A stretch of 64,000 nucleotides of DNA from Stereum hirsutum FP-91666 SS1 (Eukaryota > Basidiomycota > Agaricomycetes > Russulales > Stereaceae). A program made the translations under genes and the position numbers. How positions within the stretch are numbered: the stretch's first letter is position 1; the number at the start of each line of letters is the position of its first letter. Under the pieces are notes generated by a model that was not told the origin of the DNA, made no database searches, and worked only from the letters and a program-made list of their open reading frames with translations. Positions 1-64,000 of this stretch are shown piece by piece. The stretch is taken from assembly GCF_000264905.1 (NCBI RefSeq), contig NW_006763146.1, positions 1,104,535 to 1,168,534 of the forward strand. Reading direction: 5' to 3'.

Positions 1-672
1 TCTGGGTGTCTGAGTCATTTGATGGGTTAGAGACCGCATTTCTTACAATGGCGAGCGAACCTACCGTTATGAGAAATTACAGGACGATGTTTCTTGGGTA
101 CATTGGGGCTAGGTGAGCGTTTACGCTCCGAAGGCTCTCCATCTACAGCTTTCCGTTTCGTGGCACCAGCAGTCGCCACTTTAGTCGGACTAGGCTTTCG
201 CGGCGAAGTGATGAGTACTTCAACTTTCGAGCGTCGTTTGGGCGAGCTTTGAGGAGTTCGAGGCGGTTCCGTATCAGAGGGATAGCTTTCTGAGAGTCGG
301 GAGGGTGTATCTGAACGGTGTTCAGTAATTTATGATGCAGTGAGAAGGAAGCTGGAAATGAACAGAAGCTGAACTCGCACCTTTCCCTCGTTTCGTAGGT
401 GATATACGTGACGAAAGCACATTCTCTTCCGCATAATCTCCACCATCATGGAAGTTCGATGGGCCTGATATATTTCGGGGTTGGCTGACAGCTGTCCGCG
501 ATTTAGAGTTGGGTGACAATGGCACGACGACCTCAACATCCATCCGTGGTCGTTTGCGAGGGGTTGATACAGGGGATTGTCGAGGTTCTTCATCGCTAGA
601 ATCAGTCCCTGGTAATTCTGGAGTAAACTGTCGTTTGGCAGGCCTTCGGCGGTAGGTCACCCTGGCGCTCAT
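1..672 (-). CDS. Partial disordered basic protein, 5' part only (3' end outside window)
   Basis: The first three exons are visible: 381-672, 65-310 and 1-9. They are joined by introns 311-380 (GTGCGA...TTCAG) and 10-64 (GTAGGT...CTCAG), and the frame stays open across both. I start at the ATG at 672 (MSARVTYRRR). The visible ~182 residues are rich in Ser, Pro, Arg and Lys with repeated SP/TP sites and basic clusters (RKRPR, KRKR), as in disordered nuclear tails that are kinase targets. No folded domain appears before the window ends. The short basic N-terminus followed by SP/TP-rich sequence would fit an Eco1/Ctf7-type cohesion acetyltransferase, whose zinc finger would lie beyond base 1, but this is only a guess. 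It is divergent from the Bir1 gene, with 208 bp between the start codons, so the two probably share a promoter. Confidence 0.6.
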
Positions 673-880
673 GGTGGTGGTGGTCAATGTCAAGAGCGGT
701 CAAGACTGAAGTGGATTTAATTCCGTAAGCGGGGTAATTGTGACATAACGCGTTTGTCACACAACCGTAACAGATCTCCATGTTGAGCGTGACACCCATT
801 CTTGTTCTCGGACTTCGTGTGCTCGCGGCCTCAATTATCTCCGTCCATTTCCCCTCGATTTATCGTCTTCTGGAGAGGAT
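673..880. promoter_or_regulatory. Shared divergent promoter region
   Basis: These 208 bp separate the start codons of the minus-strand disordered protein and the plus-strand Bir1 gene. No clear TATA box is seen, so the region is inferred from gene geometry alone. Confidence 0.4.
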
Positions 881-3800
881 ATGGACGTCCTACAGGCGCG
901 TATAGACAGTTTCGGAAAATCAAAACGAGTCAAGCATGGCTCGTCAAAGCGCACGGTTACAGTCAAATGGCCTCACCCATCCTCCTTCATCGCCACACCT
1001 CACGCGCTCGCCGAAGCCGGTTTCTATTACAACCCATCACCAGACGATACGGACAACGTGGAATGCTTTCTATGCGGCAAACAACTTGGCGGCTGGGAGG
1101 AAGACGATGATCCATATCGATTACATTGGGAGAAGTGCAGAGACCACTGTCCGTGGGCAGTTGTGAGATGTGGCTTGATTGAGGATGTTGATAGGAAGGG
1201 AAAGTAAGTCTTATAATGCATTTGTTGATGACGTGTAACAGTTATTAATGCAACACCTCTTTGCGTGTTGACAACTTTCAGTTATCTTTTCAAAGACTCG
1301 TCGCGAGCCCCTCAGGGCAAGGTGATGGAGAAAGCGCGTCTCAGCACATTCCGAATCAATAATCCCTGGCCTCACGATTCCGCCAAAGGACACGGTGCTG
1401 CCTCTTTGAAGGTGCGTTTCTAAATTATTGCATTCCCCATACAATGCATATTGACAACGGCGGACGCGTAGATGGCGAGAGCAGGTTTCGTCTATGCTCC
1501 TCAACACTCTGGAGATGACACCGCCACCTGTCTATATTGTAACGTCTCTCTCAGTGGCTGGGAGCCCGGAGATGACCCTCTGTGAGTCTTCACACCTACT
1601 TCTCCGTCGAGAAACCCCATCCAGTCCTGTTCGGATCGCCACACGGCTTCACACTATAATGGCTCATCGTGCGGCGTCCGGTCTATAGTGAAGAGCACCG
1701 CAAACGAGAAGCCAGATCCGGCCTCCCATGTCCCTTCTTCTTCGACCAACCATCAAATCCCCTCGGCAAATCAACCTCCACCAAACCTCCCTCAACAACC
1801 GCCACCACCACAGCATCCAAGTCCCGCCCATCCACCAAACCGCCCTCTAACTCCCAGACACGCGCTAGATCGGTCTCGCGCAAAGTCCCAACACTTTCCG
1901 AAGACGAAGCCTCGGATGAGCTCGGGCCTGCACCTACATTAGATGAGTCTACTGCTACTACGGGGACGAAGAGAACAAGGAAGGCATCTGGTACCCTTAC
2001 CACTGCGAATCCTCTAAGCCAGAGTCAGAGTATGAGGAGGAGTGCACGTGGGAAACCGACGCCTGCGACGAGTGAGGACGAGGTGGATGGTGGTGCTAGT
2101 GGGAGTGATGCTGGTGCCGGCAGGGCGGCACTGAGCAAGAGCACGAGAGGTAAAGGGAAAGGGAAGGGAAAGGTAAAAGAGATGATTGCGGCGATTGAGG
2201 AAGAGGAGGATGATGAGGTAGTGGAGGTAGAACCGAAGGCCACCGCGAAGGGGAAGGGGAAAGCAAAGAAAGGCCGGGCCACGACAGCGAAGACGAGAAA
2301 CGTCGAGCTAGAAGAGGAGGAAGAAGAGCCGCATGCTGAGGTGACGGAGGTGAAACCAAAGAGAGGAAGGTCGAAGAAAGTGCCAGAGGTGGTGGAGACT
2401 AAAGTTGAGGAGGACGAGGTGGAGATACCGATACCAGAGCCGAAGAAGAAGAGAGGTAGACCGAAGAAGACCATGGAGCCCACGTACGTCGACGATGCCG
2501 TGCCGGAGGAACCACCGACCAAGTCGAAAGGTCGCAAGAAAGTCGAGGAGAGCGAACCTGAGGAAGAAGCAGAGCCAGAGCCAAAATCTCGCGCCGTACG
2601 GAAACAGAATTCGACAGTCAACCTCAAATCTAAGGTCAAACCCGTACCGCAACCGCCGCCACCACAGGATGAGGACGAGGACGAGGATATCGAGATGTTG
2701 ATTGAGGAGCCCGTAGAGCTTGAGCCGCCCCCTCCCAAGTCTAAGCGGACTACGAAGTCGAAGACGATCGCAAAAGTCCTATTACCAGAACCAGAGGATG
2801 CCATGGACGATGAATCTGATGTCGAAGCGCCCCCTCCTCGCAAAGTCAAACCAACGAAGCCTAAGGAGACAGCGCCGCTGATACCATTCCCTTCGATTCG
2901 AGATGAAGACGAGTCCCAGTCCGAGGTCGAAATTCCGTCCGCGAAGCTTGGTCAAAAGGATGTCAAGTCGAACGCACGTAGTCCTCCTCCTACTCTGGAA
3001 CCATCCGGATTTGATGACAACGAAGAGGTTGAGGAGTATGTTGCGCCACCGCCACTTCCAAAGCCGAAGGTCGAGAAGGCTCCCAAGACGAACGGCACAG
3101 TCAAAGCTCAAATAACCTCTCAACACTCTCAACAGTCTACTATCTCTGGTGAGCTCCCTTTGCTTTCCTTCCTTGTCCGTCATTCAACGATACTCACCAG
3201 GAAACTTTCCAGACGAGGACGATGCCATGGACGATGAGCCCCACGCTCCGTCACCACCTCCGCCCGTGAGGACCAAAAAGCCCTCTGGTGCCAGCGTCCC
3301 GGCCAAAAGACCGGCGCCTGACCCTGCCTCATCGTCCTCGCATACTCGTGCACCCGCACCACCCTCCGATGCCGAACGTTCTCGTCTCGATGTCCCGAGA
3401 CCATCTAAGTCATCCAAGCGTCCTGCTTCCCCGATGTCAAGACCGCGCTCGTCGTCCGAGTCTCAGACATACCATAGTCTTGGAGACGATATCCAAGATG
3501 ACATGGACATCGATCATGCTCCGCAACCTATTGAACCACAGACGAAGAAGAGAGCATCTGCGGCACCACAGCAGCAGGTGCCACAGAACCCTGCGTCGAG
3601 TTCTCGGATTATAGATACGCCCGTTGAAGATATTGAGCGACCACCGAAAGTCAAGTCAAAGAAGAGCGGGAAGTCGAAGGCAAAGCCGGAGTCTTCAGGA
3701 CGTCCACCTGCGTCGGTCGATCACCGAGCTCTGTCGAAAGACGAAGACATGGACGTTGATAGTGAGGCTCCTCCGCGTTCGAAGTCACGTCAAGACCGAG

Positions 3801-4243
3801 ACGAGTCGTCGAAGAAATCGAAGGCTTCACGACAGCCGAATGGCCATTCCGCAGATACGTCCCGCACTACCCAACCTCAACGCACCCTACCTCCGTCTCC
3901 CCCGCCAGAGGATGTTCAGCGACAACCTAGCGCCACCGCCACAAAACCCCACTCTGTTTCCGTTCCTCCTTCAACACCTCCTCGCCTAGTCCCCTCCTCT
4001 TCTCGCGACCATCCGAGCTCCCCAACTGTCGCGAACGGGAACTCTGACCCCTTCGACGTGGATATGGCGATAGCGTCGAGGGAAAAGGAGTTGACGGAGG
4101 AAGAGCGGGCGATGACGGTCGAGCAGTGGTTGAGGCATGAGATCGAGACGCAGTATGAGGACTTGAAGAGGGAGGGGGAGAGGCGGATTAGGGAGTTTAG
4201 GGAGCAGGCGGAAGAGAAGAGGAAGAGGATCGAGGCGCTGTAG
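881..4243 (+). CDS. bir1: Bir1/survivin-like chromosomal passenger protein with two BIR domains
   Basis: Exons 881-1203, 1282-1411, 1472-1581, 1689-3148 and 3213-4243 give an uninterrupted 1,017-residue protein. BIR1 (about residues 30-95) has the zinc ligands C62, C65 and H82 with C90 (or C86) in CFLCGKQLGGW...H...C. BIR2 spans about residues 125-200 across exons 2-4 and holds CLYCNVSLSGW, then H and GLPCPFF. About 780 residues of disordered Ser/Pro/Lys/Glu-rich sequence follow, with AT-hook-like KKRGRPKK motifs. The C-terminus is a charged helix (EQWLRHEIETQYEDLKREGE). Known family role: yeast Bir1 and animal survivin scaffold the Aurora B/INCENP complex at centromeres and the spindle midzone. 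Two BIR domains plus a long tail match fungal Bir1 rather than short animal survivin. The last acceptor is ambiguous in frame (3200 or 3212), which adds or removes four residues. Confidence 0.9.
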
Positions 4244-5068
4244 CTGTGAGCTTGCTTGTGGTCTGGGTGGTTTGGGCGGCTTTGTGTGTAGTTCCCTCGC
4301 TCTTCGTTTTTCTGTTGCCTCATTTTTCGCGACTATTGTTCGGTTATTTTTTTTTCTTCCACTTCTTACTGCATAACATTTGCTCCCTTGCTCCAGCTTC
4401 GACGGACCGGTTCATCTCGGACTTGTTGCATGAGAGCATAATCAACCACGCGGACATATACATACATACGTTAGAATTCTGATACCTGGCACTTGCATGT
4501 GCTGTGGTAGTCATTTCTTGTAGCACAATGTGATTTTATCTGCATTTTGAAGCGTTGACGTTCGTCACTCGTTCACCACACAAGTTTCAATCTCCAGGCG
4601 TTCAGTGTCGATGTGGATCCCTGAAGCCCAAGCTGTTGGGTTCGGTCTCTTCGAGTCCATCCTGAGGTATAGTATGCCATTGTGATATCGGTGTAAGTAG
4701 TATGTCCGCCAAAACGACGGGAAAAAACAAAGCAAAGCAGAGACAAATCCCGAAAAAAAAGAGTCCATAAGTATGTACGAAATCAGAGTCAGGGTCCGCT
4801 CGAATCGTAAATATGTATGCAGCGCTCGTGTGTACCTTGGCGTATGTAGTAACCACCAATCAGCACACGGATCGGAACGGCGACTCGTCATGAAACTAGA
4901 AACGAGCCGGGAGGATGATGGTAATGGTAAGTATGATGGGTAAGTTAGCGTGTGGGGAGGGGGTAATGATGTACTATGCCATGCTGCAGAACGGGAAAAC
5001 AGAAACGAGTCGACGACACAGAGAACTAGGTATCGGATCCACAAAAAAGCTCCATCCATTGAGGCGCT
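4244..5068. other. Intergenic, convergent 3' ends
   Basis: These 825 bp lie between the stop codons of bir1 (+) and the GPI-anchored protein gene (-). The region is T-rich just after 4,310 and holds several unrelated short ORFs. I see no gene, RNA or repeat and take it as two 3' UTRs. Confidence 0.6.
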
Positions 5069-6767
5069 TTACAGCAACAGGGCCGCAAAGCCCATCATCA
5101 CCGCACCCGCCACAGCGCCAACGACAGCCCTCGACGCACCCACCGCCACAGCCGCACTCGTACTCCCACTCGACGTCGAGCTCGACGTCGCCCCGGATAT
5201 CGTCCCCGTCGAGCTCCCGCTCTTACTCCCCGTCGCGCTCGCAGACCCAGACGCACTAGCAGAGCTCGAGCTGGGGGGTGCAGCGCTCTCGATAGCGGAG
5301 ACCTTGGTCCATGCAGCCGCGGCGTTCGCGGTGGTGTCGTTCTGGTTGTACGGGAGGTAGGAGACGGCACCGGTGGAGTCGAGTTGGACGATGGAGGAGA
5401 GGCCGCCGAAGTAGAATGCGGAGGCGTCTTTGGTGCTGGGCCCGGCGAGGACTTGGGTGGAGTTGGTTTCGACGTTGATGACGTAGGTTGCGGAACCGTC
5501 GTCGGGGATGAAGACGAATTCTTGTTGGACCTGGAGGGAAGGGTGTACGGTGAGTATGGATGTTCATATAAAGATAAGATGGTACAACGTACGCCGGACG
5601 CTTGGAAAAGGGAGGTGGCCTTTCCGTGGGTGGCGGGGAAGCTGTCGCCGCTGGATGCAGGGTACGACTGAGCCTCGGGTTGGAAGTAGGAGACTAATAA
5701 AATGAAGATATGAGTGAGAAGTTGACAACGAATTATTGAAGGAATACGGACAGTGAATGACGAAGATGTCGGCAGAGCCGGCGGAGACACCGGAGACATC
5801 AATGAAGTGGATATGGTTTTGGGCGAGGGCCATGACGGGGGCGTAGTCGCTTCCGTAAGGCGTAGCCTCGACGTCATTCCAGCTGAGAGCAGAGCCAGTA
5901 GCAGCAGTCAGAGAACTCATGTCGAGGTCGAATAGCTCGCCCTTCGACACGGCATCTAAAAATAGGATTCGAAGACGCGATCAGAATTATTGGGAAAACT
6001 TGAGGACGGAATGAGTTAAGGTCTGCGTACAGATGACATTGGTGTCGTGGTCAAGGACGGCTTGGAAGTTGGTGAAATCGAATGAACCGGCGGTGGTGGT
6101 CTGGGCAGACCACGATTTGGCGGTGGCGTCATAGATGTAGACGTCGGAAGGGTTGGACTTGTCGGCGTTCAGGAAGTAGATGGCGTTATAAAACTATAAT
6201 TCGTGTGGTCAAATTAATTGAACATTGGTATGGACAAGATATGACCTTACCTGGGAGAGGTAGCAGGTAGTGTTGGTACCGTCAAATGGACTAGAAAAAC
6301 ACGGTCTCGTCAGCCCGTAGTTGAAAATAGCACAGATGCAACCGAACAAGGTGCAGGTTAGGCGTGGCACGTCGAGCGAGGAATGCAGCGCGACATCGCG
6401 TCGACCCTTCCACTAAATCCTTGCTGACTCCCAAGGAAATCCAAAGTCCTCCGAAGGTAAAAGAAGAGCGTTCCTTGGACTACGCTGTGAAGAAACGGAA
6501 CTGCGGTACTTACGGACGTCCAGTAGCGGTGATGTCACTCGCAGTCCCTACAAATTCAACCTTCATGAGCACGAACAAGATGCTCAGAACAGAAAAATCC
6601 GACATACCGCTACCCCATTGATCCTGTGTACTAGCATCCCAGTCTTTCCCATCGAGACCGAACGCGAGAAGGTTCCAGTTAATGTCGAATGCCACACAAG
6701 CGGAAGCGCGCACAGCGGCGGGAGCGGCGGCAAAAAGAGTGGCGATGGTGAGCAAAGGCGCGAGCAT
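5069..6767 (-). CDS. Secreted GPI-anchored protein of unknown function
   Basis: Seven exons join in frame: 6608-6767, 6514-6547, 6251-6290, 6031-6193, 5752-5955, 5593-5693 and 5069-5530. They give 387 residues. The N-terminus (MLAPLLTIATLFAAAPAAVRA) is a signal peptide. The C-terminus is a Ser/Thr/Ala-rich linker followed by a hydrophobic Ala/Val/Gly tail ending GFAALLL, typical of a GPI-attachment signal. The ectodomain has spaced short hydrophobic strands, as in kelch-like or beta-propeller secreted proteins of mushrooms. I see no catalytic motif and assign no enzyme. It is probably tethered to the plasma membrane or wall. The tiny second and third exons (34 and 40 nt) are usual for these fungi. 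It is divergent from the membrane-protein gene at 7510. Confidence 0.8.
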
Positions 6768-7509
6768 ATTTAAAGAGATAATAGTTGGAAGAGGGTTGAG
6801 GGAGAAGAGAGTCCGTGGCAAAGAGTGTGGGCGTCGTGAGACGAGAAGTTCTGTTGTTTCCTGCTGGCTTCACTGCTTCTCCACGGTCATAGCAGCCCTT
6901 ATGTTTTCCTACGCTTCTGACCCTAAAAGCGAGCATTGTGGGTAGATTGCAACATCTTTGACGCAGACTAGGCTGAAAATGGGTATAATTGTCCACTAAA
7001 GTGTCCATCCTCCTGACGATTGCCTGACGACCTCCGTCACTCCGTGTTTGATCGTCAATTTCATTTTGATTCAGACCTTCTCCTCCGGCTTCTTTGAATC
7101 CCTTGTGGCGTACATCGAGTTCTTTCCACGGACCCTACAGCTAGCATTATTCGCGTCTCTTGAATGCTCCCCTATTATATAGCTTGGTGCCAGTTCTTGT
7201 TCCATAAAAAACAACTTAAACTCCGAACAGGTCCATGGGGATCTTCAATCTTGCTCTGATGGAACTTCATGAGAAAACCTAAACTAGGCCGCGTTTGACA
7301 GCGCCACAGCGCGCCGCTCCTCTTTGTACCGACGATATACTTAACTGGCGCAGGTAACCGTCAGCGCATCGGCCGCGTTTGCTCGCAACTGTGCTATATA
7401 ACTCGCCGGGCTACAAAAATGGATAGGCATCCCTCTTTCTGCCTTCACCAAGTTTCCCCGATCGTTCCACTGTTTATTCCCCGCTGGCGGCGAGTCCGAG
7501 TCCTTTATC
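6768..7509. promoter_or_regulatory. Divergent intergenic region with a TATA element
   Basis: These 742 bp lie between two divergent start codons (6767 on minus, 7510 on plus). A TATA-like CTATATAA at about 7393-7400 lies roughly 110 bp before the plus-strand ATG, a normal spacing for fungal TATA promoters. No ORF here has coding support. Confidence 0.45.
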
Positions 7510-9348
7510 ATGGCTGTTTCAATTGAAGATGCGGCATTATTATCCCTCTCTGTCGAGATGCTGATATACGGTATGCATCTGCATTCTCATCCATCCGTAT
7601 TGTCGAACCCACTCGAACATGTCATTATGGGCTTGCAGGAAGCCTTCTCACTTTGGAGGTATTCGTGATTAATACCCTCCTGGACAAACGAAAGAATGGG
7701 GGGAAACACGTTGGGGTCGCTCTTCTTCCCGTTGCTGTTCTCATGCTAGCGCTCGCCACAGGGGTACCTCGTCCTCGCATCTTGCAGAACTCTTCGGTAG
7801 ACTAATCATACTTTCGGTTCACCAACCTTCTGCTAGCATTTTGTTGTCGACGTCGTCAAAGCCATCAACACGTTCTCTGTGCTCAAATATCATGGACACG
7901 ACGCTGCATCGAAGTACTACCAGTCGCTCTCCGATCCTCTGTTTTTGGCCAAGAACTCCATATATCTGATTCAAACTTCACTCGGTGACGGAATTCTGGT
8001 CCGTGCCAGTCGTCATCTCTTCTTGTTCTCGTATCTTACGCCGTAAATGTATGTGTCAGCTTTGGCGATGCTATATTGTATGTGGCAAAAACTGGCGCGC
8101 CATCATCGTTCCCGTCTTGTCTATCCCGCCAACGATGAGTACGCCCATCCGTTATTTCTTTCTCGATATACGTTCTTCGGCTGACCTTGTGATCTATCAG
8201 TCGGTGGGACTATCTCTATTATTCAATGCAGTCTCGTTAAGAACCAAAACCCGAACGATGTCCCTCTGAACCCTGCGATCATCCTCAGCTACGTCTGCAC
8301 GCTCATCACCACCATATACTGCACATGCAAGTTTACTTCGTCCCTCTTCTTCCTTTCCCGCAACCACCCACTAATCAGACATTTGACCACAGCCGCCATC
8401 TCCTGGAACGTCTACAGAAGTAGCCGCATATCGCAGTCGAACCCCATCGCTGGCAGCCTCGCCTCGCGCGTCATCTTCGCCGTCGTCCAGAGCGGCGCTC
8501 TGTATACTTTCGGCATCCTTGCGTTCCTCGTCACTTACCTCGCAGGCACGCTCCTGCAATGCGTCCCGCTCGATAGTGTCACCCCTCTCGTCGTACGTCT
8601 CATTCTCATTCTTATTCTCACGACCTCTCGTTCCTTGTTTGGCACACCTGCGGTGTTTCATGTCAATGTGCAATCTGATGCGCCACTGCTCCCTTGCTAC
8701 AATCATCACTTAACATTGCCGCTCGACCTGTCAGTGTCATCTGAAGTTCGCATCTTTTGCCTGTGACTCCCGTGCTGATCCCTCGTTGATGCGTTCGCTC
8801 TGTCCATCTTTCCTTCCATTCCTGTCTCATACATCCCCGAATCTGAACCACGAATCAGAAAACATAAGCCACATCACTGACTCACTCATCATCCATCTCT
8901 ATCTAACACACAACAGGGCGTCACATTCTGCCTCATCATGATGCAGCTCCGAGCCCCTCGAAACGATCAATATGTGGTCAATAGCGACGGTCCGGTAAAG
9001 ACTATCCCCCGCACGACGACGCGGATATCGTTCGCTCCCCCGTCCCGAGGCACCTTTATGACTTCAACCATCACGTCTAGAGTCGCCCCGGTCATCAGTG
9101 AAGACAACGACGGTGTGGTGAGAGATGGAGATGAGGTGTATACGCTGGAGATTCCGAAGCAGGGGGACGTTTATAGAGCGAGTTCGGACACGGCTTGGAG
9201 CAGGGAGACATTGTCACGGGTAGCAACCAGTAGTGTGGGGAAGGAAGCGGCTAGCGTAAATGCCGAGAAAATAGAGGGGGAAAGTTTGGCTGTCAGAGAT
9301 GGCAGAGAAGAAGGAATAGTGGCGTACGAGCTGGGCGATTTAGCTTGA
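7510..9348 (+). CDS. Multi-pass (about 7-TM) membrane protein of an agaricomycete-type family
   Basis: Exons 7510-7570, 7639-7763, 7837-7998, 8060-8138, 8201-8326, 8393-8592 and 8917-9348 join in frame to 394 residues. Hydrophobic helices alternate with short loops through about residue 260. They include a segment around LWRCYIVCGKNW, a TM3/4 hallmark in many expanded mushroom seven-helix families. A hydrophilic cytoplasmic tail follows. No receptor signature is recognisable, so ligand and function are unknown. The fifth intron (8327-8392) starts with GCAAGT, making it a GC-AG intron, and the last intron is unusually long (324 nt). The junction at 8060 is less certain because relatives usually have a few residues before LWR. 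It starts at the first ATG downstream of a TATA element. Confidence 0.7.
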
Positions 9349-9573
9349 GTTGACAGGGTTGTTTATTGTTGTACTTTTTGTAAGGGTACGGAAATGTTCT
9401 GATCACAGGTAGTGTCCAGAGTCGTCGCCGGTTTCGTCTTGGGCGTTGAGATTTGGATAAGTAAAAATTATGATCATGACTCAGGCGTAGCGCGGCGATT
9501 CTAGTGGTTGTGTCTTATCCTTTGCATCAGCTTGCGTCCAAGATAACTGAAAATCCAAAGAGAGAGACCAACA

Positions 9574-9582
9574 GAAAAAAAA
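9574..9582 (-). terminator. Pol III T-run for tRNA-Arg
   Basis: Nine A residues on the plus strand read as T9 on the tRNA's strand, 30 nt beyond its 3' end. This is a usual RNA polymerase III stop signal. Confidence 0.7.
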
Positions 9583-9611
9583 CGAAGATATCCTCAGATA
9601 TATCCATGACG

Positions 9612-9694
9612 TGACCACCGCAGGGGTCGAACCTGCAATCTCCTGATAACACAGCAAGTCGTAGTCAGACGCGATGCCATTTCGCCAGGCGGCC
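9612..9694 (-). tRNA. tRNA-Arg(ACG) with an 11-nt intron
   Basis: On the minus strand a full cloverleaf folds. The acceptor GGCCGCC pairs with GGTGGTC (two G-U pairs). The D-stem is GCGA/TCGC, the anticodon stem TCTGA/TCAGG, and the T-arm GCAGG-TTCGACC-CCTGC. The anticodon loop reads CTACGA, then an 11-nt insert (CTTGCTGTGTT) directly after position 37, then A38. The insert sits at the canonical nuclear tRNA intron site. Without it the tRNA is 72 nt with anticodon ACG, which decodes CGN arginine codons after A34-to-inosine editing. The T-loop TTCGACC is a good B box. Confidence 0.93.
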
Positions 9695-9826
9695 ATGAAA
9701 ATGTTTCCTCAAACAATGTAGTGATTAATGATAACTGCATAGCACGAAAATACCCATAAATGCACGGGATTGTCTTCACATGGCCAACTCCGACTCGCTA
9801 CTTGCTCGCTACTATATGCAACTGCT

Positions 9827-11011
9827 ATGCCTCAGGAATTGAAAACCCCTCCGCTGTCGTTTGCGACCAGCCTCAATGATAACACTCTAGGCTCTCCTGG
9901 AGTTACACAGCATTCTCTACCCCTTGCATATCCTCTCCCACTCCCAATCTTGACCGGTGATGAACTTGCTGCCCATGTTTGGGACGAAGACGAGATCTGT
10001 CTACATACCGTTGGCTCGCTGCAAGGGATGGGCCCGCCCTCTATGGCGACGATCTTCGACATCCGCTTTCGTCGCTGGTACAAGATCATTTCTGACCGAG
10101 AACCACCTGATCTAGAAACCGAAAATGCGGATGAGATCTTGGAGGATCCTTACTGGCTTGACATCCTCCGCAAGAGCGGTCACCGTGGTCGCGATGACTT
10201 CAATGAGATACACGTCTCTCTCGACGAACAGATTTCCACCTATCGCTTGAACCCGATCGAGCGCAGTGGCATTCCAATTTATGGATTAGCACCGCCCCCG
10301 CCTGCCACATCCATCCCTACCGTCATCTACCACGAGCTTCGAAACAGGCAGTACCTCTTTCGGTCTACAGAGACGTGCACGTGGGGAGACCGGCAAGGCG
10401 TCGTGTTCAAGCAGATCATGATGGGTTGGGGAGAGGTTGCTCGATTTCACCGGGAGATCACGTTGCTTCGCTGTTTGCGCAAAAGCGAGCACTTTCTCCC
10501 CGTCCTGGCATATGTCGTGGATGAACACGGCCGTATGCGAGGTTTTCTTAGCCCATATGGAGGGAGATCTCTGGATAAATTATCGATGGTTCGGTGGTGG
10601 TACCTCCTGGGTGCGTTGGAAGGGTTGAGGGAGATCCATTCTATCCCCGTCGGTATGCTTGAGGCACCGTTGGGTCGCGAGGAAGGAGGTTTGGAGCATT
10701 CGGAGCATGCTGAGCATGGGGATATTTGTGCACGAAATATAGTGGTGGACGAGTGCGAAAAGGTACGGCTAATAGATGGGGGTAACAGGGTGCAGGATTA
10801 TCAGGGAGATCGGGTTGCGTTGGCGGAGATGGCGGAGGGGCTGAGGGATAAGGCAGAAACACAAGAAGATGCGGAGCGGATTGATCAGATAATTTGGTTG
10901 CTTCGGGGCAAGAGAACGCTCGATGATATTATTCGACACTTGCGCAATCCAGAGGTGCGTTCTTCTTTCTCTTCTATTTTCCTCTCGACTTCAATCACTA
11001 CTGTATTCTGA
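9827..11011 (+). CDS. Protein-kinase-like protein, possibly a pseudokinase
   Basis: An open frame from the ATG at 9827 gives 394 residues. The N-terminal ~180 residues have no recognised domain. The C-terminal half is kinase-like: a VVFK segment could hold the ATP-binding lysine, HGDICARN matches a catalytic loop (HxDxxxxN), and LIDGG occupies the DFG position. DGG in place of DFG and the absence of a clear glycine-rich loop make activity doubtful. Similar fungal kinase-fold proteins are numerous in mushroom genomes, many with unknown substrates. The 3' end may instead be spliced: GTGCGTTC at about 10955 and an acceptor near 11036 would replace the last residues with a short tail ending at about 11051. 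The frame also reads open upstream of 9827, but with no in-frame ATG. Confidence 0.65.
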   Translation: MPQELKTPPLSFATSLNDNTLGSPGVTQHSLPLAYPLPLPILTGDELAAHVWDEDEICLHTVGSLQGMGPPSMATIFDIRFRRWYKIISDREPPDLETENADEILEDPYWLDILRKSGHRGRDDFNEIHVSLDEQISTYRLNPIERSGIPIYGLAPPPPATSIPTVIYHELRNRQYLFRSTETCTWGDRQGVVFKQIMMGWGEVARFHREITLLRCLRKSEHFLPVLAYVVDEHGRMRGFLSPYGGRSLDKLSMVRWWYLLGALEGLREIHSIPVGMLEAPLGREEGGLEHSEHAEHGDICARNIVVDECEKVRLIDGGNRVQDYQGDRVALAEMAEGLRDKAETQEDAERIDQIIWLLRGKRTLDDIIRHLRNPEVRSSFSSIFLSTSITTVF

Positions 11012-11807
11012 AAGCTCATTGCTCAACTGGAGACAGCCGATTGATATATGACTAGAACAGCAGATAGTGCTTTGTGGCATGAAAAAAATTGTGTCGTGCT
11101 CCTGGTCAGTCTAGGAATTTTACAGTGTTGACTTGCCGCCGTTGAAGTAATCATTAATATATTGCTCAGCTGCCCTGAGAGCTGCATCTCGGCGAGACCG
11201 AAGGAAGAGAAACAGGGAGTCCACGGCCGAGAAAGTACTCAATTTCACTAGGGGGACTCGTCTGCGGGCAGTGGGTGGGGGTCCACATATAGACGTCAGT
11301 TGAGCGCTCGAAGGAAGGGGAAAAAAGGTTATTGAGAGTAAGGAGGCAGACACAGAACCGAGAAAATGGAGCGCCGTCAGTTCGGTACTGCCGTTACCCG
11401 GGTGCCATCTGCTTTTGTTTTCGGCGACCGCCTGCTCGGGCCACCACTCTTCTCCCACCATCAATCACCCTCCTACCCGGACCCCAAAATTCTAACAGTT
11501 TCGAAACTCATCATGATACCCGACGGTACCGTGAACACACTGAAGGGTGTAGAGAAGCATCGGGGCTCCATCATATTCCCCTTCGATTCTCACTGATATA
11601 GGATGTAGAGACTTTCCGTATGCTATGAAAGGATCCCTCACTTAAACCTCGAAGACGGGGGCGACTGGGCGATTCGACTTCGAGTGCCTTGAGCTTCCTT
11701 TTCACACTGAAAAGCTCCGTGACATTGAACATCGTACGACTCTATCAACGTGCGGCTTCAGTGCTTGTAGCAGCCGCGACGACATTCGTTCGTGATAACT
11801 TTCGCAG
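11012..11807. other. Intergenic, no supported gene
   Basis: This ~800 bp stretch holds several overlapping short ORFs on both strands. An intron-like pyrimidine tract on the minus strand (about 11265-11345) suggests a small spliced gene. However, the frames do not join on either side, and no start-to-stop model survives. Confidence 0.5.
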
Positions 11808-14003
11808 ATGTCCTCTCTCATGAGTTGGAGTGTCGCTACCGCAACTCTCACTGTCTTACTCGTATCACGTTTGGTCAAGTATTGGGATGATAAGAAGGTA
11901 CGGCTTTCTTCTCTAGGACGACACTGCAACGCTGAATGTAACATTACTAGAAAATGGGATATCTCCCGGGACTGAGGTCGTTGTTTACCCCCATCTCGCC
12001 CTTCGGAGCGCTGCTCCCTACGGTGAGATGGAATCCAGGTCTGAGCTGGCAGTGGCGATGGAGAAATACTGGTATGGTTTTTGACTTGATCAGCTCACAC
12101 CCATTTAACCTGCTCTTCAGTATACGAGCGTGCAGGCGTAGAAACAATCTCAGTTCTGGCTTATCTCTTCGGCCGTCCCTCGATCTACACCTGCTCCATA
12201 GAAGTTGCCAAACAAGTTGTCGCTACGAAGGGGCAATTCGAGAAACCATTGGATACGTCTCAAATTGTTCTGTGTGTAGCTTATGTTCTTCATGTCGGTG
12301 TATACTGGCTGAGATGGATCTTCGTCCTCAGCCTTTGGGGGCCTAATATATTCGCTGCAAACGGGGAGGTGTGGCGGAGGCACCGCAGCATCATGGCTCC
12401 TTCCTTCACCGCAAACACGTCCGTTGTTCTTCCTTTTAGTCAACCGATTACACCTAATCTGTTATATATTAGGTATTCCTATGTTTGGAATGAAACTCTT
12501 CGAGCATTCCGAGAGATTGATGCGTATGAATGGGAGGGAAAGGATGAGATCATGCTTCCTGCAGTGAACGATATCACAAACAAGGTATTTCTTCTACCAC
12601 TGTTTTATTGGTTGGCTCTCTGATTCGTCTACAGTTCGCGCTGGTTATCATATCCAGGTGTGGGTTCGGAAACCCTTTGCCCTGGAAGGAGCTCACGAGT
12701 GCGAGTGGAGAGATGACCTTTGCTGAGGCGCTCATGATTGTGTCGAACTCTTCAATCATACGTCTCGTAACTCCTCGGTGGATGTATGGGCTCCCAATCA
12801 GAAGGTCAGAGTGTGTGTTTTATCATCCTTCCTGCGTTGACTCATCCTTTTGTTCAGACTACACGAAGTCGAAACAGCATACACTACTTTTGGGCGCTTT
12901 ATCAAATCGTTGATACATACTCGTCGGCAGGAATTATCTGACGGTATCATCAAGGGTGACGAAACCTTTCAAGACGTCTTCAGGCGTATGCTTGAAGCAA
13001 GTGAAACAGAAGGGAGGCTGGCCATGACAGACGACGAACTGGTGAGCCGTCTTTCTTTGAGAAGCCTCACACGCGGTTAACTGTGCTCTGAAGGCCGGAA
13101 ACACCTTTCTCATGATGTTCGCTGGACATGGTGACCCCCTTTGTGTATCAGTCACAAGTACAAGCTCACACGTCCTTCAGAGACCACCGCGCGCACACTC
13201 GATGCGACCATCGGCTTTCTGGCTCTATATCAGGACATACAGGAAGAAGTATACCAAGAGATCGTCAATGCAGTCACTGTGGACCCCGAGCTTGTGAGCG
13301 TTCCTGCCACGATGTCGCATTTAATCGTGAATGATCATCCTTTCCAAGAACTTCACCAGCATGTCTAGCCTCGTAAAGGTTCAAGCCTGTTTTCTTGAGG
13401 CAGCTAGACTCTTTCGTAAGCCTGTTAAATCCTTCAATGAGAGCTGAAACTAACTGCGAAGCATCAGCTGCTGGCTTTATGATGATACGAGACACCACCG
13501 AGGACCTTGTTTTGACGACCACGAATAAGCAAGGCGAAGAAATCCCACTACCACTCAGCAAAGGCACTCGTTTGGTGATAGATGTTGTAGGCATGCGTAA
13601 GTGTATTCCAAAGTTCTCCACAGGCCTGGACGGAGGTTTGACTTTCTACGAAGATTACAATCCTCGCCACTTCCCAGATCCAGAAGAATTTCGTCCACAC
13701 AGATGGTATAACGCGAAGGAGAACGATATGTCCATGTTCTCATTCGGTCCTCGCGCATGTACGTGGATTGTGCATCTTCTTAGTCTATTTTCTTACTCTC
13801 ACGCAGGCATTGGACGGCGCTTTGCGCTTACAGAGGCGGTCTGCTTCTTAGCTCAACTTCTACGGGAGTGGAAGGTGGATGTTGTTCTCAATAAAGGAGA
13901 GTCTCGTGCTCAATGGAGAAAGCGAGTGATGACGGAGGTAACAACGATGAGCCTGGGTGTGGGACCTGTTCCGGTAAAACTCATACGTCGCGCGAGGGAG
14001 TAG
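11808..14003 (+). CDS. Cytochrome P450 monooxygenase
   Basis: This gene has about a dozen exons. The N-terminus is a short membrane anchor (ATATLTVLLV). P450 landmarks appear in order: helix C WRRHR (about 12370), helix I AGHETT split by an intron at about 13127, K-helix EAAR with a following LFPAGFM (13400-13480), FRPHRW near 13700, and the heme-binding loop FSFGPRAC|IGRRFA, whose Cys codon is split by an intron at 13757. The C-terminus ends KLIRRARE. It is presumably ER-bound and uses a P450 reductase; the substrate cannot be inferred. One junction is odd: the exon ending DPEL (about 13292) and the conserved MSSLVK segment at 13361 are in different frames, so the best in-frame model uses a later acceptor and loses about six residues. 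Confidence 0.85.
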
Positions 14004-14430
14004 CCTTGGAACGTCGATGCTATGTGAGCTGGTTCCATACCGAATACAACGCCGCTATGCGTGACGACTGTTTTGGTGGGCGTGAGTATCAACGGGTTAC
14101 CTTAGAGTTGGTTTGTGGTTATTCGCAGACTTCCGTGTCGTGCTCGAGGATGTCCACGACAGGTTGCTTCGCAGTAACGATATTAAACTCCTCAATCCGT
14201 TTGTGATGAGCCGTATCGTATGATCTGTCAGTTTTGGGGGTACTCCGGATCGAAGGTAATAGAGCCAGCAATCGACAAGCGCCAGGGCCACAATGCACAA
14301 TACGCGGAGTCGCGAGTTCAAGAAAGCAATACGAAAGCGTGCAAGTATAATACAGGAATTAAAAAGCGAGCGACGTACTATACACCGTCCCAGCGACGAC
14401 GGCTAGAGGCGATTGAATCGAGTTCTCCAC
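14004..14430. other. Intergenic between convergent P450 and MSH2
   Basis: These 427 bp hold the 3' flanks of two convergent genes. I see no RNA or repeat. Confidence 0.6.
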
Positions 14431-18810
<4,380 letters not shown>

Positions 18811-19242
18811 GTTACCTGTTTGATAACGATTGGAGATATATTTTGTTGTTGTAATGAAGTGAGCAGAGAAAGTGGAAATTGAGAGTTGAGACGCGTCGCG
18901 AGTCGCGACCCAACGCGTGTCTGACATAATACCCTAACCTAGGGCTGCCACGTCAAACTTTGCTTCCGTCTGCTTCCGTCCATAACTGGATTTTGCTTAA
19001 CCTCCACCTCAACCAACTGATGGCTGAGGATCATCCAATGTATTGCTGCTTCTTTAACGACCATACATCGTATATCAGACTGAGTATATCCAATATTTTT
19101 GGAGTGTCCTGAGTTCGATCACTTGTCGCGAAGCTACAATGGAATCATCGAATCTTATCTCAAGGGAACGACTGTCTTCCCGTCCTTAGGTCTGACTGTG
19201 GGAGACTAATGCAAACCCCGTCCATATCTTCAGCCCATTTAT
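18811..19242. promoter_or_regulatory. MSH2 upstream region truncated by the transposon
   Basis: This 432-bp stretch lies between the MSH2 ATG and the target-site duplication. An in-frame upstream extension exists on the minus strand, but its conservation cannot be judged. No TATA box is obvious. Confidence 0.4.
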
Positions 19243-19249
19243 CTATGTC
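19243..19249 (+). repeat. Target-site duplication, left copy (CTATGTC)
   Basis: This 7-bp direct repeat abuts the first base of the left TIR. The same seven bases directly follow the right TIR at 33070-33076. Confidence 0.9.
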
Positions 19250-19680
19250 CACCTGGATGACACTGATAAGAAGCCTAGTTAGACTCGGGTGGCATGTCAT
19301 GGCGCCCGAGTCTAACAAGGCTTGGATCGGGCCGGATCTTCGCCTTCGACCTCGCCTTCGTATCCCTTCCTCTTCTTCACTACCAGCTCACTGCCTCGGG
19401 ACCTCCTCCGTCGTCATCATCGGAAAGATCCCGACGCCCCTCCCTCCGACTTCCCCCTCCCTCAGCCTGGGCCCTTGACGCAAGACCTTGTCCCTCGAGC
19501 CTCTGCCGCCGGCTGCCCGCCAGACAACTCGCTCTGCGCCGCCGTTCACGATGCGCCACACACCCTCCGCTCCCTCTGCCTTTCGCGTCTATGTAGCATA
19601 ATCTCTTGTAGGCCTCTTGTCGAGTATATTAATACATCTTGTTTCTCTGGATTTTGTACTGTCCGCATGCACTGATGTGT
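19250..19680 (+). repeat. Left terminal inverted repeat of the KDZ element
   Basis: It starts CACCTGGATGACACTGATAA. Bases 19250-19621 match the reverse complement of 32701-33069 almost perfectly; the one difference I see is a 3-base insertion near 19526. Similarity then falls to roughly three-quarters up to about 19680. ORFs reading through the repeat have no domain and appear twice only because the repeat does. Confidence 0.92.
19271..19323. repeat. Hairpin palindrome inside the left TIR
   Basis: Arms 19271-19289 (AAGCCTAGTTAGACTCGGG) and 19305-19323 pair over 19 bp with one mismatch around a 15-nt loop. It lies 21 bp from the element tip. Confidence 0.85.
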
Positions 19681-20014
19681 TGTTGTCACTCGCCAACCCC
19701 GCTGTACTGTGGTGTTCAAGTGGCGTGTACCCTGTGTGCGAGGGCTCTCTTTGCAACCTCCGACTAGTCAAACACTCTGGAAGTACATCATGCAACAAAT
19801 CTAGAGAGTTGGCTGCATCTGTGTGTGTCTTTAACCTCTCAATGACATGTAGATCCATCAGTGGGTGTAAGTGCTCTGGGCCACAGTGCCACACGAGACA
19901 TCGAGCCACCAGTGGGCTAATTGCCTCGTCGTGTGGTCCAATTCCAGGCTATCACTCTGGGACTACAACCCATAGATATATTTTTACGGGAGGAAAGCAG
20001 TATTCTAGACTACT
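19681..20014. other. Subterminal non-coding stretch of the element, left side
   Basis: These 334 bp between the left TIR and the stop of the HMG-like gene carry the 17-mer and several GTGTGG/CCACAC words. No ORF is supported. Confidence 0.5.
19884..19900 (+). repeat. Subterminal 17-mer, left
   Basis: CAGTGCCACACGAGACA recurs exactly at 32533-32549 in direct orientation. Related words (CCACAC, GTGTGG) occur nearby. A transposase-binding site is possible but unproven. Confidence 0.5.
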
Positions 20015-21538
20015 CTATCCACTCGAAGTAATTCCCTCGCCCATATGCTCATCGGGAACTGTCTCTTGGCTAGTCGGCGTCTTCCTCTTCTTTGACCTCG
20101 ACTTTGACGACCCCGCACTCTTGTTCGCAGCCTCCTTTACAGCTTCATTCGCTTTCTTCCTCGCCTTCTTCGTCTGAGCTGAAACACCACTCACACGCAT
20201 CTCGTCTTGTGCCGCCTTCCACTCAACATCAGACAGCTCCCTCCAGTGAACTCTACCATGCGTTACATCGTAATGCAGGTTCTTGTACTCGTCGATGTGG
20301 CGGAACTGGTTGGGATTGATGAGATCGCCACTCTCAGTCCTCTGGTCGAGAGGATAACCGACGAGCTCGAGACCGTGTTCTGCGCGAAATTGCCGATACT
20401 TCTTGTACGCTATCTGTGTTGGTGCGTCCTCGCTAGATTTGTCGGGATTCTTCTGGAGCCAAAGGACTCCTGGGTAATAAATGAGTGTTGTATACACAGA
20501 GGCTCGCCAATGGATTACTCACTGAACAGGTCACGAATCGTACAAACGATTTGTGACTTGTAAGCCGCCTTCTTTCCGTCCGCACCGGTTGCTGCCAATG
20601 CACCTACGCAAGATATGATCAAAACAGTTTGTTTATGGTTGTCCTCGGAAAGGTACGTACCTTCTACTCCAGATATGATGAAACCTTCGGCCTTCAAGAC
20701 GAGCTTGTCGAAGGTACCCTTGGTGACAGCAAGCATGGCCTGACGCATAGCAGGAGAGGCACTAACCAACGCGGGGAAGTTATCCATAGCGATACGTTTG
20801 CAGACCACAACGGCGTATTCCATTTCAGCCCTCTCGAAACACCCTGAAAGCTAAGATTGAAGTACAGTAAATGTATCTTCAATTTCTAGATTTAAGCGGT
20901 GCAAGACGTACCTCCCTATCCACAGTCTCGAAGGTATGTTGTATATCAGCCTGAACCTGATTCTCGCTCACCCACTTCACCCGAGGTTTTGCAAGCGCAT
21001 CACGATGCTTCTTGAGCGCTTCCAGCTCAGCCTCTCGTTCTTCTTCATCCTGCTCTTCGGTGTCCATTTGCGCTGCAGCTTCTTTCGCGAGTGCCGCGAG
21101 CGCGTCACGTCCTAGAACTTGGCCTACAGGTATGTCTTCGTATCAGCAAGCTCAATATAGACACCACATTGAGCACAGAAACTCACCATTCTCTTTCGCT
21201 GCTTTGCTAAGGGCATGGACCTTCGCGTTGAACGCGTTCGGAGCGCGTGTCTTCTTCTGATATCCATCGGTGACCAAGCGCTTGACATGTATCTCATTTC
21301 TTTAGAACCTCATACTTCGTGAGTTGTACCTATTATTATAAAATATTAAAGTAACTCACATCCCTAGACGTTCTGCAAGTGCAGCGGTCTCTAGCTGCAC
21401 CAGGTCCCTGATCTTATCAATACCCTCGTGCAACTCCTTGGTAGATTTTTTAGCTGCCTCCTTCGACGCGTAATTTCGCTTGCCTTTCTTCTTCGGAGGA
21501 AGGACCGAGATATTCACGTTCTGGGAGGGAGGATCCAT
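20015..21538 (-). CDS. Transposon-borne basic protein with an HMG-box-like segment
   Basis: Six exons (21360-21538, 21187-21299, 20912-21123, 20661-20850, 20523-20603, 20015-20469) join in frame to 409 residues. After a Lys-rich start (MDPPSQNVNISVLPPKKKGK), residues ~65-100 read KKTRAPNAFNAKVHALSKAA, which resembles helix 1 of an HMG box or YABBY-type DNA-binding fold. An acidic coiled-coil-like stretch (TEEQDEEEREAELEALKKH) follows, then a conserved-looking domain with CKRIAMDNFPALVS and AEGFIISGVE. The C-terminus is a Lys/Ser-rich nuclear-type tail (SKSRSKKRK). It is the most promoter-distal of five collinear genes in the element. I infer a DNA- or chromatin-binding accessory factor for the transposon. 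The HMG call rests on pattern only and should be modelled. Confidence 0.75.
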
Positions 21539-21802
21539 GGAGCAGCGAACGATGGACAGCACAAGGAGGTGGTTTGGGCTGACTAAACAGCAGGCAGAGG
21601 TAGCACGCATCGGAGTCGGGCTCTCAAATCCTGGGCTTTTCAAATACCTTGACAGTCTTTGGGGATGGATGAGTGGCACCATAATAAATACCAGTAGACG
21701 CATATTTAAATAAACCAGTAGCTGAATATTTAGATACACGACTGTATCTTTAGGATGGACACACAGACGAACAAGACAGAAAAAAATATGATTGTGCTAC
21801 GT

Positions 21803-23723
21803 TTAAACCGAGTCCTTCACAAGTTCCGCCACCTGCGCCTGCTCTTGCTCGACCAACCACCTTCGATCATCCAGCAAAGTCTCCGGTGTGGAAAGAAGAT
21901 CCCAGCCCTCCTTCCACCGAAGCTCAGCATCTCCGTCAAGTTCCCTTCGCTGATCCTCCGAGAGTGTACACGCCGGTACGAAACCATGACGGACCCACCG
22001 ATAGAGCCCACCTGGGCAGAACTGCGTGATGCTGTAACGAGACTCCCCCTCACGAATCGGGATGTTGCAGTGCCGGATGCTGGCGGAGGAAAGAACTATC
22101 GTTGATCCAGGAGGAAACCGAATGACGAGCTTGAGGTCCTCCAGGACAAGATGCCCGCCCTTGTCGGGGTCGAAGTTACCAGCCGAGGTAATTTCACAGG
22201 GGACGCGAGGGCAATTGCCGGGGTCGGTGTGGAACTTCGTTACTGTGGATGGGCCGAGATTCAAACCACAGGCGGGGTAGACGCTACGACCGGGGAAGTT
22301 CATCTTGAGCTCCGGTTGATTCTTGCAAATCGCGTCCATGTTTGTCTTGAGTTCGTGATAGATGAGGGGATAGTGTGCGGCCAACAGCTCTGCAACCCTG
22401 CGTTAGACACATGATTGAGTGTGAAGGAAAAGGAAGAGTACTCACCATTTTGAAAGGCCACGATGCGGTGAATGTCGTGGTTGCTCAACAACTCGTCGAC
22501 CATGGGCATCTGTGACGACTTGTGGCTCAGAGTGAGAGGAGTCTGGAAGACTTGGAATGAGCCGAGGAAAGCGAAATCGACAGAACGAGAAAGGGACGCA
22601 CCTTCGCCCCACTGCCACGCGTGATACCGATACTCTTGGAATAATATGGACCACGGCGATTCTCTTTCTCCTTCGAAGAGAAGGTGGAACCATACCGCTG
22701 GCGAATATCCTCGAGGAATTCCGCCAGACGCTTGTGGCCCGCGTCCCACGTCTTCGACGGGTCCTGATTGGCAGGATCGACCGGTTTGCCGCCACAAACG
22801 ATCGCAATCTTTTTCGAGGAGTCAAGAATTTGCGTAGTTGTACTTGAAGTGTGTGTTAGCCAGCCGAAAGAAGAAAGAAGGAGAGAAAAAGAAACGCACA
22901 TTCCATCGAAAGCAAAATACGAATAACGCTTCTTGGCTGCGCTCGCCAAGGTGACAGACACATCGGCCTTCACCTTATTCTTCGAACACCCCTTCCCCTT
23001 CTTCGCTGAACCTCCAATTTTGCCGGTATCGCCTCCGCTGACCGCGCCAAAGTCCATGACGCTGAAGTCTCCGGACACGAAATGGGACTCTGCGTGCCGA
23101 CCAATGAAAGCCTCACCATGAATAGGCAACCCACCCTCCCTTCTCCTCTCTGCAATATCCTCTCTCTTCTTCTTGTCCTTTCTTGCTCGATTAGCAGCCC
23201 TTGCGCTGGGGCTACGCGCACGCTTCGACGGAATCGACGAGCCTTCATCTTGAAGTCTGGACCGCGAGTCGGGCGGTACAGAGGAAGGGGGAGATGTGTT
23301 TGGCGAGGGTAGGGTAACGTGGTTGAACTGGGAGCCGGAGAATGATGTCGGTAAGAGGATCCGGCCGGCAAAGAGAGACTGAACATCGGGTTCAACAGTG
23401 TCGTCGTCTTCGAGATCGGAGAGGTCTTCATCCAACTGGGTGTCGGTGGTGGCGTCGAGAAGAGGGCTAGCCGGCGGGGTTGCGAATGGGCTTTGCGGCG
23501 GGTCGAAATCGGGGAGGTCGTCCTCGTCGATGTCATCTGCAGGCTCAGATCGGAGGTCATTGGGGTCTTCGCTGGCCTCCCTCTCACCCTCCATGTCATC
23601 GCGCTGATGGGCATGCCTCCAAGCGGCTTGGTAGTCAAAGCTCGTTCGCAGAAGTACAGGCGGGGGTCCGAACTGCTGGCCAGCATGAGCAGGTGCTCGG
23701 GGGCGCAGGAAGTAAGGTTTCAT
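21803..23723 (-). CDS. TET/JBP-family 2-oxoglutarate/Fe(II) dioxygenase
   Basis: Exons 22900-23723, 22602-22842, 22446-22542 and 21803-22389 join in frame to 582 residues. The first ~240 residues are disordered and acidic with basic clusters (SKRARSPSARAANRARKDKK). A domain with KTWDAGHKRLAEFLEDIR follows, then the catalytic double-stranded beta-helix. There TKFHTDPGNCP supplies the iron ligands HxD, GGHLVLEDLKLVIRFPPGS forms core strands, and SIRHCNIPIREGESRYSITQ supplies the distal His and the 2-oxoglutarate-binding Arg. This order and wording match fungal TET/JBP proteins, known or predicted to oxidise 5-methylcytosine or thymine in DNA; a Coprinopsis member is a proven 5mC oxidase. Every key residue is present, so activity is plausible. 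The 784 bp upstream carries three palindromic repeats. Inference: it counters methylation of the element. Confidence 0.93.
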
Positions 23724-23780
23724 CCTTCCCGAAAAAAAGAAATAAGTAAGAAACCGTCTTTTGGAATGTCGGAAAGAAAA

Positions 23781-23860
23781 GTGAAGTGGAAATGTGATGG
23801 GCTTGCCGTCGTGTCGGAGCCAGGTAGCCTCATTCACGACGGTTTGCACCAAGAACAAAA
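23781..23860. repeat. 80-bp palindromic repeat, copy 1
   Basis: This is the first of two abutting 80-bp units upstream of the TET/JBP start. Each contains CCGTCGTG...CACGACGG arms (23806-23813 and 23835-23842) around a ~21-nt loop. Confidence 0.85.
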
Positions 23861-23940
23861 GTGAAGCGGCAATGTGATGGGCTTGCCGTCGTGTCGGAGC
23901 CAGGTAGCCTCATTCACGACGGTTCGCACCAAAAACACTA
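23861..23940. repeat. 80-bp palindromic repeat, copy 2
   Basis: This is an exact-length tandem copy of 23781-23860 with only a few substitutions, mostly at the ends. The hairpin arms are intact. Confidence 0.85.
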
Positions 23941-24080
23941 GCCTGGCAAGGAGAGAAAGTAAGATGTATCGAACGCACCGTGAAAATGATGTTCGAAAAG
24001 CCCACGGGGCTGCAAAGAGAATCAGATATTGTCAGTGGGGCGCTCACCGCGAAGAACGATGAACAAGGTGAGCCTAAGCG

Positions 24081-24150
24081 AATGCCGTAACATTTGATGA
24101 ACTCGCCGTCGCGTCGGAGCCTGGGAAGCCTCATTCACGACGGCTTATAG
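24081..24150. repeat. Palindromic repeat, diverged copy 3
   Basis: The core CGCCGTCGCGTCGGAGCC...CCTCATTCACGACGG recurs with substitutions. The arms still pair apart from one compensable change. It lies about 220 bp beyond copy 2. Confidence 0.75.
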
Positions 24151-24507
24151 GGTGCTTCGAAAGAAGAAGAAAAAACAGAGGAGATATTGAGGGACTCACC
24201 GCGATGATTTGCAGAGTATTTGGTGAGGTTCAGAGACGACGCGGGGGTCAAGGGGGAAAAGCAAGGGAAGATAACGAAAATTGAAGCCAGCGCGACCGGT
24301 ATCCGGCCGCGCCGGATTATATTAGTCAGCGGTGCCACTTAGTGGCCCTGCAGGAATAAGAGCCTCCAAGGTGTTCGGGTTGCTGCTGATGTGTGCACAC
24401 ATAAGAATAAATCATAATTGTCCTCTATTACTGGACCAAACCGTCAAAGCAGAGATAAAAAAAGAAAGAGGGAAGAACCGCAGACATAAACTTGCCACAA
24501 GGCATTC

Positions 24508-25776
24508 CTATATAAACATACCCAACTTCGGGTACACCCTATGAAACTCGCGTGTGTTCATACTGTAAAAATAGCGGGTTAGGAGACTTTGAAGGCCATG
24601 AAACTCAGTTACATACCTTCTCTTGTCATCAAAAATGAGGATGTGATCCTCAGCCGCTGCCCAAAACGCTGCCATGCCTTGCTGAAGAAGGTCAATGAGC
24701 TGGTGGTACCCTGCGACCTGACGACACAGCTGCAAGTGCAGGCCCCTGTCCTTCAGGCTGCAGACTTCGGTGAACTTCTCCACCCTCTCGACCATATCGG
24801 CGTGCTTCTTACAGATGTCGTCGTAGAGTTCTTGGGGGCCTTTCATCTTTGGGAACTTCGTACGTCGCTTCGAGGGGTCGTTACCAGCGAATGAAGAAGG
24901 ATGGGTGTGCCGGAGTCCGACTAGTTGTGCCACAAGCAAATGGTTTTCGAGCTCCATCATCGGGTCGATATCATCTTGCAAAGTGACGAAAGCTTCCTTC
25001 ATCGCAATCTTGGGCGGATCATAAATACTGTGGAGAGGACACAGGAACGTACATGAGTAACACAATAGCCTAAGAACCAGAGAGAAACACTACATACCAG
25101 CGTTCACCGTTCCACTCACGAAGGCGGATCGCCTTTAATTCCTCTAATCGTGCTGCTCCGACCTTGCGACGGGGACGCATCTTCTCCCAATAATGCTCAA
25201 AGTTCCGGCTGCTTGTGCGGACGAAGTCGTAGTACTCTTTGAACTTCGTCGTCCGGACTCGGTTGTCTAGTTCAGGCCTTGTAAACCGCGATGATAAGTA
25301 AACCATTCTAGATTAAGCGCAAAAAAAACGTAGGCAAGAAAGTTGGACACAAAAAAGTGGATCAAGACAGGGACTTACGCGTTCGGATTGGCCCAATATT
25401 CTTCTGCGTTCACAGGATACGTTTCGTCAAAGTTGAGCGCGTTGAGGTCAGGGTCCTTATGGGGTGCAACCGTGTACTTTCCCTTCCTCGCCGGTGAGTT
25501 CAACCACTGCTCTACAGCCCACTCATCGTATACCTCGGCTGCACTCTTCTCATCATGAAACCATGGCTTGGGTTTCGTTGTGACCGTAACAATGTCGTCC
25601 TTTGCGTATGGCTTCTGAACCAGAGACGGACTAGCTGGAGCTCTCTGGCCTATAGCAGGCATGCTCTGGCGCGGCCTCCTCAAAGGAGCACGAAGATGAG
25701 GTGCTGCCAGAGGCGAGGGTAGAACACCTCTGGAGCGAGAGTTGCTAGTAGGTGTCTTTGAGGTATCTTTGGGCAT
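24508..25776 (-). CDS. Transposon-borne protein of unknown function
   Basis: Exons 25379-25776, 25098-25307, 24617-25027 and 24508-24562 join in frame to 357 residues. The first ~60 residues are basic and Ser/Pro-rich (MPKDTSKTPTSNSRSRG). The rest is mainly helical with charged residues, including EVYDEWAVEQWLN, FRHYWEKMR-like FEHYWEKMRPRRK, and a long amphipathic stretch ending AAFWAAAEDHILIFDD. I do not recognise a family, see no metal-binding or catalytic motif, and see no signal peptide or membrane segment. It lies between the TET/JBP and RNase-H1-N-like genes with the same orientation and intact splicing, so it appears to be maintained as part of the element. A structural or regulatory partner of the transposase or dioxygenase is possible. 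Confidence 0.75.
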
Positions 25777-26932
25777 GATAGGCCAGGTGTACTGCGGGAG
25801 ACAGAACGATGGGGACAAAAATTGCCACGACGATAAGGACGCAACAAGGAGCGGAGTGTCGGAGTCAGAGAATGGAAGTTGCCGATGTAGTACAAGCTGG
25901 CGAGGGTGAGATCAAGGTCGACGAGTTTGTTGACCACAAGAAATAAAACACTGAGTAGAAGCAGCAACCGAGAGGCCCAAGACATGTAGAATAACACCAA
26001 AGTTCAGGCTAAGTTACCACAAGAGCTCATCAGGGGAAAGTGGAGGAAATATTGTGTAGCCATGCGAAATGGCGAAGTGGCGGTGGTCGCACTCAGCGTT
26101 CCCGACATCAAAAACAATGTCCAGGAGGAGTTCACATCATCCTAAAAACGAGAAAATATTTGTATGAGTTGATTTCATGTATATAAAAAGAGCTGTAACT
26201 TATTTATCAAAGCTGTAATATGTGCCGATATGAAAGTGCACAAAAGAGACCTGAAGACGTTCAAGTTTAGTATTGCGCACAAGAACCTCTTCCTCCGAAC
26301 CTACTGTTCGAGCACATCTAAAGCAGCTTTTTATCCCACTGCACAAAAACTTATGGAGTCAACATATTTGCATGCCCGGTCAGAATAGAGGTTGTAGAAC
26401 GGAAAAATCTCACATACTTGTCGAGTTATGAAGTGAGGAAGAATGGTGGGAACCGAACGTACTCACGCTGTCCAACGCAATGCCGTCATGAGAGCATACC
26501 GCTTTGTAATGTGTCCCATTATATCTCAAGATATGTTAGTGCTATGAGTTCCATATAATCAATACTCTATAAAACAGTGAGTGACATGAACTTCGTATTC
26601 CGAGCAATAATCATCGTTCAGAGTAAGTGTCTGCCCAAGCCCCTATTCTCGGGATCTGCATAAGTTGCTGTGGCGCGAAGGTCTGAGGGCCACACTTTGC
26701 AAACAGCTTTCATTTGCCGTCAATTCTCATTCTCGCACAACTACTGCAAATTATTCAGACCATATTCAAGAAAGGCATGGAATTCAGAGACGTAATCTCG
26801 TAAAGATCATGAGGGACATTAAAAAAAACGGGCCACACCACTGAGATGATTTCGGACAATTCAGTTTCACTACGAGGGGAAAAAATATAACAACAGTCGA
26901 CATCCTTTGACCCAACCGAGATCATCCACCAC
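25777..26932. other. 1.16-kb non-coding spacer inside the element
   Basis: This is AT-richer than its flanks, with no supported ORF in either direction. It must hold the promoter of the 25776 gene and the 3' end of the 26933 gene. It is the longest gap in the transposon and could be a decayed gene or regulatory DNA. Confidence 0.5.
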
Positions 26933-28618
26933 CTACGTTGTCCTCCGCACAAATCCTCTAGCCATCCCGTACCAATACCATCGGATCGCAGCTTCATAGT
27001 CAGAGAAGATTTCGACTTCGGGGCCTCCTTGAACACGGGTGATCTGTTCATAGACGTCGTTCCTGTGTGAAAGTTAGCAATAACATCTGAGGAATGAAAA
27101 GAAACATACAGGGATGGAGATCAACTTACATTGAGCTATAGATACCGGGGACACGGCCGACATATACAACCCACCAGTGACTTCCATAGTACTGTACAGG
27201 AGGACGAGGAGGTGGGGGCAACACACGAATCGGCGGAAGATGTCCTAGCGGCGTCTCGTGCTGAGAGTTAACAGCTCGCTGCCACTCATCAAGCCCCGAC
27301 GCTGTGGTATCATGAACGCGGTGGAACTCTGGATTGTATGGAGAGGGGAATCCTTGGTGAGCTTCAATATTGGCCCGCCATGTGTCCCATGTCGCTGACT
27401 GAATACCCGGATTAACGCTGACCGTACTGATATACTGGTTGATCTGGCCACTGCCTGAAGCACACTCGTCAGGCCGAAGAGGAAACACTGTATGATCAAA
27501 AGGAGGGAGCGGCTGCATGCCAGGCGGAATTGGGACGATGGGATGCTGGTGGTACCAGGGGAGCGAGCTAACGTCAGCGGGTGCAGGGGAGCGGGATGAC
27601 GATGAGGGAGTGTTTGATCCATAGCGAGCAGAGGAAGGAGCGGCGGTAGGAGTACTGGGAGAACGGGCTGTGGATAATTGTGGCTGAGTGAGCTGTGGAC
27701 GAGTTGGCGAGGTGATATTTGAACTAGAGGAGCCGGGGGCTGGACGAGTGGGCAATGACGGGCCATATATCTCTCCACCGAAATAACGGGCAGGTTGCGA
27801 TGATGATGCAGAAATACTATGTGCAACCATCGCACGCCGAACCCTACTGATATTGGTCGTAGGTGTACTGGAGACACGGGACGTTGAAGGCGAGAGGGTC
27901 GATCTGGTATGAGTTACACCACGAGTCGGCGTCGCCGGGGAGGTAGCTGTGGACGGTGTGACTGGTGCACGAGGTGACTCAAGGATGGGTGTAGTGTGGC
28001 GACTGGGTGTACGAGGCGCTGGTGCAGGAGGTGCAGGAGGTGTGGGGCGAGCGGGAGGGGGCGGGTCATAATCAGGATCGGGAGAAGCTTGATATGACCC
28101 TCCAATATTGTACTGGTCAGGATTGCTGCATTTTCCATCAAGATTAGCATGAAAGGTAGTCGGAAAAGACATTGAACTGCTTACAAGATACGGATAATCT
28201 CATCCCGATCACACCAGACACCATAGAGGCCACTGACACGGTACAACTCCGAGCGAGAGCGGCGAGCTGAACCACTGGGAGGCTGAGGCTGAGCAACGTT
28301 CTGAGAGCTTATCTCAGCCGCTGTGCTCATTTAAGGGATGATGAGCAAAGAAAATTTCGAAAATAATACAGAAAAGAACATACTGTTCGGAGCTGGATCT
28401 ATATTTTCTAGCTCCTCATCAGTGACACTACCATCTCCCCCATCGGCAGTAGACTGCTGTGATGCTTCTTGAAACTTTAGCATCTCTTGCTCGATGAGGT
28501 CGTCGTAGTACGCGTCTATCTGATCTCGAAGCAATTCGTCGTAGGTCGGCGCCTCGATATCTGAGAGCTCGTCCTCATCATCCGAGGCAGCCTTACCCTT
28601 GCCCTTCATATTCCCCAT
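26933..28618 (-). CDS. Transposon-borne acidic/proline-rich protein with a C-terminal RNase-H1-N-like module
   Basis: Exons 28384-28618, 28185-28320, 27130-28125 and 26933-27062 join in frame to 498 residues. The order is an acidic N-terminus (DDEDELSDIEAPTYDELL), a short segment ELYRVSGLYGVWCDRDEIIR, and about 270 disordered residues rich in Pro, Ser and Thr. The C-terminal module starts HWWVVYVGRVPGIYSS and continues after an intron with NDVYEQITRVQGGPEVEIF, FSDYEAAIRWY. That pattern (Tyr-Val-Val-x-x-Gly-Arg-x-x-Gly-Ile-Tyr, then Gly, then Glu-Ala-A) is the RNase H1 N-terminal fold, which binds RNA/DNA hybrids or double-stranded RNA. No RNase H catalytic domain follows. YRVSGLYGVW may be a second, degenerate copy of the same module. 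Inference: a nucleic-acid-binding accessory protein of the element. The fold call needs structure prediction. Confidence 0.75.
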
Positions 28619-28815
28619 AGCTGGGAGCAGGCCGAGAGGTGATGGAGGAAAGATAAGAGAGTGCTGAGTTGACCCTCAATTCCGCATGCTCTAACCAAGT
28701 CGGAGTTCGAACATGATGTGCATAAACGGGCCGGCCGTGAGAAAGGTGCCACCACCCATATCCATACGCCCAACATACGCCCACTATGGTAGCAACCAGA
28801 TCACAATAAAATACA

Positions 28816-31800
28816 TCAATCTTGAATGTTAAAACTCTCGAACTGTGTGGCCAAACGAGCTGCATCATCACGACAGGCTTCTCTCTCTAATTCACGGGCT
28901 GCTGCTTCCCCTTCGCCCGCATCTACCGAAGTCTTTCCCTTGCCCAGTGCCTCAACCATATCCTTGCTCCATCCCATCGGTGTTCCTGATCCACCTTGTC
29001 CTGTGAATCCAGTCAGTCCCTCGATTGTGTTGAGGATGCTATGGTGGTTATTGTTGATGGCCTGGCGTCGGTTGTACTGCTCCCGGACCTCTGCAGCAAA
29101 AATGGTTTCATGACGAGTGGATAGACCGTTAATCGCATCTTCGTACGCCTTTGCATCGGCGAGAAGCCAGGTTCGAAGGCGGCGCATCTCAAGGTTGAGG
29201 CGATCGAGTTCCTCTTCAGCTCGTACAACTTTGAAGAGCCTGTTACAGACTAGTCGGTTAGCTGGCGACATCCAAGGCTTTTGTAGGATCTCGGTATCGC
29301 CATATGATTGTCGTAAGAGATCGAATTCAGCGACAAATGTAAGCTCCATGATCTTCTGTATATCTAATATTTCAGCGGGAGGGTTCATCTTGACGGCGAG
29401 GGCGTTATAATTGTTGAGAGCCGTTCGAATAGCTTGGCTGCGCGTGTTCAGATGTGCCCATACATTTTTGCGAACATTATAGCCTAGAGAGGTCTCGAGT
29501 TAGTTATAGCATATTTTGATGAAGGAATAGATATGAGCATACTCATGCCGGGGACATTTGCCTTCTGCAGCTCGAAAAGCCGCTGAACAACGAGACCTTG
29601 CAGCTTGTTCAGGGCCTGGTAGAAGTCTCGTTTCTTGATGTACTCCTCGATCTCCTTGTACTTCGGATCTGTAGGCTCCCACCGCTTTGCCACCTTCAAT
29701 CTAAACTCGAAGTCGAAGACAGCTTGTTGGTGTAGAAGGAAGCGGCTCATGGCGAGCTCACGTTTGCGCTCTGCCTTGTTTGTTGCTGCAGCATCGGCGC
29801 CGTATGATACACCTGGAGTCCAGTTAGTTATCCGGAGATCTGAACGTGTCGTCTGGTATGCTTGGCTATATGTCTATAAGTTACCGGCAGTGCTAAGACA
29901 AACGTGAGAAAATAGACTTACTCTGCAGCAGACATCTCCTTGAGCTCCTTGAGGTACCCACACTCAAGAGTCCTCTCCGTCGACTCGCCCGATGTCTTCG
30001 ACCTCAAATATGCAAGCTCCTCTTGAATCCATCCTTGAACGGTATCGCGGTCCAGGTCAAGACGTCGAAGTTCTCGGTCAACTTCTGGGGAGTACTCGAG
30101 AATGGTTCTGAGGGCTTGACGGTAATTGTTGAGCAAGAAGATAGCTTTCGAATAATTTAGTGACTGGACTGTAGGACTAGAGGTAAGGGACATACAAAGA
30201 TTGGAGTACTTATCCTCGTCCCACTGCTGAAAGTGAAGGTCATATGCCTGAAGCCAGTGAAAACGAGATGCACTTCGGACGAGGGGTGCAACAAGATTTG
30301 AAAGTGAGAATATGCGTTCCATCCCCTCTAAATCTTCCAACCCAAAGCCGAGAGTATAAAGTGGGTGATACTCAAGTTGGCAGGTCCGATTGTGCGCCCA
30401 TCCATGAAATGCATTGACTAGGATGTGGAGCTTCTGTTCTGTGGCGACTGGCCCAACAAGGCGGCTCGACTGGACTGTGGCGCTGAACGAACAGCCAATA
30501 TCAAAGCCCAAGACATTGTCGGGATCGAGGTGCGTCCTCAAGAAGTCGGACACGATGGCTAGAGGATATTTTGCACTAGAAATATATTGTCAGAAAAGAG
30601 CGGACAACAGACAGAAGATACTCACAGTTCGCCACTTCGAACCATCTCACAGAATTTCAAAATGAGGCCATGGCGGCAGGCACCACCGAAGATACCTGTC
30701 TGATCCCAGCACGACAGGCTGACCTTCGTCGACTCTGGCGCTGCTGCCTTCCAGTTCTTACTGCAGTGGCTGGTCACACCATGCTCGCCGTCGGTTGGAT
30801 CACCTTGTGGGTCGGAGGTATAAGCCTCGGGAAGGGGGTCCTCAATCTATTCAAGTTGAACGTTAGGTGATTTCTCAACGAACAAGAAATTCCTTCCCTA
30901 CCTCGTTTGCTTCTCCATCATCAACTTCAGCAGGTGTATAGCGGCTCTTGACCTCATCCTTAAATATATCCACCTGTTCTCGAGTAAGGAAGTAGTCGGT
31001 TTTGAAGTCTCGATCGTCTTGTAGTGCTGCAGACATGAAGCGTTTGGCGGAGTTGTTTCCGTCGACGACGAACATACGAGAGAAAACTAGTTTCTTCTCA
31101 TCCTCAAGCTTGTCAAGACCCTCAATATGTAGTATGTGACAGTGTGAAAGTGGACGAGTGCGAACCTTAAAGCAGCAGCAAGGACATGAATTCTTGATGC
31201 GCCAATCCTGGTCATCTCTGCCCAATACTACCCGTATCCGTTCGTCTACCTTTCGTAGAATTTGCAGGTATGCATCAAAGGCAATGGAAAACTGATCTCG
31301 CATATGAGCTTTGTATTGAACCTTGGATGCTTGTGTCAGTGGACCTACTCGTCACAGAGTAGTACACTGAGGCAAACTTGGCGTACCTTTTGAAGATCAC
31401 AAAGTGCACGAACAAATGGCAAGATACCATACCTCGAGAACCGTCGGCGCAAGCGATAGTACAGCTCAAGCACTTCTAGCTCAATGGCAATCGTAGGCTC
31501 TACTGGAGATGTTCCGAGAAAGCCTATTTGAATGAGCGCCTGGTTTACGGATTGCTCGGGCTGCTGGATAACAATAATCTGTTCTCGGGCTTGAGGCACA
31601 GTCAGAAATTTAAAGAAGAGTGTGCACGTATATACTGAGGACCTACAGCGTTCACGGACAGTAGTGCAATAAAATGATGTGGGCGATTGCAAAGGAGTGC
31701 CACTGGGTGGCGATGTGAGGTTAGATGTCGGCTGATCAGAGACCGAAGCAGCGTCAGAAGAAAGGGAGTCTTTCTGCTCATTGGTGTCATGCTTGAACTT

Positions 31801-32465
31801 GAGGTATGCATCGGCCAAGTCTTCTATCTGGTTGTCCCAGTTGGATTGGAGGGCCTGAATGCGATCGCGGCGATTGATGGATTGTCCACGTTTGAGAAAA
31901 CGGCGCATACTATTCACAAATAATTGAAAATTGTAGTCAGTTACAGTGAAGCACGACAAGATAAATAAGCAAATATACTTGTTCGTTGATGTCATGAGTG
32001 AGAATGTCCTCTGCGCCACACTAACATTTGGGCCGTACTCTCCTCCAGCATGCGATATCTCCTGCACGTTGCCACCAAACTCTTCATTATCTGTATCGGA
32101 CCAATATTCATCGTCCTCGTCCTCTACTTCGTCACTGTGGTATCGAGCCACGTCTTCATAATCGATGTCCATGGGGATCGGTTCTGCCTCGTCGTTGTTG
32201 GGTATGATTGAATTAAAGGCATCAAGCATTGCAGCTGGAACATCTGGCAGAAATAAAGCTGTAATCAGAGGCTATCGTAGAACATAAATCAAGAAAAATT
32301 ACGGTGAAATCCTTGCTCGCGATGTAATAAAGCCTCTTTCTCCTCCCGAGCGAGCCGGCTAAGAGACTTGACTACATCCTTGCTGGTAGTAGCACGCCGG
32401 CCAGGAGTGTAGCTTCTGATAGGTTTAGATCTCTTGATTTTTGCGTGGCTATAACGCGAGCTCAT
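28816..32465 (-). CDS. KDZ-superfamily transposase, intact
   Basis: Eleven exons (32303-32465, 31979-32258, 31647-31909, 31387-31589, 31166-31321, 30902-31120, 30626-30846, 30196-30575, 29922-30144, 29543-29865, 28816-29483) give 1,032 residues without a stop. Landmarks are an acidic N-terminus, a Cys-cluster (NSCPCCCFK), and the RNase-H-fold catalytic core. The core has FVVDGNNSAKR (first Asp), CWDQTGIFGGACRHG, LGFDIGC (second Asp), FHGWAHNRTCQ and GLEDLEGMERIFS (Glu). The C-terminal half is long and helical, with LNKLQGLVVQRLFELQ. These features are diagnostic of Kyakuja-Dileera-Zisupton transposases. One intron (29866-29921) needs the CATATAG acceptor to keep the frame. Its start codon lies about 180 bp inside the right TIR, so the TIR and subterminal region are its likely promoter. 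Confidence 0.95.
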
Positions 32466-32641
32466 TTTGTAACCAAGGGAGAGACACTGAAGGATACTAT
32501 AGTCTATTGTCTTGCAGGACCACGACTGTATCCAGTGCCACACGAGACAAGGACACACTCACTTAGATAATCAACAGTGATGGCTTACGCCACACATGCT
32601 CTTCCTGATACACACTGACATTTTTAAATGCCCCGTGAGCG
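32466..32641 (-). promoter_or_regulatory. Likely transposase promoter
   Basis: This short non-coding stretch between the transposase ATG and the diverged inner edge of the right TIR contains the 17-mer shared with the left end. Confidence 0.4.
32533..32549 (+). repeat. Subterminal 17-mer, right
   Basis: This is an exact copy of 19884-19900 in the same orientation, about 70 bp upstream of the transposase start codon. Confidence 0.5.
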
Positions 32642-33069
32642 AGACATCAGCGTGTGCAGACAGTAAGGAAACCAGAGAAACAATATGTATTAATCTATTC
32701 GACAAGAGGCCTACAAGAGATTATGCTACATAGACGCGAAAGGCAGAGGGAGCGGAGGGTGTGTGGCGCATCGTGAACGGCGGCGCAGAGCGAGTCTGGC
32801 GGGCAGCCGGCGGCAGAGGCTCGAGGGACAAGGTCTTGCGTCAAGGGCCCAGGCTGAGGGAGGGGGAAGTCGGAGGGAGGGGCGTCGGGATCTTTCCGAT
32901 GATGACGACGGAGGAGGTCCCGAGGCAGTGAGCTGGTAGTGAAGAAGAGGAAGGGATACGAAGGCGAGGTCGAAGGCGAAGATCCGGCCCGATCCAAGCC
33001 TTGTTAGACTCGGGCGCCATGACATGCCACCCGAGTCTAACTAGGCTTCTTATCAGTGTCATCCAGGTG
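32642..33069 (-). repeat. Right terminal inverted repeat of the KDZ element
   Basis: This is the inverted counterpart of 19250-19680. The outer 369 bp (32701-33069) are near-identical to the left copy, and the inner 60 bp are diverged. Confidence 0.92.
32996..33048. repeat. Hairpin palindrome inside the right TIR
   Basis: This is the mirror copy of the left-end hairpin, at the same 21-bp distance from the right tip. Confidence 0.85.
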
Positions 33070-33076
33070 CTATGTC
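33070..33076 (+). repeat. Target-site duplication, right copy (CTATGTC)
   Basis: This is identical in sequence and orientation to 19243-19249. The next base outward differs on each side, so the duplication is 7 bp, not 8. Confidence 0.9.
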
Positions 33077-33646
33077 GGTCTCATGCCCATCTTGGCACCC
33101 GTGTGTACAGACGCCGCGTAGTTCCTCCCGCAGCCTCTGAAGTGTAGTGGTGCAAAAGAGAGCGGCCTCTTGTCTCAATATTTTTTCCGTGCCCAACCTT
33201 GACGTTCTTCGGGGGGTTGTGGTCGGATCCGAGGCTAGGCATGCCTACATGTCTTAGAGCTTACTTGTATGTCCTCGTAACTCCGTTCCAGAAATGCAAT
33301 GGATACCTTGTCACTCTTATTTTAACGTTGGCCGAAACATCGCCGATCACTCCATCGAACGTCGTTCCAGTCCTTCAACCAGTATGATGCGAATTACACG
33401 GCGACACACGAAATAATCTCTCATTGTTCAATGGTATGTATGATTCGGGAGGATTCTATGAATCAACTGAAAGCATAAATGAGGGTGAAGTAGTTTAAAG
33501 TATACCGTCATAAATAATCAATAGTGATCAATAGCGATGGTGTTCGGAGGCAAATGGGGGGACGAAATGGTGAAAGTCCATGTAAAAATCGAACCAGAGA
33601 AAGGTTCAGGAAAATTGTCACATCAGATGGACCGTGTTCTACGATC
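33077..33646. other. Intergenic, right flank of the transposon
   Basis: These 570 bp lie between the target-site duplication and the stop codon of the DUF3433-like gene. No gene, RNA or further transposon end is seen. Confidence 0.55.
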
Positions 33647-36516
33647 TCAGCTCTGACCTGCTCTGCCCGAGCTTCCAAAGAACGACTTCCTCCAATTTGG
33701 ACTCTTCGAGAACGGATACTCAGGCTCACCCTCCATCACAATCTTATTTGTGACAGGGTTGATCCTGAACTTCCTATCTCGAAGCGCCTTGTAAAGGTCC
33801 TCTCGGCGTTGCTGGCCATCGAGAAGGGCGGCTGTACCGGTGGAGGCAGTGAATGACGCCGCGGAGGCCAGGGTTCCTGGCTGGTGTAGGAGACGGAGGT
33901 CTTGCCGAGAGCGTTTATGGAGGAGTTGAACAACGACAGTGAATAGGCTGAGCGTGAGCATCCCAGCGGAGAGGAGGTGTACGGCGATGTCACTGAGGAA
34001 TGGCGGTGAGTTGCCTTTTCACTGCCAGTCTGAGAAAGCAAATACCTCATCGTGAGCCTCTTCTGGGTGGTGGATATCCGGACATTGATTGGCTCGTTAT
34101 CCTCAACGAAGTACACAAGCTTCGCCAACATCGCAAGGTATGTCCTCTGAAACACTACCAGTAAGACCATAACGCCCACGCACTGAGACCAAAAGCAAGT
34201 TTGAAAAAATACACTCACATAAACCGTCGCCGACAGCTCCGCGAACGAATTATTCGCAAACGCAGCAGTAAGTCCCTGCTGGCTCTGTTCCGCACTCTGA
34301 AACACAGCAGCGGGCAACTGCAACTGAATCGCCGTCGCCCTTGCATTCACGAACGGATCCGACACCAACTGATTTGCCGTCCAGTTCAATCCATTATACG
34401 CCCTCCCGTCCAGTGGATCGCCCGTTACGTTCCCTGCGAACTGCGTGAAGTTTTCCTCGCCGGCCGTCACGTTTCCCAGAGTGGTCACGGATGTGAGGTT
34501 CGACGAGCCGAGATCGACAGCAATGGCGACATTTTGGACCTGGATTGTGGGCGCGCAAAGTGTGACGGAGGCAGCGGCAGCAGGCTCATATGTGAAGAAC
34601 CAGAAGATGACGGGCATGAAGGCTGGGTCGGAGGAGTCGAAGGCGGAGCAGTCGGGCATGATTTCGGCGCCGAAGAGGTGTACTGAGGATTTGTTGACTT
34701 CCCAGGTGAAGTTACAGCCGCTGAAGACTGCGCTGTTAGTCCAACCTTGGGCATCGGCATGCTGCAACATGTTCACATAGCCCTGTAATTGATAGCATTG
34801 AGCGTTAGACTCAAAAGGGGGTTTCTTGAGCAAGTAGGAGTAACATACGTTGTTGTCGGGTTCTCGGCATCCTGGATCGGTGAAAATGGCGGTGGTATTG
34901 GCAGTTAGATTTCCGGTGTTTGCGACATCGTAAGGAAGCTGTGTATTGTATGAAAGATCGTGTTACTCATTGAACCGGTTTTACACTGCTAAAGATCAGG
35001 AGACTGACCTCTATTTCCCCGACAGTGAAGCCGTTATGCACAAAAGGTGTGTCTCCCAGATTGTACAAAATCGATGAAGAGGCATAACCAGAGGCACCTA
35101 GGAATGCTACAAGAGACCGTTCATCATCAGTAATCACACTATATGTTGAGTATACGACATACAAGTCAAGTCTTGATACTGCTGGTTTTGATTGAGACCG
35201 ATCGCTTGCAGGTTGGTAACATTCCGGTCTATAGAATGGGACGTAAGTATGGTCTTTCAAATATGACAAACGACGAGGAAATGATATACCAGGTAAAGTG
35301 AGGTAGGTGTCTTTGATGGTGAATACGGCGGCAGAGAGTGGTTGAAAGGCGAGGCAGAGAAGAACCATAAGGGAGGTGAGAATCACTAGCCAGTGCCTGT
35401 TGAAATAAGCACCCCAGAGAACCAAGGCTGAGCTGTCGGTGAGAGACATAGGTCAGCATGAAATCCATTAACAAGGTATGCCGGATACATACTGCCGTCG
35501 GGTGTAGTCCAGCAGAAGACTACTTTGACCAGGGGCATCGCCTTGAACGAGGTCAACATAAGGCTAATAACGAGACCAGTTCAGCATTATATAGGTGCTG
35601 AGCGTAAGAGAATGCCTCATACCTGCAGACGTTTGATTTCCATATCCGTCCATGTCCAAAGGCCAACGATGATCATTGCCACGCCCACCGGGGGAAGAGT
35701 CTGTCGAGCGAAATCAGAACCACCAAATCGACATCGCCTAAGAAACAAGAACCTTACATAGACATAATGCAATATGCCCTCCTCAGATGAGAATGAGGCG
35801 CTCGTAGCCCATCCTGGGAAGCGCAGAAAGAACGTGAGCGTGGGTTGGGAGCCGAGGCTTGGAAAGGACGCGTCTCACCATGCTTGCGATGACTGAAGCT
35901 CAGCGCAACTTCCAGTGTAATTGCCCCTGCCACTAGTACACAGACGAAAGGAACCCAGAACCAAGTCTTCAGCGGTGTTGGAGTCCATGCGTCCTGATCA
36001 GTGGTGGCTGTAGCACCGGAGAAAGCGAACGGTCGCCGGGAATATATTGAGAAAAGGATCGGTTTCATCAAATATTAGATCGCCGAGTTGTCAGTGGAAG
36101 CGCTGGATCGAAGCACGTGAAGGTAATGACGACGACACGCACCGTTGGGAATGGGAGCGTAGCGCGTGGGTTGGTCGTCGTAAGGGTTGTAGAGGATGAA
36201 TCTCTCTGGGTCACTCTCTATAGAGAGAGGGACAATGTGTCAGGCAATCTGTCCGTGAGGGGAATGCTATGTTCATACCAGGAGCCTCCACAAAGCGCTG
36301 ATCAAGACGAGCAGATGGTGGTTGAATACTCGAGTTACAGTGATAAGCTCGGAGAAAACATACTGTTTGATATTCCCCATCATACTCCAAATCTGTAGAG
36401 GAACCCGCAAACTTGTCTGTAACCTGAGATACCGCCACCCGTGGTGATGCCGCGCGGGAGTCGGGAGAGAGGAAGGGACGATCTGACATCGCGGAGAAGG
36501 GGGGTGTTGTAGTCAT
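33647..36516 (-). CDS. DUF3433-like multi-pass membrane protein
   Basis: This is a multi-exon gene from the ATG at 36516 (MTTTPPFSAMSDRPF) to the stop at 33647. After a disordered cytosolic N-terminus come a membrane helix (FWVPFVCVLVAGAITLEVAL), a second around LPPVGVAMIIVGLWTW, and the sequence WTDMEIKRLQPYVDLVQG. A third helix follows within HWLVILTSLMVLLCLAFQP, then a large ectodomain with several N-glycosylation sites and paired cysteines, a last helix (LLSAGMLTLSLFTVVVQLL), and a basic C-terminal tail. A Trp-x3-Asp-x3-Arg-x-Gln-Pro-Tyr motif between the two N-terminal helices is characteristic of the fungal DUF3433 family, whose function is unknown. It probably sits in the plasma or vacuolar membrane. 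The 3' end is about 570 bp from the transposon. Exon limits were traced by frame but not all fixed to the base. Confidence 0.75.
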
Positions 36517-37929
36517 CTGTTCTCGCTCTGATATAAAGTCATGCCGTCAAGCTCAACATCGAGGACAGCGCAAGACGTATGCACGCAGAATGGCACAAAT
36601 AGAGGGTGTCGTATAGGCGAAGGCATGCTCACCTTTGATTTTGGCCTTGTCGGTGGAGAACCTGATGACAGGTTTCGCAGAGGAAGAGAGAGACTCTATG
36701 ATGGGGGAAGAAGTCATGTTAGTGAGGAAAGATGTTCAGGATCCGCCAATATTAATATGCAGGTAGATAGCCACGGTGATCGAGGTGGCAGCCTCTATCA
36801 AGATGGGTGGCTCACCTACACAGAGAGATCAGCAGGAGCGTGAGACTCGGGGGTGTGAAGCGAGGTGAGGCTGTCCCAGACTCAGAACTGATGGGAGAGC
36901 AGAAGTAAAGAGGAAGATATGTAGTAAGAGAACCCAGGTACCCTGTGCCCCTTGAGCGTTTCTTAAATATACGCGATCCGGTATGCCCAGGACCCAAATG
37001 CACTAGTAGCGCCTGGTCCAATGTTTCTCTGTCATTGCACAATCGCAAGAGCGTCAACTGACTTATCGCCACCCGAGTCGAGGTACACGATTCCCAAAGC
37101 CACGACTTCAAGACTCGATGCAGTGCGATAGTCAATAGATAGAGAGTGGCATATGTCAGCGTGTCTCACTGCTTGTGGTGGGCTCGACTCGATCAGTAGG
37201 ATAACAAGAGTTAGACTTGGAGTATTCCACCGCCACTGAAAACACACCAGGCAAGATGTCGACCCGATGGCAATATTGGATTCAATCAGTGGTGTTCTCC
37301 TTTGTACATACACTCAGGACGCATCGGATGCATCTTGTTTCCGAACGCTCAGTGGCAATACATTCCGCTCGTGCACATTGCGACGAAGAATATCCACTAC
37401 GGGCGCATTCGACAAGAAGGCTAGAACAAGACCCCCGTAGCATGAGACTGGGAAGGAACATCGTGCAAAAGAAAGATCAGACCGTCCAACCCGCGGTGAG
37501 CGCTTTCGGTGGCCACAACACCGGCTGCCACGCGAGCCATCAGAGCGCCGAACACTCGGCAACTGTGGCGGGCAGACATACAGCTGACTTCAACGTAGTG
37601 ATAACTACCTACATTGGCATCCGAAGGTGAGCTCTACGCTTCGCTGAGCAGGAGAAAAAACACATGAATTGAAAAAGCAAAGCATCGTGATGAAAACAAC
37701 GGACAAAATCAAGGCTAGTGATGTTACAATCCTCCAAGTGGCACACTGAATCATCCCCGTCAGCGGTATAAAGTAGGGTTAGTGAGTCGCGGCGACTGAT
37801 TATACAGCAGCGATCAACGCACTCAAAATTATAGTAAAACAACATCTCTTTAGAATCATAGAAGAAACAGAACAAAACACAGCTCCAAACACGCTTGTTG
37901 AACACCCTAGGATGTCCTCACTCTTCAAT
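36517..37929. other. Intergenic, 1.4 kb without a supported gene
   Basis: Several ORFs of 80-140 codons occur on both strands. None has a signal peptide, domain or consistent splicing, and they overlap one another. I take the region as the upstream region of the DUF3433-like gene plus the 3' UTR of the desaturase. Confidence 0.5.
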
Positions 37930-40196
37930 TTAGTTCTCGACCATTATCACGTCTCCGTGGGCTCTGCTGGCTTTACCCGGACCCTCGCTTATAGCGCCCT
38001 TGCCATCCGTGGAGGTCGTCTGCATGACAGTCATCGGCTGTAATTGGCCTAATGCGCCAGGTGCGAGCTCTCGAACAGCATCGCCGGATTTGTTCTTGTA
38101 GAAGACAATCCCACCGCCTTCTTCGATGAACATGCATTGAGTGAAGGAGCGCCAAAGAGCGCAGAAGGAGTTCTACATAGCATAACGATTGAGTTTGAGG
38201 CACTGACGGTACCAGTATGAGAAGAGAGGGAGGAAAGGGATGACGCACGGTAGAGTCGTAATTGTAATCGTCCTTTAGGACCGTACGAATACATTTTGTG
38301 ATTTCTGGCGCGTTATCTATTGTAGCAAAGCAAGTCCATAGGATGAGCAGAAGAAGCAGCGTCGGATCAGAAGCACGACACTCACAAAATGGTGCGCTCG
38401 CGAAGAAATGGTGCGCGACGTGATCATGAGAGATCTGTAAAGGTTATACCGTCAGCTCTTCGACATCCAACACGATGGCAGTGGGTAGATTGTTCGTACG
38501 TTATGCAGGAAGAACCTTCCCATCCATCCCAAAAGCGGTCGGTCGACGGTGGCAGCCGCTCCCCGCAAAAATGTCCACTCGGATCCGTAGTAATGTGGGA
38601 TCGTGGGATCGGAATGGTGGAGGAAGGTGAACATCACTGTGCGAAATGTTCGTGATTAGCAGTGGTTTACGGACGGAACAGAGTCTAGAGAGTGGACGTA
38701 CCGATCCTGATAAAAGTCGAACGGAGAGATCCTAGGTTATAGGCTGCATGGTGAAGTAAAGGAGAAACGGACATACCAGTGATTTGTGAACTGCAAAGCT
38801 TCGTGTTAGATGGGCATCTCGAAAGCAGTAGGTCCAAAACGATGCTTACCAAGTACGGAACAAAGTAATACATGCCGACAGCACCCCATCCGACGTAACG
38901 CGCGATGTAAATTAACAAGCCTGCCATGGCCGTGATTCCGATATCCGATAGAATAATAGAGTTGCCTAAACACGATCGCATGCACCACGACGTTAGAGAT
39001 GAAATCAATATAAAAGAGGGCTGGACGAGAGTTACGCTGATGATCCTTGAATAGGGGAGAGTATGGGTTGAAGTGGTTAGTCCCCGGTGGATACATCTTA
39101 GACCCGAGTACATTTCGTCTGTGCGGTGCAAACGTAAGTACTTACAAAGTATCTGCTAAAAATATATGTTACACTCACGAAAGGTAGAGCCACCAGCCCC
39201 TATGGGGAGATAGGAAAGACAAAGAATTAGTCAACAAACGCTGTGTATATAAATGGAGACAGCGCACAGTCCCTGCATAATCAACACTCTACTTAAGGTC
39301 CACAACGGCGTCTCTTCAAAGACCTCGGCATAGTCCGCTTTCTTAGCTTCCTTCTGAGAAGGCAAGCCATAGTGCTCTCGCTGGTGAGGAATATAGTTCT
39401 CGTCACGTTCGATAGAGGCTGTCGCTTTCTTTTAAGGTCAAGATGGAGTTGTAAGAAAGATAAGAACGAGATGGGGCGGCGAAAGTACGAACATGATGAG
39501 CATGGTGAGTGGCACGCCACGCATAGTATGGGGCCAACAAAAACTACATAACAAAATATAGGTCAGCGGGGAGGAGAACAAAGACAGGAGAATGAGATGG
39601 AATCTCACAGAATGAAGTGTGAATCCAACGATATGATTTGCCATTGACGAGTCAAATAGTGTTGCGTGCCCAGCCTATTTCGCGTACAGATTGGCTTTCA
39701 GCAAGATGATCCTCCATGGAGAAAGTTCGAATAATCATACCTCATGTCCTGTACCAATCGCAGTCAATATCTCCATCATCTCAGTGCTAAAATGGAACCA
39801 AACACGACTCACCGAGACAGAACATCCCTGCGCCTACTAGGCCCTGGAACCACCAGTACGTTCCCCATGCTGCCGCCTTTACGAGGCAGCTCAACCAGCC
39901 TCGCGTCGGATCAATGACATTGGCTAGCCAGTCAATCCGAGTGGCGAGGAGGAGGAACACGCAGGCGAGAAGAATGTCGCGGAGGACATAGAGTGATGCA
40001 CGGAAGGAGGATCGTTGAAGGAGTTGCTTGGGGACGACGTCATGGATTTGTTTGAGCGTGAATGTGGGAGGGGAGAAGGGTTTCGATGCACTTGGGTACG
40101 GTCAGTACAGTGATCTTAGAGTCTTATCCAGGCAGCGGTGATTGAAAAGGGGGGTATAACGTACCGAGCTTCGTACTCAGGAGCGTTGCAGAACAT
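37930..40196 (-). CDS. FAD2: Delta-12 fatty-acid desaturase (oleate to linoleate)
   Basis: The gene runs from the ATG at 40196 (MFCNAPEYEAR) to the TAA at 37930. The three histidine boxes that bind the di-iron centre are present: HEAGH (39660-39748), ATHHAHH (about 39510), and HDHVAHHFF (about 38410). Pairs of long hydrophobic segments between them fit a four-helix ER membrane enzyme. ANHIVGFTLHS, ERDENYIPHQ and FVPYLFTNHWIVMFTFLHH are typical of the fungal delta-12/omega-3 group; delta-12 is the more common type. It would use cytochrome b5 and act on acyl lipids. The first box is split by an 8-nt microexon (39741-39748, GACATGAG) between introns of 66 and 64 nt. A TATATATA lies about 90 bp upstream of the start codon. 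Confidence 0.9.
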
Positions 40197-40282
40197 TATG
40201 TGGATAGAGCACGAGCACAGAGGTAGGGCGGAGACCGATGTGGACCTGGTGAAGAGAAGACACCTTCGCAGAACCAGACTGG

Positions 40283-40290
40283 TATATATA
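40283..40290 (-). promoter_or_regulatory. TATA box of the desaturase gene
   Basis: TATATATA lies on the minus-strand promoter about 90 bp before the desaturase start codon. Confidence 0.6.
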
Positions 40291-41018
40291 CAGGACGCCC
40301 ACTAGGTTTCGCCGTGCATCCTGTCTCATACATATGACATTCAAGCGAAAACATGTCTTCATTTCGGCTGTCCAGAACTGCCCCAGTGGTGCGGTCTTGA
40401 CAACAAACTACGGTCTGAATCCCGAGTGGAGTATGACGGAACAAGACTATAAGTTTCATAGAGAGATTGTGGATGAGAGTAGGCGTCGATTTAGCAGGAG
40501 ATGCCTCATTGCAGTGACGAGAGTTTGAGACCCTAGCACAGAGGCGCCTCGCTTTGATACATGTTGCAAGATCAGACCTAGATCATACCGTAAGAGAGGG
40601 GCAAGAAAGAGCAGGCTCGGTCGAATGTCCGAGGCAGTTGGCGATATGCGATGACTTAGTCGACAGAAGGCAGGATTAGGCTCCTTTGCACGGATATGGT
40701 CACATGTGTTGGAAGCGGAGTCGTCGGCATGTATTATTTGCTTGGCCAGACTCCTGGATTGTCATCTACTGAAGACCGCTGTCAGTTGGGCTTTGAGAAC
40801 ATAAAAGGCGGAGGAGAAACTGAAGTTCATGGGATGGCGAGATCGCAGGGAGGTGCAACCGAAACATTGAACTGTTCATCGATGGCAACAAGTTCAGAGC
40901 CTCGATGGATTAGCCATACAATAACGGCATTGCGACAACCCGATGTGCATGAGAATCTTCGCTTCTGCACGGTAAAACCTGTGCGCGGATCAATGAACAA
41001 TGGTCACACGTTTAAATG
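40291..41018. other. Intergenic, desaturase upstream region
   Basis: These ~730 bp hold only short unsupported ORFs on the plus strand. No repeat or RNA is seen. Confidence 0.5.
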
Positions 41019-42336
41019 TCAATCATCATCCGCAAATTCGGCTTGAGCAGCTCTCATAGGCTCGAACAATCCATGTTGGTCCCCAAGTCCATATGTGAGC
41101 GTCATTCGCTGCAATGCCGAGGGCGCAGTTGAATTATCGGCCTCGAGCTCAAGCTGCCGAAAATGTTCACATGAGGGAGGTGACATGGAGGGATGGACGG
41201 CGGACGTACTAGAGAGATGATATCGTCCAAGAGATGAGCCTGGGCAACGGCCATGCCCGCTAGTCCATTATAGTTTGCATTAACGATATGCACATGGAAG
41301 TGATCTGACAGTTGACCATACATGTGAGTACCACATTGTCAAAAGTAACATCACTGGCGAGAAAGACGTCCTGATGCTTACAATAGCTAGGCTGATAATG
41401 CACGTAACACTTCACCTCACTCTCCTCGAGGCCCCATCCTTCTTTGACGGCCCTCTTCGCCTCCTTCCTTATCTTCTTTAGCATCCCTAGATGTTTGCGC
41501 TCGAGATCTCTTAGGCTGCGGATGTTGGGAGAGAGAGATATGGCGACTAGGTAAAGGGAGGAGACGGTCTTTAAGTCCCATTTCATGTCGGGGAGGATGA
41601 GGAAACCTTCGTCTGGGTCTGTAGTGGCGGAGGAGCGGTAGAGGACTTTGTCGGCTTCAGAGTAGCCGGAGAGAATGTCTGTGACCCTAGAAAAACCAAA
41701 ACATTTTTTCTTCAACTAGATGCGGCCAAGTGTGTGAAAGGAGATAACGCACCACTTAGTACGAGAAGTGGGAAAGCCATCGATATAGGGCTTGACGATT
41801 TGCTCGTAGAGGGTTGGCGTCTCGTGTACAAGGTATACTTTCTGCGTGGAGTACTAGAAGCAGCTGCAAGTGAGCTTAGCTGCTCATGTGAAGGTTGATT
41901 TCTCGGACAATACCTTCTTTATGTGTATCTCTGTTGCTGGACAGATTACATTGATTTTCACATCAGGTCTTTCTTCCGACGATGCTAGCCATCCGAAGAG
42001 CCACGTATACTACATCACATCCAGGGTCATCGTCACTACGATGTTTACGAGGAAGCAAAAATGTACACATACGATATCGTTTGTCTCGATTTGCTTGACC
42101 TTCTCGACCAAGTCATCAGAGAAAGACGGTAATGCGGTCTTCTCTATCCGGACGATGGCGAGTGTCGTCGATGACGAGGTGAGAGACTCTGGATATTTTC
42201 CTAAGAGAGTGACGCTACGAGAGATAGGATCTAATAATATGAGCAATAGTTACGCGAAGCAGAACAATAATCAGCACAACGGCGTACCTTCATTGAGAAC
42301 CCGTTCGAGCTGAAATTTGGAGAGATCAAAGCTCAT
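41019..42336 (-). CDS. DCS1: Scavenger mRNA-decapping enzyme DcpS
   Basis: Several exons run from the ATG at 42336 (MSFDLSKFQLERVLNE) to the TGA at 41019. The N-terminal part contains LLGKYPESLTSSSTTLAIVR and VTDILSGYSEADKVLYR, matching the dimerisation domain. The C-terminal HIT domain has LLPDMKWDLKTVSSLYLVAI, SIRSLRDL-like NIRSLRDLERKHLGMLKKIR, VHYQPSYC, and the histidine triad HFHVHIVN followed by AHLLDDII. Known role: DcpS hydrolyses the m7GpppN cap left after 3'-5' mRNA decay, using the middle His of the triad as nucleophile, in cytosol and nucleus. The order and residues are complete, so it should be active. The C-terminal exon ends in an acidic DDD. Confidence 0.9.
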
Positions 42337-42833
42337 GACTTTGGAGCTGCATTATGTAGGGCGTCGGAAACATAGATGACGTGAATGCTGTAGTCACCAA
42401 TACAACGAAGACGAGAAGACGGGCTCACCGTGCAGTACGTTGTTGAAGACGCTGTGGAGGATGAGGACAAGTTACACTGTCCGGTAAGCAGAGAGCCCAA
42501 TAGCACCTCCTTTCCCACGACCTGTTCCTGGGACAAATCAACTTCGCGCCACGAGCCTTTCTGCACTGCACCCACACAGCTCGCTTAGACTACCTTTACT
42601 ATCCTCGTCTCACAGGCCTCGACGTCGCAGTCCTTCACTGGTCTGCCGAGTCGTCTCTTTTGTACACAACAATTATTCGCGTCGGACAATTGCATCATAT
42701 CTAATTGTCTTCTCTTGACACACCTACCCCACATCATCTATTCTCACCGCGACACATTCAATTATTTGCTGCGTTCCACCACTGCTCTTACTCTCTCGAC
42801 TCTCGACTCCCGGGAACGTCTTCGACAGACAAG

Positions 42834-43361
42834 ATGTCCGACCCTACTCGCGCCGCTCAAGCTCCAGAGGACTGGGATCGCTCTGAGTCCGATATTATAG
42901 ACTCCGCATCCTCGTCTGCACGCGTCGCGTTTCCGTCTGACGGGCAGGCGGAAGAGAACGGGGATGGGGCAGTGGAAGGGGAGGGAAGTCAGAGAGGGAA
43001 GAGGACATTGAGCGAGCTATTGAAGTTGCATGCCGCGAAAGGGTCCGACAGTAATTTCAGTGCGGAAGAGGCGACGCGGGTGGCAGACGTGTTAGGAGAG
43101 TGGGTGAGTGTTCTTTTCTTATACATACCTATAATCTATTGCTTTGGCCTTGGGCGTGACTGTTGCTCAAGCGCAATCCTCGTACTCGAACGGCAATACT
43201 GACATGTCATGGCGCAGATAAACTCAGGTTCCTCACCATATGAGGGGGAAGACGACTTTTTCGCCCGAGCACAGGATGACTCGTCAGTATCACGGCAGCG
43301 CACACCAGCCCTCGACTCGCGCCCCAGAGGGCAGAGCGATTCCGGCGTTGGAAAATCATGA
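42834..43361 (+). CDS. Small acidic conserved fungal protein, unknown function
   Basis: Two exons (42834-43103 and 43218-43361) give 137 residues starting MSDPTRAAQAPEDWDR. A disordered acidic N-terminus is followed by a compact helical motif, KRTLSELLKLHAAKGSDSNF and EEATRVADVLGEW. After the intron comes INSGSSPYEGEDDFFAR and a disordered tail. I have the impression that this TLSELLKLHA...VLGEWIN...PYEGEDDFF block recurs in basidiomycetes, but I cannot name a function. It is divergent from DcpS across about 500 bp. Confidence 0.7.
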
Positions 43362-45513
43362 ATGGGGGGTTTAGCCGTTCAGCACAACCTAACGCACCCA
43401 TCAACTCTTCGTCTCGCTCTGATCAGCTCTCCGCCGCATCTGCATCTGCACCGTACTATTGCTTTCTCTATGAACTGTTCTCCGAAATCGTCAAGCAACA
43501 ATGCCTTTTTTCTCCCTCACACCAGCGGCGTCAACACCCTCATCAATGACTTCTCGTTTCCATCATTCTGGGTTTTACGAATTCTCTGCTCGCTTCTCTT
43601 ATTGTCTTGTTAGCAGTCTCGTGTCTTGTTTCTTACTTCTGATTTCATTATTTCTTCTCCGTTGACGACAGTGACATGACCTTTACGACCCGTTCACGAC
43701 CCCGCTACGACCTTAGAGTTATATATCTAAGTACCTTCCCCAGTCTCCACTTCCGACCGCCATTCGTCCCGACCTTTCGCCCCCGCATTTCCTTGCACTA
43801 TTTATCCACTCCCCTCTTATTGCTTGCTTTTCCTCTTCCTCTTCCTTTTCTTTTTTCCTTTTCCTTCTTCCCTTTGGTCCTGCGAACGGGTCGGAACGGC
43901 GAGATTGGGGACGGACTGGGACGTCGGCGTGGCTCTTTGTGGACCTCTTTTGGACGCTGCCCTATAGTAATGATTCTTGCAAACTAACACGATCGCCTTT
44001 CAAAATTCTTCGTGAGTCTTGTCACTCGTTCCTCGATCCCTTAATCGAAGCAGCTAATTGAAACCATGACGATTGATCTCCCACAGAACCTTCAGGCTGC
44101 TGCTTACACGGAGTTTCGTTCACGGATTATCGCTAGTTCAAGTTACTTGCTCATGGATGGATTGTGTATTTTGTGCGTGCGAGTGCTTGCTGAGAATGAT
44201 GATGCTCGCATTGCTATGTCCCTGACGTCTATCTAACCTCGATGTCATTGAAGATGTGGTATATTGTCATCTGAATTCGTTGTGGAGCAGATGGAACGAC
44301 ATGGTGAACTTGGAGATTCTGAGTGTACTGCGTGCAGAAGCCTTGCTTGAATTCGTTGCTGCAAGGGGGTAAAACAGGGATAGTTATATCAAATAAAAAT
44401 CTCCGACCGTCGTATTTGTCGACAGTTTTGATGATAGAGCTGCCGCCGCTGGTCTTAGCCTCGTACTGTGGCGGACTAGGATCCTGGACAGATGGGCTTT
44501 CTCGCTCATTTAATCAATGTCCTGTCTATGACCTGCAAACTAAATGGCACATTTAGGTAGTCCGACATCTATTTAAGTATATTTACATCTATTTAGAGAG
44601 CTTGATGCAGTAAACCATCGTCAATGAATATTTTGCGACGACGAGTGGGGAAAGTGGCAAAACAGGGAAGCTGGACGCGCGCCGAAAGGGCCCGGCTATT
44701 GCCGAATGAGTGGCGAAAAAGATGTCCAAAGGCGCCACACCCCCTTGCCCACCGATTTCGTACACATAATCGTTAGACGACCAACGGCAAGAAGTACCCA
44801 TAGCATTTTAATATACATCATTCTATCTGCATAAATATTTGTGGGGTGCTGCACGACTTTCTGCGCTCAAAATTCATTCGGATGTTTGAGAGGTGCAAAA
44901 TCGGTCATTTCTATAAAATCGTGCCGTCTAGAAGCCAAACAGTCTGTTAAAAACAAGCAGACCTTGGCAGAAGGATTATTTTGTTGGGGCTCCAAGACCA
45001 TAAACTTTTTGTATGAGGAAGATCATGGATGCTGGAGCTAGAGCCTCACGAAGTGGGAGCCTCTTGTGGTGCTTTAGCCAGAGGATCCCCTCAACAAAAG
45101 ATGTCCCATGCAAAAGTAGGCAACCATGGTCTGCCAGAATAATTTGGAATCACTTCTGGCATGTCCTCATATATACCCCACATAGATTTTTACGAGCATA
45201 TACGCTGATATTAAAGGCGAGTCGAGGTGTCCATGTCGGTCGAGCTCTCTGCATGTGGCAAAATTGCCACACAAACCCCATCTCCGGCAACATTTCACCA
45301 TCTTCTACAAAATACTCACAAGGATCACACAAAATATTTTTACAGATCACACGGGACAATGTAGGCCTACAGGTTATCTAGAGCGATGAAGGCACGAATA
45401 TATGTGCTTAAAATTCCAGAAACATTTGTCCAGCTTCTATGTCCGTCCAGCTTCCTAGTCCGCCACAGTACCTGCGTGAACATCAAAAATATTGCTCTGG
45501 GACCGTTTTCGAT
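43362..45513. other. Intergenic, 2.15 kb without a supported gene
   Basis: The stretch 43,370-44,000 is pyrimidine-rich on the plus strand and holds low-complexity ORFs. The rest has scattered short ORFs on both strands. I see no transposon ends, tRNA or conserved motif. Confidence 0.5.
45485..45489 (-). terminator. Pol III T-run for initiator tRNA-Met
   Basis: T5 on the tRNA strand lies 24 nt beyond the 3' end. Confidence 0.5.
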
Positions 45514-45588
45514 TAGCAGCACCTCGTTTCGATCGAGGGACCTCAGGGTTATGGGCCCTGCGCGCTATACCAGCTGCGCCATGCTGCT
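45514..45588 (-). tRNA. Initiator tRNA-Met(CAT)
   Basis: The minus strand folds as a 75-nt cloverleaf without an intron. The acceptor is AGCAGCA/TGCTGCT, the D-stem GCGC/GCGC, the anticodon stem CAGGG/CCCTG with loop CCCATAA, and the T-arm CCTCG-ATCGAAA-CGAGG. Initiator marks are an A1-U72 first pair, three G-C pairs at the base of the anticodon stem, and A54 and A60 in the T-loop. Residue 33 is C, as in animal initiators. Confidence 0.93.
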
Positions 45589-46024
45589 GAGAATTTATAT
45601 CATTGTACCCATATAAACTACGCTTTGGGGACTGGACAGTAAAAGGGGCTAAAGGAAAATGACGTCGGCGTTGAAGATGCAAAAATGACGTAGGGCTGTC
45701 AACTAAAGCGCCGCTCGCCAGCAGACGTCCGTGCATACATAAACGCGTCCTGCTTCAAATCATTTCCAGCACCATCTTCTGCCATTCTCTATCCCTAAGT
45801 ACCACCCATCTGACAGCGAGAATACTTGCTTGTGGTTTTACTATTCGTTGTGCGAATAATTTCTGGTATTTTGTTTTCTCATTTAAAGCCGTTATGATGT
45901 CTATTGTGAACTGACGTTCCTCCCTTCCCGCACCACTTCACTCTCCCCGCCACTTATACACTTATTAGGTACTCACAACACCCTCTCTCAACAAAGCAAA
46001 CCATTCTCCAAATCAGGATCCAAC

Positions 46025-46606
46025 ATGCCCAAGAAAGATCCAGGACCGCCGCAAGGCGAAGGCAAACGCACCATGCACAAAGACGTCCCGAATCAACAAT
46101 CCCGCGGCATCCAAAACGTCACCGCACCCCTCTACAAATCCAGCACAAGCTCCTTCGTCTACGTCCTCTCCACCCTCGCGGTCATCATCTTTGCCTGGTA
46201 CGCCTACAAGGGCGTCTCCGTCGCCTCGAGCGTCGTAAGCAACGCTTCACCCTTCGGCTCGTCGTCGACGTCTTCTTCTAAATCTGGTGACGTACCAGTG
46301 AATGTGGGAGAGAGAAGAGCTGCGAGAGAGGAGGGCGTGGGCGGCGAAATGAGCGTGGAGAGACATATTGAGGAGTTGGCGAAGGCGTTTGGGATGCCTT
46401 CGAAGGATTTGGCGGGCGCGATTGCGGGAGCGGTGAGGGAGCATGTGCCACCGTCGAGTTTGAGTTCGGTTTCGAAGAAAGCAGAGAAGACGGGGGGAAG
46501 TAAAATTCTTGATGAGTTGACGGGGGAAGCGGGCGAGGGTGAGGATGCGGCATCGTGGACAGACACTTTGGGTACGGTCGTAGGCATGGATGATATGCCG
46601 GTGTGA
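46025..46606 (+). CDS. Small single-pass membrane protein, unknown function
   Basis: This is an intronless 193-residue frame from the first ATG (MPKKDPGPPQGEGKRTMHK). A basic, disordered N-terminus precedes one membrane helix at about residues 43-62 (SFVYVLSTLAVIIFAWYAYK). A Ser-rich linker and a charged segment with VERHIEELAKAFGMPSKDLA follow, likely a short helical domain. The C-terminus is acidic (EGEDAASWTDTLG). With no signal peptide and a central helix, it probably sits in the ER or an organelle membrane. I do not recognise a named family. Codon use is strongly C- and G-ending at third positions in the first half, supporting real coding. Confidence 0.75.
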   Translation: MPKKDPGPPQGEGKRTMHKDVPNQQSRGIQNVTAPLYKSSTSSFVYVLSTLAVIIFAWYAYKGVSVASSVVSNASPFGSSSTSSSKSGDVPVNVGERRAAREEGVGGEMSVERHIEELAKAFGMPSKDLAGAIAGAVREHVPPSSLSSVSKKAEKTGGSKILDELTGEAGEGEDAASWTDTLGTVVGMDDMPV

Positions 46607-47340
46607 GTGTAAAATGTATCAATAGACGCTTCAGACGTCTCCCCACAAAATAGTTTGCCACAACCACAATGTAGTATTCAATCTCGACGTTGAACTCTGT
46701 GATTCAGCCAGACAACCAGACAACCAGGGGAGCGCCAAATGGTGAAACAAAATACATAGCATTGCAGCAAAGAAGGCGAAAGACATACAGCAATGCACTA
46801 GTAACAACAACATAATCATCGCAACAAAGACGACTCGGAAGGACGTACGAAGGCATTTACAAAGAGCGTAAACGAATATATGAATGTATAGGCTAAGACA
46901 GTTGCGAAGGATTACCAACGAACACGGAAGGAGCAGGAATATAAGGCCATGTAACGCTATGGGTTTTCTATGATACTCTACACGCCCCGCACTGCGATGA
47001 GCGTGGAAGGGACGACCAAGAAAGTGAAAATTCAAGGAAGCAGGGAATGCGCATGAATAAGGTAAAACTGGGGGTGCAAGCATATTTGAATAAGAACGAA
47101 TGGCGAGTCTTTGGGCAACGGATAGTTCGCAACACCAGTGAGGCCGAGCGAGGCAGAAAGCGAGAGTATGAGAGGAAATGATAGGAGCTTCAGAGCAGAC
47201 GCAATAATCAAGACTTTGTCCCATGGAATGTGGGGAATTGGGCTGTGAAATAGGAAAATACTGCAATGGTTTGTCGAGATGGACGCAGGGGTATACTTCG
47301 GTCCGAACTTGCGACCGAGACTTGAGGCATCGGCCTTCAT
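46607..47340. other. Intergenic, convergent 3' ends
   Basis: These 734 bp lie between the small membrane protein (+) and the SNF2 gene (-). A long minus-strand frame that continues past the SNF2 splice site is only intron read-through. Nothing else is seen. Confidence 0.55.
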
Positions 47341-50300
47341 CTAGTCGTCGTCGAGCACCTCTCCGCGACCGTTCAAACCGAATAAATTCGCGAGCTCTTT
47401 CACGCTCAAACCTATAAGTACCGAAACAGGTCAGCATTGGACTTCGCGCCACACGCCACACACCATGCGGAATGAGCAAAAGACGTATTCGAAGGGCGAA
47501 CTTACGGCCGATCTTCTTCCCAGTACCCTCTCCGAGACTACCATCCGCCAAATTCTTCTTGCGGTCCTGAATGGCCAAGATACGATCTTCCACCGTGTTT
47601 GCAATGACCAGTCGATGGACGAAGACGTCTTTCAGTTGTCCGAGACGGTGCACACGGTCGAACGCCTGGCTCTCGACGGCTGAGCTCCACGCAAGGTCCA
47701 AGGAGATAACACCTACACAGAGGTCCCGGGAACATGTTAATATTGGTGGGCGTCAGGTGGAAAGTGCTGATAGAGGGTGCTTACGGTTCGCACGAGTAAG
47801 ATTAAGCCCCACTCCTCCGCATTTGAGCGACAAGAGCATGACCTTCGACTTCTTCTTTGCCATAAAGTGGCGGACAGCGAGATCGCGCTGAGTTCGTGAC
47901 ATATCGCCTTGGTACTTGACGTGGGGAACGCTGCGTTCGGTCAAGTAGTCGGACACCAGCGTAAGGCAAGAAGTCCACTGAGAGATGACAATAGTCTTCG
48001 AGTAGGGAGGAATTTTGAAGGAGGTGAGTAGAGAAAAAAAATCCTGGAGACCGACAAGACTAACCTTGTCATCCGGGTGCTTTTCGGCCCAATCCGTGAG
48101 GAGCTCCATCATGTGCTGCGTAGACCTATCAGTACCACTCACAGTAGCAAGCAAAAGAACTAGAAACTTACCTTCATCTTCGTGCTGGGAAGGAAGCGAG
48201 GCATCATCCTGATCTGCTCCTTCGGAATGTCCGCCATGATAGGCGACGGCCTGCCGAACAATACTTCACCGTCTTCGCTCTCCTCCGCCTCCTCGTCACT
48301 GTCAAGGACTATCGCCCTCTTCTTGCCCAAACGCTTGCTCAGTCGCTTTCTAGCAACCTTCTCGTCCTCACTATCCTCATCCTCATCAGCGATGAAGTCG
48401 CTTAAACCGTCGTCCTCGGAAGAGTGCTCTTCGTCGTCCTCGCTGTCGACGTAGGGCTTCTTCCTCTTGCTCTTCGGGATAGCTTTGCCTTTGCCTTTGC
48501 CCTTGTCTATGAGGCCTTCTAAGATCTCCATCTCGATATCAGAGTCAATCCGCTCGTACTTGGGTTGACGAGTTGGTTGGGCGGGACGAGGGTTGATGGC
48601 AAGCTCGATCTCCTCATCTGTAGGCAGGAAAGCAGACCGGGAATATAGCTTTCTCGCGCTGATGGCAGACCTACATTCAGGGCCTGTACGACTGTCAAAG
48701 AAGGCTATGGTGGATCGATTTAGAGGGTACTCACATGCACGTTCATCCTCCTTATATTTGATTGTCTCGGTCGGATCCTCGGCGCGAGGGAGATCCAAAT
48801 AGTTTTCTGGTAAAAGATTGAGCAACCCGCTGCGTAGATATATGAATAACAAGACGTACGGATGCAGTCACGGCAGAATGTATGCGTGCAGGGCGTGACG
48901 ACCGCAGCCGTAAAATTATCAAAGCATATAGAGCATTCCTCATCGCCGTCAGCGATAGCGTCCTTGGACTATGAGATAGAGACCAAGAAAAGTTAGCACC
49001 CCAACGACGATAAAAGGGACAATGTTAAAAGTTGGTATATGCTGCACGACGGACACAGATAACGAAGTTCTGGTAGCTCGTTGCTATTATGTATGTGCGA
49101 AGACGACATGCCTCGGCCGCGCCACACAACGCCGTTCGTCTTGTCACAGTTGGAACTATGGAACAATATTCCTGCGCGAAATGTAGACGTACCTCTTTCT
49201 CCGCCTTGACTCTATCGACCATGATCTCGCGAAGTTTGTGCTTCATCCTCGCTACGAAATCTAAGGATACCTCTCTCCTCGCCCTCGCAAGCTCTGCTTT
49301 CGCATCACCGTCTAAATTCTCGTCATCTTCTTCATCACCAATGACGAATGCACGGCCGTCCTCTTGAACAAGGCTTGCATGTGAGCAGATCTGGCGGAGC
49401 CGCAAAAGCATGACCAAAACATGTGAATAGTTCCTAGACAACATACACGTCAGTTTTTACATCAACCTGCTAATAAGGAATCGAACGCACTTGAGGACAG
49501 TGCCCGCCCGAAGGAATCGATTGAATTTCACTTGTGCGCTCGTTTCATACTAAAGGCCAGAAGCGTCAGTCGGATGCATAGAGCCAAGAGGAGACCAATA
49601 TAGAGGTATTACCGCTTTATAAATCTCCTGTTCCTCCTGCGTGAAGGTAAGCTTCGTAAGTTGCACCTCCTTGGGAGGCAGCTCAATGAGCGGTTTGCCG
49701 TCGAGCTTCGTATCCTTCTTGCGGCGGACAAGGAAAGTAGCTAATATAGCTTGCAGGCGACTGGAAGCCAAGGTGGCTAAGAGAAAGAAGTGAGTTATCT
49801 ACCCTGACATGCTCATGAGAAGAGCTCCAACATACCGCGCTTCTTCTCATGCTTCGCGATATGGTCATTGAATTCCGTCCAATCGTACCACGGACGAATT
49901 CTGAGGAACCGAATGTACCCATAAGCATCTAATGATAACCAGCTCGTTAACTCGCAAGTTCACGGAGGAGTATCCAGGGAGATAGCGGTCTTACCAGCTA
50001 GACAGTTGATGATGGGCGTGCTGTAATGGCAAAAAGCACGCTCGGTCAGTCGTGGTATCTATAAAAGAAGAAGGTACATACCCAGTCAATGCCCAACGAT
50101 ATTCCGCATCGAGGAACGTCACAGCACGAGAGACGCGGGTCATGCGGTTGCGGATACTTTGAGCTTCGTCGAGGACGACACGATACCACTGGAACAAGAT
50201 GAGAAGACGATCAGAGTAAAGGACCGAGGACTATACACCCACCTCGACATTCAGAAGTAGGCCATCTAGGATGTGGCAACGAGGTTAGAACAAGGCTAAG

Positions 50301-53171
50301 GAACAACAGCAGTCTGCACGTACTGCATTTCTTCTTTTTCCTTGGCTTGCTTTTGGCATCGCTGTCGTCGGTGGATTCGTTGACAATCCATTCATTCTCC
50401 TCCCTCTTCTTTGCCTTGGCCTTCTTCTTCGCTCTGGTCTTCGCTCTTGCCACTTCTGCCTCAGGATCTGCATACTCGTTTGCGAGTGTCTGCGTGACAT
50501 GACAGTAAGTGAATGCGTCTATACAATCAGAGCGATTTAAAAAAAAACACGTACATGATAGGTCGTCAATACTACCCAAGATTCGTGGCGAATCAGCGAG
50601 CGAGCACATATAGGGATCGATCACGATTGGACGCACCGACATCATACCTCATCAGCTCCGCCCTCGTCTTGGGTTTGCTGGAACCTGAAGAAAACACGGT
50701 AAACAACCCTAGTACAGCATCAAGAAGGGGATCACTTGCCGTGATATACGACACACTGCAAACCACAGTTCGTCTTCAACTCTACTTCCATCTGCCATTG
50801 ATCAAGCAGGGCCACCGGTGCAATAATGAGTGTCGCTTTGCGGCGCTGATCCGTCGGTCGATTCGCAACCATCGTGGCGATCCTACATATGAATTTGGTT
50901 ACATGCACCAGCAAAAAGAGTCGGCGGCGAATCACTCACATTTGGACCGTCTGTCTCCCGGCAGTGTGCAAACAAAGTATCAATGAGCATTCTCCAGAAG
51001 CACCAGAAGCCGAAAGAACACACCTTGCCCAGTCCCATCTCATCAGCGAGCAAACCTGCGAAGATTCAACGCAGCAAAGATATAATGAGAATGCAGAATA
51101 CATGAGAAGCGAGAAAGCCTTACCGCCTTTACTGTAGCCTCGCTCGCGATCAATCATCCATGCCACACCGATCATTTGATGAGCCATCAATGCGACGACC
51201 ATGCCGGGCAAGGGGGCGAACATGTCCGGGAGACCCAACTTCCGAACAGCGTCGTCTACCGTAGCGTTGCGGTCGAATTGCTCAGCATTTCCAGCGGCGA
51301 TGAGGAACTTGTCGATACTAGAAGAAGTTATATCAGTATAGATTGCTCATAAGGGTGATGAGCCGATGCACTTACTCATCAGCTCTAGCCTGAGGCCCTG
51401 CAAACGTATCCCTTCCACGACCATGCCACGCACCGGTCTCATCGTACGTCCCGTCATCGTAGTCCATCGGAACGTGGCCCTGGACATACCTGTTGACATC
51501 GGCGAGGAAGTCGTTTCCAGGAGGGGCAGGAGCCGGCGGGGTTCCCGCACCTTTCGAGCCAGAGGCAACCGGCATTGGAGAAGGGTCCCTTTTGACGGTC
51601 GGCTTGCGGTCCTCGCCCATGGGCACAGTTGAAGGTGCATGAATGACACGCCTGGGGGCGCAAAAGAATGGCTTCACGTCTGGCTCCGGAAGACGTATAT
51701 TCGAGCCGGACGCAATCGCTGGCGCTTGGACCTCAGGTCCAGGCCAAATGGCGAGAGCCCTATCAACAGGCTCCCGCTTGACTGAAGGGAGACCGTAGAG
51801 AATTGGGTCCCTGTCCTCCTTCGCCAGAGAGCTGCCGTGGCGAGAAAGTGTCTTCGCCGTCGGGAGTCGTTTGGTAAGTGAATCCTTCTGCGCGTTGAGT
51901 CGCCTCTTCTCCTCGGCCAACTTCGCAATTCGAGTGTGGTCGCTTTTCGCCTTAAATTTCTTGGCGCTGGCGCGATTGAGCTTGTTGGTGCAGCTGTTGA
52001 GAGAACGTTGAATGTCCTCGATCTCTTCGCGGAGATCCGACTGGTCCTCTGCAGGTTTAGAAGGAGACTTGGTGGTGACAAGTTCGCCGGAGGAATAGTG
52101 GTTGAGCTGAGACAACGGCTTGCCAGACCTTGCGGGGGTTGAGGGAGCATCGCCGATAGTGAGTCTCGCCTTCTTGATTGGAGAGCCGGACTGTTCATCA
52201 CCCTGGCTAAGGTCGATTGTGTCATGCCGTTCCAGCTTGACGGGGAAAGGAGCAGGATGTGGACGCTTGCGGGAAATTAAAGCGCCGCTGTCAGACAAAA
52301 GAGAGGGATGTTCCCGGGGTTCGCTTTTGACGACATCTCTTCCGGTAGGGGACGTTGTCGGCGTGGTGAAGGGAGAACCGGAGCCCATGCTTGTACGGGC
52401 CCTGGCTTGGAGAAGTGGTCGCATGGGTGTCGATGGGTTTGTGGTGCGAGAGAGCTGTTGGTAGATCAAAACACAGTCAGCTATACGCTCATTTATATAT
52501 TTCAGAGACAAAGAAACGAACGAGGTTGGCACTGGACTTAGGGCCCTCGATTTTGACACGTGCGCTCCTTTGTGGCGACTCGGACTCGGACTCGGACTCG
52601 GGGTCGGAGTGGTGGGCCGCCAAATGGACCTGAAACGTCGTGGCATTGTAAACAAGGTGGTTTGGAGAGCGGCACTAGCCGGTGAACAATAGCGTACCCT
52701 ATAAGCGGACAATGAGCCCACTCCTTCCGAGACCCCGCCATCTTCGGAGGAAATGCGGGCGACGAGGGGCACCCGTTTGTGGCATCCGTTCTCGTGGCAA
52801 GTAACAACGCCGTCTGGCAAGTCAATACGGTGTGTAAGAAGGAGACCACATTGAATATTCTTTGACTGCCACTTACATCCTCGTCCGGCTTCGATCTCGA
52901 CCGTGAACTGCAGCGTCTATCAGTCGAATCCAGCACGGAAGACTAGAAAAAAGAGTGTGTCAAGAAACCTACATCAATCTTGTCAGGCCAGAGCGATATA
53001 TGCTTCTTCAGCTCTTGTAAGTATGCCTCGGGTACTCCTTCGATCTGCGAGGGTAACAATGAGAGAGCTATCGCAACGAGCCATGACTAAGTGCCAGTGG
53101 CAGAATGCAGTCCTCACCGATTGTAGCTGTTTCCTTGCCAACGCCAACAGCTCTACCTGAGAGAGCAGCAT
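47341..53171 (-). CDS. SNF2-family ATPase with an internal RING finger (Uls1/Rad5-related)
   Basis: This large multi-exon gene runs from the ATG at 53171 (MLLSQVELLALARKQLQ) to the stop at 47341 (ending GEVLDDD). The N-terminal ~600 residues are mostly disordered, with a possible Cys pair (TCHENGCHKR) and a coiled coil. The helicase core then reads GVAWMIDRERGYSKGG, DEMGLGKT (Walker A), the DEAQ box (RVVLDEAQSIRN), and WALTGTPIIN. A C3HC4 RING follows, CSICFDNFTAAVVTPCTHTF, with its last CPEC about 45 residues on (near 48690). Motifs V and VI come last: TIVISQWTS, LLSLKCGGVGLNL and QAFDRVHRLGQ. A Lys-rich linker and a long acidic stretch separate RING and helicase C. This order fits the Rad5/Rad16/Uls1 group of nuclear, DNA-dependent translocases with ubiquitin-ligase potential. 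No HIRAN domain is seen, favouring an Uls1-like over a Rad5 assignment. Confidence 0.88.
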
Positions 53172-54416
53172 GGCTTGGACGACGTGAGGGGAGCAAATGC
53201 TCACGGGTGGCGGTGGGGGGAAGAAATGAGGTGGTCGTGCATAAGTCGCGTCGCGCACAGTTTTGAACGCGACATAGATGTTTGGCGTCAGTCGCGTCGC
53301 GAACCCCTGTTTTCTCGCGTTCAAACTCCGAACTCCGCGTGCCACTTCGCCGTTTCTTGTGTGGCCCACAGAATAACCTTCATTCCCCGCCCAAGTATAG
53401 AGGAGGGGAGGGGTGTTAATTACGAGGTAAACACTCTCCTCAAAAGGTCGCGATAGATATTGTTCAATGTCACAAAAATTCACTGAGAACAAAGCAGCAT
53501 TTAAGCTAAACACCGCACATATGATTCTAGTAAGGAAACGTCGACGCGGGAGGACGAGCAATGACCTGTACAGCGAGTCTAACAGATCAAGAGTTTGACA
53601 GCTACCAAGAGATCATCGGCGATAGACACAAGCACGATTTTCTAGGATATATAGCCTTTCGAAGAACTCAAGGGCAAGATGAAGTAGGATTACCGCTGAG
53701 AGGCTTCCCGATCCAATCGGCGGAGTGAAACAATCACCGCATATCATCTTCCTAACATCTTCATCTCCACGGATAGTGAGCAGATTTATTTGCTGAAGCA
53801 GTCCGAGTCTGGAGAGTAGCTGAGCGATCTGTGGTGCAAACTGTTCGAAGCAGGCTGCCTTTGAAAGAGCGATAGGTTGTTGAGACTCCGACGGACAATT
53901 CCGGCGCCACAGCGTGAGGGTAGACTGGGTGGCCCAGACTGTTTGTTTTGAAGTTTTTTTTCCCCGATCTCATGTTCATCGTACTCCTTTTTCTGTTCCT
54001 CTTTTCCTGTCACTACAGTCCATGTGCGGCCGACATTGTTTCTCTGTCTCCCTCCCGAGTATCACAAAACACAATCAAGGTATCCGTCCTTTGGTTCCCC
54101 ATGTGAACTCATTCAAAGGCTTTGGAATGAGTTAAACAAGCCTGGCAATAACTTGCGTGCTTTCAAGACCTTACTGCTCACAGATTAAGCACCTACGAGT
54201 TATCCCTTTTAGTTGCAACATTGAGTCGAACAATATTGATGTTATAATCTATGGAATGGGCAGTCTATGGAAATGCGCACAAGAAAGATACAATGCAATA
54301 TGCAGCGAGCATAGTTCGGCGGGTATACAGCCCTCGACTTCATTCCATTACTCCTCTCTCCATGATCTCTCTCCTCTTCGCTGCCTCCTTCCCTCCATCA
54401 TCGAGTTGTCCGTCCG
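53172..54416. other. Intergenic, 1.25 kb without a supported gene
   Basis: This is the upstream region of the SNF2 gene and the 3' flank of the carrier gene. Short ORFs only; no repeat or RNA recognised. Confidence 0.5.
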
Positions 54417-56006
54417 TCACCCAAACCTCGTCATCAGTCCATCATAGATGCAGAAGATGATAGCACTGCTCGGTATAGACCTTGCAATCGTTATTCCACA
54501 CCCCGCATAAAGCCCTCTAAGCCCCTGCTTCGCCCACATCTCCTTCCCCACCGCCCAAAAACTCCTTCCCTGTTGCGACCCAGGCCTCAACTCCGCCTCC
54601 GTCTGCATCGTGCTCTTCACCGTATCCGCAGGGAACAACGCAAGATTATACGAAGCCCCCGCACACGCTCCGCTGAACGCGCTCTCCCACGACTTGAGAT
54701 CCCTCCGTCTTCTCGAAACTGAACTGTCAAGTGAAGGGGGAGAACGAGCGATCAGGAGAGAAGCGACGAATTCTTTGGTGCTGAACCACGCGGCGGAACC
54801 TCCAGTTTCTCGGATGAGTGTACCGGTGTGGCCAAGCCAGAAACCTCGCAGGCCGAATTGACGGTAGATGCTGGTGATGATTTCGAGAGGACCTGGGAGA
54901 GCCCGAAGGGATGCGGCGGCGGCTGCAGCAGAGGAAGGTGGGAGTGTGGCGGTGGCGGCGGCGCTGAGAGGTATGGATGTGGATGATGCGAGGACGGTGG
55001 GAGGTATGGAGGGTGAGATGAGCATCTGAACTTGCATTTTACATTTAACAAGCTCAATTGGAGTTCTGCGAGTAAACAATATGTTCGGTCAGCTGGTGAG
55101 CATACGAGTATGGCACGGCAGAAGGCTGCCAAGCAATCATTTTTCCGATTGAGCTATTTGCACGAATGGCAAAAGTACGTGCTGTGGACCTGTGATAGCT
55201 TTTTCCTGAATAACTAAACAGCGAAAACCACTCACAAAAGGGTACTAGTGATGGCGCCTGCTCCTGCAGCCGCTAGAGCCAACTGAGGTAGCGAGAGCGC
55301 CTGTGTAGTTTGTGTACCGCTTGCCCATCGAACAGCATTTTGAAGTTCTCCGTATGAGAGGAAAAGAGCTGCATTTTCGACCATGGCGCCCACTATGGGC
55401 GCTGGAAGGCCCTGTCGGTGTGTCAGCGCTCAGAGAGGGTCCAATATGAAACGAGTGTCGGATGGGTTCCCCAGGAGTTCGTCGAGCATGCTACGCAGGA
55501 TTTCACGGACTCCTGTGAAGCAAATAACGACAAGCTACGACTGTGTTCTGCCAAGTTCACAGGATTGACCCGGTCCATCCGAGGTGTACAAGGAAGGCAC
55601 CGAAGACTCTGGAACGGATATGACCGCCTGACAAAGACGTAGCTCAACGCTCCCTGTGGCTCCTGGGGAATTAGGCAACAGACAGTGTAAGGCCAGACGT
55701 ACTCTATAAAGGCCTCTAATGCCTTCCTTCTTGAATGTCTGTGATAGACAGTCTAACGGGCCCTTGAAACGTGCAGATGCATCGAGAACCTGAGCTTGTA
55801 GCCGTACTTTCGTCAGGTCGAATGGATGCTCGAGAAACTTAGACGCAATTCCTGCAGCCTTTACATCCCGAATTAGATACAGTGTAGAAAAGTAAGAAGT
55901 AACCACGCACGCTACCAAAAGCAATGTCTTTCGCGGCCCTTACAGCAGGCGTTCCCTTTCGAGTCTCGGTGGTGGCCGGGTTGAGGGCATCCGGGGCAGC
56001 TTCCAT
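54417..56006 (-). CDS. Mitochondrial carrier, basic amino-acid/ornithine type
   Basis: Several exons run from the ATG at 56006 (MEAAPDALNPATTETRKG) to the TGA at 54417. Three carrier repeats carry the Px[DE]xx[KR] signature: HPFDLTKVRLQAQ, FTPIELVKCKMQVQ, and FPADTVKSTMQTE. GLYRGLPAP and GLYAGCGITIARS are the matching Gly-rich loops. The first repeat (VLDASARFKGPLDC) reads like fungal ARG-13/Ort1 carriers, which exchange ornithine and arginine across the inner mitochondrial membrane. The second repeat has an Ala/Ser-rich insert of about 45 residues between helices 3 and 4 that most carriers lack. All six helices are recognisable. Substrate assignment is tentative; the fold is certain. Confidence 0.85.
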
Positions 56007-57047
56007 TACAATCCTGAGATATATAGAGTGGGATACACAAATGGAGCAGAGAGCGACAGTAAAAGCCTAGAAGATGGTTGGGGAAATGAGAAAGAGAAAA
56101 AGTTAGCTGAAGCACATGAGGAAGGCGCTGGTCAGAGGATTATACTGACTGGTTCCCGCCAGACGTGAGCGGACCCAAACGCCGATCCCTAGGATCTTAT
56201 CAGATAATCGCATACCTCCGATAATTTTCTGCCGCTACCAGTACTATATAATCCCAAAGTAAACCACAACCCTCAGCAGCCTCCAACATTCCATACTCTG
56301 TTCGCCGAGACGACAATCTATTTATTGGCATCATCGACTCGACAGCAAAGCCTACCTAGCTCTTGTTTTATTGGCATCTTTCCAGGAATATTTGTAGTTC
56401 TGAGGGCGGTCTACCGCAGGCTGAGCCGGCTGACATTCAAGCTCATCCAAAGAGTATACGGGAATCTACGGGAATCCTACTGCACAGCTGATGTCTATAT
56501 TCATAAATGTTATCTCTCTCTGTTCTCCAGACTCTGCATGATGATATACGCATATTGAAAACTATCATGTCCGCGCTTCCGCCCTTAGACTCACCTGATA
56601 GCTCTAGCATTTGGCAACCAGCTTACTTCTTTCTCGTGGATGCTCCCCCGCGCACTCCCAGTATGTATCTCTCCACTGTCGTCCCGGTGAAGCTCGTCGT
56701 TGCCTCATGTACCAATCGAAACACGTTCTGAAAGGCCCCGTTAGAGGTTTTCCGGTAGACGGCGCTATGGGCCCGTCTCGTGCCCAATACCGTCCCTAAA
56801 GTTGGAGCACACGCAACCAAACAGTATGCTTTCGGCTCTTCTATCTCACTCTCACACTCTTGGGGCCACCCATGGCGGCCTCACATAATCCACAATCAGA
56901 TCTATCGCATGCTTTCGCCACCGAGTGGTATGAGGTGGGCTATATAGCTTAGTCCAACATTGGTGGCGCCTTCTCGCTACCAGCCTAGTTTCCCCCCTCT
57001 CCTTGTGCGTCTCTACGTGTTTTATCTGCCTACAGCCCTCCTGCACG
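56007..57047. promoter_or_regulatory. Divergent intergenic region with a strong TATA box for the GH16 gene
   Basis: This 1.04-kb region separates the carrier and GH16 starts. TATATA at 56941-56946 lies 107 bp before the GH16 start codon. A short plus-strand ORF near 56570 has no domain or flanking splice support. Confidence 0.55.
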
Positions 57048-58757
57048 ATGAGGTGTATCTTTTGGTTCGTGTTGGCGGCCGTGCTCCGTCCAGTGACGAG
57101 CTACGACATCCTACGCGATTATTCTGGGACAACGTTCTTTGATAGGTAGGACTTACCTTCGAGAACAAGTGTCTCCCGATCTGATTTGGGGACTTTAGGT
57201 GGGACTACTATGGAAATGAAGACAACTTGACGTTCGGTGCGCATCCCCTCCTCTTTGTCTCTTGCAGTGACTCTGATAGTCAATGGCATAGGCAATGCGA
57301 ATTACCTCGACCGTGACACAGCCTCACAGCAGAGCCTCACCTACACAAACGCCAACGGACGCGCTGTCATCAAAGTAGATAACAGCTCATTCGTCTCGCC
57401 CGGCCAGAACAGGAACTCGGTACGTCTCGACTACGTCAATCTTAGCAGCGCTGACTGACCTGGGTGTTCAGATCCGCATCACTACGCAAGATTTCTATGA
57501 AGTGAGGATTCTGCAAGCAAGAATGTGCGAACAGAATCTGACGGTATTATTTTGAAAGATCGGTAGTCTATGGGTGATAGATGCCACACACCTACCGTGG
57601 GGCTGTTCAGTACGTTCATATCTTACCTGCTGTCTCATCTCTATTCCTCACGATAAATACCCGCGATGAACAGACATGGCCAGCATTTTGGAGCACCGTA
57701 CGTGTGGGTCCCTTCAGCTCCGAGACGTTTCCCACGATTTGCTTTTTAGGGTATCAACTGGCCCGACAACGGCGAGATCGACATCATCGAGGCCGTCAAC
57801 AACATGGGGAACAACCAGTTTGCGCTCCACACCACAGAGGGTTGTTGGCTTCCGGATTACTCGTGGCAGACAGGCGACACGCGTACGAAGGACTGCTCGC
57901 AAGGCAGTGGCTGCGTTGTTGCAGTCACAGAGCCAAATAGCTATAACTCGGGGTTCGCGGCAGTGGGTGGTGGAGTGTACGCGTTGCAATTCGATGCTGC
58001 TGGGATCTTGTGAGTCTTATGTCGCATGTTTTCCGAGCACGAGGTCTGAAGAAACCTCTACAAATGCCACGCTAGCATGTGGTTTTGGAGCGTATGTATC
58101 CGTTTTAGCCATTCTAGCGCCATCAATTTTTAACACAGCTGTCATCTCAGCGTCCCGACATCCCAGCTTCCATCATAAACTCGACTTCGACTTCCTCGCT
58201 TGATATCTCTCAATGGGGCCAGCCCACGGCCAGCTATCCAGCGTCGAGCTGCAACATCTCACAGTATTTCGGGCCACAACAGCTCGTCATAGACATCACG
58301 CTGTGTGGAGATTGGTCTGTTCTTTTGCATTCGTCTTTAACCACCTCCCTTATTGACTCCCGTCCTCCTAATCAAGGGCTGGCGTTCCGGCGACCTACAA
58401 CGCCACCTGCCAATTCACGCCGACCAGTCAATGTGTAAGCTCATCGATCAGAAGTCAATTCTTTCTGTTTGTGTATTCAACGGTATCACTGGCGATTTTC
58501 CTCAGTACGCAGACAACGTGCCCGGAAACGGTAGCAACTTTGACGATGCCTACTTCGAGATATCATACATCCGAACGTACACGACCTCTTCCGCAATTCC
58601 TTCGCCGACGAGCGTCAGCACTGAGACTACCTCGTCAGCATCACCCACACCCTCAGGGAACTCGCTCTCCAGCCCTGCAATACGTTCCTATTCCTTACAC
58701 CTCCCTGCTATGATATTGGCGGTGATAATATTCGTGGGGCTGAAGATGTTGGGATGA
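57048..58757 (+). CDS. GPI-anchored GH16 glycoside hydrolase (beta-1,3(4)-glucanase type)
   Basis: This multi-exon gene starts at 57048 with a signal peptide (MRCIFWFVLAAVLRPVTS). Early motifs are YSGTTFFDRWDYYGNEDN and ANGRAVIKVDNSS. The catalytic site is NWPDNGEIDIIEAVN, matching E-x-D-x-x-E of GH16, with the two Glu as nucleophile and acid/base. It is preceded by TWPAFWST and followed by CWLPDYSW, DNVPGNGSNFDDAYFEISYI. A Ser/Thr-rich linker and a hydrophobic tail (ILAVIIFVGLKMLG) form a GPI signal. Known role of the subfamily: hydrolysis of mixed or beta-1,3-glucan in wall remodelling or scavenging. The catalytic residues and sugar-binding Trp residues are intact. Several introns of about 45-65 nt interrupt the domain, including one just before the active-site exon. 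Confidence 0.88.
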
Positions 58758-59112
58758 TCTATTAACGGGCTCATGAACTTTATGCTTCTTGGACTTATCT
58801 TCTCGATCTGTGGGGTTTATAATGGGACTCTGCGTTATGTTATACGATATACCTGATTTGTGCGGACTGGCTACACATTTTTATTGGTGTGTGAGACAGG
58901 GTGTCGTCTTCACCTCACCAGGAGCCACGTTCTATCAGCGACGGTAAATATGGGCGCGCCGCAGATCCCTTCAAACTCTCTTTCACTGATCTTCGAGAAT
59001 CCATCTATTCACTAGTTCATTTGGCTTTGAACTTCAGGGAAGCACTTGCTCGATTCAGGACAAGTTCGTCAAAGCTTCTCTTCTGCTATTGCCTGTTACA
59101 TGGACCGTCGTC
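58758..59112. other. Intergenic, convergent 3' ends
   Basis: These 355 bp lie between the GH16 and oxidoreductase stops. Nothing is seen beyond presumed 3' UTRs. Confidence 0.55.
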
Positions 59113-60380
59113 TTATGGAGTGTCTGCAATCCTCGCCACCAACTTCACCCCACTGACCTTCCCAGCTCCCATTCTCTCCAATCCTTCTGCAATACCGCTT
59201 AACCCACCCTTCAAAATATCAACCTTATTCGGCTTTATATCTCCTTCCTTCATCATCTTCTCCAACGATGCGAACAAACTCTTTGCGAGACGCTCATCTC
59301 CCTTCTCCGGCTCGGATGAACTCCCATATACCCATATCGTGCGTTTTCCATCTTTATCTTCTTCGCCCAACTTGCCAATACTTTCCGAGGGGGGGCGTGT
59401 CACGACCAATTTCCCACCTGGACTAAGAAGAGTCCAGGAGGCGGTCTGCGAGCCTGGGATGGAGATGGAGTCGTAGATCATCTTGATGGGCTTTTTCGTG
59501 ATGGACACCACTGCATCTTTGAGGGCGGAGTAGGGCGTCTTGTTGTAGTCGATTACGTGCGTTGCGCCAGCTGCTTTGCAGTAGTCTTCATTGTCGGACG
59601 ACGCGGTGGTGATGATGGGATTGAATCCTGACATCTTCGCTAGTTGAATGGCTGTGGATGGCAGTAGTGTTTGGTCAGGACCAGACGGAAAATATGATGG
59701 TGACCATTCTGATGACGAGGTCAACATCATACGCACCGAACTGTCCTACGGAACTGGAACCGCCTATAATTAGGACCGGTTCATCGTGATACTTTCCTCT
59801 ACCGCTCTCTTCCCAGGGCGCAAGGAGCCCCGCACCGCCACGCAATTTGAGCTCTGCGTAGTATCCCATAGCAGCAGTGACGAGGGCAAGAGGAAGCGTA
59901 GAAGCTTCCTCGAAGGAAAGGTTCGAGGGGATCTGTGTATGCTGGCGTCAGCGGCAAGATCGTTTGACAGTATGAAGCCACAGACCTTGGCCGTGATAAC
60001 TGCATCAGTGAGCCCATATTTTTGGAATGTATCTCTATCAGACGTGAAGTTGCCTTGATACACCCTTTCCCAGAAACAGTCAACCCCAAATTGCTGCCTG
60101 AATTACTGAGTTTGACTCACACGCGGTCACCCTTCGCAAACCCCTGAACATCTGCGCCGACGTCCTCAACGACACCAGCGGCGTCCAAGCCGCAAACTAT
60201 GGGGTAACTCGTGACAAAGTATCCCCTGCTTTGCATGTGACGGTCGACAGGATTGAGGGCGGTTGAGATGATCCTCACCAAGAGTTGACCTTGTCCGGGC
60301 TTAGGAATAGGACGAGTGCCAAGGGTGAAGGGGCTGCCCTCGGATTCCACAAGGAGTGCTTTTTGCAACTGAGCGGACAT
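59113..60380 (-). CDS. Zinc-independent MDR oxidoreductase (enoyl-reductase/quinone-oxidoreductase-like)
   Basis: Four or so exons run from the ATG at 60380 (MSAQLQKALLVESEGSPF) to the TAA at 59113. The N-terminal GroES-like fold contains PKPGQGQLLVRI, TALNPVDRHMQS and CGLDAAGVVEDVGADV. The Rossmann fold has VLIIGGSSSVGQFAIQLAK, the NADP-binding loop, followed by AAGATHVIDY and SPGGKLVVTRP. The structural-zinc Cys cluster and catalytic Cys/His of alcohol dehydrogenases are absent, placing it with the NADPH-dependent quinone or enoyl reductases such as ToxD- or zeta-crystallin-like proteins. It is soluble with no targeting signal. Substrate unknown; it is not next to biosynthetic genes. Confidence 0.85.
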
Positions 60381-61103
60381 GGAGATGTCTCTAGGGGGCC
60401 TGTACTAGAAGAGTCAATGTGAAACTGGTACTGAAGATTGAGGAACAAAATGTGAGGGTCATAAGCACACGGAGTCAGGATAATTAAGTAGGTTGGAGGC
60501 AGGGTCAGCAGGCTTAGGCGAGACCCACGCCTGCTTCCGTGTAGATTCCACACAATCTTTGGAATTCCAAATGTCAAACCATCATGTATGTCCACGCTGA
60601 TTGTGAGAGGTCTGATGGCAATGGATGTTTTCTTGAATGAGTACCTGAGAAGTGGATTGCATAAGTCGCGCGCTTGTCCAATGCCTCAGTGTGGGTCACG
60701 GATCATGGTGGATGCTCAGACATGACAGGACACCGTGCGACTTAGACACGGAACCCGCAGGTGCACGGTAGGGATGGATGAATGAGGAGTCACGTCGCTA
60801 CTAGGGTGGATGCCCAGAAAGCAATCAGGTGATTAGAAGAGATGTGACCAGAAAGTGAAAGTCGTGAAGCTTGAACACAGAATCCAGGAAATTCGAAAAG
60901 TTGAACAAACATTGGAAGATGTTGACACCGTCACGGTGACGTGTGGTCTCGAATTGATCGAAGACGTACAGTGTTGAAAGCGACTATCATTACATAACCC
61001 CATCGAATCACAGTCTTGTCAAGGAAACGGGTCACCTCTATATCTTACAACGTACACATAGGACAGTACCACAGACACTTCGCACAAAGTGGTGTTTTTG
61101 CCA
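60381..61103. other. Intergenic, oxidoreductase upstream region
   Basis: About 720 bp with only short ORFs. No repeat or RNA is seen. Confidence 0.5.
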
Positions 61104-61802
61104 CTAGCGATACCTAACGTTGAAGTACCGGGCCCGAGGGTCCTCTGGGATGGCTTCAGCGTGCCGTATTGCTTCCTCGACGACTGCCATGTCGAAACAG
61201 TCAAAGGCCGGAGGTTTTCTAGGCGAGCCCAGGAATCTCGCCTTGGCTATCCCCTGTATATGATTGTTATTCGTGTCAGTGCATCATGATAACATACACA
61301 TCTCTAGAGAGAACCTCACTGAAGGTTGGGCTAGGCTTCGGACAAGCTCCTTAACACAGGACACGCAGCTCTTGCCATTCTGGCCTACCACCATGGGGTC
61401 CCGAAAGGCACCTAGGCCAGCCAATGCTTCTCTGGATTCTTTGTCTAAGAGGCCTACTTGAAACCTGATCCAACGAGGGGCGGATCCTGCGCCGGAAGGT
61501 TGAAAATGGTCACGAAAATGGAAGCAACCCGAGTTCGAAGTGTCAGGGAGCATAATTTCGATAACGCGGAATCCGGGAATCATATCTCCTTGTGGAACGG
61601 TGCAGTTTATTGGCCAAGCCACTCGCCAGTGAAAAGGATCTGCATCCAGACAGCAATTAAGTTCGACAGCACCGAGGGAAGGTGGAAAGAAATCCGACAT
61701 ACTTGTTGTAACGCATATATACACCATCTGGACATCGTCAAATTCGTGACATTGGGTTAGGATGTCCTCATCGTCACCCCTCGTACCAGTAAAACGTTGC
61801 AT
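61104..61802 (-). CDS. Small unknown protein, three exons
   Basis: Exons 61703-61802, 61320-61639 and 61104-61253 join in frame to 189 residues from the ATG at 61802 (MQRFTGTRGDDEDILTQC). Visible segments are FHWRVAWPINCTVPQGD, RWIRFQVGLLD, and a C-terminal CVSCVKELVRSLAQ. They resemble the small mushroom-specific proteins that end in a Cys-x-x-(W/C)-V helix. There is no signal peptide, membrane helix or known catalytic motif. The splice signals and frame are good, so I regard it as a real gene of unknown function. An upstream minus-strand ORF near 61920-62063 may add a first exon, but no splice link keeps the frame. Confidence 0.55.
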
Positions 61803-62885
61803 GACTTGTCCTCAGTTGTCGAGGCAGAGCACAAAAGTAAGTTGAGGATAGTGGAAGTCGTCGAGAAGCACGGTCTGAAGAGGGCAGTGGGCAGGCTTCG
61901 ATCAGTTTTGAATCTCCCTTTAAATATCTAGATGCCCAAGGAACGTGTCTCTTCCTTCGATTACGACATCTATCTCGGCTAACAGATCATTGATAGGATG
62001 GGGGTCTCTCTGCTGTGGGACACAACACATCTGAAAGTGCCGCATGTTGAACTTGGTACTCATGGCTATCATACTACAATGCCCGGCCCAGAGTTGTATT
62101 GAATGGCTAAGCAGATGAAACTGAGTGGCTTGTTCATAGCCGGGTATTCGGAAGCAAATAAACTGTCAAGAACAACGTCAGCGGAGATGCAAGAATCGTG
62201 CAAGTTGAGCGAAAACCATGCGAGTTTTGTAAGAATTTTGAACCGACCTTCCATTCTGCATCACTATGATTTTAGTAGGTATATATCGTCAGCGAAGCTA
62301 GATGACAAGGTAGGTAAAAGAAAACAAGGTATCAACATCGTATATAAGACCATTGAGGATCATGTATAGAACGACAGAATCACTGGCACAGGTGACGCGG
62401 AGAAATCACTGGACAGCGAGAGCACATACTTACTTCAATCGACCAAGTTTGTTCATCTGTCATGCAATTTTGATTTTGAAGAGTTTCTGACACCGTCTTT
62501 CTATAGACAAAGCTGATGACCCATGACGACAATGGAACAACCAAATACAGCTCTGTGTCCGGTGTCAACGACATCGATGTTCGATCGCTCGGAAGTCCTC
62601 GAAGCGCCCGGCTGTACCCGAGACTGGTTAAACACGTGACAGGATCAACTGTGTCCGTCATGCCATGATGATTTCGATTTTCATAGCCATCCACCTCGAA
62701 CCGTCATTGAACCGTCACGCACATCCGTGGCAACGGCAAGGACAACATATCCAAGCTGCCAATCTGGATCCAGCATAACAAAGTAAGACTCGTATATCCT
62801 CCTCCGTATATAATCATCGCTTTACACAGATAATTTGCCAGTGGACAGTACCGCCAGTATCCCCGCTTTGCACCACGCATCGACC
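61803..62885. other. Intergenic, about 1.1 kb
   Basis: It holds a short minus-strand ORF (about 61920-62063) and an apparent 5' UTR intron of the next gene, with donor AA/GTAAGA at about 62784 and acceptor ACACAG at about 62830. Nothing else is supported. Confidence 0.45.
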
Positions 62886-63791
62886 ATGCTCTCTCATCTT
62901 CCCACCGAAATCACCCATCTGACCTTAGCGGAACTTAAGGACTACATATCCAGTGGTACATGGTTAAACAGCAACGGCTTGAACGAATCGGACCCGGACA
63001 TCTCCTTAGTGTCATATCCAAGGAAGGTCGTCGCGATCGATATAGCAGGTGTCCCGCTCATCGTCAAATTCGGAACAATGGTATCTCTCAATGAGGCCGA
63101 CGTTACGCGTTATGTTGCCAACCACACATCTGTTCCTGTCCCCGCCATCTACCACACATTTGTCGATACGGACCGTCCACTCACAGTCACCTACATCATC
63201 GAGGAAAGACTTCCTGGCCATACACTCCAGTCTATCCTGACTACCATTGGTTTGGACGATCAGGAGACGATTTCTAGGGAGCTAGCAGATATCTTATGCC
63301 AGCTCTCGACCCTCAGCGGTCATCGGACTACTTTGGGACCGATGGATGGCCCATGGCAAAACTCGTACTTCACAGAACTCCTAGAGGACTACCCGTGCAC
63401 CGTTGAGGATGCAAGAACGACACGAGACTTTATCGAATACTTTTTACGTGTCAAGGGGTATCGTGATCCTTGCCAGCCGATCAAGACAATCGATGAGTCC
63501 CTTCAACCATTCGACCTTCAGCGCGCCCCGCTCTTCTCTCACGGAGACATGGGCCCGGCGAACATCATGGTCGCGGGTGGCCATATCGTGGGGATCATAG
63601 ACTGGCATGAGGCAGGATGGTACCCTTACTTCTGGGAGGACTTCGTGGCGGCAGGGGCGGGTTGTATGATCCCATCCAGGGAGGGTCAGGATAACTGGTA
63701 TGCAATAAGTCCTAACCTTCCCGTGACTTTTCTCGAGGAGATGGACGCCTTTAACCGGATATGGGGTAACGCACGGTACTATTATATGTGA
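62886..63791 (+). CDS. APH/choline-kinase-fold phosphotransferase
   Basis: An intronless frame from the ATG at 62886 (MLSHLPTEITHLTLAEL) gives 301 residues. The N-lobe has VVAIDIAGVPLIVKFG, with a probable ATP-binding Lys, and TVTYIIEERLPGHTL. The C-lobe has LFSHGDMGPANIMV, the HxDxxxxN catalytic loop of aminoglycoside phosphotransferase-like enzymes, and IVGIIDWHEAG, whose Asp binds metal in place of DFG. FVDTDRPLTV and PYFWEDFVAAG are usual for the large fungal APH-like family. Substrates of these fungal members are mostly unknown; many act on small molecules. All catalytic residues are present. The frame is open for 51 bases upstream without an ATG, and a likely 5' UTR intron ends there. 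Confidence 0.85.
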   Translation: MLSHLPTEITHLTLAELKDYISSGTWLNSNGLNESDPDISLVSYPRKVVAIDIAGVPLIVKFGTMVSLNEADVTRYVANHTSVPVPAIYHTFVDTDRPLTVTYIIEERLPGHTLQSILTTIGLDDQETISRELADILCQLSTLSGHRTTLGPMDGPWQNSYFTELLEDYPCTVEDARTTRDFIEYFLRVKGYRDPCQPIKTIDESLQPFDLQRAPLFSHGDMGPANIMVAGGHIVGIIDWHEAGWYPYFWEDFVAAGAGCMIPSREGQDNWYAISPNLPVTFLEEMDAFNRIWGNARYYYM

Positions 63792-64000
63792 AAAGATTAT
63801 GGCATACCTCCTTCATATCTCTTTGCACCGTCCCTCTGCCGCACTGTCAACTGCCACTACATTCCACCAGCCATTGAAGAGCCTGGGAGTCCGATTGCAT
63901 CATTCCTGGGTTGATCTGGCTCTTTCTTCATCGTTGAAGTGAAGTACTAGAGCCCTGATATAATTCCGCCTGATGATCGGCTACGATAATCTTAGGAGAG

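Follow-up and report, generated by a model that had tools for sequence, protein, structure and literature searches.

The 64,000-bp window analysed here, whose coordinates are used throughout, comes from Stereum hirsutum FP-91666 SS1 (genome size 46 Mb) and contains a bounded DNA transposon of 13,820 bp (19250-33069). Between its ends lie five open gene models, all on the minus strand. The models were made with a simple, purpose-written splice-model script and are predictions from the sequence alone. The features are as follows.

19243..19249, no strand: left target-site duplication (TSD) CTATGTC, from flank comparison
19250..19678, plus strand: left terminal inverted repeat (TIR), 429 bp, outer 372 bp the same as the right arm bar a 3-bp gap
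19271..19323, no strand: palindrome in the left TIR, read from the sequence; likely transposase binding sites
20015..21610, minus strand: predicted gene G5 (model)
21803..23723, minus strand: TET/JBP-like dioxygenase gene, catalytic exon 21803-22389 (model, alignment, predicted fold)
24508..25776, minus strand: predicted gene G3 (model; start manually placed at an ATG near 25776)
26755..28330, minus strand: proline-rich predicted gene G2 (model; one relative)
28331..32597, minus strand: KDZ transposase gene (model; PF18758 in three exons; relative on contig C21)
32644..33069, minus strand: right TIR, 426 bp, from arm-to-arm alignment
32996..33048, no strand: palindrome in the right TIR
33070..33076, no strand: right TSD CTATGTC, from flank comparison

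Ends of the element and other copies

The limits of the element are exact. When 17001-35500 was scanned for pairs of 7-bp direct repeats that lie 5-16 kb apart around the genes, the CTATGTC pair came out on top (20/20 tip bases inverted, score 18), ahead of a runner-up with 12/20 (score 13). The TSD is the same on both flanks at all seven positions, just as the sequence-only reading had it, and the tips read CACCTGG...CCAGGTG, that is, CA..TG ends. The same reading gave the TIRs as 372 and 369 bp with a single 3-base gap. This is right for the outer parts (19250-19621 and 32701-33069), where one 3-bp gap is the sole difference, but not for the full length. Homology runs inward to 19678 and 32644, giving arms of 429 and 426 bp at 96.7% identity; towards the inside the two arms have clearly diverged more than in the outer part. 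Because near-identity stops at 372 bp, we rejected TIR identity as a measure of the element's age. The palindrome in the TIRs covaries: 95.2% of cells are paired, and 5 of 21 pairs have changed on both sides, compared with at most one when the pairing is slid.

No long frame runs across the joined flanks (the longest is 85 aa) that would point to a disrupted target gene, and over 14000-38000 no known RNA family reaches its gathering threshold. The left 500 bp and right 501 bp of flank are single-copy in the genome, except for a repeat of about 55 bp in the left flank.

The same genome was searched with the element's tips, as had been proposed earlier. The exact tip is present at nine places in the 46 Mb: both ends of the window element, both ends of three shorter elements, and a single end of a relative that has diverged. 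A perfect 7-bp TSD flanks three of the four elements with paired tips, including the one in the window; the paired-tip element on C3 has none. The short matching-tip element that is free of assembly gaps shows no transposase. Neither a second full-length copy nor an empty site (expected form TTATCTATGTCGGTCTC) was found in the S. hirsutum genome.

Transposase, predicted dioxygenase and neighbouring genes

The transposase gene matches PF18758, the KDZ transposase domain, at 140.7 bits (curated cut-off 26.6); its model is uncertain in the first small exon and in the last exons past 28857. With this domain and its TSD-flanked ends, the element belongs to the KDZ superfamily. Residues D455, D607 and E665 are identical in 9/9, 8/9 and 9/9 KDZ models and are presumably the catalytic acids. 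Over three exon pieces, comparison with the C21 relative gives dN of 0.10-0.11 and dS of 0.70-1.57, and the transposase is under selective constraint. A CxC1 match in the same protein is below its cut-off (20.4 bits, E 5.9e-4, cut-off 26.9), and no CxC2 was found in it.

The dioxygenase gene is intact and lies downstream of the KDZ gene. Its metal motif HTD (an HxD), the distal His and the 2-oxoglutarate Arg fall at H58, D60, H111 and R122 of the exon-3 frame. The first three are invariant in all 13 aligned sequences from this genome, the window's included, and R122 is nearly so; the earlier statement that all TET/JBP catalytic residues are present is borne out by the alignment. These 13 are the set without L044, which has a stop in frame, and without the matches on C21, C4 and C11; a second domain scan was run without L012.

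Sequence profiles find little in this family. The window dioxygenase hit no Pfam model at E 0.1, PF12851 (Tet_JBP) included; PF12851 weakly matches 6 of the 13 family members (best 5.8e-4) and has one match genome-wide, which is below the cut-off. Searching the PDB by sequence with the TET family returned zero chains of CcTet, the enzyme of Coprinopsis cinerea, and some searches gave no chains or only unrelated ones. When an AlphaFold model (pLDDT 67.8) was compared with the PDB, CcTet was the top match (E 8.3e-5) and accounted for 11 of the 12 chains at E <= 0.001. In the VIA comparison, gamma-carboxylase chains equal CcTet by Z, but over 77-104 residues as against 144. The fold is predicted to be TET/JBP-like. 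By spacing from the HxD His, the CcTet positions Gly331 and Asp337 correspond to Asn63 and Cys69, both invariant in 13/13 sequences, and the substrate of the enzyme may therefore differ. AG-type TETs have Asp at the Asp337 position and Gly or Ser at Gly331, and PE-type TETs have HxE in place of HxD, according to the available text of Kojima 2025 (PMC12730594). With HTD instead of HxE, the window enzyme is not PE-type.

The remaining genes are less familiar. G2 has one relative (C21:375940, 37% over 267 aa), and a genome search with one exon of G5 gave no relative. The modelled start of G3 lies at about 25776-25985. Relatives of its C-terminal exon adjoin a TET gene at three of five other G3 places, 1.9-2.6 kb away (the places on C35 and C8 are outside the inspected set). 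These matches are short and of low similarity (E 2e-7 to 7e-5); the copy on C9, which is inverted with respect to TET, contains a stop. The N-terminal exon had no match elsewhere in the search, and G3 found no relative in a protein collection at E <= 0.001.

A possible TET cassette in two KDZ settings

We compared the window element with seven other TET-linked KDZ loci of the genome, which are CxC2-type and form two clades. TET places with no KDZ match within 5 kb (C3, C7, C28, two on C24, C23:336k, C23:462k, C4 and C11) are outside this comparison. As in the window element, each of the seven loci pairs a KDZ gene with a neighbouring TET from the same family, and at three a G3 relative lies beside the TET. 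They differ in that TET is upstream of KDZ, within 3 kb, and in gene order. The window KDZ core shares about 22% identity (21-23%) with the seven others, whereas the two clades share 46% with each other; for TET the corresponding values are about 39% and about 42%. None of 2,000 bootstraps reversed this contrast. A strong CxC2 cluster is present in all five partner KDZ genes whose exons were scanned (the seven less C14 and C23:297k) and missing from the window gene.

A scan for 7-bp-TSD ends covered C2, C3 and C7, of which C2 is the one CxC2-type KDZ-TET locus available at sufficient length. The top scores there were 11.5, 13 and 12.5. We dropped these candidates, as they score no higher than the window's chance pair (13), and no ends were found for C2.

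These identities suggest that TET moved as a cassette from one KDZ lineage to another, probably into the window element. We tentatively propose, as a possibility somewhat short of even, that a two-gene anti-silencing cassette (the TET-like dioxygenase and G3) moves among KDZ lineages that are only deeply related, and that its TET is of a kind overlooked by sequence profiles; in this genome the cassette would sit both at CxC2-type loci and inside the long-TIR element. If so, anti-silencing genes would be exchangeable modules of fungal transposons.

Silencing, rival readings and known systems

On balance, we favour the reading that the locus is a complete 13,820-bp KDZ-superfamily transposon with long TIRs and a 7-bp TSD, whose predicted TET/JBP-type dioxygenase likely oxidises the element's own 5-methylcytosine, and whose TET/G3 cassette was likely captured. 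The palindromes in both TIRs would serve as binding sites for the KDZ transposase, which would excise the element and reinsert it with a 7-bp stagger. The predicted dioxygenase would oxidise 5-methylcytosine on the element's own DNA, so that it stays expressed and mobile. Shorter elements likely used the same ends. TET, together with part of the adjacent G3, was likely acquired from a distantly related KDZ lineage in which the two are also neighbours. An anti-silencing role is plausible. The host has eight C5-methyltransferase domain matches, all above cut-off. The CpG observed/expected ratio is 0.91 in the element and 1.02 and 0.95 in the flanks; it shows no methylation scar, and therefore no sign that the element was ever targeted.

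One could also argue that the transposon is real and the dioxygenase merely a passenger, or a modifier of other bases or of the whole genome, which offers no specific defence. There are about 17 TET-like places in the genome, several with no KDZ match nearby, and the Asn and Cys at the spaced Gly331 and Asp337 positions may mean another substrate. Oxidised methylcytosine also occurs on Coprinopsis retrotransposons, a result cited in Kojima 2025 with the suggestion of non-targeted action (PMC12730594). We nevertheless think this reading rather unlikely, as the gene is intact inside exact transposon ends and related TET pairs are under strong purifying selection (C2-C14, dN 0.057, dS 1.22). It is equally doubtful that no cassette moved, and that TET and KDZ descend from one ancestral TET-carrying KDZ element whose transposase in the window evolved fast or was rearranged. 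Across the eight loci the KDZ and TET distances are indeed correlated (Mantel r 0.87), as would be expected if the two genes were inherited together within the other two clades, and with three groups two unrooted trees cannot conflict in shape. A fast-evolving KDZ, however, sits poorly with a window protein whose match to the Pfam family model is as good as that of the other KDZ proteins (139 bits per domain piece, second among 36 rows) and with a C21 relative that evolves under constraint; the CxC2 cluster and the gene order also speak against common descent.

That the genome holds one full copy would suit a dead remnant with non-functional genes. Five open gene models, conserved predicted catalytic residues, a perfect TSD and near-identical outer TIRs make this quite improbable. 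The exact ends, the TSD, PF18758 and the predicted TET-like fold support the sequence-only reading in that one bounded insertion encodes a TET-like enzyme as well as a KDZ transposase. Its further claim, that five genes are proven to move as a unit, went too far: the ends and TSD show that the block inserted as one, but they prove neither the reality of every one of the five predicted genes nor that the element is still mobile. Finally, two of the short relatives contain assembly gaps and the C21 relative borders on one, yet an assembly artefact is hardly credible for a window with zero N, a perfect TSD and related tips at other places.

Now that the exact ends of a long-TIR KDZ element carrying TET are known, together with shorter elements sharing its tips, the idea of TET-mediated escape becomes testable. 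The short elements, if mobile, need a partner's transposase; whether they also need its dioxygenase then becomes a question.

KDZ-TET linkage was already established in mushrooms, as the earlier reading noted: KDZ elements that are complete, carry TET and are flanked by 7-bp duplications are described from Agaricomycetes in the available text of Kojima 2025 (PMC12730594). The TET-bearing Kyakuja elements of that text resemble ours in combining a KDZ and a TET/JBP gene in one element, in the 7-bp TSD and CA..TG ends, which the source gives for Kyakuja, and in a proposed anti-silencing role, which is inferred there too. They differ in that the two Laccaria families are described as lacking TIRs, although other families may have them, while ours measure 429 and 426 bp; for this reason we do not file the window element as Kyakuja. 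For the AG type, the available text reports no TET transfer between superfamilies. KDZ1, KDZ2 and KDZ3 of Cryptococcus neoformans, whose mobility has been observed, are likewise large (about 9-11 kb); their TIRs measure 139-241 bp and their TSDs 4-8 bp (PMC12810828). Unlike the window protein with its sub-threshold match, their transposases have a CxC1 domain, and the main text of that paper does not contain the word dioxygenase. CcTet (PDB 7vpn, 8jkk, 7w5p; PMC11040006) is the best fold match and shares the HxD...H triad and, by position, the 2-oxoglutarate Arg. The aligned part is 15-18% identical, and, judged by spacing, Asn takes the place of Gly331 and Cys that of Asp337. TET-carrying KDZ elements are already published as a kind, and what differs here is the long TIRs with a covarying palindrome and the mismatch between KDZ and TET identities.

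Boundaries and insertion site

The sequence-only reading had claimed a bounded KDZ element that carries a TET gene and a target-site duplication (TSD). This is correct; its terminal inverted repeats (TIRs) are slightly longer than the 372/369 bp it gave. CTATGTC is present at both ends of the element, a pair unrivalled among the 7-bp direct repeats scanned around the gene block.

TIR arms of the element (96.7% identity to each other)
19250-19678, left arm, 429 bp
33069 to 32644, right arm, 426 bp

A single 3-bp gap is the sole difference between the outer 372/369 bp, and identity is clearly lower in the inner stretch. This step suggests that the outer arms have been homogenised. Hence, their identity is unusable as a clock.

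The element sits about 0.3–0.4 kb upstream of the predicted start of a MutS-family gene (14731-18927, minus strand; domains I, II, IV and V), likely msh2. The insertion could therefore affect that gene's expression. Between the two lies a sequence of about 55 bp (19154-19209) that recurs at 11 other places in the genome (35–56 bp, 82–100% identity), with different flanks in the three copies fetched. The TET gene has on its 5' side an 80-bp tandem duplication (23774-23937, 94%); part of the unit occurs a third time near 24092-24143.

Elements with the same tips

The genome searched comprises 38 contigs and 45,982,361 bases, and the window corresponds to C16:1104535-1168534. Exact copies of the tip pattern occur at nine places, and five further places carry it with 2–3 mismatches. 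With up to three mismatches allowed, a reversed control pattern also matched at four places, so only exact matches were counted. These nine are both ends of the window element, both ends of three shorter elements and one end at C21:65849.

Shorter elements with paired tips
C16, 4,089 bp, perfect 7-bp TSD CTTGTGA, assembly gap of 2,903 N inside
C17, 5,065 bp, perfect 7-bp TSD AGCGTGG, gap-free
C3, 3,192 bp, without TSD, assembly gap of 1,990 N inside

Counting the window element, three of the four paired elements have a perfect 7-bp TSD. The gap-free C17 element contains no frame longer than 171 aa, and its similarity to the window element is confined to the TIR tips. Across the outer 130 bp, the C21 end shares about 76% identity with the TIR of the window element; it adjoins a KDZ gene with 61.8% identity to the window KDZ model; the opposite end would fall inside an assembly gap.

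At each end, tip columns 22–42 and 54–74 are mutual inverted repeats. Among four distinct ends they pair in 95.2% of cells and both sides have changed in 5 of 21 pairs, compared to at most one when the partner is slid by 1–3 columns. Further pair types were not above shuffles (312/500) in these few, four, sequences, and the analysis also counts G-U pairs, which are without meaning in DNA. Either arm taken alone is close to a palindrome (AGYCTARYTAGRCT), so we read the two as candidate paired binding sites of a symmetric protein, likely the transposase. The alternative reading is a cruciform; the DNA fold z of three TIR ends is −7.5, −8.7 and −3.3.

KDZ, TET and a possible cassette

The genome holds at least 36 KDZ matches at 16 or more places and at least 18 TET matches at 17 or more. 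At seven places besides the window the two lie within 3 kb, with TET upstream of KDZ in every case; in the window TET is downstream, with a distance of about 7.5 kb from one coding match to the other. Among these eight loci, KDZ distances correlate with TET distances (Mantel r 0.87, as high in 1 of 5,760 sampled permutations). In the KDZ core, identity of the window gene to the other seven is 21–23%, against 42–51% between the two clades that these seven form, whereas for TET the corresponding values are 39% (mean) and 42%. This contrast reversed in 0 of 2,000 bootstraps. In gap-free columns, identity between clades is 36% (KDZ core), 43% (KDZ overall) and 43% (TET), against 19–21%, 16–19%, and 45% and 41% to the window. 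A CxC2 cluster is strong (116–155 bits) in all five partner KDZ genes examined; the same domain scan found none in the window KDZ.

The C-terminal exon of G3, another predicted gene of the element, matches at five other places in the genome. G3 matches lie 1.9–2.6 kb from TET at three places, upstream on the same strand at C23:536k and C21:40k and inverted at C9. We infer that G3 and TET may have entered the window's KDZ lineage together. That a two-gene anti-silencing cassette (TET-like dioxygenase plus G3) travels between deeply separate KDZ lineages is a tentative reading, weakened a little because the C-terminal exon is the only part of G3 that the loci share. Against it, G3 similarity between loci is short and weak, the N-terminal exon has no match elsewhere in the genome, and the KDZ and TET trees hold too few clades for their shapes to conflict.

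For the predicted gene G2 a single further relative occurs in the genome (window 27126-28199 against C21:375940-376746, 37% across 267 aa), with no adjoining KDZ or TET match. The TET copy nearest the window's (C3:302124-304015, 66–67% identity) has no match to the window KDZ in the 16 kb examined; it is a solitary gene, perhaps domesticated or a remnant. Inverted repeat pairs near two TET loci (C2:1448765-1450065, 288 bp, 96.5%; C7:2074336-2075817, 410 bp, 91%) are perhaps further small TIR elements.

Enzyme role and published elements

For KDZ, the window and C21 differ by a dN of 0.10–0.11 and a dS of 0.70–1.57 (three pieces). For TET, C2 and C14 give a dN of 0.057 and a dS of 1.22; the window and C3 give a dN of 0.27 with dS saturated. 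The host genome has eight C5-methyltransferase domain matches, which makes a substrate for TET plausible. The CpG observed/expected ratio shows no decay: it is 0.91 for the element, against 1.02 and 0.95 for its flanks. These values are compatible with an element that is unmethylated, protected or young, and prove none of the three. Anti-silencing is our best guess for the role of the predicted TET enzyme.

Complete TET-carrying KDZ elements, with the same anti-silencing proposal, are already in print (Kojima 2025, PMC12730594). In the parts of that paper compared here, two Laccaria Kyakuja families have 7-bp TSDs and CA..TG ends without TIRs, and no transfer of AG-type TET between superfamilies is reported. 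Cryptococcus KDZ1-3 have TIRs of 139–241 bp and observed mobility (PMC12810828, whose main text does not contain the word "dioxygenase"). The literature searched, with Kojima's Figure 1 and Table S1 outside the comparison, yielded no long-TIR KDZ element with TET, and we do not claim that none exists. TET-carrying KDZ elements are a published kind; the anatomy and the possible cassette transfer make this one a variant that is new.
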